DNA of 36,793 nucleotides, from the NCBI GenBank assembly GCA_018882895.1, contig VERF01000020.1, positions 1-36,793 of the forward strand. The letters run 5' to 3'. The notes under the pieces were generated by a model. The model saw only the letters and a list, made by a program, of their open reading frames with translations, was not told the DNA's origin and made no database searches. This document shows, piece by piece, positions 1 to 36,793 of this stretch. Source of the stretch: Candidatus Kapaibacterium sp. (GTDB taxonomy: Bacteria > Bacteroidota > Ignavibacteria > Kapaibacteriales > Kapaibacteriaceae). Both the position numbers and the translations under genes were made by a program. The first letter of the stretch is position 1. Every line of letters starts with the position of its first letter.

Positions 1-192
1 ATTGTTGTTCCGAATCGATCGCATGTTCCCGCATCCTTGCAGATGCGAGCTCATGACGGGGGTAGATTTAAAACCTACCCTTTGCATGGTTTTCTTGTCT
101 CTTTCCTTCCGGCTGTCAAAGAACACCTGGCGCCGGCACGAAGCCTTTGCCTCCCTTGCACACATTTTGCGTGTTGTGCGCGGCGGGAACTG
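1..192 (-). promoter_or_regulatory. Leader of a 16S rRNA operon running off the left edge
   Basis: Read on the minus strand, this stretch ends at base 1 with GGAACAACAAT, which matches the bases expected immediately before the 16S start (ACAAT-GGAGAGTTTGATC in Chlorobi-type 16S genes). It carries a boxA-like antitermination motif (125-114) and two perfect hairpins: 30-47 (CGCATC/GATGCG) and 60-80 (GGGTAG/CTACCC). It has no convincing coding content. The 16S gene itself lies outside the window, so this call is an inference from the leader layout and the terminal bases. Confidence 0.6.
114..125 (-). promoter_or_regulatory. boxA-like rRNA antitermination motif
   Basis: The minus strand reads TGTTCTTTGACA, close to the E. 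coli rrn boxA core TGCTCTTTAACA, which recruits NusB/NusE to prevent early termination of rRNA transcription. Its position about 110 bases before the proposed 16S start fits such a role. The embedded TTGACA could be mistaken for a -35 box, but no -10 hexamer follows at 17 bp. Confidence 0.55.
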
Positions 193-225
193 CGAACATA
201 CGGCAAAGGGGGTATACGCTCCAAA
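193..225 (-). promoter_or_regulatory. Candidate rRNA operon promoter, Bacteroidota type
   Basis: The minus strand has TTTG (225-222), a 21-bp spacer, then TATGTTCG (200-193), one mismatch from the Bacteroidota -7 consensus TAnnTTTG. The spacing fits the TTTG-N19-21-TAnnTTTG architecture. Transcription would start near 186 and run through the boxA and hairpins to the 16S gene beyond base 1. Confidence 0.4.
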
Positions 226-263
226 TGTTTTTCCACCGCCGCCGCACCTTCGGTGCATTCCGA

Positions 264-584
264 TCAGGCGGGGTCTGCAAGCCCCCTGCCGTCACGTTGC
301 GCAGGGTCAGATGCTCGTAGAAAGAACGCCCGGAAAAAGACGGTCTCCGGGATGAGCAGAAGGGCAAGACTGAGCGTGTCCGACGTGAACAGGTCCCCCG
401 GCCGGGCCGGCGCGGGCATGATGATCCGCGCAATAGGTCCGGTCATCGCCCACAGAATGGTGAACACAAGGGCACACGTGGCCACGGCCAGAAAGCCGCC
501 CTTGAGGCCGTCACGCTGCCACCGTGCCGTAAAGGCATAGATGGCGCCGACAACGTGAATGTGGTAGATAAGGAGATCAATCAT
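264..584 (-). CDS. Small conserved-type membrane protein, function unknown
   Basis: The product is 106 residues with three likely membrane segments: about 4-18, 29-56 (hydrophobic with a TGPIARIIM end) and 70-89 (SLALLLIPETVFF). It carries no catalytic motif that I recognise. Its start codon overlaps the radC start on the other strand: the two ATGs share the palindromic CATG at 582-585. No clear ribosome binding site precedes it. It lies upstream of the rRNA leader in the same direction, with only about 40 bp to the proposed rrn promoter. The hydrophobic pattern and the position between two functional units favour a real gene over a shadow frame, but no function is assigned. Confidence 0.6.
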   Translation of the reverse strand: MIDLLIYHIHVVGAIYAFTARWQRDGLKGGFLAVATCALVFTILWAMTGPIARIIMPAPARPGDLFTSDTLSLALLLIPETVFFRAFFLRASDPAQRDGRGLADPA

Positions 585-1281
585 GGAAGATCAACACCGG
601 AACCGTGAAGGGATTGCAAAGATGCAAAACCAAGACCGACCACGCGAGCGCTTGGTGCGCCTCGGTGCGTGGGCACTCAGTACGCAGGAACTGCTGTCAC
701 TGCTAATAGGTGCAGGGTCGGGCGCCGGTAGCGCCGATGAGATAGCGCAGGCACTGTTGACGCGCTACGCGTCACTCATCGACATGGCTGGACGAGACGT
801 GGCGGAGCTGCGAAATGTTGCCGGCATGGGCCTGGCCAAATCAGCCGCCCTCTGCGCCGCCTTCGAACTGGCGCAGCGCATCCAATCGGAACCGTTCGCC
901 GATCGCACAAGCATCACCTCGCCGGCCGTGCTGGCGCGAATGCTCGCCCCACGCATGCGGCACCTGAAGAAGGAGACGTTTGTTGTGGTGCTGCTCAATG
1001 CCGCCAATCAGATCATCCGGCACCTGAACGTCAGCGAAGGTTCGCTCAATGCCGTCATGATCCACCCGCGCGATGTGTTTCGGCTGGCCATCGCAGAGTC
1101 TGCCGCCGCCATTATCCTGGCACATAACCACCCGTCAGGTAACACCGAACCGTCGAACGAAGACCTGACCATCACGCGCCAACTTGTCGAGGCAGGCCGC
1201 ATCGTCGATATTCGCGTTCTGGATCACATCATCATCGCCGGAGACGACTACACGTCGTTCGTGGAACGACGGCTGATCTGA
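583..1281 (+). CDS. radC: RadC family JAB/MPN protein
   Basis: The 232-residue protein has the full RadC layout: an N-terminal DRPRERLVRLGAWALST segment, a helix-hairpin-helix around residues 75-90, and a C-terminal MPN/JAB domain. The metal-site motif HNHPSG sits at 181-186, followed by SNED at 191-194. RadC proteins are widespread but their biochemical role is unresolved; the old DNA-repair label is not well supported. The start at 583 has a strong AAGGAG at 570-575 with 7-bp spacing. An internal ATG at 622 would give a length closer to typical RadC proteins and cannot be excluded. The 583 start overlaps the start codon of the divergent membrane-protein gene. Confidence 0.9.
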   Translation: MEDQHRNREGIAKMQNQDRPRERLVRLGAWALSTQELLSLLIGAGSGAGSADEIAQALLTRYASLIDMAGRDVAELRNVAGMGLAKSAALCAAFELAQRIQSEPFADRTSITSPAVLARMLAPRMRHLKKETFVVVLLNAANQIIRHLNVSEGSLNAVMIHPRDVFRLAIAESAAAIILAHNHPSGNTEPSNEDLTITRQLVEAGRIVDIRVLDHIIIAGDDYTSFVERRLI

Positions 1282-1352
1282 AACACCAGCACACGACGTG
1301 ATTCGTCGTTCGCACGCATCGCTATGAGACACCCAACACCAGCCCCCTAACC

Positions 1353-2210
1353 ATGGCGTTCACCGATTACTACAAAGAACTTGAACTCGAGCGCGGCGCC
1401 TCGGAAGACGAAATCAAGAAGGCCTTCCGACGCCTCGCCCGTATGCACCACCCCGATGCAAACCCTAATGACCCAACTGCCGAGGAGCGGTTCAAACGGA
1501 TCAGCGAGGCGTATGAAGTACTGAGCGATCCGGCCAAGAAAACCAAGTACGATCAACTGTCGCGGCAAACCTCGGGCTTCTCCGGCAAAGGGGGCTTTGC
1601 AGGATCCCCAGGCTCCGGGTTTTCGATGGACGACGTGGGCGATATGTTCACGGGAACGTCGTTTGGCGATCTCCTGTCCGAACTCTTCGGGCAGTCCCGC
1701 CCAACACAACGCCGCTCCTCTACGCGCCAGCGCACCACCACGCGGCCGGCACCGGTCTATACCGTGCGGCTGACGCTCGAAGAGGCGTTCTCCGGTGCGT
1801 CTAAGCGCCTCACGCTCGGACAGACCACAGCAGACGTGACATTTCGTCCGGGCATCACAAGCGGACAGCGCCTGCGCATCGCCAATGTCGAACTCGAGGT
1901 GACAATCCCGCCCCATCCGCGATACCGCCGAGAAGGCAATGACCTGCACGTACGCCAGCAGGTGCCGCTTACCACCGCGCTGCTCGGCGGACGCGTCGAT
2001 GTGCAGACACTCTCGGGCATGCTGGCCGTAAATGTGTCGGCCGGTACGCCGAATGAAAAGCGACTTCGGCTCAAAGGTCAAGGCATGCCGACGTATGATG
2101 CTCCCGATGTAAGGGGCGATCTGTACGTGACCCTTGAGGTGATGATCCCGGCATCTCTTACCGATGAGCAACGCACACTGGTGGAACAACTTCGCCAGAG
2201 CGGCATCTGA
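1353..2210 (+). CDS. DnaJ-class co-chaperone of CbpA type (no zinc finger)
   Basis: The 285-residue protein begins with a J domain (about 1-70) holding the HPD motif at 33-35, which stimulates DnaK ATPase activity. A Gly/Phe-rich linker (about 74-95, GFSGKGGFAG) and an Arg/Thr-rich stretch (about 112-128) follow, then a DnaJ C-terminal substrate-binding domain from about 133 to the end. The CxxCxGxG zinc-finger repeats of true DnaJ are absent, so this is a CbpA/DnaJB-like cytosolic co-chaperone. It lies 71 bp after radC and 38 bp before an ABC ATPase gene, all on the plus strand. No obvious Shine-Dalgarno sequence precedes the ATG. Confidence 0.92.
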   Translation: MAFTDYYKELELERGASEDEIKKAFRRLARMHHPDANPNDPTAEERFKRISEAYEVLSDPAKKTKYDQLSRQTSGFSGKGGFAGSPGSGFSMDDVGDMFTGTSFGDLLSELFGQSRPTQRRSSTRQRTTTRPAPVYTVRLTLEEAFSGASKRLTLGQTTADVTFRPGITSGQRLRIANVELEVTIPPHPRYRREGNDLHVRQQVPLTTALLGGRVDVQTLSGMLAVNVSAGTPNEKRLRLKGQGMPTYDAPDVRGDLYVTLEVMIPASLTDEQRTLVEQLRQSGI

Positions 2211-2248
2211 TAGTGCGACAGCTCGGCAGGGTTGCGTAACGTTGCAGC

Positions 2249-3211
2249 ATGACGCGTATACGCTTCGATGCCGTGAGCAAGTCCTACGGCCCGGTCGAAC
2301 CGCTTCGACAGATCTCGTTCTCGATCGAACCCGGTGAGTTTTTCGTCCTGGTCGGCCCATCCGGCTGCGGCAAAAGCACCCTTCTGCGTATGATCGCCGG
2401 ACTTGAATCGGTCACTTCCGGACGTCTGCTGTTCGATGACGAGGTCATGAACGACGTCGAACCACGCCAGCGCGATGTGGGAATGGTCTTCCAGAACTAT
2501 GCCCTGTATCCACATCTTACGGTGGCAGAGAACCTTGCCTTCCCCCTCCAGATACGCAAGCAGTCACGCCAAGAGATCGACGCTGCCGTCGAGCGCATAG
2601 CCGCATCACTCGGCCTTTCGCAGCTGCTTTCGCGCAAACCCAAGCAACTGTCGGGCGGCCAGCGCCAGCGCGTTGCCGTCGGACGCGCGATCATTCGCAG
2701 ACCGCGCGTCTTTCTGTTCGATGAGCCCCTTTCCAATCTCGATGCTCAGCTGCGCTCCCACATGCGCACTGAACTGCGCACTCTGCAACGCGAGCTTGGC
2801 GTAACGACCGTGTATGTTACGCATGATCAGGTGGAGGCCATGACAATGAGCGATCGCATGGCGATCCTCAACAATGGCATCATTCAGCAGATCGGGACTC
2901 CGGCCGAGATCTATGACCGGCCGGCCAACACCTTCGTTGCCTCGTTCACCGGCAGTCCGCCGATGAACCTCATCACGTATGACGGACGCACTCTGGGTGC
3001 TCGACCCGAGCGATTGCACACTCAGCCATGTCAGGGTGCTCATGAACTCCCCGTTACGATCACGTCCGTGGAGTTCGTCGGACACGAGTGGCTGATCCAC
3101 GCACGCACGGCTTCCAACATCATCACCATGCGTCGGTCCGATGATCCCATGATCGCCGTGGGCACATCTGCCATGTGGTATGTGCATCCAGAGGATGCAC
3201 GCTGGTTCTGA
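2249..3211 (+). CDS. ABC transporter ATP-binding protein, MalK/UgpC-like
   Basis: The 320-residue ATPase shows Walker A GPSGCGKST at 36-44, the Q-loop Gln at 82, signature LSGGQ at 134-138, Walker B FLFDEP with the D-loop SNLD soon after, and the switch His in VTHDQVEAM. The sequence around QNYALYPHLTVAENL is typical of carbohydrate-importer (CUT1) ATPases such as MalK, UgpC and MsmX. A short TOBE-like C-terminus follows (LGARPERLH), but the protein is about 30-50 residues shorter than typical MalK. No permease or binding-protein gene is adjacent, so it may be a shared ATPase serving permeases encoded elsewhere. The substrate cannot be told from the sequence. Confidence 0.88.
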   Translation: MTRIRFDAVSKSYGPVEPLRQISFSIEPGEFFVLVGPSGCGKSTLLRMIAGLESVTSGRLLFDDEVMNDVEPRQRDVGMVFQNYALYPHLTVAENLAFPLQIRKQSRQEIDAAVERIAASLGLSQLLSRKPKQLSGGQRQRVAVGRAIIRRPRVFLFDEPLSNLDAQLRSHMRTELRTLQRELGVTTVYVTHDQVEAMTMSDRMAILNNGIIQQIGTPAEIYDRPANTFVASFTGSPPMNLITYDGRTLGARPERLHTQPCQGAHELPVTITSVEFVGHEWLIHARTASNIITMRRSDDPMIAVGTSAMWYVHPEDARWF

Positions 3212-3236
3212 CCCGATGAGACTGGCGCGTATCGAT

Positions 3237-4115
3237 TCAGCGCCGTTGCCACTGCACTACAATGTGCGAGCGCTTATTGACGACTGCGTTTGCCAATGAG
3301 TCGACGCCGCGCCATAGCCAATGCGGCATCCACTGCAGAAATGGATACGTACGAAGAAACAGCAGCACCTTGTTGCCAAAACTCTCCCACGTGCAGATCA
3401 CATCCGAACCGGTTGGGGTAAGCCCCTTGAGAACATTCTCATCGAAGCTGTGTATGTGCGCGTGAAGGGGCGTGCGGCGATTGCAGTGGATGCACAGGCA
3501 GAACTTGATCTTCTCCTTGTACGGCGTTGAGAGGATCAGCGAACCGCCGGGCTTGATCACTCGCATGAGCTCATGCACGAACGCCCGCGGGTCAGGCACG
3601 TGCTCAATGATCTCCGAGGCAATGATGGTATCAATGCTCCCATCGGCAAATGGCAAGGCAAAGGCATCGGCAACCAAGGCGCAGTGCGTCGGCAGAGGAT
3701 AGTTCTCCAGGGCCCGTTTTGGATTTGTCAGTGATACGTCCACCGAGCAGACTGTGACGCCCCTTGGACAAAGCGTGCGGGCTACCCAAGCGCGACCGCA
3801 TCCGACATCCAGCACCGTCCTTGCCCGAGGGTCGAGTCTGCGCAAGATGGCCTCCTGCAGACGGCGCTCGTCGTGAGCCGTAGCCGGATCCTCGCGCTCC
3901 TCAAAGTAGTCGAATACCTCGGCATCCGTCTGGTAATGCTCAACGTACTGCTGATTCCGCGTATCGGCATCCAGCATGATGGGAATGCCGCTGAAAATCT
4001 CATATCGCTCACCACCTTCGGCCACCAAAGCATGGTCATCGATGGACAGAGGCCGATGAGACCTTGGCTCGACCAGGTGGTCTAGCAGAAATGGATGAAT
4101 TTGCTGGTCGGACAT
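3237..4115 (-). CDS. SAM-dependent class I methyltransferase
   Basis: An N-terminal Trm112-like segment (LLDHLVEPRSHRPL to FSGIPIML) precedes a Rossmann methyltransferase core. SAM motif I is VLDVGCGRAW, the acidic end of strand 2 is VCSVDVS, and the post-motif is IIASEIIEHVPDP followed by IKPGGSLILSTP. Methyltransferases with this layout often modify small molecules or surface glycans, but the substrate is unknown here. A CIHC pair lies in the C-terminal part. I start it at 4115 (MSDQQ), giving 292 residues, because AGCAGG lies just upstream; an ATG at 4142 would add nine residues but has no ribosome site. It is convergent with the ABC ATPase gene, 25 bp apart. Confidence 0.85.
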   Translation of the reverse strand: MSDQQIHPFLLDHLVEPRSHRPLSIDDHALVAEGGERYEIFSGIPIMLDADTRNQQYVEHYQTDAEVFDYFEEREDPATAHDERRLQEAILRRLDPRARTVLDVGCGRAWVARTLCPRGVTVCSVDVSLTNPKRALENYPLPTHCALVADAFALPFADGSIDTIIASEIIEHVPDPRAFVHELMRVIKPGGSLILSTPYKEKIKFCLCIHCNRRTPLHAHIHSFDENVLKGLTPTGSDVICTWESFGNKVLLFLRTYPFLQWMPHWLWRGVDSLANAVVNKRSHIVVQWQRR

Positions 4116-4251
4116 CCTGCTTTCAGAGTAGGGGACATGCATGACACTTTTGACAAACTACGGCTTTTGACAGGCCAACGACTGCCGATCTGGGAACCAC
4201 TTGGGCCGGATTGACGTATCTTCTTTTTCTGCAAAACATAGCGTAGCCGCA

Positions 4252-4731
4252 ATGAATGACGATCTAGCACAACCAGAGGTCGGGCTAACTGACTCCAGAA
4301 ACGCTGAACACATGTTGCGTGTCCTTCACGGACATCTGAAGCGCAAGCGTGATGGTATCCGCACGTTGGCCGCCGACATCAATACTCTTGGCGAGCACGG
4401 GCATCTGCAAAGGCAGATAGCCAATGATCTGAGAGATCGCCTCTTGGCTCTGGTTCGCCGCGAAGATGAACTTACTTGGGCTGAGCGACAGATCCTCGAG
4501 CGGGATTCTCACATCGAAGAGCGCATTCGCTTTCATTACCCAGCAATGCCGAATCATCTTGTTGTGGTCTGCATCTGTATTGTCGATGGATTGTCAACAA
4601 ACGAGATCGCTTCCGTAGTCTGTAAGTCCGTCAAAGCAGTCGACCACTATCGGCAGGAGATCCGCCAGATACTCGGTCTTCACGGCGATCGGTCGTCGCT
4701 TCAGCGACATCTTCTCTCGATCGTTCGCTAG
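4252..4731 (+). CDS. Small LuxR/GerE-type HTH protein, no receiver domain
   Basis: The 159-residue product (from the ATG at 4252) has a charged helical N-terminal half rich in Arg/Glu/Leu (about 25-95), likely a coiled-coil or four-helix region, and a C-terminal HTH. In the HTH, IVDGLSTNEIASVV followed by SVKAVDHYRQEIRQILGL follows the GerE pattern. It resembles the DNA-binding end of Bacteroidota regulators but lacks a phosphoreceiver or sensor domain. It is divergent from the methyltransferase and convergent with hbd. A possible promoter is TTGACG at 4211-4216, with a weak AT-rich -10 near 4235. The ORF remains open back to a TTG at 4201, but that region looks like promoter. Confidence 0.7.
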   Translation: MNDDLAQPEVGLTDSRNAEHMLRVLHGHLKRKRDGIRTLAADINTLGEHGHLQRQIANDLRDRLLALVRREDELTWAERQILERDSHIEERIRFHYPAMPNHLVVVCICIVDGLSTNEIASVVCKSVKAVDHYRQEIRQILGLHGDRSSLQRHLLSIVR

Positions 4732-4766
4732 CTCAAACCTTCTGCTTGTGCATTAGAAATGCGGCG

Positions 4767-5618
4767 TCAGTAGCTGTAGAACCCCTTGCCGGTCTTGCGG
4801 CCTAGATGTCCGGCTGCGACCATTTTGCGTAGCAGCGGGCATGGGCGGTACTTCGAGTCGCCCAGCCCCGTGTGAAGCACTTCCATGATGCTGAGGCACA
4901 CGTCGAGCCCGATAAAGTCTGCCAGCGTCAGCGGCCCCATTGGATGGGCCATGCCGAGTTTCATCACCGTGTCGATGTCTTCAACCGAGGCGATTCCTTC
5001 CATCACACAGTACACCGCCTCATTGATCATTGGCATCAGAATGCGATTCGAGATGAATCCCGGATAGTCCTGCACTTCCACCGGCACCTTACCCATCGTC
5101 TCGGCCATCGACTTGATGGTGGCATAGGTTTCATCACTCGTGGCCAGTCCTCGGATGATCTCACATAGCTTCATCACCGGAACCGGATTGAAGAAGTGCA
5201 TACCGATGAACTTGTCGGCGCGTGATGTGCCCCCTGCCAACTCCGTGATCGAGATCGATGAAGTGTTACTGGCTAGAATCGCTTCGGGCTTGCACACTCT
5301 GTCGAGTGTAGCAAAGATCTGACGCTTGATCTCGAGACGCTCACTTGCTGCCTCGATCACAAGGTCTGCGCCCGTTGCCCCCTTCTCAAGATCCGTGGCC
5401 GTGCTGATTCGGCCAAGCACCTCGGCCATCTGCTCGGCTGTGATCGTTTCCTTCTTTACCTGGCGCTCGAGGTTCGTCGTGATGGTCTTGATCGCACGCT
5501 CGGTTGCGGCCTCCGATACGTCGACGAGGGTGACCATGAAGCCGCTCTGGGCAGCCACGTGAGCAATTCCATTGCCCATTGTGCCGCCGCCAATGACGGT
5601 GATCGTTGAGATGCTCAT
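4767..5618 (-). CDS. hbd: 3-hydroxybutyryl-CoA dehydrogenase
   Basis: The 283-residue protein opens with [18 protein letters not shown], the NAD-binding GxGxxG fold of the 3-hydroxyacyl-CoA dehydrogenase family. It continues with [10 protein letters not shown] and the catalytic-His region [13 protein letters not shown], and the C-terminal domain includes [13 protein letters not shown] and [11 protein letters not shown]. It oxidises 3-hydroxybutyryl-CoA to acetoacetyl-CoA, or the reverse, in butyrate or fatty-acid metabolism. Length matches the short bacterial Hbd form. GGAG lies 9 bp before the ATG. lgt is 49 bp upstream in the same direction. The acyl-CoA dehydrogenase at 19191 could supply the preceding oxidation step. 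Confidence 0.93.
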
Positions 5619-5646
5619 GTGCTGTGACTCCGTGAAAAAGGGAGCG

Positions 5647-5654
5647 CAAAAATA
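5647..5654 (-). promoter_or_regulatory. Possible -7 element for hbd
   Basis: TATTTTTG on the minus strand is a perfect TAnnTTTG match, 29 bp before the hbd ATG and just beyond the lgt stop codon. No TTTG element is visible at the expected upstream distance, which falls inside lgt coding sequence. If real, hbd can be transcribed independently of lgt. Confidence 0.3.
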
Positions 5655-5667
5655 GGTCGAAGGGGGC

Positions 5668-6456
5668 TTATCCGTTTCCGGTTTGACGCCGCGATCGCAA
5701 AAGAAAGACCAATCCTGCGGCGATGAACGGGATACTCAGGATCTGCCCCATGTCGATGGGCAGGGTTGCCTCGAAGTCAACCTGACGTTCCTTCAAAAAC
5801 TCGATCAGGAATCGACTCGTGAACAGAAGCACCATGAACAAGCCGATGATCATTCCGGGTCGTCTGGTTGCCACGCCCGATCGATACAAGCGCCACAAGC
5901 CAATGAACAATGCGAGGCATACCAAGGCTTCGTAGATCTGCGTAGGATGTCGGGCAAGGGGCTCGGCGTCCACCCGCATGAACCAGAAGCCCCATGGCAC
6001 ATCCGTCGGACGACCAATGATCTCGGAGTTCATCAGGTTGCCAAGGCGGATGCACATCCCCGATAGGGCAGCCATGATGGCCAACCGGTCAAGCAACCAT
6101 AACATCGAGTAGGACGGCAATGCACGGTGAAACAGAAACAGTCCGGTGATGATGCCAAGCGCACCACCGTGGCTTGCCAGCCCCCCGTGCCAGATGGCGA
6201 TCACTTCGAATGGATCGTCAAGAATGAGGCTTGGTTCGTAGAAGAGGACGTGACCCAGCCGCGCACCTAGGACGGTGCCGAACATCATGTAAAGCGTCAA
6301 ACGATCAAGATCAACCAACGGTTTCTTCTCGGCCTGGAAGACGCGCTTCATCGTCATGTAACTGAGCATGAAGGCCGTGGCAAACAGCACCCCGTACCAT
6401 CGCGGCGAAAGAGGCCCAATGGTGCCGATAACCGGGTCAACATTCCATTCGATCAT
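5668..6456 (-). CDS. lgt: Prolipoprotein diacylglyceryl transferase
   Basis: This inner-membrane enzyme attaches diacylglycerol to the lipobox cysteine of prolipoproteins, the first step of lipoprotein maturation. The protein is strongly hydrophobic with about seven membrane segments. It carries the family motifs [12 protein letters not shown], the signature region [15 protein letters not shown] (key Arg, Asn and Glu), and HPTQIYEA. I choose the ATG at 6456 (MIEWNVDP, 262 residues) with GGGGGA about 11 bp upstream. The frame extends to 6492, but that part lies within the terminator of the upstream gene. At least three lipoproteins in this window (11689, 13088, 30705) would be substrates. Confidence 0.93.
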
Positions 6457-6474
6457 GGTTGCAAACATATCCCC

Positions 6475-6510
6475 CAAAAACAACGCGCCCAACCGAATGG
6501 TTGAGCGCGC
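6475..6510 (-). terminator. Rho-independent terminator after the PD40/OmpA gene
   Basis: On the minus strand an 11-bp stem (6509-6499 with 6494-6484, one G-T pair) closes a 4-base loop and is followed by TTGTTTTT. It lies 26 bp after the stop of the large OmpA-family gene and immediately before lgt. Confidence 0.85.
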
Positions 6511-6535
6511 TAGAATTTCAGTAGTGTGAGGAAGC

Positions 6536-9181
6536 TTACTCGAGCTCGGCGTCTGCCAAAGGAGTCTCGATTATAACCTGCACCGTACGGTTGAAGAAGC
6601 GGCCTTCAGGAGAATCATTCGAGTAGAGTGGTTCTTCTTCACCAGTACCACGGGTTGACATTTCGGCGTACTTGTTACCGGTGGACTTGATGAACTTCTC
6701 GGCCGTGCCGGCACGCTGTTCCGAGAGCTTCTTGTTGCGCGTGTCCAGACCGACGACGTCTGTGTGTCCTTCGATGCGGATCACAGAGGACTTCTTGACG
6801 CGTGGGTATACCCACGTGGACATGATGCGCTCGTTAAGCTCACCAGCTTCGGGAGAGTCAAACTTGAAGAGAATCAGGTTGTACTTCTCGAGTGTCTTTG
6901 CGTCGCCAAGTCCAACACCGAGGCTCTTCGACGATACGCGCTTGACCGGTGTGGTGACGGTATCGGATTTACACTCTTGACCGTTCTTTGAAGTAACGAT
7001 CAGAACCGACTTGTATGGTGGCAGGTTGAACTCGGCGGTTCCGTCTGGACCCTTTTCCTTCGGATACTCGGCGTCGTCATTTTGCCAATCCCACTTAGCC
7101 TTTGGATCTGTAATGTTAAGGTCCTTCACCGTCTTCCAAATCTTGCCGTTGCGGAAGACTTCAATTCGACGCGATGCCACGATGTTGTTGTCGATACCAT
7201 TCTTCATCGAATAGTCGATCGTTGCTGGAGAAGGGAAGAGCGTAGGATCACGATCTTCAATTGGCTTCTGAACGTTCCACAGATCATCCTTCGAACCTGA
7301 GAACACAAGCTCCGTGCGACGGTTTTCGACGATACCGTTCGTGTCCTTCTTGTTCGATGGGAGTTCTGGCCAGCCCCGTGCCGTGAGCTTCATGCGGCTC
7401 TCCGGAATACCCCAAACATTCTTGAGGTAGTCGTACACGACCTGGGCACGTTGCTTTGGAAGGGGCGAATTCTTGTCTTCGTTGGTTTCATCCGTACAGC
7501 CAACAACTTCGACGCTTACGTTCGGGAACTTGCGGAGGCGATACCCGAAGATGTTCAGCGTGTGGTAGTACTTATCAAGTGTACCGCCGGGGAGTCGCTC
7601 GTCCGTAAAATCGGTCGTTTGGCCGGCCGTCAGGCGCTTGTAGCGAGCTGGCAAGGCACCACTGTTGAGATCGAAAAAGACATACGGAAGCAATGGGAAG
7701 AGCTGAATTGTTGCACGCTCTTCAATAACCAGACCCTTGAAGTTATTACCCTTCTTCTTGGCCCAGTCTGACAGCTCCATGTCGGCTGCCAGCGTTGGAC
7801 GTGAACCGAGCGTGATCGTCTTGCGGATCTCAGTTTGGGCGTTTGCTTCATCACGGTTTGTCGTGATACCGGGATACTGAACAGGAACCGTGATGCTACG
7901 CTGACCGTAGGTCTCTGATGAAGCGGTAACGGTCACGTTCACCGATCCGGCCTTGTTCTTGCCGGTACCGTAGTCATCGTCACCAACAATGATGTTCGAC
8001 TCGATGCTGGCAGTCGTGACCTCACCCTTGGATTCGCGACCTGTGATCGCATTCTTGTAGGTGATCGTGGCTGGTACATTCTGACCCGTACACTCATCAA
8101 CCACCGTCACGATAAGGTTAACAGCACGTGTGAATGTTGGGATAAAGGCCATGTAGATATCATACTCGCCCTTGGCACCCTTGATGTCCTCACGCTCCGA
8201 TGAGAAATACAGAACGTCACCAGATGGGGGCATCGAAAGGAATGCGTCGCGCTCAGGAGAGTTGATTGGCGCAGGAAGCTGATCAGGCTTGGCCCAGCGG
8301 TCGCGTCCTTCCTTGTCCTTCTCGCCCGTCTTGCGTGTGCGATAGAAGTCCAGCCCGCCCATGTTTGGAAGGTGTCCGTTCGACGAGAAGAACAGCGTAC
8401 GACCATCAGGTGCGATGAAAGGTGCCATTTCCTGAGCCGGCGTATTGACGTCCGGTCCGAGGTTCTTGGCCTTCTTCCACTCACCGAGATCGTCATCCCA
8501 ATCGCAATACCAAATGTCAAAGTCCTTGTCATCCTCATCTTCAGGGTGATTTGGGGACGGGCGATTCGATGTGAAGTAGAGCCGGGACTTATCCGGAGAG
8601 ATATATGGCTGCGAATCCCAGAACTCCGAGTTCACGTTCGGACCAAGGTTTTTGGGCTCCGTGAACTTGTCTCCGTCGACCTTGGCTTCCCAGATATCAC
8701 AGAAGCCGATACCCCCCGGGCGATTACAGCCTGTAAAGTACAAGGTCTGGCGGTCTGCAGCGATGGAGGCAGCGCCTTCGTCGCTCGACATATTGATTTC
8801 CGTGAGGTTTACCGGCTCACTGAAATTCGTGTCTTGGCTATCGGCCTTGGTTGTCTTCCAGAAGTCGTGCGAAAGCCTTCCTTCTGTCACGTTGAACTTA
8901 CTTCCGGGACGCTCCGAGACAAAGTAGAGAGTCTTGCCGTCCGCGCTCACAGTGGGAGCATAGTCAACCCCATCGTGATTGATCACGCCGAGATTGATGA
9001 TGCGAATCTTCTTCGGATCACCCAGAACGTCTCCACGCGAGTCATCTTGAACAGGAGCGCTCGCCGATATCGTGGCGCTGTACAGATACAACACCTTGTC
9101 GGCTGTACTCGCCTGCATACCTGCAAGGAGACAGACAAGGGTGACGATAGAGACCGCAACAAATCGCCGTACCATAGACAT
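6536..9181 (-). CDS. Large envelope protein: five PD40 repeats plus two OmpA domains
   Basis: The product is 881 residues from the ATG at 9181, which has AAAGGA just upstream. A signal peptide (about 1-26) is followed by roughly five PD40/WD40-like propeller repeats (about 70-350) with motifs such as SADGKTLYFVSE, SPDKSRLYFTSN and APDGRTLFFSSN. Next comes a carboxypeptidase-regulatory-like beta domain (about 355-460), a first OmpA-like domain (about 500-635) and a linker (about 640-740). A second OmpA domain (about 760-875) carries EGHTDVVG and FFNRTVQV. The second domain fits peptidoglycan binding; the first has GCTDE in place of the usual GHTD but keeps NRRTEL. Such proteins anchor outer-membrane complexes to the wall. 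It follows a barrel gene and has its own promoter. Confidence 0.88.
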   Translation of the reverse strand: MSMVRRFVAVSIVTLVCLLAGMQASTADKVLYLYSATISASAPVQDDSRGDVLGDPKKIRIINLGVINHDGVDYAPTVSADGKTLYFVSERPGSKFNVTEGRLSHDFWKTTKADSQDTNFSEPVNLTEINMSSDEGAASIAADRQTLYFTGCNRPGGIGFCDIWEAKVDGDKFTEPKNLGPNVNSEFWDSQPYISPDKSRLYFTSNRPSPNHPEDEDDKDFDIWYCDWDDDLGEWKKAKNLGPDVNTPAQEMAPFIAPDGRTLFFSSNGHLPNMGGLDFYRTRKTGEKDKEGRDRWAKPDQLPAPINSPERDAFLSMPPSGDVLYFSSEREDIKGAKGEYDIYMAFIPTFTRAVNLIVTVVDECTGQNVPATITYKNAITGRESKGEVTTASIESNIIVGDDDYGTGKNKAGSVNVTVTASSETYGQRSITVPVQYPGITTNRDEANAQTEIRKTITLGSRPTLAADMELSDWAKKKGNNFKGLVIEERATIQLFPLLPYVFFDLNSGALPARYKRLTAGQTTDFTDERLPGGTLDKYYHTLNIFGYRLRKFPNVSVEVVGCTDETNEDKNSPLPKQRAQVVYDYLKNVWGIPESRMKLTARGWPELPSNKKDTNGIVENRRTELVFSGSKDDLWNVQKPIEDRDPTLFPSPATIDYSMKNGIDNNIVASRRIEVFRNGKIWKTVKDLNITDPKAKWDWQNDDAEYPKEKGPDGTAEFNLPPYKSVLIVTSKNGQECKSDTVTTPVKRVSSKSLGVGLGDAKTLEKYNLILFKFDSPEAGELNERIMSTWVYPRVKKSSVIRIEGHTDVVGLDTRNKKLSEQRAGTAEKFIKSTGNKYAEMSTRGTGEEEPLYSNDSPEGRFFNRTVQVIIETPLADAELE

Positions 9182-9254
9182 TTCGTCCTTTGAAGTTAGT
9201 TCGCTCCCCACCTTTTACCTTGGCGCAACGGATGAGCACCGAATGCGACAAGGC

Positions 9255-9286
9255 CAAAAAATAGGTAAATGTGGATAACCGCCAAA
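9255..9286 (-). promoter_or_regulatory. Bacteroidota-type promoter of the PD40/OmpA gene
   Basis: On the minus strand TTTG (9286-9283) is followed by a 19-bp spacer and TATTTTTTG (9263-9255), one T longer than TAnnTTTG. It lies about 75 bp before the start codon and after the stop of the upstream barrel gene, so the large gene can be transcribed on its own. Confidence 0.5.
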
Positions 9287-9302
9287 GCCAATTTCCGAGA
9301 AA

Positions 9303-10133
9303 TCAGAGATTGTATCGGAACTCAAGCATGAATTGTAACGTGGACACCCGAAGATCGCCGTTGTCCAAGCTCAGTTGCGTAACGGGCAAAAAGTACTGAA
9401 CCACGGGAACCAGAACTGCCGTAACGGCAGAACCCCATGGTCGCATGGTACGCGCAAGTGGGATCTCATAGCCTGCTGCGAGTACGCCGCCAATCTGCAG
9501 GGTTGAAAGATCGGCATAGGGTCCGTTCTCGAGCGTTACCGAGCCACTCCCGTCTTCGCCGAACCGCACGTCAGCAGTCTCGCCATCCGGCAGGGTCACC
9601 GTCCTGGTCTGCAGAGTCTTCACATGCGAAAGGTCCGAAGTCAGCACATAGCCAACAGACAGTCCGGCGCGACCAAACAGGTTACCCAAGAGGTGGGTCT
9701 TGACGTATGGGTTGATGGAGAGCATGTCGAAGCTGAGCGTTGCCTCATTCAGGAAAGTGATCGGCACGTTATAGACCTGCCCGTTTGAGCTGGTCTGCTG
9801 AACGCCTTCAATCTCGCGGAAGCGGCCTGATATGCCCCTTCCCTCATAGCCGATCAGACCTCCGATGGCGATTCCCGATCGGAATTGATGCTCCACCACA
9901 AATCCTGCCACGAGCCCGGTACCGGCTCCACCGGAGAACTCGCAATCGCAGCTGGTCCTGAACTGTCCGCCTTGAGAATTGAATGAAGGCCCCAGATACG
10001 CTCCATACCAAGTGTAGACGGGCTTCTCATCGGGGCCGAGGGGTGTACTTGAACCCTTGAGTCGCTGCGCGTACAGGCTCGTCGAAGTGGCGACTAGGAT
10101 CGCCGAAAGGATGACGGTAAATGCGATTCTCAT
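9303..10133 (-). CDS. Outer-membrane beta-barrel protein, unknown function
   Basis: The 276-residue product has a signal peptide (about 1-22, ending LYAQ). Alternating hydrophobic strands rich in Gly and aromatic residues follow, ending LQFMLEFRYNL, typical of a small (8-10 strand) outer-membrane barrel of the OMP_b-brl/PorT-like type. A CDC pair lies near residue 62. The sequence does not reveal a substrate. It precedes the PD40/OmpA gene by 121 bp on the same strand, so the two may work together at the outer membrane, but the gap contains a separate promoter. No good ribosome binding site is visible. It is divergent from rsmB. Confidence 0.72.
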   Translation of the reverse strand: MRIAFTVILSAILVATSTSLYAQRLKGSSTPLGPDEKPVYTWYGAYLGPSFNSQGGQFRTSCDCEFSGGAGTGLVAGFVVEHQFRSGIAIGGLIGYEGRGISGRFREIEGVQQTSSNGQVYNVPITFLNEATLSFDMLSINPYVKTHLLGNLFGRAGLSVGYVLTSDLSHVKTLQTRTVTLPDGETADVRFGEDGSGSVTLENGPYADLSTLQIGGVLAAGYEIPLARTMRPWGSAVTAVLVPVVQYFLPVTQLSLDNGDLRVSTLQFMLEFRYNL

Positions 10134-10202
10134 GGTCTGACTGCAAGAAATGAAGGAACAACATAACGCTCTGACGGTTCACGTTCGCAACTATGGTTTC
10201 CC

Positions 10203-10210
10203 TATAATTG
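10203..10210 (+). promoter_or_regulatory. Promoter core of rsmB, close to the start codon
   Basis: TATAATTG contains a perfect TATAAT and is one mismatch from TAnnTTTG. Transcription would begin about 7 bp downstream, within one or two bases of the rsmB ATG at 10217, suggesting a leaderless mRNA. No clear -35/-33 element is seen. Confidence 0.45.
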
Positions 10211-10216
10211 CGAGTT

Positions 10217-11623
10217 ATGAGCAACATTCCCGCACCTTCCGACCTGCGCGACGAGCAGGCCGCCCCACTGATCGAAAACTCTGCCACAGTGGTGTTCCAA
10301 ACGGCACGAGGCATAGCCGTAAAACTCCTGAGTCGCTATGAAAATTCCGACTCCTACATCGACAAGCTGCTTGATGGAGAGCTTCGTCGCACGGAGCTTG
10401 AGGCAGCCGACCGGGCACTGGTGACCGAATTGGTCAACGGCTGCGTCCGCTGGCAGTCCCGCTTGGACTGGATCCTGATGGGGTTCTACCACGGCGAGTT
10501 CGCCAAGTGCATGCCGATCGTGAAGAACTCACTGCGGATCGCCCTGTACCAGATGATGTTTCTGTCCAAGATTCCCGCACCCGCAGCGATAAACGAGTCG
10601 GTTGAACTGGTCAAGCGCGTTAAGGGGGACAGGCATGCCGGCGTGGTTAACGGTGTTCTCCGGAACATTCTTCGCAATCTTCAGTCGATACGGTATCCGG
10701 ATCGGAAGGAGAACGAGATCCTGTACTTGTCGGTGCATACATCCCATCCACAATGGCTGGTGCGCCGATACCTTACGAGATTCGGAAGCGAACAAGCCGA
10801 AGCGCTCCTGTCGGCCAACAATCAGAGGCCGATGCTGACGCTGCGCGTGAACGCACTCAAGACCAGTCTTGAAGTGGTTCAACGAGAACTCACCGAGGCC
10901 GACATCAAGTTCGAGGTCTCGCCGATCCACCCCAACAGCCTGTTGATCACGTCGCTTCGCGACGTGAGAGGTCTTCGGCTCTTCACCGATGGGCACGTCA
11001 CCGTCCAGGATGCCAGCGCTTCGCTGGCAGTGCAGCTTGCCTGTCCAAAGCCTGGCATGAAGGTCATCGACCTCTGCGCCGCGCCGGGCGGCAAGGCCGT
11101 CATGGCTGCTGAAATGATGGGCAACAGCGGCACGGTGATCGCCCTTGAGAAGTATGATTCCAAGCTGCAGTTCATCCGCGACAATGCCCAGCGCTCCGGC
11201 GTCGGCATCATCAGCCCCCTGCAAGGAGATGCAAGGGTGTATGCCGCGAATGACGGGGCAGACGTCGTGCTGGTCGATGCCCCATGCTCAGGGCTTGGCA
11301 CGCTGACGAAGAAGCCCGACATAAAATGGCGACGTCAGATCGACGATATCCGAAAGATGGTCACCACGCAACGCGAGATCCTGGCCAATGCAGCGAAGCT
11401 CGTCAAGGTCGGCGGATGCATCGTCTACTCTACCTGTTCGATCGAACCAGAAGAGAACTTCGAAGCGATCACCTGGTTCCTCAGCTCACATCCGAACTTC
11501 AAACTCGATCCGGCAGAGGGTCATCTACCTGCTGAGGTGTGTCAGGATGGTTACGTGCAGACGTTTCCTCACAAACATCGTAGTGACGGGGCCTTTGCCG
11601 CACGCCTTGTGCGCAATTCCTAA
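10217..11623 (+). CDS. rsmB: 16S rRNA cytosine-C5 methyltransferase RsmB
   Basis: The 468-residue protein has an N-terminal NusB-like helical RNA-binding domain (about 25-165) and a C-terminal Rossmann methyltransferase domain. Motifs are VIDLCAAPGGK (SAM binding), VLVDAPCSGLGT (motif IV with Cys) and IVYSTCSIEPEEN (motif VI with the catalytic Cys). RsmB methylates C967 of 16S rRNA in E. coli numbering, in the cytosol before 30S assembly. Length and order match the family. I use the ATG at 10217; the frame opens nine bases earlier at a TTG that lies on the promoter core. It ends 65 bp before a small lipoprotein gene. Confidence 0.93.
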   Translation: MSNIPAPSDLRDEQAAPLIENSATVVFQTARGIAVKLLSRYENSDSYIDKLLDGELRRTELEAADRALVTELVNGCVRWQSRLDWILMGFYHGEFAKCMPIVKNSLRIALYQMMFLSKIPAPAAINESVELVKRVKGDRHAGVVNGVLRNILRNLQSIRYPDRKENEILYLSVHTSHPQWLVRRYLTRFGSEQAEALLSANNQRPMLTLRVNALKTSLEVVQRELTEADIKFEVSPIHPNSLLITSLRDVRGLRLFTDGHVTVQDASASLAVQLACPKPGMKVIDLCAAPGGKAVMAAEMMGNSGTVIALEKYDSKLQFIRDNAQRSGVGIISPLQGDARVYAANDGADVVLVDAPCSGLGTLTKKPDIKWRRQIDDIRKMVTTQREILANAAKLVKVGGCIVYSTCSIEPEENFEAITWFLSSHPNFKLDPAEGHLPAEVCQDGYVQTFPHKHRSDGAFAARLVRNS

Positions 11624-11688
11624 TTTCACCACAGCAGAACTACACACGTAATTATCGTTTACGCTCACTTTCAATGCAAGGAGATTTC

Positions 11689-12000
11689 ATGATCCGCCCC
11701 ATGCTCACAAGCACAGTAGTAGCCGCAATGCTTATTGTTGGTTGCGCCAAGAAGGAAGAGGTCCAAGAGACCCCTGCCGCACAACCTGCCCCGGTAGAAG
11801 CAGCAACCCCTGCGACCGTTGATAGTTCGGCAATCAAGGATTCAATTGCGAAGGCCGAAGCTGAAGCAAAGGAAGCAGCCGAAGCAGCAAAGAAGTCAAC
11901 GGCAAAGAAGTCAGCCAAGACCGGCGAAAAGCCTGCTGCCGAGCCAGCGAAGGTGGAAAAGAAAGCTGCACCAACACAGCAGATCCGCCAGAGCCGATAA
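11689..12000 (+). CDS. Small lysine/alanine-rich lipoprotein
   Basis: The 103-residue product starts at the ATG at 11689, preceded by AAGGAG at a good distance. A short signal ends in a lipobox (LIVGC) with the acylated Cys at about residue 19. The rest has no predicted fold: a Pro/Ala/Glu stretch, then KAEAEAKEAAEAAKKSTAKK with alternating Ala, Lys and Glu, resembling histone-H1-like tails. After Lgt/Lsp processing it would be a lipid-anchored, flexible, charged protein; wall or polyanion contact is possible but unproven. A strong terminator follows 40 bp after the stop. Confidence 0.75.
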   Translation: MIRPMLTSTVVAAMLIVGCAKKEEVQETPAAQPAPVEAATPATVDSSAIKDSIAKAEAEAKEAAEAAKKSTAKKSAKTGEKPAAEPAKVEKKAAPTQQIRQSR

Positions 12001-12041
12001 GCGCCCTGCGGGGGACACGTGCTCACATAGACAGATCCGAA

Positions 12042-12079
12042 AACAAAACGGGCGTCCTTCTGGACGCCCGTTTTTTATT
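12042..12079. terminator. Bidirectional Rho-independent terminator
   Basis: A perfect 10-bp stem (12048-12057 with 12062-12071) closes a 4-base loop. It has a T run to its right for plus-strand transcripts and an A-rich left flank that gives TTTTG on the minus strand. It serves the convergent small lipoprotein and FnIII lipoprotein genes. Confidence 0.93.
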
Positions 12080-12095
12080 GCGGATGGTGCGACGA

Positions 12096-13088
12096 TTACT
12101 TGGCCATCGGTCCTGCCGGCGCTGAATGACGCAGGCGGTCGAGTTCATCAAACTTCGCCTTGACGGCGTACGGGACGTCCTTGACGGTCTGATAGGACAC
12201 CACGACTTCCACATAGGCAGATGCGCCGGAACCCATGATATACGAACCGTTGCTCTGCTTCTTCAGCAGCACCTTGGCAAAGTTGTACTTCTTGTCCGTC
12301 TCGTCGCGCGTACCCATTACGAAGGCAATACCGCTTGTGCTGGCCGGCAAACCATTGATCGGGAACATGCGCTCTCCATTGACTGCTGGCAGCGTTAAAG
12401 GCGAGGACTCATATACATCATCGAGGCTGGTAACGTTCGTATACACAACATCATTGATGTACACGGTCTTGGAGAGCTGACCATTCGGGAACTTGTACTC
12501 GGCATCGACATATCGGCTCTGCCCGGGTGAACCGATCTTCGGATTGCCGGCTTCCTTGTCATCGAAGCAAAGATCCCACTCACCACCATTAGCGATCTTC
12601 AGAACGGCCGGCATTCCGGCAGCACGAAAAATTCCGAGTCCGGAGCCTTCACTGCTGCTGCTGGATGAATACAGCTTGAAAGTGCCCTCGGCGCGGCGAG
12701 CCGATGCCCACTGGACCTTCGGTGAGGCAAGTGATCGAACCGTGTCATTCATCGCATACACGGCAAACTCATAGATCGCGCCCTCGGTCAATCCCGTTAC
12801 AGTTGCGGTGCGGGTTGAAGCGCCCGATACCGGCAGAGAAATCCTCGTGGTACTTTCCTTGGTGCCATACTCCACAACAAATCCTGTGGGTGTGACCGTG
12901 TCATTGGCTGCCAGCGTCCAGCGGAGACCGATGGACGTCTGATTGACAGACTTCGCTTCGAGCGACGCAGGGGCCTTGGGCACCGCCGGTGTTGTGTCCG
13001 TTGGCTCGGTAACAGAATCGCATCCGACCATCGCGATCACCGCAAAGGCAATCGACAGGATGCTCAGATTACGCCAGATTGATTTCAT
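12096..13088 (-). CDS. Lipoprotein with a fibronectin type III domain
   Basis: The 330-residue protein begins with a lipoprotein signal ending MVGC (Cys about 23). A Thr/Pro linker and one FnIII domain (about 38-130) follow, with the landmarks IGLRWTLAAND, FVVEYG and VTGLTEGAIYEFAVYAMND. The C-terminal 190 residues are a beta-rich region I do not recognise, containing a serine run (about 141-146) and the fragment WDLCFDDKEAG. GGAGGAAT precedes the ATG. It is likely exported and lipid-anchored in the outer membrane or at the surface; the ligand is unknown. It converges on the small lipoprotein gene through a shared terminator. Confidence 0.78.
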   Translation of the reverse strand: MKSIWRNLSILSIAFAVIAMVGCDSVTEPTDTTPAVPKAPASLEAKSVNQTSIGLRWTLAANDTVTPTGFVVEYGTKESTTRISLPVSGASTRTATVTGLTEGAIYEFAVYAMNDTVRSLASPKVQWASARRAEGTFKLYSSSSSSEGSGLGIFRAAGMPAVLKIANGGEWDLCFDDKEAGNPKIGSPGQSRYVDAEYKFPNGQLSKTVYINDVVYTNVTSLDDVYESSPLTLPAVNGERMFPINGLPASTSGIAFVMGTRDETDKKYNFAKVLLKKQSNGSYIMGSGASAYVEVVVSYQTVKDVPYAVKAKFDELDRLRHSAPAGPMAK

Positions 13089-13253
13089 GTATTCCTCCGA
13101 TGTGAAAAAAGTATAGAGTGATTGGTTCTCGACGTTCGCGTTGTCAGCTGTTTCCCTCAGATCAACGGCCCATGCACTTGGGCGAACGCATGACGAAAAA
13201 TGTCAGCCAAACGTGTTTCCAGGCCTACAACGTTAGCGATTCGCATCTCCGAT

Positions 13254-13811
13254 TCAGTGCCCGCTACGCCACGGTACATCCGTCACGCCGGCGGCGTGGT
13301 TCACCGCGCGCGCTGCCGTGAAGAGATAATCGGAGAGGCGGTTAAGGTAGTGCACCACGTGCGGCCCGACATCCTCGCGGCGTGACAGGGCCACAGTGCA
13401 CCGTTCGGCCCTGCGGCATACCGTGCGCGCGTGATGCAAATGCGCCGCAGCCGGCTGTCCGCCCGGAAGGATAAAGGCCTTCAGTGGCTCCAAATCCTCA
13501 TCGTGAGCGTCGATCCAGCCCTCAAGCCGGAGAACATCCTCGTCCGCAATACGTGGGATGTGGTACGCCGGAGGCGGGTCAAGGGGCGTGGCAAGGTCTG
13601 CCCCAAGCGTGAACAGGTCCGAAGAGATCCGCGTCAGCTCCTGACGCAGCGTGTCGGTCATATCGTGGGTCAACACCACACCCATGATGGCATTCAACTC
13701 GTCGACCGTGCCATAGGCCTCGATGCGCAGGTCGTCTTTGTCGACACGCGTCCCCCCGAACAATGCCGTGGTTCCGTCGTCGCCAGTCTTGGTATAGATG
13801 CGTGTTGCCAT
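13254..13811 (-). CDS. ATP:cob(I)alamin adenosyltransferase, PduO type
   Basis: The 185-residue enzyme transfers adenosyl from ATP to cob(I)alamin to make coenzyme B12. It shows the N-terminal ATP motif YTKTGDDGTT, then AYGTVDELNAIMGV, and the conserved C-terminal RTVCRRAERC and YLNRLSDYLFTAAR. This matches the PduO/MMAB family in length and order. I take the ATG at 13811; extending the frame to 13868 would overlap the divergent YmdB-like gene. A B12-dependent enzyme must lie elsewhere in the genome, as none is seen here. Confidence 0.9.
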   Translation of the reverse strand: MATRIYTKTGDDGTTALFGGTRVDKDDLRIEAYGTVDELNAIMGVVLTHDMTDTLRQELTRISSDLFTLGADLATPLDPPPAYHIPRIADEDVLRLEGWIDAHDEDLEPLKAFILPGGQPAAAHLHHARTVCRRAERCTVALSRREDVGPHVVHYLNRLSDYLFTAARAVNHAAGVTDVPWRSGH

Positions 13812-13843
13812 AGGACGCGAAGATACCCCGCCAAGCGGTTTCG

Positions 13844-13851
13844 TAGGTTTG
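13844..13851 (+). promoter_or_regulatory. Promoter core of the ymdB-pyk operon
   Basis: TAGGTTTG is a perfect TAnnTTTG match, followed by CA. It lies 8 bp before the ATG at 13859 and 17 bp before an in-frame ATG at 13868. The transcript would therefore have almost no leader, or a leader of about 10 bases if the second ATG is used. Confidence 0.4.
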
Positions 13852-13858
13852 CACCGGC

Positions 13859-14668
13859 ATGCGAACAATGAACATCCTGTTTATCGGCGACGTGGTCGGA
13901 CACTCCGGCCTGCGCGAACTACTGCGACAGCTTCCGGAGCTGAAGGACCGCTTCCAGCCCTCCTGCATCATCGTCAACGGCGAGAACATCGTCGACGGCA
14001 AGGGGCTTTCCGACAAGGAGGCCAACGAGCTCTTTGCCGCGGGAGTGCACTGCATAACCACGGGCAATCACGTCTGGGAGAACTGGAAGGCTCGCCCCCT
14101 GCTTGCCGAACGTGCAGACGTGCTTCGACCCATGAACTATCCGGCGGAAAATCCCGGACGGGGCTGGACGCTGATCACGCTGCCGGATAAGCGAGTGGTT
14201 GCCGTGATGCAAGCACAGGGCAGAGCCTACATGCAGCCGATCGACTGTCCGTTCAAGGCCGTGGATGCTGCCATCAAGCGAGTATCATCAGAAACGAAGA
14301 TCATCATCCTGGACTTCCATGCCGATGCATCGGCCGAGAAGATCGCCATGGGCTGGCACTGCGACGGCCGCGCCAGTGCCGTTCTGGGCACACATACGCA
14401 CACGCAAACTGCCGATGCAAGGATCCTGCCGTCGGGTACGGCATTCATCTCCGACGTGGGCATGACCGGACCGTATGACAGCGTACTGGGAATGAAGAAG
14501 GACATCGCCCTGAAGCGCCTGCTGCTGCAGACGGCACACAGATACGAGGTGGCCGAGCACGACCATCGAGTTGCCGGAGTTGCTCTGGTGATCGACGAGG
14601 TCAGCGGTAAAGCACTCTCCATCACCCCATTCGTTTCACCAACATTCGTCACCTCAACATCACCATGA
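13859..14668 (+). CDS. YmdB-family metallophosphoesterase
   Basis: The 269-residue protein matches the TIGR00282/YmdB family. FIGDVVGHSG holds the first metal ligands, IVNGEN follows, CITTGNHVWEN carries the Asn-His pair, and there are DFHADASAEK and GTHTHTQTADARI. B. subtilis YmdB is a dinuclear-metal phosphodiesterase acting on 2',3'-cyclic nucleotides; the physiological substrate here is inferred only from the family. The start may be 13859 or 13868 (MNILFIGD, the usual family N-terminus). Its stop overlaps the pyk start (ATGA), so translation is likely coupled. Confidence 0.9.
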   Translation: MRTMNILFIGDVVGHSGLRELLRQLPELKDRFQPSCIIVNGENIVDGKGLSDKEANELFAAGVHCITTGNHVWENWKARPLLAERADVLRPMNYPAENPGRGWTLITLPDKRVVAVMQAQGRAYMQPIDCPFKAVDAAIKRVSSETKIIILDFHADASAEKIAMGWHCDGRASAVLGTHTHTQTADARILPSGTAFISDVGMTGPYDSVLGMKKDIALKRLLLQTAHRYEVAEHDHRVAGVALVIDEVSGKALSITPFVSPTFVTSTSP

Positions 14669-16158
14669 GCCGCGCAGCACACCACAGCATCCACGTCGCC
14701 CGGTCGATGGTAAGCCACAAGGTCAAGATCCTCTGCACGATGGGCCCGGCCATCGCCTCCACCGAGCGCATCATTGCCCTGGTCAAGGCAGGCGCCACGG
14801 CCTTTCGCCTGAACATGTCCCACGGTGATCAGTCTACCCATGCCGCCAACATCGACATGATCCGGAAGGCGGAAGAGAAGCTCGACGTGCATCTGCCGAT
14901 CATTGTTGACCTGCAGGGACCCAAGATCCGGGTGGCCGACTTCAAGCATACCGATGCCATCCCCCTCGTTGCCGGCACAGATGTTAGGATCGTAGATGCA
15001 ACCGTGGCAAAGACAGCATCGTTTTCACCAAAGGAAACGGTAATCCCGGTAACCTATCCGACGATCGCCCGCGACGTCAAAAAGGGACACGTCCTACTTT
15101 TCGATGATGGACTCATCAAGGTTCAGGTACGCGATGCTGACGGCACCTCGGTGCGCGCGATCGTTATCAACGGGGGGCTTCTCAAGCCGCGCAAGGGGCT
15201 GAACCTTCCCGACACGCAAGTGTCGCAACCGTCAATGACGGCCAAAGATCGTTCAGATGCGAAATTCGCCGTGCAGCACGGAGCGGACTACATCGCTCTG
15301 TCGTTCGTGCGGAAGGCAGCTGACGTCGATGCTCTGCGAAAGCAGATCACGAAATGCGGGGGTGCGCAATGGGTGATCGCCAAGATCGAAAAGCCCGAAG
15401 CCCTCGAGAATATCGACGGAATCGTCAACGCATCCGATGCAATCATGGTGGCACGGGGCGACCTCGGTGTGGAGATCGCCGCGGCGGCCGTGCCGATCGT
15501 CCAAAAGCGTCTCATCCACCTGTGTAATGCCAAAGCCAAACCGGTAATCACGGCAACGCAGATGCTTGAGTCGATGATCCACAACGCACGCCCCACTCGT
15601 GCCGAGGCAAGCGATGTGGCCAACGCCGTTCTCGATGGCACCGACGTAGTGATGCTTAGCGCCGAGACAAGCGTTGGCGCCTATCCCGTGGAAGCCGTGC
15701 ATACCATGCGCACGATCTGCGAACAGGCCGAGGAAGTTCTTCTCAATGACGGACGCCTCAATGAGCACTACGAGCCCCCTAAGGGCGGCCAACGCTCAAA
15801 CACCGAATCGATCGCCGTGGCCGTGGCCCAGATCGCAGAAGAAAAGCGTCTGTCTGCCATCATCAGTCTCAGCTACTCAGGAGAGACAACGCGCCTGATC
15901 TCAAATCAGCGGCCGCGCGCGCCGATCATTTCGGTGACGACCGACCACGCAGTGGCGCGCCGAATCGGTTTGTTATGGGGCGTTACCGGCATGCTGATCG
16001 AGTCGTTGAATTCCACCGATGAAACGATCGATCACATAAAAACGACGATGCTCCGTGAGAAGATCCTTCCCGCCGGAGCAACCGTCGTCTTTACCATTGG
16101 ACGCCCCCTTGTCGGACGCGCCCGAACCAACATGCTGTCAATCGAGTCGGTCGAGTGA
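14665..16158 (+). CDS. pyk: Pyruvate kinase
   Basis: The 497-residue enzyme converts phosphoenolpyruvate and ADP to pyruvate and ATP. It shows the KVKILCTMGPA N-terminus, FRLNMSHG, the B domain (about 90-180), the active-site IAKIEKPEA with catalytic Lys, ARGDLGVE, TATQMLESMI, and VMLSAETSVGAYP. The C-terminal allosteric domain is present. The start at 14665 overlaps the upstream stop by 4 bp; a second ATG at 14707 (MVSHKVK) would remove a 14-residue extension. It is convergent with the M16 protease, 10 bp apart. Confidence 0.95.
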   Translation: MSRAAHHSIHVARSMVSHKVKILCTMGPAIASTERIIALVKAGATAFRLNMSHGDQSTHAANIDMIRKAEEKLDVHLPIIVDLQGPKIRVADFKHTDAIPLVAGTDVRIVDATVAKTASFSPKETVIPVTYPTIARDVKKGHVLLFDDGLIKVQVRDADGTSVRAIVINGGLLKPRKGLNLPDTQVSQPSMTAKDRSDAKFAVQHGADYIALSFVRKAADVDALRKQITKCGGAQWVIAKIEKPEALENIDGIVNASDAIMVARGDLGVEIAAAAVPIVQKRLIHLCNAKAKPVITATQMLESMIHNARPTRAEASDVANAVLDGTDVVMLSAETSVGAYPVEAVHTMRTICEQAEEVLLNDGRLNEHYEPPKGGQRSNTESIAVAVAQIAEEKRLSAIISLSYSGETTRLISNQRPRAPIISVTTDHAVARRIGLLWGVTGMLIESLNSTDETIDHIKTTMLREKILPAGATVVFTIGRPLVGRARTNMLSIESVE

Positions 16159-16168
16159 TCCGACCCCT

Positions 16169-19027
16169 CTACTTCTGACCAGGCGTCTGAGACGCGGCCG
16201 GTGAACGCGGCTCCTTCAGTGCCGCCGGATCGGGCTTGAGAACGAACTCACCAAAGTTCGCACCCGTCAGATACTTCTTTGCCGATGCCATGATCCGCTG
16301 AGGCGTAAGGTTGCGCACAAACTCGTCGCGAAGCTTGTAGTTCGAGTATGGCTCCCCGTCGGCGTCAAACTGCGACATAACACTGAGCCAGAAGCGGTTT
16401 GTCTTGAGAGCTGTCTCACGTTCCTTGATCTGAATCTCGCGGACCTTTGCCACGAGAGAGTCGGGAACCATCTTCGATTGCAGCGACTCCATCTCGCGCT
16501 TCACGGTCGATACCAACTCATCTACGCGATCAGGATTGCAACTGAATATGACGGCAATGGCGAACTCCTCTTCGGGAATCTTGTCCATGTTCGGCTGAAC
16601 GCTTACGAAGTACACGCCCCCCTTCTCCTCTCGCATCTGCTCACGTAGCTGGATCTCCATGACCTCGCACAGAGCGATCACATCATAGCGATTCTGCGGA
16701 TCATACTTGATCGGTCCGTTTGTGGTGAGCACCACAAAGCTCTTTGCTTCCTGACCCTTGTAGACGGTCTTTCGGTATTGACCCTTGCGCGGGCGAATGC
16801 CAACATCCTTCCACATCTCCTTGACCGGACTTGACGGAAGAGAACCGATGTAGGTTTCGCAGTACTTCTTGAGTGTGTCCTCATCAAAGTTTCCAACGAA
16901 ATAGAAGGAAAAGTCGGATCCATACTTGAACCGCTCACGGTACAAGTTGTAGGCCTTCTCAAGGTCGACCTTGTCAACATCCGACTCAGACATCGAGCGC
17001 ATCCGCGGGTGATTGTTCGTTGCCACAGCCATGACGGTGTCGAAGAACGTTCCTTCCGGACTCTTCTCCTTGTTGGCCAGGTCGGACTTCATCTTTGCCT
17101 TCCATGACTGGAATGCTTCGACGTCCTTACGGGGGCTGACAAATCCAAGATGAAGAAGCTCAAAGAATGTCTTGAGGTCCTTAGGAGAGGAGCTGCCTGA
17201 GAGAAGCTCGCGCTCCATGCCGATTCCCGGGCTGATGCCCACGTTCTTACCGGAGAGAACCTTCATGAGGTCATTCATCGGAAGCGAGGCGAGCCCGGAC
17301 TGATCGATCACCGTTGCAGCGACTGAGTTTGTGAAATGATCCTCTTCGCTGGCCAGTGACTGGCCTCCCCAGCTTTGCGCCGAGAACAGGATCTCGTCGT
17401 TCTTGTAATCCGTCTTCTTGTACACAACGCGAGCCCCATTCGAAAGGATCAGCTCCTTGCCCTGTACATCCGGCAGCTCGGTGGTCTTGACGATCTTACC
17501 TGCAACAGGATCCTTCTCGACAAGGGGCTTGGTGGGCACGTTATCGACGTACGCCGCAATGTTCTTTGATTCGATCGCCGACAGAAGACTCCGTACCTGA
17601 GCCTCGGTGGGCTTGACATATCCGTTACCCTCAGGCACCGAGATGGTGATCACGCGGTTCTGCGGCGTCACCATCGAGGCAGCAATTGCATTGACTTCCG
17701 CAAGCTCGATCGAAGGGACGTAGCGCTGATAGATCTCCCATTCATGCTCGATCCCCGGAACACTCTCAGCCGTAAGGATGTGGCGCGTTAGCTCATCGGC
17801 AAATTGACGTGATTCGGACTTGTCCCGCTCGTTGTAATAGGTCTCCATGCGCGACAACGTCGAGGCGCGCGCACGCTCGAGTTCGCTTGCCGTGAAGCCG
17901 TGACGCTTTGCACGCTCAAGCTCCGTGAAGAGTGCGTTCATGGACTTCAGAACATTCTTATCGGCGGCAGTAGCCATTGAGTAAAGCGAACGATTCTGGC
18001 GCGTCAGCAGGAAGTCTCCAACAAAGGCCGAAGAGAATGCCGGTGGATTCTTCCGCGTGAGCTCGCTCAGGCGAACATTCACCATCTCATACGCCATCTG
18101 ACGGGCAATGGTCTTGCGGTAATCGGCATAGGTCACCGTCGTGTCCGCCGGACGCTTGACCATCAGCGTAACCGACGCGGCGGTAAGCTCGGGGTCGGAC
18201 GCCACCGAGATAAGCGTCTCATCATGCGTGGGCAACACAAGCGTCGGCCGCTGCTGGTACTTCTCTCCGGTGGAAGGGGGCGAGGTGAAATTATCACGCA
18301 GCAGTTGCTCCATCTTGGCGGGATCAACATCACCAACGGCAACGATGGACATGTTGAGCGGGTTGTACCAGGTGCGGTAGAAACGACGCAGATTATCGGC
18401 CGGTGCACGAAGCAACACGTTTGTGTCTCCGATCACATCACGCTTGGCATACTTCGATCCGTAATACATCGCATTGCGATGTTGCTCCATGACACGCTCA
18501 TCGGCACCACGGCGAAGACGCCATTCTTCGGTGACAACGCCGCGCTCGTCATTGATGTCCTTGTCCTCATACTTCACATATCCGGCCCAGTCGCGCAGAA
18601 CGTGAACGGCCTTGGTCAGATTCTCTGACTTGTCAAGGGGCACCGTCAGAAGGTAAACAGTCTCATCCTGATTGGTGTAGGCATTCAGGTCGGCACCAAA
18701 ACGCACACCCATGGACTCGAGAAAGTTGACCAGTTCAAGCTTTGGAAATGAGTTCGTTCCGTTGAATGCCATGTGCTCGCAGAAGTGAGCAAGGCCATTC
18801 TGATCATCATCCTCGAGTACCGCTCCGGCGTTGACCACCAGCACAAGCTCCACTCGATTTGCGGGGCGAGCATTCTTGAGAATGTAGTATGGGATGCCAC
18901 TCTCAAGACGTCCCTTGCGAACATTCGGATTGAAACGAACCGTTTCGCCATCCTTGAACGTACCCTGGGCTGTTGCACAGGTGACGGAAAGCACAACGAG
19001 AAGTAGACTAACAATGAACCTTGTCAC
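16169..19027 (-). CDS. Exported M16 (pitrilysin-type) zinc peptidase
   Basis: The 952-residue protein has a signal peptide (about 1-20). The inverted zinc motif HFCEH at 81-85 and the downstream Glu in NDERGVVTEEW (about 161) make the N-terminal half catalytic. The second half repeats the M16 fold without a zinc motif, as in one-chain M16B/pitrilysin enzymes, and includes the Arg/Tyr pair region near KGGVYFVSVQP. Likely a periplasmic peptidase acting on unfolded peptides. The start is GTG at 19027, with AAAGG six bases upstream. The C-terminus is Pro/Ser-rich (PRSPAASQTPG). Confidence 0.93.
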   Translation of the reverse strand: MTRFIVSLLLVVLSVTCATAQGTFKDGETVRFNPNVRKGRLESGIPYYILKNARPANRVELVLVVNAGAVLEDDDQNGLAHFCEHMAFNGTNSFPKLELVNFLESMGVRFGADLNAYTNQDETVYLLTVPLDKSENLTKAVHVLRDWAGYVKYEDKDINDERGVVTEEWRLRRGADERVMEQHRNAMYYGSKYAKRDVIGDTNVLLRAPADNLRRFYRTWYNPLNMSIVAVGDVDPAKMEQLLRDNFTSPPSTGEKYQQRPTLVLPTHDETLISVASDPELTAASVTLMVKRPADTTVTYADYRKTIARQMAYEMVNVRLSELTRKNPPAFSSAFVGDFLLTRQNRSLYSMATAADKNVLKSMNALFTELERAKRHGFTASELERARASTLSRMETYYNERDKSESRQFADELTRHILTAESVPGIEHEWEIYQRYVPSIELAEVNAIAASMVTPQNRVITISVPEGNGYVKPTEAQVRSLLSAIESKNIAAYVDNVPTKPLVEKDPVAGKIVKTTELPDVQGKELILSNGARVVYKKTDYKNDEILFSAQSWGGQSLASEEDHFTNSVAATVIDQSGLASLPMNDLMKVLSGKNVGISPGIGMERELLSGSSSPKDLKTFFELLHLGFVSPRKDVEAFQSWKAKMKSDLANKEKSPEGTFFDTVMAVATNNHPRMRSMSESDVDKVDLEKAYNLYRERFKYGSDFSFYFVGNFDEDTLKKYCETYIGSLPSSPVKEMWKDVGIRPRKGQYRKTVYKGQEAKSFVVLTTNGPIKYDPQNRYDVIALCEVMEIQLREQMREEKGGVYFVSVQPNMDKIPEEEFAIAVIFSCNPDRVDELVSTVKREMESLQSKMVPDSLVAKVREIQIKERETALKTNRFWLSVMSQFDADGEPYSNYKLRDEFVRNLTPQRIMASAKKYLTGANFGEFVLKPDPAALKEPRSPAASQTPGQK

Positions 19028-19149
19028 AGAAGACCTTTCGAAATGACCTTGAAATCGAGCTTTGGGGGCGCGACGAAACTACGACCGGGGTGACGCACTA
19101 GAAAGCCGTTCCGTGTGAACGAAGTCGGCCATTAGGGTGTTCTCGCCGT

Positions 19150-19157
19150 AGGTTTGC
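19150..19157 (+). promoter_or_regulatory. Promoter core of the acyl-CoA dehydrogenase gene
   Basis: TAGGTTTG, followed by CA, matches TAnnTTTG and is the same 10-mer as upstream of the YmdB-like gene. Predicted transcription start is about 27 bp before the ATG at 19191. No TTTG element at the usual distance. Confidence 0.4.
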
Positions 19158-19190
19158 AGCTGTTTCACATCACCATTCCCCGCATAGACC

Positions 19191-20357
19191 ATGTCAACCG
19201 ATACTACCGGCCCGTCATTTGACCTCAGTGAGGAGCATCAGGCCCTCCGAATGCACATCCGCTCATTCGTTGAGGAGGAGATCAAACCCGTCGCGCTGCA
19301 GTATGACGAGTCCCAAGAGTTTCCCCATGAGATCTTCCGCAAGCTCGGAGATCTGGGCTACCTCGGCATCGTCATCCCCACGGAGTACGGTGGATCAGGG
19401 ATGGGATACATGGAGTACGCCATCGTTGTCGAAGAAGTTGCTCGTGGATGCCCCGCTATCGCCCTCGGTGTGGCCGCTCACAATGGCCTCTGCACAAGCC
19501 ACATCTTCCGCTTCGGCTCCGAGGAGCTTCGTCAGAAGTACATCCCACGTCTTGCCAAGGGCGAGACCATGGGAGCATGGGGCTTAACGGAACCGTCAGC
19601 CGGGTCCGATGCCGGCGGAACCAAGACGGTGGCCATTCGTGATGGCGACGACTACATTATCAATGGCGCAAAGAACTTCATCACGCACGGTAACGTGGGC
19701 GACATCTGCGTCGTCATGGCCGTTACCGACAAGGATGCCGGCAAGCGTGGCATCTCGGCCTTTGCCGTCGATAAGTCGATGGCGGGCTTTTACGGATCCA
19801 AGAAGGAAAACAAGCTCGGCATGCGGTGCTCGGACACCGCTGGTCTGACCTTTGACAACGTGCGCGTTCCGGCATCGAACCTCATTGGTAAGGAAGGCGA
19901 AGGCTTTGTCCAAGCGCTGCAGATTCTCGACGGAGGCCGCATCTCTATTGCCGCCCTCAGCGTTGGACTTGCCCAAGGGGCTTTTGAAGCTGCACTTGCC
20001 TACGCCAATGACCGACAGCAGTTCGGCAAGAAGTTGGCCGACATGCAGGCCATCCAGTTCAAGCTCGCCAACATGTCGATGGAAGTCGAAGCGTCTCGAC
20101 TGCTTACCTACAAGGCAGCATGGATGCGCGACCAGGGGATGAACTTCAGCGTTGCCGCATCGCAAGCAAAGCTGATGGCCTCGGAAGTCTCGGTCCGCAC
20201 CGCCGAAGAAGCCATCCAGATCCACGGTGGCTATGGCTACGTTAAGGAGTACCCGGTAGAAAAGTACTGGCGCGACTCAAAGCTGCTGACCATCGGCGAA
20301 GGCACGAGCGAGATCCAGAAGATGGTGATCACACGGAATCTGCTCGCGGAGCTGTGA
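19191..20357 (+). CDS. Acyl-CoA dehydrogenase (short-chain/butyryl type)
   Basis: The 388-residue FAD enzyme oxidises acyl-CoA to trans-2-enoyl-CoA. It shows the family signatures [14 protein letters not shown] (FAD/substrate binding), [11 protein letters not shown], and [22 protein letters not shown] near the C-terminus. GEGTSEIQK follows, where the Glu is at the position of the catalytic base of short-chain enzymes. Length is typical. With hbd (4767) it covers two steps of beta-oxidation or butyrate metabolism, though enoyl-CoA hydratase and thiolase are not in the window. No Shine-Dalgarno is obvious. Confidence 0.94.
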
Positions 20358-20362
20358 CGGCT

Positions 20363-20418
20363 GATTACGGATTACGGATTACGGATTACGGATGACGGAT
20401 TACGGATGACGGATGACT
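20363..20418. repeat. Heptamer tandem repeat, about eight copies of GATTACG
   Basis: Eight 7-bp units follow one another: GATTACG in units 1-4 and 6, GATGACG in units 5 and 7, and GATGACT as the last. It begins six bases after the acyl-CoA dehydrogenase stop. It resembles the heptameric short tandem repeats known between genes in other bacteria. A similar heptamer run occurs at 36303. Confidence 0.9.
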
Positions 20419-20423
20419 GTCAA

Positions 20424-20439
20424 TCCCGCGAAAGCGGGA
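20424..20439. repeat. Small perfect hairpin between convergent genes
   Basis: TCCCGC-GAAA-GCGGGA forms a 6-bp stem with a GNRA tetraloop on the plus strand. It lies right after the heptamer run and immediately past the stop of the minus-strand phosphatase gene. It has no T run, so intrinsic termination is doubtful; it resembles small REP-like palindromes. Confidence 0.6.
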
Positions 20440-20440
20440 A

Positions 20441-22054
20441 TCATCGCCGTCTTCGTGTGGGCGTGTTCAGCGGCAGGGGGCGTCCATCAACCTCTCCGAG
20501 GTCCAATCCGAGCATGCGCGCCAGGGTTGGCGCGAGATCGACCGGTGCGCATTCATCGTCGTACGTAGCTGCCGACGTTCCGCCACCGAAGATCATCATC
20601 GGTACCCACCTGTCGTAGTCATACGGCGTGCCATGGGTGGCCGCATTCCCACCGATGATCCAGTACTGCTTGGGGTACATCACCACGTCGCCCGTTCTGC
20701 CGGCGAACGTGCTGTGCCTGATGTAGGACCATGTTTTGTCGTCGATTGCCGATGGCCTTACGCCACTATGTATTGCCTCTGCGTTGAGGGCAATGCCGAT
20801 GCCGGGGTGCGATGCGACGGCTCGCACGGTCGCGTCGACCACACGATGCGGCTCGGCCGATCCGAGTCGATCCCAGTTGAGATAGATGGAGGGTTCGAAG
20901 ATTTCCCTCACATAGGAAGTGCCCGGGGCAAGTTGACCGAAGATCTTGGACAGAGCCGAGTCAATGCGTGTCTGGATCTCGACTTCGCGTATCCGACCTG
21001 CATCGATCGTTGCCCGCTGCTGCTCGGCCTGACGTTGGATTATCTCCGGAATCGGGGCCACGCCGTGGTCCGACGTCACAGCCAGAACGTAGTTCGCGCG
21101 GCCAACCGTCCGGTCAAGATGATCAACGAGGTTCGCCACATGCCTGTCGGCACGGGCATACATATCCTGAACCTCCCGGCTGTCAGGTCCAAAGACATGA
21201 CCGGCATAGTCAGTGGTCGACACGCCAACGCACAGGATGTCTGGTGCTGCATCTCGCCCAAGTCGTTCACGGTCGATCACCTGCTTGGTTGCATCGAACA
21301 GCATCTCCATTGAGAAGGGGCTGATCAGAACGCTGGCCATGAACTTAGGATGAGACGGATCGAGAATACGGTGCGGGAAGGCATTTGTGCCACCCGGAAA
21401 CGCCCCCTCGCCATCGACAGAGTCGGGTCGGTCCGAGGCAACAATCGGCGTCCACGTTGCCCCCACATAACGGTCGGCATTGACCGTTGTGTTGAGACCT
21501 CTCAGCCAAGGGGGCTGGGGGTACGCTGCGCTGGATGTCCACCGACGACCCGCCGCATCGTACCACACGCATGCCGTGGCAGACCGGCCCGCCATCAGAA
21601 TGGCCGCACGATCCTTGATAGCAATGCCAATGACCTTTGATGCGGAACTACGCTTTCGTAGCAGATCGCCAAGCGTCGGTACACGCAGATTGGCGGCGCT
21701 GAAGATTCCGTTCGTGTCCTGGGCGCAGTATCCACATCGCCCCTTCATCACGTCGCAAAAGTCGTTGCCGACGATGCCCGTACGAGCCGGATAGCAGCCC
21801 GTAAGGAGTGTGGCATGACCCGGACCCGTGATGTTGTTTGCGTGTTCGTAGCGGCACGACGTGAACGTAGCACCCTCTTTCATGAGACGTCGGAAGCCCC
21901 CTTGCGTGGGAAACACGGCCTCAAACTGCCGTGGATAGTCCCCACGGAACTGGTCAAACGATACCACCACCACAAGTCGTGGGCGAACCGACTGGGCCGC
22001 TGCAGACGTGGAAAGGACAATCAGGGCCGCCAGCGCAAAGAGCGCCGACGGCAG
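20441..22054 (-). CDS. PafA-like exported alkaline phosphatase, start codon unresolved
   Basis: This is an alkaline-phosphatase-superfamily enzyme of the PafA/nucleotide-pyrophosphatase group. Counting from the CTG at 22054 (537 residues), there is a signal-like stretch (4-20, ending SAAAQ) and the first metal ligand in SFDQFRG (Asp34). The Thr nucleophile lies in NITGPGHATLL (Thr76), followed by TTDYAGHVFGPDS, VTSDHG and ATHGTPYDYD as the remaining metal ligands. These match phosphate-irrepressible phosphatases of Bacteroidota. No ATG, GTG or TTG lies in frame close before the signal peptide; the nearest is a GTG at 22177, deep inside the TM2 gene. Either CTG is used, or there is a sequence error or frameshift. 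The upstream stop ends 8 bp away. Confidence 0.82.
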   Translation of the reverse strand: MPSALFALAALIVLSTSAAAQSVRPRLVVVVSFDQFRGDYPRQFEAVFPTQGGFRRLMKEGATFTSCRYEHANNITGPGHATLLTGCYPARTGIVGNDFCDVMKGRCGYCAQDTNGIFSAANLRVPTLGDLLRKRSSASKVIGIAIKDRAAILMAGRSATACVWYDAAGRRWTSSAAYPQPPWLRGLNTTVNADRYVGATWTPIVASDRPDSVDGEGAFPGGTNAFPHRILDPSHPKFMASVLISPFSMEMLFDATKQVIDRERLGRDAAPDILCVGVSTTDYAGHVFGPDSREVQDMYARADRHVANLVDHLDRTVGRANYVLAVTSDHGVAPIPEIIQRQAEQQRATIDAGRIREVEIQTRIDSALSKIFGQLAPGTSYVREIFEPSIYLNWDRLGSAEPHRVVDATVRAVASHPGIGIALNAEAIHSGVRPSAIDDKTWSYIRHSTFAGRTGDVVMYPKQYWIIGGNAATHGTPYDYDRWVPMMIFGGGTSAATYDDECAPVDLAPTLARMLGLDLGEVDGRPLPLNTPTRRRR

Positions 22055-22062
22055 GCGGCAGC

Positions 22063-22422
22063 TTAGAGCTGCCCCATTGCCCGCATCATGGTTGCGACCT
22101 CGTAGGCCTGACGTTGGTTGTATTCCGAAGTCAGCTTGCGGTGATTTATGAGGTCGACGATCGTTCCGATGTAACACAGACCAAAAGTAAACAGGTGCAA
22201 CAAGCCCATACCGATGTTGCCAAGGATGAATCTCTGAACACCGGCGAGTCCCAGCAGACCCAGGAGGGTCAGAAGCAGGATCATCACCGGCTCCTTGCGG
22301 CGCGTGCGGTAGATGGATGCAAACATACCGGCCTGCTGATCGGTCATGTCTTGCATTAACGTGTGAAGATACAGTAACTCGTCGCTCTCGGCATCGGGAA
22401 TGAGCTGAAGAACATTTGCCAT
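22063..22422 (-). CDS. TM2-domain membrane protein
   Basis: The 119-residue protein starts at the ATG at 22422 (MANVLQL). An acidic helical N-terminus (1-45) is followed by a TM2 domain (about 48-100): two membrane helices joined by GVQRFILGNIGMGLLHLFT, then CYIGTIVDLI. A short cytoplasmic tail with MRAMGQL closes the protein. TM2 proteins are common in Bacteroidota, with no fixed function. The ribosome site AAAGGGG is partly paired with the CCCCC just before the ATG, forming GGGGTTACCCC. It sits 14 bp after the DUF2752 gene and 8 bp before the phosphatase. Confidence 0.85.
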   Translation of the reverse strand: MANVLQLIPDAESDELLYLHTLMQDMTDQQAGMFASIYRTRRKEPVMILLLTLLGLLGLAGVQRFILGNIGMGLLHLFTFGLCYIGTIVDLINHRKLTSEYNQRQAYEVATMMRAMGQL

Positions 22423-22436
22423 GGGGGTAACCCCTT

Positions 22437-22742
22437 TCAGGTGGAATGAATGGATCGTGATTGATGAACAAGAAGGCTCGCAATGCGGCCTCCAAGGATA
22501 AGAACCGCAGGCACTCCCAATGGATGGGCAGCCCACGAGGATGCCAGATCGCCACGCAGAAGGTAGGCAACTGATGTGCCCAAACCGCATCCCGGACAGA
22601 AGTCGAATCCCATCAGCGTGGGAATGCACACCGTGAACCGACCCTCCAGGTATGGACCCGCCACGGCGAGAATGGCCAGACCCGCGGTCCAGATCATCGC
22701 CTCAAGCGGAATGGTTCGGAAAAAGGTGACAAGCGATCTCAT
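22437..22742 (-). CDS. DUF2752 membrane protein
   Basis: The 101-residue protein has two or three membrane helices and the DUF2752 hallmark FDFCPGCGLGTSVAYLLRGD, with a CPxC pair between helices, then SSWAAHPLGVPAVLIL. The family is widespread in Bacteroidota and often sits beside TM2 proteins; its function is unknown. It is the first gene of a three-gene run with the TM2 protein and the PafA-like phosphatase. Confidence 0.85.
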   Translation of the reverse strand: MRSLVTFFRTIPLEAMIWTAGLAILAVAGPYLEGRFTVCIPTLMGFDFCPGCGLGTSVAYLLRGDLASSWAAHPLGVPAVLILGGRIASLLVHQSRSIHST

Positions 22743-22872
22743 CGGTCTTTTGACAACGGGAATCCGCGAATGTTTCAGTCTTTGGGTCGATGTTCATGTG
22801 GAAATCCGCCTAACCCCCTACCCTGCAACTCTGTACCCGCGTCGGCGGCCCCAAAAATCGCTCTCGGGTCCA

Positions 22873-22905
22873 CTTGGTTTTCTCCTTGCACTGCCCGTAT
22901 ATTTG
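22873..22905 (+). promoter_or_regulatory. Bacteroidota-type promoter of rplU-rpmA
   Basis: CTTGG at 22873-22877 is followed about 20 bp later by a perfect TATATTTG (22898-22905). The predicted start, near 22912, gives a leader of about 50 bases before rplU. This is one of the two promoter matches in the window with both elements and good spacing. The rest of the 22743-22960 gap shows no ORF or RNA gene. Confidence 0.55.
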
Positions 22906-22960
22906 AGGCCGCATTTTCGGGAACAATCCCTTCCGACACGAATTACGAGCGCAAGGCATC

Positions 22961-23269
22961 ATGTACGCAGTCGTAGAAATCTCCGGTCAGCAGTACGCCG
23001 TTTCTCCAAAGCAGACGGTCATCGTCCCTTTGATGAGCAACAACGTTGGCGACACTGTCGAATTCACGAACATCCTTCTGGCAAGCGATAACGGAAAGGT
23101 CTCCGTTGGAGCACCGTACGTCAAGGGCTCGGTCAAGGCAACGGTTGTCGGACACGGCAAGGGCGACAAGGTCCTGGTGTTCCACAAGAAGCGCCGCAAG
23201 GGATACCAGAAGCTGAACGGACACCGTCAGCGCTACACGAGCATCACGATCAACGACATCAATATCTAA
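22961..23269 (+). CDS. rplU: 50S ribosomal protein L21
   Basis: The 102-residue protein starts [15 protein letters not shown] and carries [24 protein letters not shown], the conserved rRNA-binding region of L21. Length matches the family. AAGG lies 4 bases before the ATG. It is followed after 12 bp by rpmA, the usual rplU-rpmA pair, under one promoter and one terminator. Confidence 0.96.
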
Positions 23270-23281
23270 GCGAGCACGACA

Positions 23282-23542
23282 ATGGCACACAAAAAAGGTG
23301 GCGGATCTACCAAGAACGGTCGGGACTCAAATGCCCAGCGTCTTGGCGTGAAGAAGTTCGGCGGCGAGCACGTCCTTGCCGGCAACATCATCATCCGTCA
23401 GAACGGCACAAACGTCCACCCGGGCAACAATGTTGGCCTCGGCAAGGATTACACGATCTTTTCGCTCGTCGACGGCGTCGTCAAGTTCGAGCGGAAGGAC
23501 AAGACACGCCTCAAGGTCTCTGTCTACCCAGCAGCCAACTGA
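23282..23542 (+). CDS. rpmA: 50S ribosomal protein L27
   Basis: The 86-residue protein starts [16 protein letters not shown], the L27 N-terminus that reaches the peptidyl-transferase centre, and continues with [12 protein letters not shown] and [17 protein letters not shown]. No cleavable N-terminal extension of the Firmicutes kind is present. A terminator follows 31 bp after the stop. Confidence 0.97.
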
Positions 23543-23573
23543 GATCTCGTGTCTAACTTGTCTTGACAGTATC

Positions 23574-23599
23574 AAACGCCTCCATGTGGGGCGTTTTTT
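23574..23599 (+). terminator. Rho-independent terminator after rpmA
   Basis: AAACGCC pairs with GGCGTTT around a loop of about 9 bases and leads into a TTTTTT run at 23594-23599. It separates rplU-rpmA from mdh. Confidence 0.85.
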
Positions 23600-23647
23600 A
23601 TATGAACCCCTCTTCATCACAGCATTAACACCAGGATCGACACAGCC

Positions 23648-24628
23648 ATGAAATCACCAGTGCGCGTAGCCGTCACAGGCGCAGCCGGCCAGATCGGTTA
23701 CAGTCTTCTTTTCCGCATCGCCAGTGGCGAAATGCTTGGAAAGGACCAACCCGTCATTCTTCAACTGCTCGAGCTTACTCCTGCTCTCCAGGCACTGCGA
23801 GGCGTTGCCATGGAACTGGAAGATTGTGCGTTCCCGCTGCTTCACGGCATCGTGCAGAGCGACGATCCGATGGTTGCCTTCAAGGATGCAGACTACGCAC
23901 TGCTGGTTGGCGCCCGTCCACGCAGCAAGGGCATGGAGCGCAAGGATCTGCTCGAGGCCAATGCTCAGATCTTCACGGTGCAGGGCAAGGCACTCAACGC
24001 CGTTGCTAACCGCAACGTCAAGGTCGTCATCGTGGGCAACCCTGCCAACACCAACGCCCTGATCACAGCCAAGAGCGCACCGGATCTCGATCCGCGCAAC
24101 ATCACGGCCCTTATGCGCCTCGATCACAACCGAGCGATGGCACAGATCAACAACAAGACCGGAATCCACACCTCGCAGCTGAGCAAGATGACCGTATGGG
24201 GCAACCACTCGGTGACGCAGTATCCGGACGTGTCGAACCTGACAGCCAACGGCTCGCTGGTATGGCCGACGATCAACGATCAGGAATGGCTCGAGAACAC
24301 GTTCATCCCAACCGTTGCAAAGCGTGGCGCTGCGATCATCGAAGCACGCGGTTTCTCATCAGCCGCTTCGGCTGCCAACGCAGCCATCGAGCACATGCGC
24401 GATTGGGTGCTGGGTACTCCTGCGGGCGACTGGACCACGATGGGCATCCCCACCGATGGATCATACGGTATCGATGGTGATGTTGTCTATGGTTATCCGG
24501 TCACCTGCGCCAATGGCGTGTACTCGATCGTTCAAGGCCTGGAGATCAGCGACTTCTCCCGCGCGCGAATGCAGGCAACTCTCGACGAGTTGCTCGAAGA
24601 ACGCGCTGGCGTTCAGCATCTTTGGTGA
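23648..24628 (+). CDS. mdh: Malate dehydrogenase, NAD-dependent, cytosolic-like type
   Basis: The 326-residue enzyme interconverts malate and oxaloacetate. It has the nucleotide-binding [16 protein letters not shown], the substrate-loop [15 protein letters not shown] with key Arg residues, [22 protein letters not shown], and the catalytic His in [12 protein letters not shown]. The TGAAGQI start and length place it in the MDH type 2 group (TIGR01759) rather than the LDH-like bacterial MDHs. An AGGAT lies upstream of the ATG. A strong terminator follows. Confidence 0.95.
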
Positions 24629-24654
24629 GAACCGAATAAATCGAAATGATGAGC

Positions 24655-24683
24655 AAGGGGCGAGCAACAACTCGCCCCTTTTT
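24655..24683. terminator. Terminator between mdh and sixA
   Basis: A perfect 10-bp stem (24655-24664 with 24671-24680) closes a 6-base loop and is followed by TTTTTC on the plus strand. For the convergent sixA transcript the hairpin is present but its T run is weak. The arms are also copies of the AAGGGGC motif that is common in this window. Confidence 0.9.
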
Positions 24684-25105
24684 CATTTCATCCGGATCTC
24701 CACCACGGCTGAAGTCGACATTGCCGTTACCCGACCCGACGTCAGGCCATAGCAGAGCTCGAGCACACCGGGGTTGTGACCCACAAGCACGACGGTGCCC
24801 TCAAGAGCGCCAAGCTCTCGCACGATATCCCGAAGAGTATCGACGCTTGCGTCATAGATGCGTTCATCCCACTCGATCCTGTCAGCCGCCCACCCGTATG
24901 CGGCGGCAATGATCTCAGCGGTCATTGCCGTTCGACGTGCCGGAGAAGCAACGATGGCGGTCAAGCTCGGATGACGCTTTGCAAGCTCTTCGGCAACTCG
25001 GCGAGCATCCTCTATGCCCTGCTTGGCAAGGGGGCGATCATAATCGACCGTGTGAAGATGGGCCGACTCGGCCTTGGCATGGCGAACGACGATGAGCGTC
25101 TGCAT
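24683..25105 (-). CDS. sixA: SixA-type phosphohistidine phosphatase
   Basis: The 140-residue histidine phosphatase has the RHG-family start LIVVRHAKAES (catalytic His in RHA), the Arg in SPARRTAMTAEI, and VVLVGHNPGVLEL with the second His. Size and motifs match SixA, which in E. coli removes phosphate from histidine phosphotransfer proteins. The partner here is unknown. It is the last gene of a four-gene minus-strand operon beginning with murG, 7 bp after the upstream gene. Confidence 0.88.
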   Translation of the reverse strand: MQTLIVVRHAKAESAHLHTVDYDRPLAKQGIEDARRVAEELAKRHPSLTAIVASPARRTAMTAEIIAAAYGWAADRIEWDERIYDASVDTLRDIVRELGALEGTVVLVGHNPGVLELCYGLTSGRVTAMSTSAVVEIRMK

Positions 25106-25112
25106 AAGGTGG

Positions 25113-25700
25113 CTATTGCGTGCGGACCGTGAAAAGCAACACCACCGTCACGGCGGCCGCCGCCACGTAGATGAGCGGCTCAAGGACGTCATCCCAAACG
25201 GAATTTGCCGCATCGGGAACCACGCCGTGTGCTGCCTGGTGCTGTCGAGACTGAAAAGCATCAACCTTCTGACGTGTCAGTGTCGTTCGCTGCGTGATCG
25301 TCGGTAACGCCGCCATGCGGCCCCGACAAGTGGAGGTGAGCTTGACCACGATGGTGCGTTCCACGCTGTCCCGGTCCGGCATGGCCGAGTAACGTGTCGA
25401 GGCGTCTTCGATGACAATGTTCAGCGCCGCCCTTTCGTCGGCATCTGTTGTTGTCTGCAAGCCCCTTTCCTGAAAGCGTCGCAGCACCAACGACCGCACC
25501 CATGATGCGTCAGGATGATCCGCCACACGGATCGGCACGGCATCGCCCTGTGCGTAATCGCAACGGGCAATCATTGTGTCGGCCAGATCCCGCACCGATG
25601 CCTCGATCACATCGATCGTGTGCGGAGGATCACCGGCGATCTGTCCCATCGCCGAGGTGGCAAGCGCGCACCAAAGAAGCGCCGTGAAGATCTTCGTCAC
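25113..25700 (-). CDS. Secreted protein with C-terminal membrane anchor, unknown
   Basis: The 195-residue protein has a signal peptide (about 1-19, ending AMGQ). A mixed alpha/beta region of about 150 residues follows, with the fragments ASVRDLADTMIARCDYAQGD and ALNIVIEDASTRYSA. A C-terminal hydrophobic helix (about 172-190) is followed by RTQ. Most of the protein would face the periplasm, held by the C-terminal helix. I do not recognise the family. Its start overlaps the stop of the PH-like gene (ATGA at 25700-25697), which argues for coupled translation in the murG operon. Confidence 0.7.
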   Translation of the reverse strand: MTKIFTALLWCALATSAMGQIAGDPPHTIDVIEASVRDLADTMIARCDYAQGDAVPIRVADHPDASWVRSLVLRRFQERGLQTTTDADERAALNIVIEDASTRYSAMPDRDSVERTIVVKLTSTCRGRMAALPTITQRTTLTRQKVDAFQSRQHQAAHGVVPDAANSVWDDVLEPLIYVAAAAVTVVLLFTVRTQ

Positions 25701-26191
25701 GACGTCAAACCGGCGTGGTTGTGACGTAGGGCCAGCACGGCCGTCACCAGATCCTCATCACGGTCCGACAGTGCAGGACGGATGCGAAGGGGCCGACGTC
25801 GGTCCTTGATGTGCAACCGAATCATCGGCGTGGTGGGACGCACCCGCACCCTTCGGTCCTTGCCGATGATGATGCGGTCGATCTCGTCCGATGTGAAGGT
25901 CCTCTCGTGAAAGCGGTTGACGAAGGTGATGAAGTCCGGACCCACGATGATTACGCGATCCATGATCATCTCACCGATGAGGGCCACCACCGAGAGTGCC
26001 ACAAACAGACTCAGCACAACAACCACAGGGTCGTTGAGCATCACCACTACCAGCCCCTGCTGGAGCTGACTGAAGTACAGCGCGCGGATGACGACGTACA
26101 GGATCAACGTCAGCGCATAGACTGCCACCGACTGCCAATAGAAGTCCAGCTGAACATGGAATGCGTTTGTCGTATGTCGTCGTTCACTCAT
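25697..26191 (-). CDS. Two-helix membrane protein with a PH-like cytoplasmic domain
   Basis: The 164-residue protein starts at the ATG at 26191, which overlaps the murG stop as ATGA. Two membrane helices (about 20-40 and 55-78) precede a beta-rich tail (about 80-150, IIVGPDFITFVNRF then EIDRIIIGKDRR and IRLHIKDRRRPLRI). This pattern resembles bacterial PH-domain proteins (bPH). The tail is strongly basic. No specific function is known. The frame extends upstream to 26209, but the coupled ATG is more likely. Confidence 0.72.
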   Translation of the reverse strand: MSERRHTTNAFHVQLDFYWQSVAVYALTLILYVVIRALYFSQLQQGLVVVMLNDPVVVVLSLFVALSVVALIGEMIMDRVIIVGPDFITFVNRFHERTFTSDEIDRIIIGKDRRVRVRPTTPMIRLHIKDRRRPLRIRPALSDRDEDLVTAVLALRHNHAGLTS

Positions 26192-27297
26192 TTGCGCGCC
26201 CCCTTCCACGAACTTACGTCCATGATCAGCTGAGCCACATCGCGCGCGGCTTCGGGCCGGCCAAGTTCGCCCATTCGGCGTGCCATCTCGGTGCGTTGCA
26301 CCGCATCGTTCATAAGTCCATCAACGGTCGACAGTAGCTGCGCATCCAATTGGTCGTTGTCCAGAACCATGGCGGCACCATGGCGTTCCGCCACACCGGC
26401 GTTGTGGCGCTGCTCATTCGTCGACGCCGACGGAAGGGGCACCAGCACGGCTGGTTTGGCCACGATGCCGAGTTCGGCGATCGTTGTGGCACCACTGCGC
26501 GAGACTACGACATCGGCTGCCGCATAGGCCGCCCCCATGTTGTCGATGAACTCCACCATTCGCACGTTCTCCGGCAGGGGGCGAGAGCAGACATGACCCT
26601 TGCCGGTCTGCCAGAGCACCTGCCACGGACGCGACGCGATCTCATCGAATGAGGCCTCAACGGCGGTATTGATCGCCCGCGCGCCAAGGCTTCCGCCAAA
26701 GATGAGCACGGTCTCGCGCTCGGGATCCAGACCCCACCACGTGCGCGCATCGTGCGACGAGGTCGATCGATCGATCTGCGTTCGCACGGGATTTCCCAAT
26801 ACATGCAGACGGTCCTGCATCGCAGCCGGATAGAATGCGCGACTGTCCTCAAAGGCAAGCACGACCGCCGCAGCATGCGGAACGAGTCGCGAATTGCTCT
26901 TACCCGGATTCAGATTCGATTCCAACACCACCAGAGGAACACCTTCACGCGCGGCGGCAATGCCCGCAGGGTAACTGATGTAGGCGCCCGTGCAGATGAC
27001 GGCGTGAGGCTTGAACCTGCCGATGGCCTTACGTGCAATGGAGATCGACCGCATGATCTTGAAGGGCAGGGTAAGCGTCGACAACGTCAGCCCACGAAAC
27101 CCCTCGATCGGCATGCCGATGTAGTCGTACCCCATCGACGGTATAAGACGCGTCTCCATACGGTCGAGACTTCCCAGGAAAAGGGGCGTGCATTGACCAT
27201 TGGTGAGCTCGGCCAACTGTTCGATAACGGCAACGGCCGGAAAGATATGTCCGCCCGTACCACCACAGGCGACAACAACGCGAAGCGCGTCGCTCAT
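26188..27297 (-). CDS. murG: UDP-GlcNAc:lipid I N-acetylglucosaminyltransferase
   Basis: The 369-residue enzyme makes lipid II at the inner face of the cytoplasmic membrane. It shows the N-terminal GGTGGHIFPAVAV loop, ICTGAYISYPAGIAA, LESNLNPGKSNS, the second glycine loop FGGSLGARAIN, and SRSGATTIAELGI with LPSASTNEQRHNA in the UDP-sugar site. Length is normal. It is not within a dcw cluster here: no murC or ftsW is adjacent. It is the first gene of a coupled operon with a PH-like protein, an unknown anchored protein and sixA. GAGG lies upstream of the ATG. Confidence 0.95.
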   Translation of the reverse strand: MSDALRVVVACGGTGGHIFPAVAVIEQLAELTNGQCTPLFLGSLDRMETRLIPSMGYDYIGMPIEGFRGLTLSTLTLPFKIMRSISIARKAIGRFKPHAVICTGAYISYPAGIAAAREGVPLVVLESNLNPGKSNSRLVPHAAAVVLAFEDSRAFYPAAMQDRLHVLGNPVRTQIDRSTSSHDARTWWGLDPERETVLIFGGSLGARAINTAVEASFDEIASRPWQVLWQTGKGHVCSRPLPENVRMVEFIDNMGAAYAAADVVVSRSGATTIAELGIVAKPAVLVPLPSASTNEQRHNAGVAERHGAAMVLDNDQLDAQLLSTVDGLMNDAVQRTEMARRMGELGRPEAARDVAQLIMDVSSWKGARK

Positions 27298-27398
27298 GGA
27301 TGATGCCTCAATAATGCCATTGGCGGTGAATCATGGCCGGCAAAATAGGCCCTCTTGCGTAATTTCAGGCCACGTAACGTACCGTAACAGGGGTCTTC

Positions 27399-28112
27399 AT
27401 GCGGCATCTTCTCTTGGCTCTCACGCTGGTCTTCACCGCCGGCGTCCTGAGAGCGCAGCAACCAAACGTCAGGCAATACATCCAGCAGGTTGCCGCCGGG
27501 TGGACGTCGGATGCCAAGAAGGCGCTGCCGGATCTGCTTATCGACTCACCGGATGATCCGGGAGTGCTGTTTCTGCATGCCTCACTGATCGAAGACACAA
27601 AAAAGGCAAGCCCCCTACTTGAGCGCATAATCGACGCATTCCCCAAGTCCGAATGGGCCGACGATGCCCTGGCACGCATGACGATCATGGCGGCCACGAA
27701 GAACGACGTTGAAAGGGCCCGCAAGACGTTTGGCACGATGCGTGACCAGTACTCGCAGAGCGAACTGCTACCAATGGTGTACGAGGTAATGCGTGCAACG
27801 GTTGGCGCACCTGCTCCGTCCGATCGCGCGGCATCCGCTCCGGCGGCCAAGCCCGCAGCGGCAGCCGCACCAAAGGTTGCTACCACATACACGATGTCGG
27901 TGATGACCACCACAAATCGCACCGATGCCAACAAGTTTGCCGCCAAGCTTAAGCGAAAGGGTCTCAAGGCCGCGGTCATTCAGCTTCCAGGCACGGCGGT
28001 GACGCGCTTCTCTGTGCGCGTTGGCGAATACGACACCGAGGCAGAGGCACTCAAGGAATTGGTCCTGGTCCGCTCCGCCTGCGATTGCAAACCCGTTGTC
28101 GTCAAGAAGTAA
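27399..28112 (+). CDS. Exported SPOR-domain protein
   Basis: The 237-residue product has a signal peptide (about 1-19, ending LRAQ). A helical TPR-like half (about 22-135, with SPDDPGVLFLHASLIED and RIIDAFPKSEWADDALARM) is followed by an Ala/Pro linker. The C-terminal SPOR domain (about 155-235) has YTMSVMTTTNRTDANKFAAKL and FSVRVGEYDTEAEALKEL. SPOR domains bind denuded septal peptidoglycan, so a role at the division site or wall is likely. AGGGG precedes the ATG. The Wzi-like gene begins 14 bp after its stop, probably in the same operon. Confidence 0.85.
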   Translation: MRHLLLALTLVFTAGVLRAQQPNVRQYIQQVAAGWTSDAKKALPDLLIDSPDDPGVLFLHASLIEDTKKASPLLERIIDAFPKSEWADDALARMTIMAATKNDVERARKTFGTMRDQYSQSELLPMVYEVMRATVGAPAPSDRAASAPAAKPAAAAAPKVATTYTMSVMTTTNRTDANKFAAKLKRKGLKAAVIQLPGTAVTRFSVRVGEYDTEAEALKELVLVRSACDCKPVVVKK

Positions 28113-28126
28113 TCGCTGCTACGATC

Positions 28127-29794
28127 ATGTCGACGCGACTGGTAAGCCCCCTGCTGCTGGCATTGCTTTTGGCAGGCGCCGGCGTTCTTCGTGCGCAGAG
28201 TGCCGACGTAAATGCCGAGCGAGTTTCAATCGATGCTCAGATGCTTCGTTCGCTCGACGGAACAGCCTCGCTCATGGAGTCATCGGTGTTTCCGCAGAGC
28301 ATGATCAACCTCTCGGAACTGGCTCGCGACTCATCGGATTCATTCGCACGTTGGGTGGGATCATATTACAGCACCGTCATGCCCAATGCACCGTCTACGG
28401 ATGGCATGCACGTGGGTCGCATCACCGATGGACGCTGGCGTGGCCTGGTGCAGGCCGACGACGTGGTGCGCTTTCAGGCAGATGCATCCCTGATGCTGCG
28501 CGGTGGGTGGACCACCAATGAACAGAACACAAAGCCATTCCTGCTTGCACGCCCGTCACTGCGTTTCATGGGCTCCATGGCAGGGGGCTTCGGGTACTTT
28601 CTGGATCTTTCGAATGGCAGACGTTTTCTCGGCGGCTCTCGGCGCATAGCACGCACCGATCCGACACTTGCCCGCACAACAAAGTTCGTCAGCGAAGACA
28701 CGTCATTCTTCGATCGCTACGTTGGCTTCGTTCAGTATCAGACGTCATGGATGCGGATCCGCTATGGGCGCGAGGCCATGCAATGGGGAGCAAGCCCCAT
28801 TGACAACTTCGTTCACTCCCTGGAAGCCCCTTTGCTTGACGGGTTGCTGATCGATGTACCATACAAGAGTGTGCGCTATACGATGACGCACTCAAGTGCC
28901 AACAGTCTGGACACATCGGGCAACTCCGTTCCCGGCAAATTCATTGCCACACATCGTGTTGCCTTCGAACCAACCGATTGGCTGAATATCGCCGTCAACG
29001 ACATGATCGTCTACTGGGGTAGGGGGCTGGACTTTGCCTATCTGAATCCACTGGCCTTCTTTGTGAGCGCCGGCTTGTCGACGAAGGAACGCAACCTGAA
29101 CGACAACTCGATGCTGAGCTTCGATGTGGCCGTTCGTCCCATGCAGGGGATGCGCGCGTACGCGGCAATGGTCATCGATGATATCGGCTTTGGTACGCTG
29201 GGAGACACGTCGCGCCGTGGTAACAACAACAAGTTCGCCTATCAGGTTGGAGTTTCGCAGGCGCTTGGCTCGCCGGGCGCATCGTCACGATCGATGTTCA
29301 CGCTCGAGTATGCCCGCATCGATCCATTCACCTTCACGCACCGCAGCATCAACGCATCGTACTCTACGTTTGGTGCATCCATCGGCTACGACATGCAGCC
29401 GAATTCAGATCGCCTGGCGCTGCAGGCAAGGCATTGGTTCACGCCTCGCACATCGGTTCGCGTTGATCTCGATTACACCCGTAACGGCGAGAACCTACTT
29501 GATGCCAACGGCAGCATTCTCACGGCTGAGGATCCGTATTGGCCCGGCTCTGGGGCACTGGTTGCCATCGGAAACGTCGGTGGCGACATTTTGCGCGGCG
29601 ATGGAGACTTCATCTTTGGCAACCGCTTCCTGCGAGGCAATGTCAGCTATCAACGTCGCGCACGCGTTTGGTTCTCAGCCGAGTGGATGCCAAACTTCTT
29701 TACGGACTTCCGGATTGGCTACACCAATCGCAATGGTGGGAACAACCCTGAGTCGTTTCTCTTTGGGAGTCTCGAAGTCCGCATCGGTTACTGA
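28127..29794 (+). CDS. Wzi-like outer-membrane barrel, capsule assembly family
   Basis: The 555-residue product starts at the ATG at 28127; the earlier in-frame start lies inside the upstream gene. A signal peptide (about 1-23, ending LRAQ) precedes many amphipathic beta strands, ending FLFGSLEVRIGY with the terminal aromatic expected of an outer-membrane barrel. The segments RYGREAMQWGASPIDNF, IVYWGRGLDFAYLNPLAF and FFTDFRIGYTNRNGG fit the capsule-assembly Wzi family of Bacteroidota. The ligand is not known. It ends only 5 bp from the convergent Omp28-type gene. Confidence 0.75.
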   Translation: MSTRLVSPLLLALLLAGAGVLRAQSADVNAERVSIDAQMLRSLDGTASLMESSVFPQSMINLSELARDSSDSFARWVGSYYSTVMPNAPSTDGMHVGRITDGRWRGLVQADDVVRFQADASLMLRGGWTTNEQNTKPFLLARPSLRFMGSMAGGFGYFLDLSNGRRFLGGSRRIARTDPTLARTTKFVSEDTSFFDRYVGFVQYQTSWMRIRYGREAMQWGASPIDNFVHSLEAPLLDGLLIDVPYKSVRYTMTHSSANSLDTSGNSVPGKFIATHRVAFEPTDWLNIAVNDMIVYWGRGLDFAYLNPLAFFVSAGLSTKERNLNDNSMLSFDVAVRPMQGMRAYAAMVIDDIGFGTLGDTSRRGNNNKFAYQVGVSQALGSPGASSRSMFTLEYARIDPFTFTHRSINASYSTFGASIGYDMQPNSDRLALQARHWFTPRTSVRVDLDYTRNGENLLDANGSILTAEDPYWPGSGALVAIGNVGGDILRGDGDFIFGNRFLRGNVSYQRRARVWFSAEWMPNFFTDFRIGYTNRNGGNNPESFLFGSLEVRIGY

Positions 29795-29799
29795 CCCGA

Positions 29800-30705
29800 T
29801 TACGGCACGAACTTCTGTTTGACCACCTGAAGAACTTCACGGGTGGTACTGGCCTTGTGAGCAAAGGCCACGAGCTCGCAATTCTTCAAGGTCCACACAT
29901 TCAATGTATCGGCCGTGTTTAGCTTTTCGGCGGGGATCTCGTACCTCACTGTGCGCGTGATAACGGTTCCCTTCGGGACCGGCGTCGGATTCAGCGTGTC
30001 GCCCCACGTGCCATTGAAGGAAGTACGCAGAACATGTTCGAATTCGTAGTCTTCTATATGTGACGGCGTCCTGCGATAATCCTTCTGATCGCCAATGATG
30101 CCGTTCTCCTGCAGCCACACACTGATATTGGTCGAGGCATCGATGTTCTGCAACGCGGTGGCACGCACCGTGACGATCACGGTACGGCGCTCAGGGTAGT
30201 ACGTATGACTCAGGGCGAGGTCCACCACCGGTTGCAGCGGAAGCAGCTGCGCCACGGCCGGTTCCCAATTCTTCATTCCCTGGATGATGCGATTATTCAA
30301 CGTCACGCGGTTGACGAGTCCATTCGGATTGCCCGCACGGCTGATGCGGAAGGCCTGATCGAGCGCAACGCCGGCCGGGCACGTCAGGTCACGCACGAAG
30401 TCCGGTGGTTCCACCACGGCGAAGCCCCCTGCATGAATGGCTGTAACGATCACGCGTCCGTTGTTGTCGGCATAGATCTTCGCTGCCACGTCGGCCGCTT
30501 CCGGACAGTTTCCGCAGGTATGTCCGGTATAGTCTTCAAGCAACACATGCTGCAGGCCACCGGTCGAGACCACCGTCGATGACGTATCGCGAAGCGTCGT
30601 ATCGACCGGCACGATAGGGTTCTTTTCGTACGGACCTTCGATCACATCACAGGATGTCCCGATAATGCTGATGGCAAGAGCCAGAGTAATGAGAAGGGGC
30701 TTCAT
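29800..30705 (-). CDS. Omp28-type outer-membrane lipoprotein with CxxC motif
   Basis: The 301-residue product has a lipoprotein signal ending GTSC (Cys19). A thioredoxin-like start follows, LLEDYTGHTCGNCPEAAD, with CGNC at 64-67, and the Omp28-like region continues through IYADNNGRVIVTAIHAGGF. The C-terminal half is beta-rich. Omp28-type proteins are surface lipoproteins of Bacteroidota with an uncertain role; the CxxC suggests thiol redox activity or a disulfide. It is the third gene after TlpA and DUF6029, 9 bp after the barrel gene. Confidence 0.85.
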   Translation of the reverse strand: MKPLLITLALAISIIGTSCDVIEGPYEKNPIVPVDTTLRDTSSTVVSTGGLQHVLLEDYTGHTCGNCPEAADVAAKIYADNNGRVIVTAIHAGGFAVVEPPDFVRDLTCPAGVALDQAFRISRAGNPNGLVNRVTLNNRIIQGMKNWEPAVAQLLPLQPVVDLALSHTYYPERRTVIVTVRATALQNIDASTNISVWLQENGIIGDQKDYRRTPSHIEDYEFEHVLRTSFNGTWGDTLNPTPVPKGTVITRTVRYEIPAEKLNTADTLNVWTLKNCELVAFAHKASTTREVLQVVKQKFVP

Positions 30706-30714
30706 GGTGCCTGC

Positions 30715-32382
30715 TCAGAATGTGTACGTGATACTCATCGACGCGCCGTTGGAGGCAGGAACTGGACGGCAGATACCGCCAACGCACAGGATACCGCCAC
30801 GAACCCGGCCATAGCCGGCCTGGATCCGCAATGCATCCTTGGAGTAGGCGACCGATGCATTTGGATAGTGTACACGCAGCGCTTCTTCTTCGTTCCCAAA
30901 ATTGTATTCATTGAAGAGCGTGAAGAACCAGTGCGGAGACACCGTGTACTCGGCAAGTGCCATGATCCAGTCACCGTTCTGCAGGGCCTTCTTCACACCT
31001 GGCTCATGGGTGACGTCCATGTACTGCAGCTCAGTGCGAAGACTCTGATTCTTGGCCGTCTTGAACCACAGCTCCAGGCAGACGAAGCTCGCGTTGATGA
31101 TGCCGTAGATCTTTTCGCCCGGGGCGGCCCGACGTTCAATGACGTCCTGGTTGTAGTCGAGGTTGACGTATGTGAGCGTGGTCTTGAAATCACGACCGAA
31201 CTTCCGCTGGATCTCGATGTTCACATCGCGGTAGTAGAGATCGTCTCCCCACATGAACTCGGCGTCATACGTGTACGGTCCGGTATGCGTCGTATCCAGA
31301 CCATGGATCAGCGAACCATTCAGGGTGATCATGGTCTCATCATTGCCCAGCCAGCCCCCTTTCGGAATCGTCCATGCAACATCTGCCTGAAGAGCAAACT
31401 CTCCCGTCGGCTGTGTGGCATACGGATAGAGCGTGATCAGGCGAAGCGTATGCTGCTTGGAAAGAGCAGGCAGATAATTGACCTGCTGGGCAAAGCCCGT
31501 AGCGGTACGGTCACTGCGTAGGTCCATGTTATCGATGCGCTTGGCAGCGATGTTGATGCCGAGTCCCGTACCGGCCCATGATGCACTGGCATAGATGGCC
31601 GAGCCCGGATTGAAGGAGCTGGCATTGGTCGCGCTTGGGTCATTGATCTTATAGGCGTACTCAAAGTCGAGCGACAGATCATGCACCACAAGGTTGGCGC
31701 GGGTTGACCATGCGAACACGTTCTCGGGGATCTTCAACACGTCCTGGTCATCGGCCTGAAAGCGACTCACTCCGCTGAGGCCGAGCGTGAGCCGTGTCCC
31801 TTCCGGCAGAAGGTCGGACTTAAGCTGGTTGACGTCGAGATCCAGATCTGCACCGCGCATGATACCGTCGCTCAGAGCGAAGAATGCCCTCTGACGGCCG
31901 ATCAGACCGGTGATGGTCATACCTTCCGTGGGCATATACTTCAGGCGGACGCCGTCGATCGAGTTGTCGAATCCGAGATTGCGTTCCTCGTAGGTACGCA
32001 GGATCATTCCGCTGCCGAACTGCTCATAGAAGTTGCCGGCAGTGACCTCGAATGTCTCGTCGGCGAACTTCACAAACCGATATGGAATGCCTATTCCCGT
32101 TCCGGCACCCGATGATCCGAAACGCGGGTCGATACCGAGAAGGGGCCCTTGATACGACTCAAAGCGCACTCCGGCCGAGAACTTGCCGCGCTGCAAGGTG
32201 AGATTGAAAAATGTATTCGACAGGATCTGCTCCGGAACATCCGGGGCACCGATCAGAGAATCGGCTCCATACTGCTGAACATCCGTCTGCAGCGAGCCGT
32301 TGATGATCGTATTGTCACCGGAATCACCACCCTGTGCCCGGGCCATGACGCCGCAGCAGAGCAACGCAAGCAAAACCTTCAT
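30715..32382 (-). CDS. DUF6029-like outer-membrane barrel
   Basis: The 555-residue product has a signal peptide (about 1-17, MARAQ) and a long barrel: repeated beta strands, YEQFGSGMILRTYEERNLGFDNSIDGVRLKY near the first quarter in two adjoining strands, and the terminal SMSITYTF. It matches the DUF6029 barrels found beside Omp28 proteins. A C-terminal loop carries a Cys pair (CVGGIC), and another Cys lies in SFVCLELW. Translation may begin at the ATG at 32382, or at a GTG at 32388 that overlaps the TlpA stop; AGGGA lies upstream of both. Confidence 0.75.
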   Translation of the reverse strand: MKVLLALLCCGVMARAQGGDSGDNTIINGSLQTDVQQYGADSLIGAPDVPEQILSNTFFNLTLQRGKFSAGVRFESYQGPLLGIDPRFGSSGAGTGIGIPYRFVKFADETFEVTAGNFYEQFGSGMILRTYEERNLGFDNSIDGVRLKYMPTEGMTITGLIGRQRAFFALSDGIMRGADLDLDVNQLKSDLLPEGTRLTLGLSGVSRFQADDQDVLKIPENVFAWSTRANLVVHDLSLDFEYAYKINDPSATNASSFNPGSAIYASASWAGTGLGINIAAKRIDNMDLRSDRTATGFAQQVNYLPALSKQHTLRLITLYPYATQPTGEFALQADVAWTIPKGGWLGNDETMITLNGSLIHGLDTTHTGPYTYDAEFMWGDDLYYRDVNIEIQRKFGRDFKTTLTYVNLDYNQDVIERRAAPGEKIYGIINASFVCLELWFKTAKNQSLRTELQYMDVTHEPGVKKALQNGDWIMALAEYTVSPHWFFTLFNEYNFGNEEEALRVHYPNASVAYSKDALRIQAGYGRVRGGILCVGGICRPVPASNGASMSITYTF

Positions 32383-32384
32383 TG

Positions 32385-32891
32385 TCACTGCTTCCCTGTC
32401 AGCTTCTTCAGAAGCTGTTCGAGTTCTTCCTCATCGCCGGAGGAGTACGCACTGTGTGAGAACACCACCTTGCCGTTCTGGATGACGAAGGTGTGCGGAA
32501 CGTTATTCACGTTCATGGCGCGCTTGAACTCTTGATTCACATCCAGGAGTACCTCATAGCCCCACGTGCGAGACTTAATGAAGGGGGCGACCTTGGACGC
32601 GTTCCGTGCATCGTCGATCGACACGGCAACGAGCGAAGCCCCGTACTTTTCCTGCCACTCCGGATAGAGCGAATGATACGTCTGCAGTTCCTGGATGCAT
32701 GGTTTGCACCATGTTGCCCAGAAGCTGATGATCACCGGTTTGTCCGTTGTCCCGAAATCGGCCGTGTTGACGATCGTGCCGGCAACGTTCTTGATCTTCA
32801 CTGACGGAATCTTGGCCCCCGGAGAGTCCTGGGCCCTGAGGCCGACCGTAAGAACGAGCGCCACGATGACACTCAGAATCGTCTTTACCAC
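32385..32891 (-). CDS. TlpA-family periplasmic thioredoxin
   Basis: The 168-residue product has a signal peptide (about 1-20, LRAQ) and a thioredoxin fold with the active site WCKPC (61-65), the cis-Pro region NVPHTFVIQNGK, and an AhpC/TlpA-like SFWATW start. It is expected in the periplasm as a thiol-disulfide oxidoreductase, reducing or isomerising cysteines of envelope proteins. The DUF6029 barrel follows with essentially no gap and the Omp28-type lipoprotein follows that, both with Cys pairs. Confidence 0.9.
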   Translation of the reverse strand: MVKTILSVIVALVLTVGLRAQDSPGAKIPSVKIKNVAGTIVNTADFGTTDKPVIISFWATWCKPCIQELQTYHSLYPEWQEKYGASLVAVSIDDARNASKVAPFIKSRTWGYEVLLDVNQEFKRAMNVNNVPHTFVIQNGKVVFSHSAYSSGDEEELEQLLKKLTGKQ

Positions 32892-32930
32892 GTAAGCTCC
32901 CGCTGTCGAGAAAAATCGGTGGCGAGGCCC

Positions 32931-32938
32931 TAGATTTG
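32931..32938 (+). promoter_or_regulatory. Promoter core of the T9SS cargo gene
   Basis: TAGATTTG, followed by CA, matches TAnnTTTG. It lies 32 bp before the ATG at 32971 and between divergent genes, where a promoter is expected. It shares TAG[G/A]TTTGCA with the sites at 13844 and 19150. Confidence 0.4.
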
Positions 32939-32970
32939 CAGTTCACCACGCCATTTGAGGACGCCAAATT

Positions 32971-33672
32971 ATGAAAACTCATGTAGTTGCCTTGATGCTT
33001 GTTCTGGCCGCAACTGTCGGCATGGGACAGACCTTCTTCATCGACTGGAGCAAGCCGAACCCGATCACGGGTCCACCAACGCTCTCAACGATGAAGCGCG
33101 ACGGCTTGGTAAAGAACTCCACGGCCGGGACCAAGGAGCTGTATTTCCGCTACAACCTCGACGAGGTCAACACCGCCCACACGGCTCAGCTCTGTATGTC
33201 ATTATGCTGGCTCTTGTATCGTGGTGAGGATTTCCCGTTCGACCGCGAAGGTCAGATCCTGACGGCAGGTGCGGCGTTGCCGATCTATGTTGACCTGACG
33301 CCGAATGGCGTAGAGGCCAAGAGCACGATCAAGGTGACGCTGTTCGATAAGACCGATACAACCGACAAGCTGGACTTCGACGTGCAGTTCATCGTCAGCA
33401 AAGAGTCATCGGTTCGCGACATTGCCGATATCGGCATCACTGCGGGCCCCCTGCCATCATCGGATGTTGTAACCCTGCGTGGTGCAGCGCTTGAGCGCAC
33501 TTCACGGGTGGGTCTCTATGACATGACGGGTGCGCTTATCCGCTCGTATGGCGTTCCTCAGGGTTCGGCCGTTTCGTACCCACTGACGGGGCTGTCTGCC
33601 GGAACATATCGACTGATCCTTACCCTGCAGGACGGCTCGCAGAGCGGCACTGCAGTGGTTGTGACGCGCTGA
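32971..33672 (+). CDS. Secreted protein with a T9SS C-terminal sorting domain
   Basis: The 233-residue product has a signal peptide (about 1-19, ending GMGQ), a beta-rich central region (about 20-155) and a C-terminal type-A sorting-like domain (about 165-233). The latter has VGLYDMTGALIRSYG, YPLTGLSAGTYRLIL and the terminal GTAVVVTR. This pattern marks cargo of the type IX secretion system, exported through the outer membrane and cleaved there. The central part is not recognised. GAGG lies before the ATG. Confidence 0.8.
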   Translation: MKTHVVALMLVLAATVGMGQTFFIDWSKPNPITGPPTLSTMKRDGLVKNSTAGTKELYFRYNLDEVNTAHTAQLCMSLCWLLYRGEDFPFDREGQILTAGAALPIYVDLTPNGVEAKSTIKVTLFDKTDTTDKLDFDVQFIVSKESSVRDIADIGITAGPLPSSDVVTLRGAALERTSRVGLYDMTGALIRSYGVPQGSAVSYPLTGLSAGTYRLILTLQDGSQSGTAVVVTR

Positions 33673-33703
33673 CGTTGCGCGCAGAAGGGGCGAGGTATCA
33701 CCC

Positions 33704-35536
33704 ATGAATCGGATGCTTCCTCCGGCACGACAAGCTCTCGTCCTATCGGTCGGGGCCTTCGTCCTCTACGCGCTCACCCACGCACCATCGGTTCAGTACA
33801 CGGACAACGGCGAGCTAGCCGCCGCGGGCGTCACCTTCGGTGTGGCGCATCCGACCGGATATCCGCTTTTCACGATCCTGACCAACCTCTGGTCGAAGGT
33901 CAGCACAGACATAAGCTGGCTGAACCTTCTCTCAGGACTTTGGTGTGCCATGGCCGTGGGCCTCATGCACGCTCTGGTGCGCAACGTTCTCGAACTGGTT
34001 GATGGGCAGGAGCGTCCGGCGCACACCATCGTTGCCACGGTGGTTGCCGGCATGCTTGGAGCCAGCTCGATAGTCTGGTCGCAGGCAACTTCGCTTGAGG
34101 TGTATTCGCTGCACCTGTGTCTGCTGGTGCTTACGTTAACACTGCTGAGCCGCAGCTTACTTGATGATGACCGCTGGCCTCGATGGTCCGTCCTTGCGGG
34201 CCTCTCTTATGGGCTGATGCTGGCCAACCACCTCTCGAGCGTCTTCCTTGCTCCGGGACTTATCCTGCTTTGGCTCTCGGCGGCGCGAGAGGGACAGATA
34301 CGTCGGTGGTATCTGGTTGTGATGCCGGCATTGCTCGGCGTTCTGCTCTATGCCGTTCTGCCACTTCGCAGTGCCCAGGAGCCCCCTATCAACTGGGGCA
34401 TGGTGCACCGAAGCTGGGACGCCTTCCTCTACCACGTCAAGGGCACGCAGTTCGGCGTGTGGATGTTCAGTGACCGCACGGTATTCAAGGTCAACTGGCG
34501 CATCTTCTTCGGAGTGCTCAGCAACGCCTCGGTGTGGGTTGGCTTTCTGCCGCTTGCCATTGGTGTGTGGACGGCTTTGCGGAAGCTTCCAGGCAGGGGG
34601 CTTGCGCTGATCGCACTGGTTCTGGGCAACCTCGGCATCGCCCTGGGATATTCGATTCCCGACATTGAGCCCTACTTCCTTCCGTCGGTGGTGGCGATGC
34701 TGCTGTTCGTGGGCATTGGCCTTGACGCAGCGGCGCGCCGTCTTCCGTCGAAGGCCCTTCCGGTGCTGCTGCTTGTTCCGGCGATCTCGATTGGCGTCAA
34801 CTTCATCAGTGGCGACCGTTCGAATCATCGCGCTGTTGAGGGCTATACCCAATGGGTTCTTGCCAATGCAGAGCCCAATGCGGTCATCATCTCACGTCAG
34901 TGGGACTTCTTCATCTCAGCGGCTTGGTATGAGCAGACCGTGCGAGGAACACGTCCGGATGTGGTGGTGATCGACAAGGAGTTGTTCCGACGCACCTGGT
35001 ACGCCCCCTACCTTATGAAGCTCCATCCCGATGTCATGGGGCGGGCACAGTCCCAGATCGATGCTTACATGCCATTGCTTGCGGACTTCGAGCGTGATGG
35101 TGATGCGTTCATCAAGGCAGGCCGATCCGCAGAGATCCAGGCGCGATTTGTCGAGATGCTCAATGCCATTCTCTCGGCAAACCAAAACCGTCCGCTCTAC
35201 ATCACGCAGGAACTTGTCAGCGAAGAGCCCGGCTTTGCCGTCGGATGGGACATGCTTCCGGCCGGACCGCTGATACGGCTGGTTCGTGCCGATGCGCCGG
35301 CAGCGCAGCGCGTCTCACTGGCAGGCACCGAGCAGATCGTCACTACGCTCTCGGTACCGCGAGAGCGGCTCGACTCGTCATTGCGCGACATTGTCCTGAA
35401 CTCTCTCGGCTCGACGGCGTTGTATCGGCTCGACGCGTTTGCCGACACCACCGCATTCCGAGCGCATCGGTCCATTGCCGAGCGCATCGCCCCCTCTCAT
35501 CCCGTCACGGATCGTCTGCGTTCGGTTCTTCCGTAA
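33704..35536 (+). CDS. DUF2723 membrane glycosyltransferase (GT117-type)
   Basis: The 610-residue protein has about ten to twelve membrane helices in its first 390 residues and a soluble C-terminal domain of about 220. The N-terminal motif PSVQYTDNGELAAAG (Asp34, Glu37), then GVAHPTGYPLF, are hallmarks of the DUF2723 family, likened to protein O-mannosyltransferases of the GT-C fold and classed as GT117. It probably transfers a sugar from a lipid carrier on the periplasmic side; donor and acceptor are unknown. It lies 31 bp after the T9SS cargo gene and 21 bp before the exonuclease gene. Confidence 0.88.
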   Translation: MNRMLPPARQALVLSVGAFVLYALTHAPSVQYTDNGELAAAGVTFGVAHPTGYPLFTILTNLWSKVSTDISWLNLLSGLWCAMAVGLMHALVRNVLELVDGQERPAHTIVATVVAGMLGASSIVWSQATSLEVYSLHLCLLVLTLTLLSRSLLDDDRWPRWSVLAGLSYGLMLANHLSSVFLAPGLILLWLSAAREGQIRRWYLVVMPALLGVLLYAVLPLRSAQEPPINWGMVHRSWDAFLYHVKGTQFGVWMFSDRTVFKVNWRIFFGVLSNASVWVGFLPLAIGVWTALRKLPGRGLALIALVLGNLGIALGYSIPDIEPYFLPSVVAMLLFVGIGLDAAARRLPSKALPVLLLVPAISIGVNFISGDRSNHRAVEGYTQWVLANAEPNAVIISRQWDFFISAAWYEQTVRGTRPDVVVIDKELFRRTWYAPYLMKLHPDVMGRAQSQIDAYMPLLADFERDGDAFIKAGRSAEIQARFVEMLNAILSANQNRPLYITQELVSEEPGFAVGWDMLPAGPLIRLVRADAPAAQRVSLAGTEQIVTTLSVPRERLDSSLRDIVLNSLGSTALYRLDAFADTTAFRAHRSIAERIAPSHPVTDRLRSVLP

Positions 35537-35557
35537 CGACCATCCGGAAAGGCCATC

Positions 35558-36289
35558 ATGGAACCAGCCTACCTTGTCTTTGACCTCGAAACCGTCGGCT
35601 TTCCTCTGGAGCGTTTCGACGACGTGCAGCAGGAGTATCTGCTCAGGGGTGCGGCCAGCGACGAGGACCGGGACAAGCGCATCAACGAGTTCGGTCTGAG
35701 TCCCATGACGGGCTTCATCTCGTGCATCGGCATGCAGATGATGTCTAGCGACGGCACAGAGTGGCATGCAAAGCAGGTGGCGTATTCGCTCGACCCGGCA
35801 ATGACTGACGACGATAAGTTTGCGCAGACGGCTCTTCCCTCGGGCGCAACGTGGTATCGTGGTAGCGAACGCGTGATGCTCGAATCATTCTGGAAGCTCC
35901 TTGCACATCACCGAGGCATAACGCTTGTGTCCTTCAACGGCCGCAACTTCGACGCTCCCTGGCTGATGCTCCGAAGCGCCGTACACGGCATTCGTCCGTC
36001 ACGAAATCTCATGGACGGTACCAAGTTCAACTACAGCGGCCATATCGACCTCATCGATCGGCTCACGTTCTTTCAGGGGGCTGCCAGCGGCGCCACCCGA
36101 AAGTTCAACTTCGACTTCTACGCCAAGTCCTTCGGGATCGCCTCACCAAAATCCGCCGGTGTCGATGGCTCCAAAGTTGGAGACCTCTTCGAGAAAGGTG
36201 ACCATACGTCCATCGCCGAATACTGCCTCCGCGACGTGGCATCCACCTGGGAACTCTTCAAAGCCTGGGAAGCAGTGCTGAGGTTTTAG
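35558..36289 (+). CDS. PolB-type 3'-5' exonuclease (DEDD family)
   Basis: The 243-residue protein has the three exonuclease motifs: Exo I VFDLET (Asp9, Glu11), Exo II VSFNGRNFDAPWL, and Exo III IAEYCLRDVASTWEL, where Tyr and Asp make it the DEDDy type. It fits the predicted PolB-like 3'-5' exonuclease family (DNA_pol_B_exo2), a stand-alone domain without polymerase. The substrate, DNA or RNA, is unknown. GGAAAGG precedes the ATG. Confidence 0.85.
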   Translation: MEPAYLVFDLETVGFPLERFDDVQQEYLLRGAASDEDRDKRINEFGLSPMTGFISCIGMQMMSSDGTEWHAKQVAYSLDPAMTDDDKFAQTALPSGATWYRGSERVMLESFWKLLAHHRGITLVSFNGRNFDAPWLMLRSAVHGIRPSRNLMDGTKFNYSGHIDLIDRLTFFQGAASGATRKFNFDFYAKSFGIASPKSAGVDGSKVGDLFEKGDHTSIAEYCLRDVASTWELFKAWEAVLRF

Positions 36290-36302
36290 GTTGCAGTCAG
36301 GT

Positions 36303-36328
36303 TGCAGGTTACAGGTTACAGGTTACAG
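36303..36328. repeat. Heptamer tandem repeat, GGTTACA-type
   Basis: Units of GGTTGCA/GGTTACA follow each other (GGTTGCA once after a broken copy, then GGTTACA three times), just after the exonuclease stop. It leads directly into the 14- and 16-bp repeats. The pattern and position resemble the GATTACG run at 20363. Confidence 0.8.
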
Positions 36329-36356
36329 GTCTCGCACCGAAGGTCTCGCACCGAAG
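36329..36356. repeat. Two copies of a 14-bp unit bordering the 16-bp array
   Basis: GTCTCGCACCGAAG is repeated twice exactly. It is the 16-bp unit of the next array with one internal CG-for-C difference and a missing terminal base, so it looks like an ancestral or truncated form. Confidence 0.85.
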
Positions 36357-36793
36357 GTCTCGCACGCGAAGCGTCTCGCACGCGAAGCGTCTCGCACGCG
36401 AAGCGTCTCACACGCGAAGCGTCTCACACGCGAAGCGTCTCACACGCGAAGCGTCTCGCACGCGAAGCGTCTCGCACGCGAAGCGTCTCACACGCGAAGC
36501 GTCTCGCACGCGAAGCGTCTCGCACGCGAAGCGTCTCGCACGCGAAGCGTCTCGCACGCGAAGCGTCTCGCACGCGAAGCGTCTCGCACGCGAAGCGTCT
36601 CGCACGCGAAGCGTCTCACACGCGAAGCGTCTCGCACGCGAAGCGTCTCGCACGCGAAGCGTCTCACACGCGAAGCGTCTCGCACGCGAAGCGTCTCGCA
36701 CGCGAAGCGTCTCACACGCGAAGCGTCTCGCACGCGAAGCGTCTCGCACGCGAAGCGTCTCACACGCGAAGCGTCTCGCACGCGAAGCGTCTC
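36357..36793. repeat. Tandem array of a 16-bp unit, at least 27 copies, runs off the window
   Basis: The unit is GTCTCGCACGCGAAGC, phased at 36357 and repeated with no spacers to the last base. The only variation seen is G or A at unit position 6. A-type units are numbers 4, 5, 6, 9, 17, 20, 23 and 26. From unit 15 on the order is G-G-A four times, giving a 48-bp higher-order period. Long reading frames across it are by-products of the period and not genes. Confidence 0.95.

Follow-up and report, generated by a model that had tools for sequence, protein, structure and literature searches.

Does an outer-membrane barrel with a single conserved pair of cysteines, together with the thioredoxin-fold proteins encoded around it, carry thiol redox equivalents between periplasm and cell surface? 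The question is raised by a stretch of 36,793 nucleotides from a Candidatus Kapaibacterium sp. (contig VERF01000020.1), hereafter called the window. The initial annotation had described a TlpA thioredoxin with a WCKPC motif, a barrel with a terminal CVGGIC pair and an Omp28 lipoprotein with a CGNC motif in one tight run, which the minus-strand open reading frames (ORFs) and their Pfam matches bear out. It had overlooked the divergent gene at 32971-33672, which belongs to the set as well. The features concerned are the following.

28139-29794: Wzi-like capsule-assembly barrel, adjoining Omp28
29800..30705, minus strand: Omp28 lipoprotein, 301 aa (PF11551, 7.7e-22), starting 9 bp after the barrel gene
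30505..30516, minus strand: CGNC active-site motif of Omp28 (C64 and C67), a conserved CxxC
30649..30651, minus strand: Cys19 of Omp28, probable lipid anchor (lipobox by inspection)
30715..32388, minus strand: DUF6029 outer-membrane barrel, 557 aa (PF19494, 1.5e-164), overlapping TlpA by 4 bp
30769..30786, minus strand: CVGGIC hairpin of the barrel (C535 and C540), in the predicted last extracellular loop (residues 530-545)
32385..32891, minus strand: TlpA/ResA-like thioredoxin, 168 aa (AhpC-TSA, 6.7e-21)
32697-32711, minus strand: TlpA active site WCKPC (residues 61-65), with C62 and C65 as the sole cysteines of TlpA
32892..32970: divergent intergenic region of 79 bp between TlpA and the small Cys protein
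32971..33672, plus strand: small Cys protein, probably Ig-like, fourth member of the set, with C75 and C79 as its only cysteines
33193..33207, plus strand: CMSLC pair of the small Cys protein, with Cys in both columns in 36 of 37 aligned relatives

The four proteins and their cysteines

TlpA belongs to the TlpA/ResA-like periplasmic thioredoxins by its WCxxC motif and its Pfam profiles (AhpC-TSA, 74.9 bits against a cut-off of 26; Redoxin, 57 bits against 26.6), and by inspection it has a signal peptide and no lipobox. Its scores lie below the curated NCBIfam cut-offs for the rhizobial TlpA equivalog (NF047696, 38.5 bits vs 230) and for ResA (NF002854, 71.9 bits vs 170). WCKPC-type motifs are those of reducing thioredoxins.

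The barrel matches DUF6029 over its whole length (residues 4-557, 549 bits against a Pfam cut-off of 27), and its model reaches a pLDDT of 93.3 with 24 strands by our count from the DSSP line. A weak sequence match to a solved structure of RecA (E 0.13) was taken as chance. Besides the hairpin pair, the window barrel has C11, C12 and C437. We compared 101 DUF6029 loci found by Pfam profile in 100 genomes, one locus being that of the window; G176 gave two loci, and G163, G175, G227 and G379 were left out. The C-x-x-G-x-C pair is kept in 99 of these loci, the other two ORFs being broken or short, while no remaining Cys column of the barrel exceeds 7/101 and 79/101 barrels have just these two cysteines beyond residue 30. 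The first Cys of the pair lies 23 residues from the C-terminal end in 90 of the 99 (24 in 8, 25 in 1), and its loop is the least variable of the barrel loops listed (0.63 bits). A second set, the best 80 of 578 loci, has the pair in 80/80, a count that is not independent as the Cys motif itself was one search pattern; the two sets also overlap, L133/L111 and L200/L109 looking like the same contigs. The initial annotation had seen the cysteines as placed for transfer from periplasm to surface, and this holds for the surface side, where the conserved pair falls in the last extracellular loop by our strand count, but not for the periplasmic end of the barrel, at which no Cys is conserved across the 101 homologues.

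Omp28 matches PF11551 (78.4 bits vs 34.9) and stays below the curated cut-off of NCBIfam lipoprot_Omp28 (NF033782, 126 bits vs 150). In its model a thioredoxin domain at about residues 49-157 precedes a beta-sandwich at about 158-301. The model elements, the CxxC and the cis-proline position give the N-terminal domain a thioredoxin fold, which matches thioredoxin 1v98 with Z 8.7 over 82 residues. Alignment of 55 sequences shows C64, C67, P68 and P127 (the cis-proline place) as well as Cys19 to be invariant; C109 and C276 are further cysteines of the window protein. The CxxC is present in 83 of 85 Omp28 proteins, the two exceptions being fragments at locus ends, so that the cysteines on which the initial annotation had made its idea depend are conserved in barrel and lipoprotein alike. 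The window Omp28 has no match to Por_Secre_tail up to E 1 in Pfam or NCBIfam, and is thereby not of the HBP35-like type IX-sorted kind; across the loci, type IX-tail and lipoprotein flags of Omp28 are text patterns, and profile-confirmed tails are those of the proteins named here. The Omp28 selenoprotein family NF045500 gave no match at E 1e-25 in 198 genomes, nor in any control.

The small Cys protein likewise remains under the Por_Secre_tail cut-offs (17.3 bits vs 27 in Pfam, 15.4 vs 23 in NCBIfam) and does not classify as type IX cargo. Its relatives in L053, L112, L047 and L034, all four that were scanned with Pfam, lie above the Pfam cut-off, and the relative in L102 had no tail match in an NCBIfam scan. 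One ORF fuses Omp28 to a relative of the small Cys domain.

Gene linkage, fusions and replacement of Omp28

DUF6029 has TlpA beside it or fused to it in 86 of the 101 loci, and since the window genome holds 9 AhpC-TSA matches in total, this linkage is not a matter of chance. The 15 loci scored by script as lacking an adjacent TlpA include an over-extended ORF that overlaps TlpA (L035), a contig end (L055) and two loci with the Omp28 gene between TlpA and DUF6029 (L047 and L053). TlpA::DUF6029 fusions, one of them at L105:4530-6533, occur in two species of one genus and retain both a WCVPC motif and the barrel pair. The set is also carried by Hymenobacter (relatives L142, L156 and L163). In 89/101 loci the vicinity of DUF6029 contains Omp28 or a thioredoxin-like gene downstream; the 12 with neither in the stretch fetched include L086, whose thioredoxin-like stand-in lies upstream. 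Downstream stand-ins, many with GANCPHC, replace a missing Omp28 in 17/101 loci, nearly all from one family; they were counted by motif and position, their cellular location being presumed. Two stand-ins, both from L085, were scanned for a type IX tail, and one was positive. Several loci without the usual partners carry a protein instead that by inspection is TPR-like. A plasmid search gave no near match of the set.

Judged from sequence, the fusions and the replacement of Omp28 by thioredoxin-like genes favour a working redox complex. Between the redox relay and the folding system that the initial annotation had left side by side, this lends partial support to the former, in which transfer and its direction are presumed. 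If the set were dedicated to folding instead, the single disulfide of the barrel would be formed, cleaved or rearranged during assembly by TlpA, perhaps together with Omp28, much as Dsb proteins act on LptD, and the barrel would have another job. A structural disulfide would fit the position of the conserved pair in a tight hairpin, and the TlpA gene lies ≤10 bp from the barrel gene or overlaps it in 53/101 loci. The one-to-one fusions found in two species, however, are more than a folding catalyst requires, and a folding role leaves unexplained both the second thioredoxin-fold protein after the barrel, including type IX-tailed ones, and the conserved inward-facing residues of the barrel (inward and outward being assigned from the hydrophobicity of alternate residues). 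We therefore regard this explanation as unlikely.

The wider neighbourhood suggests two further readings. The Wzi-like barrel next to Omp28 has its cluster, c4, in 8 loci of close kin, and plug-less Wzi barrels are reported to resemble DUF6029 in HHpred (PMC9603273), as would fit a porin exporting polysaccharide or other material with the thioredoxins as incidental neighbours. The thioredoxin linkage is nevertheless far wider than c4 and extends to fusion, and when one representative was taken from each of 19 further clusters, the commonest among the neighbours besides c4, none matched a polysaccharide-export family at E 1e-5, nor did the c4 representative itself, which makes a mere porin very improbable. 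In the stand-in family, a DtxR-type repressor stands beside 10 loci, and neighbour clusters c3 and c1 are the DtxR-type repressor and TonB receptors, which lie near many of that family's loci. This is compatible with surface metal or heme handling, in which the Cys pairs would bind or reduce metal or hemin passed by the barrel, and HBP35 of Porphyromonas gingivalis is indeed reported to bind hemin. That binding is described as independent of its CxxC, though, and the repressor cluster was seen in this one family only, while members of this phylum commonly have TonB receptors, so we hold such a role to be quite unlikely.

Association with type IX secretion and DsbD

DUF6029 was found in 104 of 392 sampled genomes of the phylum (102 above cut-off). 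SprA is present in 103 of these 104, as counted by eye from two listings, and DUF6029 in 1 of 72 SprA-negative genomes (Fisher 6.8e-10, which overstates independence as the SprA-negative genomes listed are nearly all of one family). DUF6029 is thus nearly confined to genomes with type IX secretion.

A candidate source of reducing power is at hand. DsbD_TM was detected in 12 of 13 genomes, that of the window included; the exception, G348, gave no DsbD_TM match despite having TlpA, DUF6029 and Omp28 (L113). A DsbD gene directly follows DUF6029 in L096, the only one of the 101 loci with DsbD within the stretch fetched (0/80 in the second set, the best 80 of 578). These results bear on a reversed relay, in which electrons would flow inward and the surface thioredoxin-fold proteins would be held in the oxidised state and introduce disulfides into proteins exported to the surface. 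It would account for CPHC in many stand-ins, this being the DsbA motif, and HBP35 is reported to complement an E. coli dsbA mutant (PMC2907840). Against it stand the prevalence of DsbD_TM, the finding of VKOR in 0/13 genomes (in a search that left out DsbB), the WCKPC-type motif retained by TlpA and the DsbD gene adjoining in L096, and we consider inward flow improbable.

Building on the gene linkage, conserved cysteines, fusions, predicted folds and type IX link described above, we infer complex formation, transfer, an outward (reducing) direction and a surface substrate, and give even chances to the set being an outer-membrane dithiol relay from TlpA via the barrel loop to surface thioredoxins. 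DsbD would keep periplasmic TlpA reduced, and TlpA would dock at or in the lumen of the wide, approximately 24-stranded DUF6029 barrel to exchange dithiols with its single conserved pair, the C-x-x-G-x-C hairpin of the last extracellular loop. As the conserved barrel cysteines sit at the outer end only, TlpA would need to extend into the pore. From the pair the dithiol could then pass on to a thioredoxin-fold protein at the surface, either Omp28 or a type IX-sorted or TlpA-like stand-in, which would reduce or isomerise the disulfides that surface proteins contain, with the small Cys protein as a possible partner or substrate. The outward direction is tentative, the CPHC motifs of the stand-ins being reminiscent of oxidising DsbA.

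Type IX-secreting bacteria are known to have surface thioredoxins, HBP35 among them, which without a donor would work once. The set offers a concrete donor route as well as roles for DUF6029 and Omp28, two families without a firm one. If the relay is real, the cell's metabolism would control disulfides beyond the outer membrane in roughly a quarter of the sampled phylum. More tentatively, and with the odds somewhat against it, DUF6029 may be the first outer-membrane dithiol conduit, its lumen occupied by a TlpA domain and its outer mouth bearing the hairpin through which reducing equivalents from the cytoplasm would reach thioredoxins that are lipid-anchored or type IX-sorted; this would give type IX-secreting Bacteroidota a powered extracellular thiol-redox system. 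Our searches of the open-access PMC literature, in which the Omp28 papers listed dealt mostly with an unrelated Brucella protein of that name, brought up no description of machinery carrying reducing power across the outer membrane.

Comparison with known systems

Modelled as a thioredoxin-fold protein, Omp28 has its best counterpart among solved structures in the surface thioredoxin HBP35 (PDB 5y1a; Z 23.5, 220 residues, 2.5 Å, 18% identity), with which it shares the thioredoxin and beta-sandwich arrangement, a CxxC and a presumed outer-membrane location. The initial annotation's view that Omp28 has no firm function thereby understates the case, as the thioredoxin activity of HBP35 is published: the protein reduces insulin, and both of its Cys are required for this activity (PMC2907840). 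Its modified form is reported mainly from the outer membrane. The HBP35 authors report no positive result on protection from oxidative stress, call the role of the thioredoxin domain unknown and suggest that upkeep of the cell-surface redox state may be its task. A type IX-sorted HBP35-like thioredoxin has already been proposed as a protector of surface proteins, with no outer-membrane donor named in the portion of the text available (PMC13404670). While the surface form of HBP35 needs its C-terminal residues, the window Omp28 has a probable lipid anchor and lacks a match to the type IX tail. The Omp28-related protein 00502 of Paraprevotella binds trypsin, and the words thioredoxin and disulfide are absent from the text of that report (PMC9477747).

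A P. gingivalis Omp28 domain (2r2c), also found by sequence, matches the C-terminal domain of the window Omp28 with Z 11.7 over 105 residues; its chain aligns to residues 142-301 only and leaves the CGNC domain outside. The second-best fold match is AGR_C_4864 of Agrobacterium (PDB 2axo; Z 17.6, 200 residues, 12% identity).

For the barrel, the usher pores FimD and PapC are the top fold matches (Z 18.2 and 17.3 over 373 residues, about 10% identity), their chains having Foldseek TM-scores of 0.31-0.54 among the first 20 matches. Because 18-strand Occ porins come next at Z 16-17, the usher match reflects barrels in general. We rejected a chaperone-usher pore, as Pfam above cut-off gives DUF6029 only, over nearly the whole protein, and only the barrel superposes. 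The 24th Foldseek match of the barrel is chain 6r2q_B, which we take to be MtrCAB, a heme-based outer-membrane electron conduit that resembles our proposal in that a barrel houses a redox protein; a conduit of this type was dismissed, as none of the four window proteins contains CxxCH. Similar in logic are the DsbD/TlpA/DsbC pathways, reducing routes of the inner membrane and periplasm, in which, as in the present set, a membrane protein bearing a Cys pair is lined up with proteins of the thioredoxin fold. Unlike in these pathways, the membrane protein of the set is an outer-membrane barrel.

Gene run, linkage and cysteine conservation

The TlpA, DUF6029 barrel and Omp28 genes lie head to tail on the minus strand, and the WCKPC, CVGGIC and CGNC motifs reported in the initial annotation are all present in this one tight run, which is joined by a divergent gene for a small cysteine-bearing protein (small Cys protein).

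29800-30705, minus: Omp28 lipoprotein, CGNC; 9-bp gap to the barrel gene
30715-32388, minus: DUF6029 barrel, CVGGIC
32385-32891, minus: TlpA, WCKPC; 4-bp overlap with the barrel gene
32971-33672, plus: small Cys protein, 233 aa; LCMSLCW holds its only two cysteines

Among the best 80 of 578 matches, the closest relative is locus L132 of an uncultured Ignavibacteria genome, with a 70% identical barrel. The run is flanked by a Wzi-like capsule-assembly barrel (28139-29794; PF14052, 6.7e-10) convergent with Omp28, whose cluster is present at 8 loci of close kin, the window counted, and by a TMEM260-like protein O-mannosyl-transferase family gene (33704-35536; cluster c6) that adjoins the small Cys protein and is retained among close relatives. 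A 16-bp unit tandem array (29 copies, 96% match), with ORFs of both strands running through it, occupies 36329-36793 up to the contig end, and 7-bp arrays lie at 20363-20414 and 36298-36330.

Searching 392 genomes of the phylum and 14 controls with the DUF6029 Pfam profile returned the family in 104 of the 392 (102 above cut-off; 66 of 179 genera) and in 0/14 controls. For comparison, 101 loci from 100 genomes were used (100 fetched loci and the window), with four DUF6029-positive genomes left out. Conservation of the cysteines among homologues, which the initial annotation had set as the test of its redox relay or folding system, was found for both proteins: the barrel's C-terminal pair is retained in 99/101 loci, the others being an ORF broken in frame (L039) and one cut short (L041), and the Omp28 CxxC is kept in 83/85 ORFs, the exceptions being two fragments at locus ends. 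The next-best barrel cysteine column reaches 7/101 and lies within the signal peptide. In 79/101 barrels, the sequence past residue 30 contains exactly two cysteines, which are the motif pair in 79/79 cases. A second set of 80 loci (the best 80 of 578 matches), which overlaps the first and is partly motif-selected, carries the barrel pair in 80/80, TlpA in 71/80 and Omp28 in 74/80 within stretches of up to 5 kb each side, CxxC in 103/104 Omp28 ORFs and WCxxC in 70/71 TlpA ORFs below 260 aa.

TlpA is next to or fused with DUF6029 at 86/101 loci (79 directly upstream on the same strand, 5 divergent, 2 fused), an adjacency that would be rare by chance, because the whole window genome has only 9 AhpC-TSA matches. 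Omp28 falls inside the fetched stretch at 72/101 loci; 17 further loci have a downstream thioredoxin-like gene in its place, and 12 have neither within that stretch. A TPR-like protein replaces TlpA upstream of DUF6029 in several TlpA-less loci; by inspection, such proteins of 208-246 aa precede DUF6029 at L033, L109, L120, L134, L173, L178, L185 and L200, of which L109 and L200 appear to be one contig. The two TlpA::DUF6029 fusions come from two genomes of one genus: L101 (678 aa; TlpA match 31-160, DUF6029 match 165-676) and L105 (667 aa; 23-154 and 158-667). Both keep WCVPC and CVGGVC intact, and inspection found no second signal peptide at either junction.

Surface candidates and type IX secretion

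In family f33, the downstream genes standing in for Omp28 are mostly TlpA-like and carry GANCPHC or a near variant of it, and a text pattern shows lipoprotein-like and tailed forms among them. Of two such proteins scanned at L085, one carries the type IX tail Por_Secre_tail (1.8e-9) and the other none. The tail also occurs on TlpA-like proteins (L092:7496-8971, L115:2868-4334) and on Omp28-type proteins (L057:1235-3526, L069:6735-8387, L047:5060-6373). The type IX translocon protein SprA is found in 103/104 DUF6029 genomes and DUF6029 in 1/72 SprA-negative genomes, counted by eye with a Fisher test over clades that are not independent. That single genome (G230) encodes a 689-aa ORF with two Omp28 domains and CxxC in each (L032:2917-4986). 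At L088 (2453-3642) and similar f33 loci, an iron-dependent repressor of the DtxR type and a thioredoxin-like gene with WCTYC adjoin the set, with TonB receptors nearby, a neighbourhood that possibly indicates a metal or heme link.

Relatives of the small Cys protein occur at 37/101 loci, and at 41/80 loci of the second set (best 80 of 578 matches); 36/37 aligned proteins have C in both columns. Pfam scans of four relatives found a type IX sorting tail in all four, the L102 relative gave no tail match in an NCBIfam scan, and the window's protein scores below cut-off. At L047:8400-9836, an Omp28 domain (28-238) and a small Cys domain (237-392) are joined in one ORF, whose end resembles the type IX tail. 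An extra N-terminal CC-x-C cluster is seen in the small Cys proteins L034:7138-7983, L035:3635-4447 and L037:3551-4441, and L047:6863-8350 encodes a tailed protein with three tandem small Cys domains.

Structure models and a putative thiol relay

The DUF6029 model (mean pLDDT 93.3) is a barrel with 24 strands counted from the DSSP line, a number that would leave both termini periplasmic and make the Cys hairpin (residues 532-536 and 539-543) part of the final extracellular loop. Among the loops, variability is lowest in the Cys loop (530-545) and in loop 121-143. Conservation is higher in strand residues assigned from hydrophobicity as inward-facing (1.46 bits) than in those assigned as outward-facing (1.90 bits; P = 6e-5). 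The top fold matches are FimD and PapC (Z 18.2 and 17.3 over 373 residues), usher pores wide enough to pass a folded domain; as 18-strand Occ porins follow (Z 16-17), this likeness is one of barrels in general. For Omp28 (pLDDT 92.6), HBP35 is the best fold match (Z 23.5, 220 residues, 2.5 A; Foldseek E 4.5e-12).

As a reducing source, DsbD_TM is present in 12/13 genomes searched, the window's included; the one genome with no match, G348, carries the TlpA-DUF6029-Omp28 set, and VKOR was found in 0/13. A full DsbD gene follows DUF6029 at L096, and a search with its membrane part detected no further DsbD gene among the 101 loci or the second set's best 80 of 578.

An outer-membrane thiol relay from TlpA through the barrel pair to a surface thioredoxin is most likely how the set works. 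DsbD would reduce TlpA, which at or inside the pore would reduce the hairpin pair; the pair would in turn reduce a thioredoxin-fold protein on the surface, and this protein may act on disulfides at the cell surface. The small Cys protein would be a partner or client in this. Alongside the observed linkage, conservation, fusions and predicted folds, we infer the TlpA-barrel contact, the dithiol transfer, its direction and its substrate. The weak point of the relay reading is geometry: TlpA would have to enter the pore, because the barrel's one conserved pair sits at the outer end. The fusions, in which hardly any linker precedes strand 1, make such entry plausible, short of proof.

Comparison with known systems

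In published work, HBP35 supplied with DTT is more active in insulin reduction than E. coli thioredoxin, an activity lost when the two HBP35 cysteines are missing, and its 50-90 kDa form resides mainly in the outer membrane. For the thioredoxin domain, the authors describe the physiological role as unknown, suggest cell-surface redox upkeep and give no positive result for protection from oxidative stress. A search of open-access papers found DUF6029 named in one, there as a possible polysaccharide porin from HHpred likeness to Wzi (PMC9603273). Within the portions of open-access PMC articles retrieved, no description of the set was found for Omp28 in connection with thioredoxin, TlpA or type IX secretion, or for thiol relays across the outer membrane. 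The component families are known, and their combination as an outer-membrane thiol system appears to be new.
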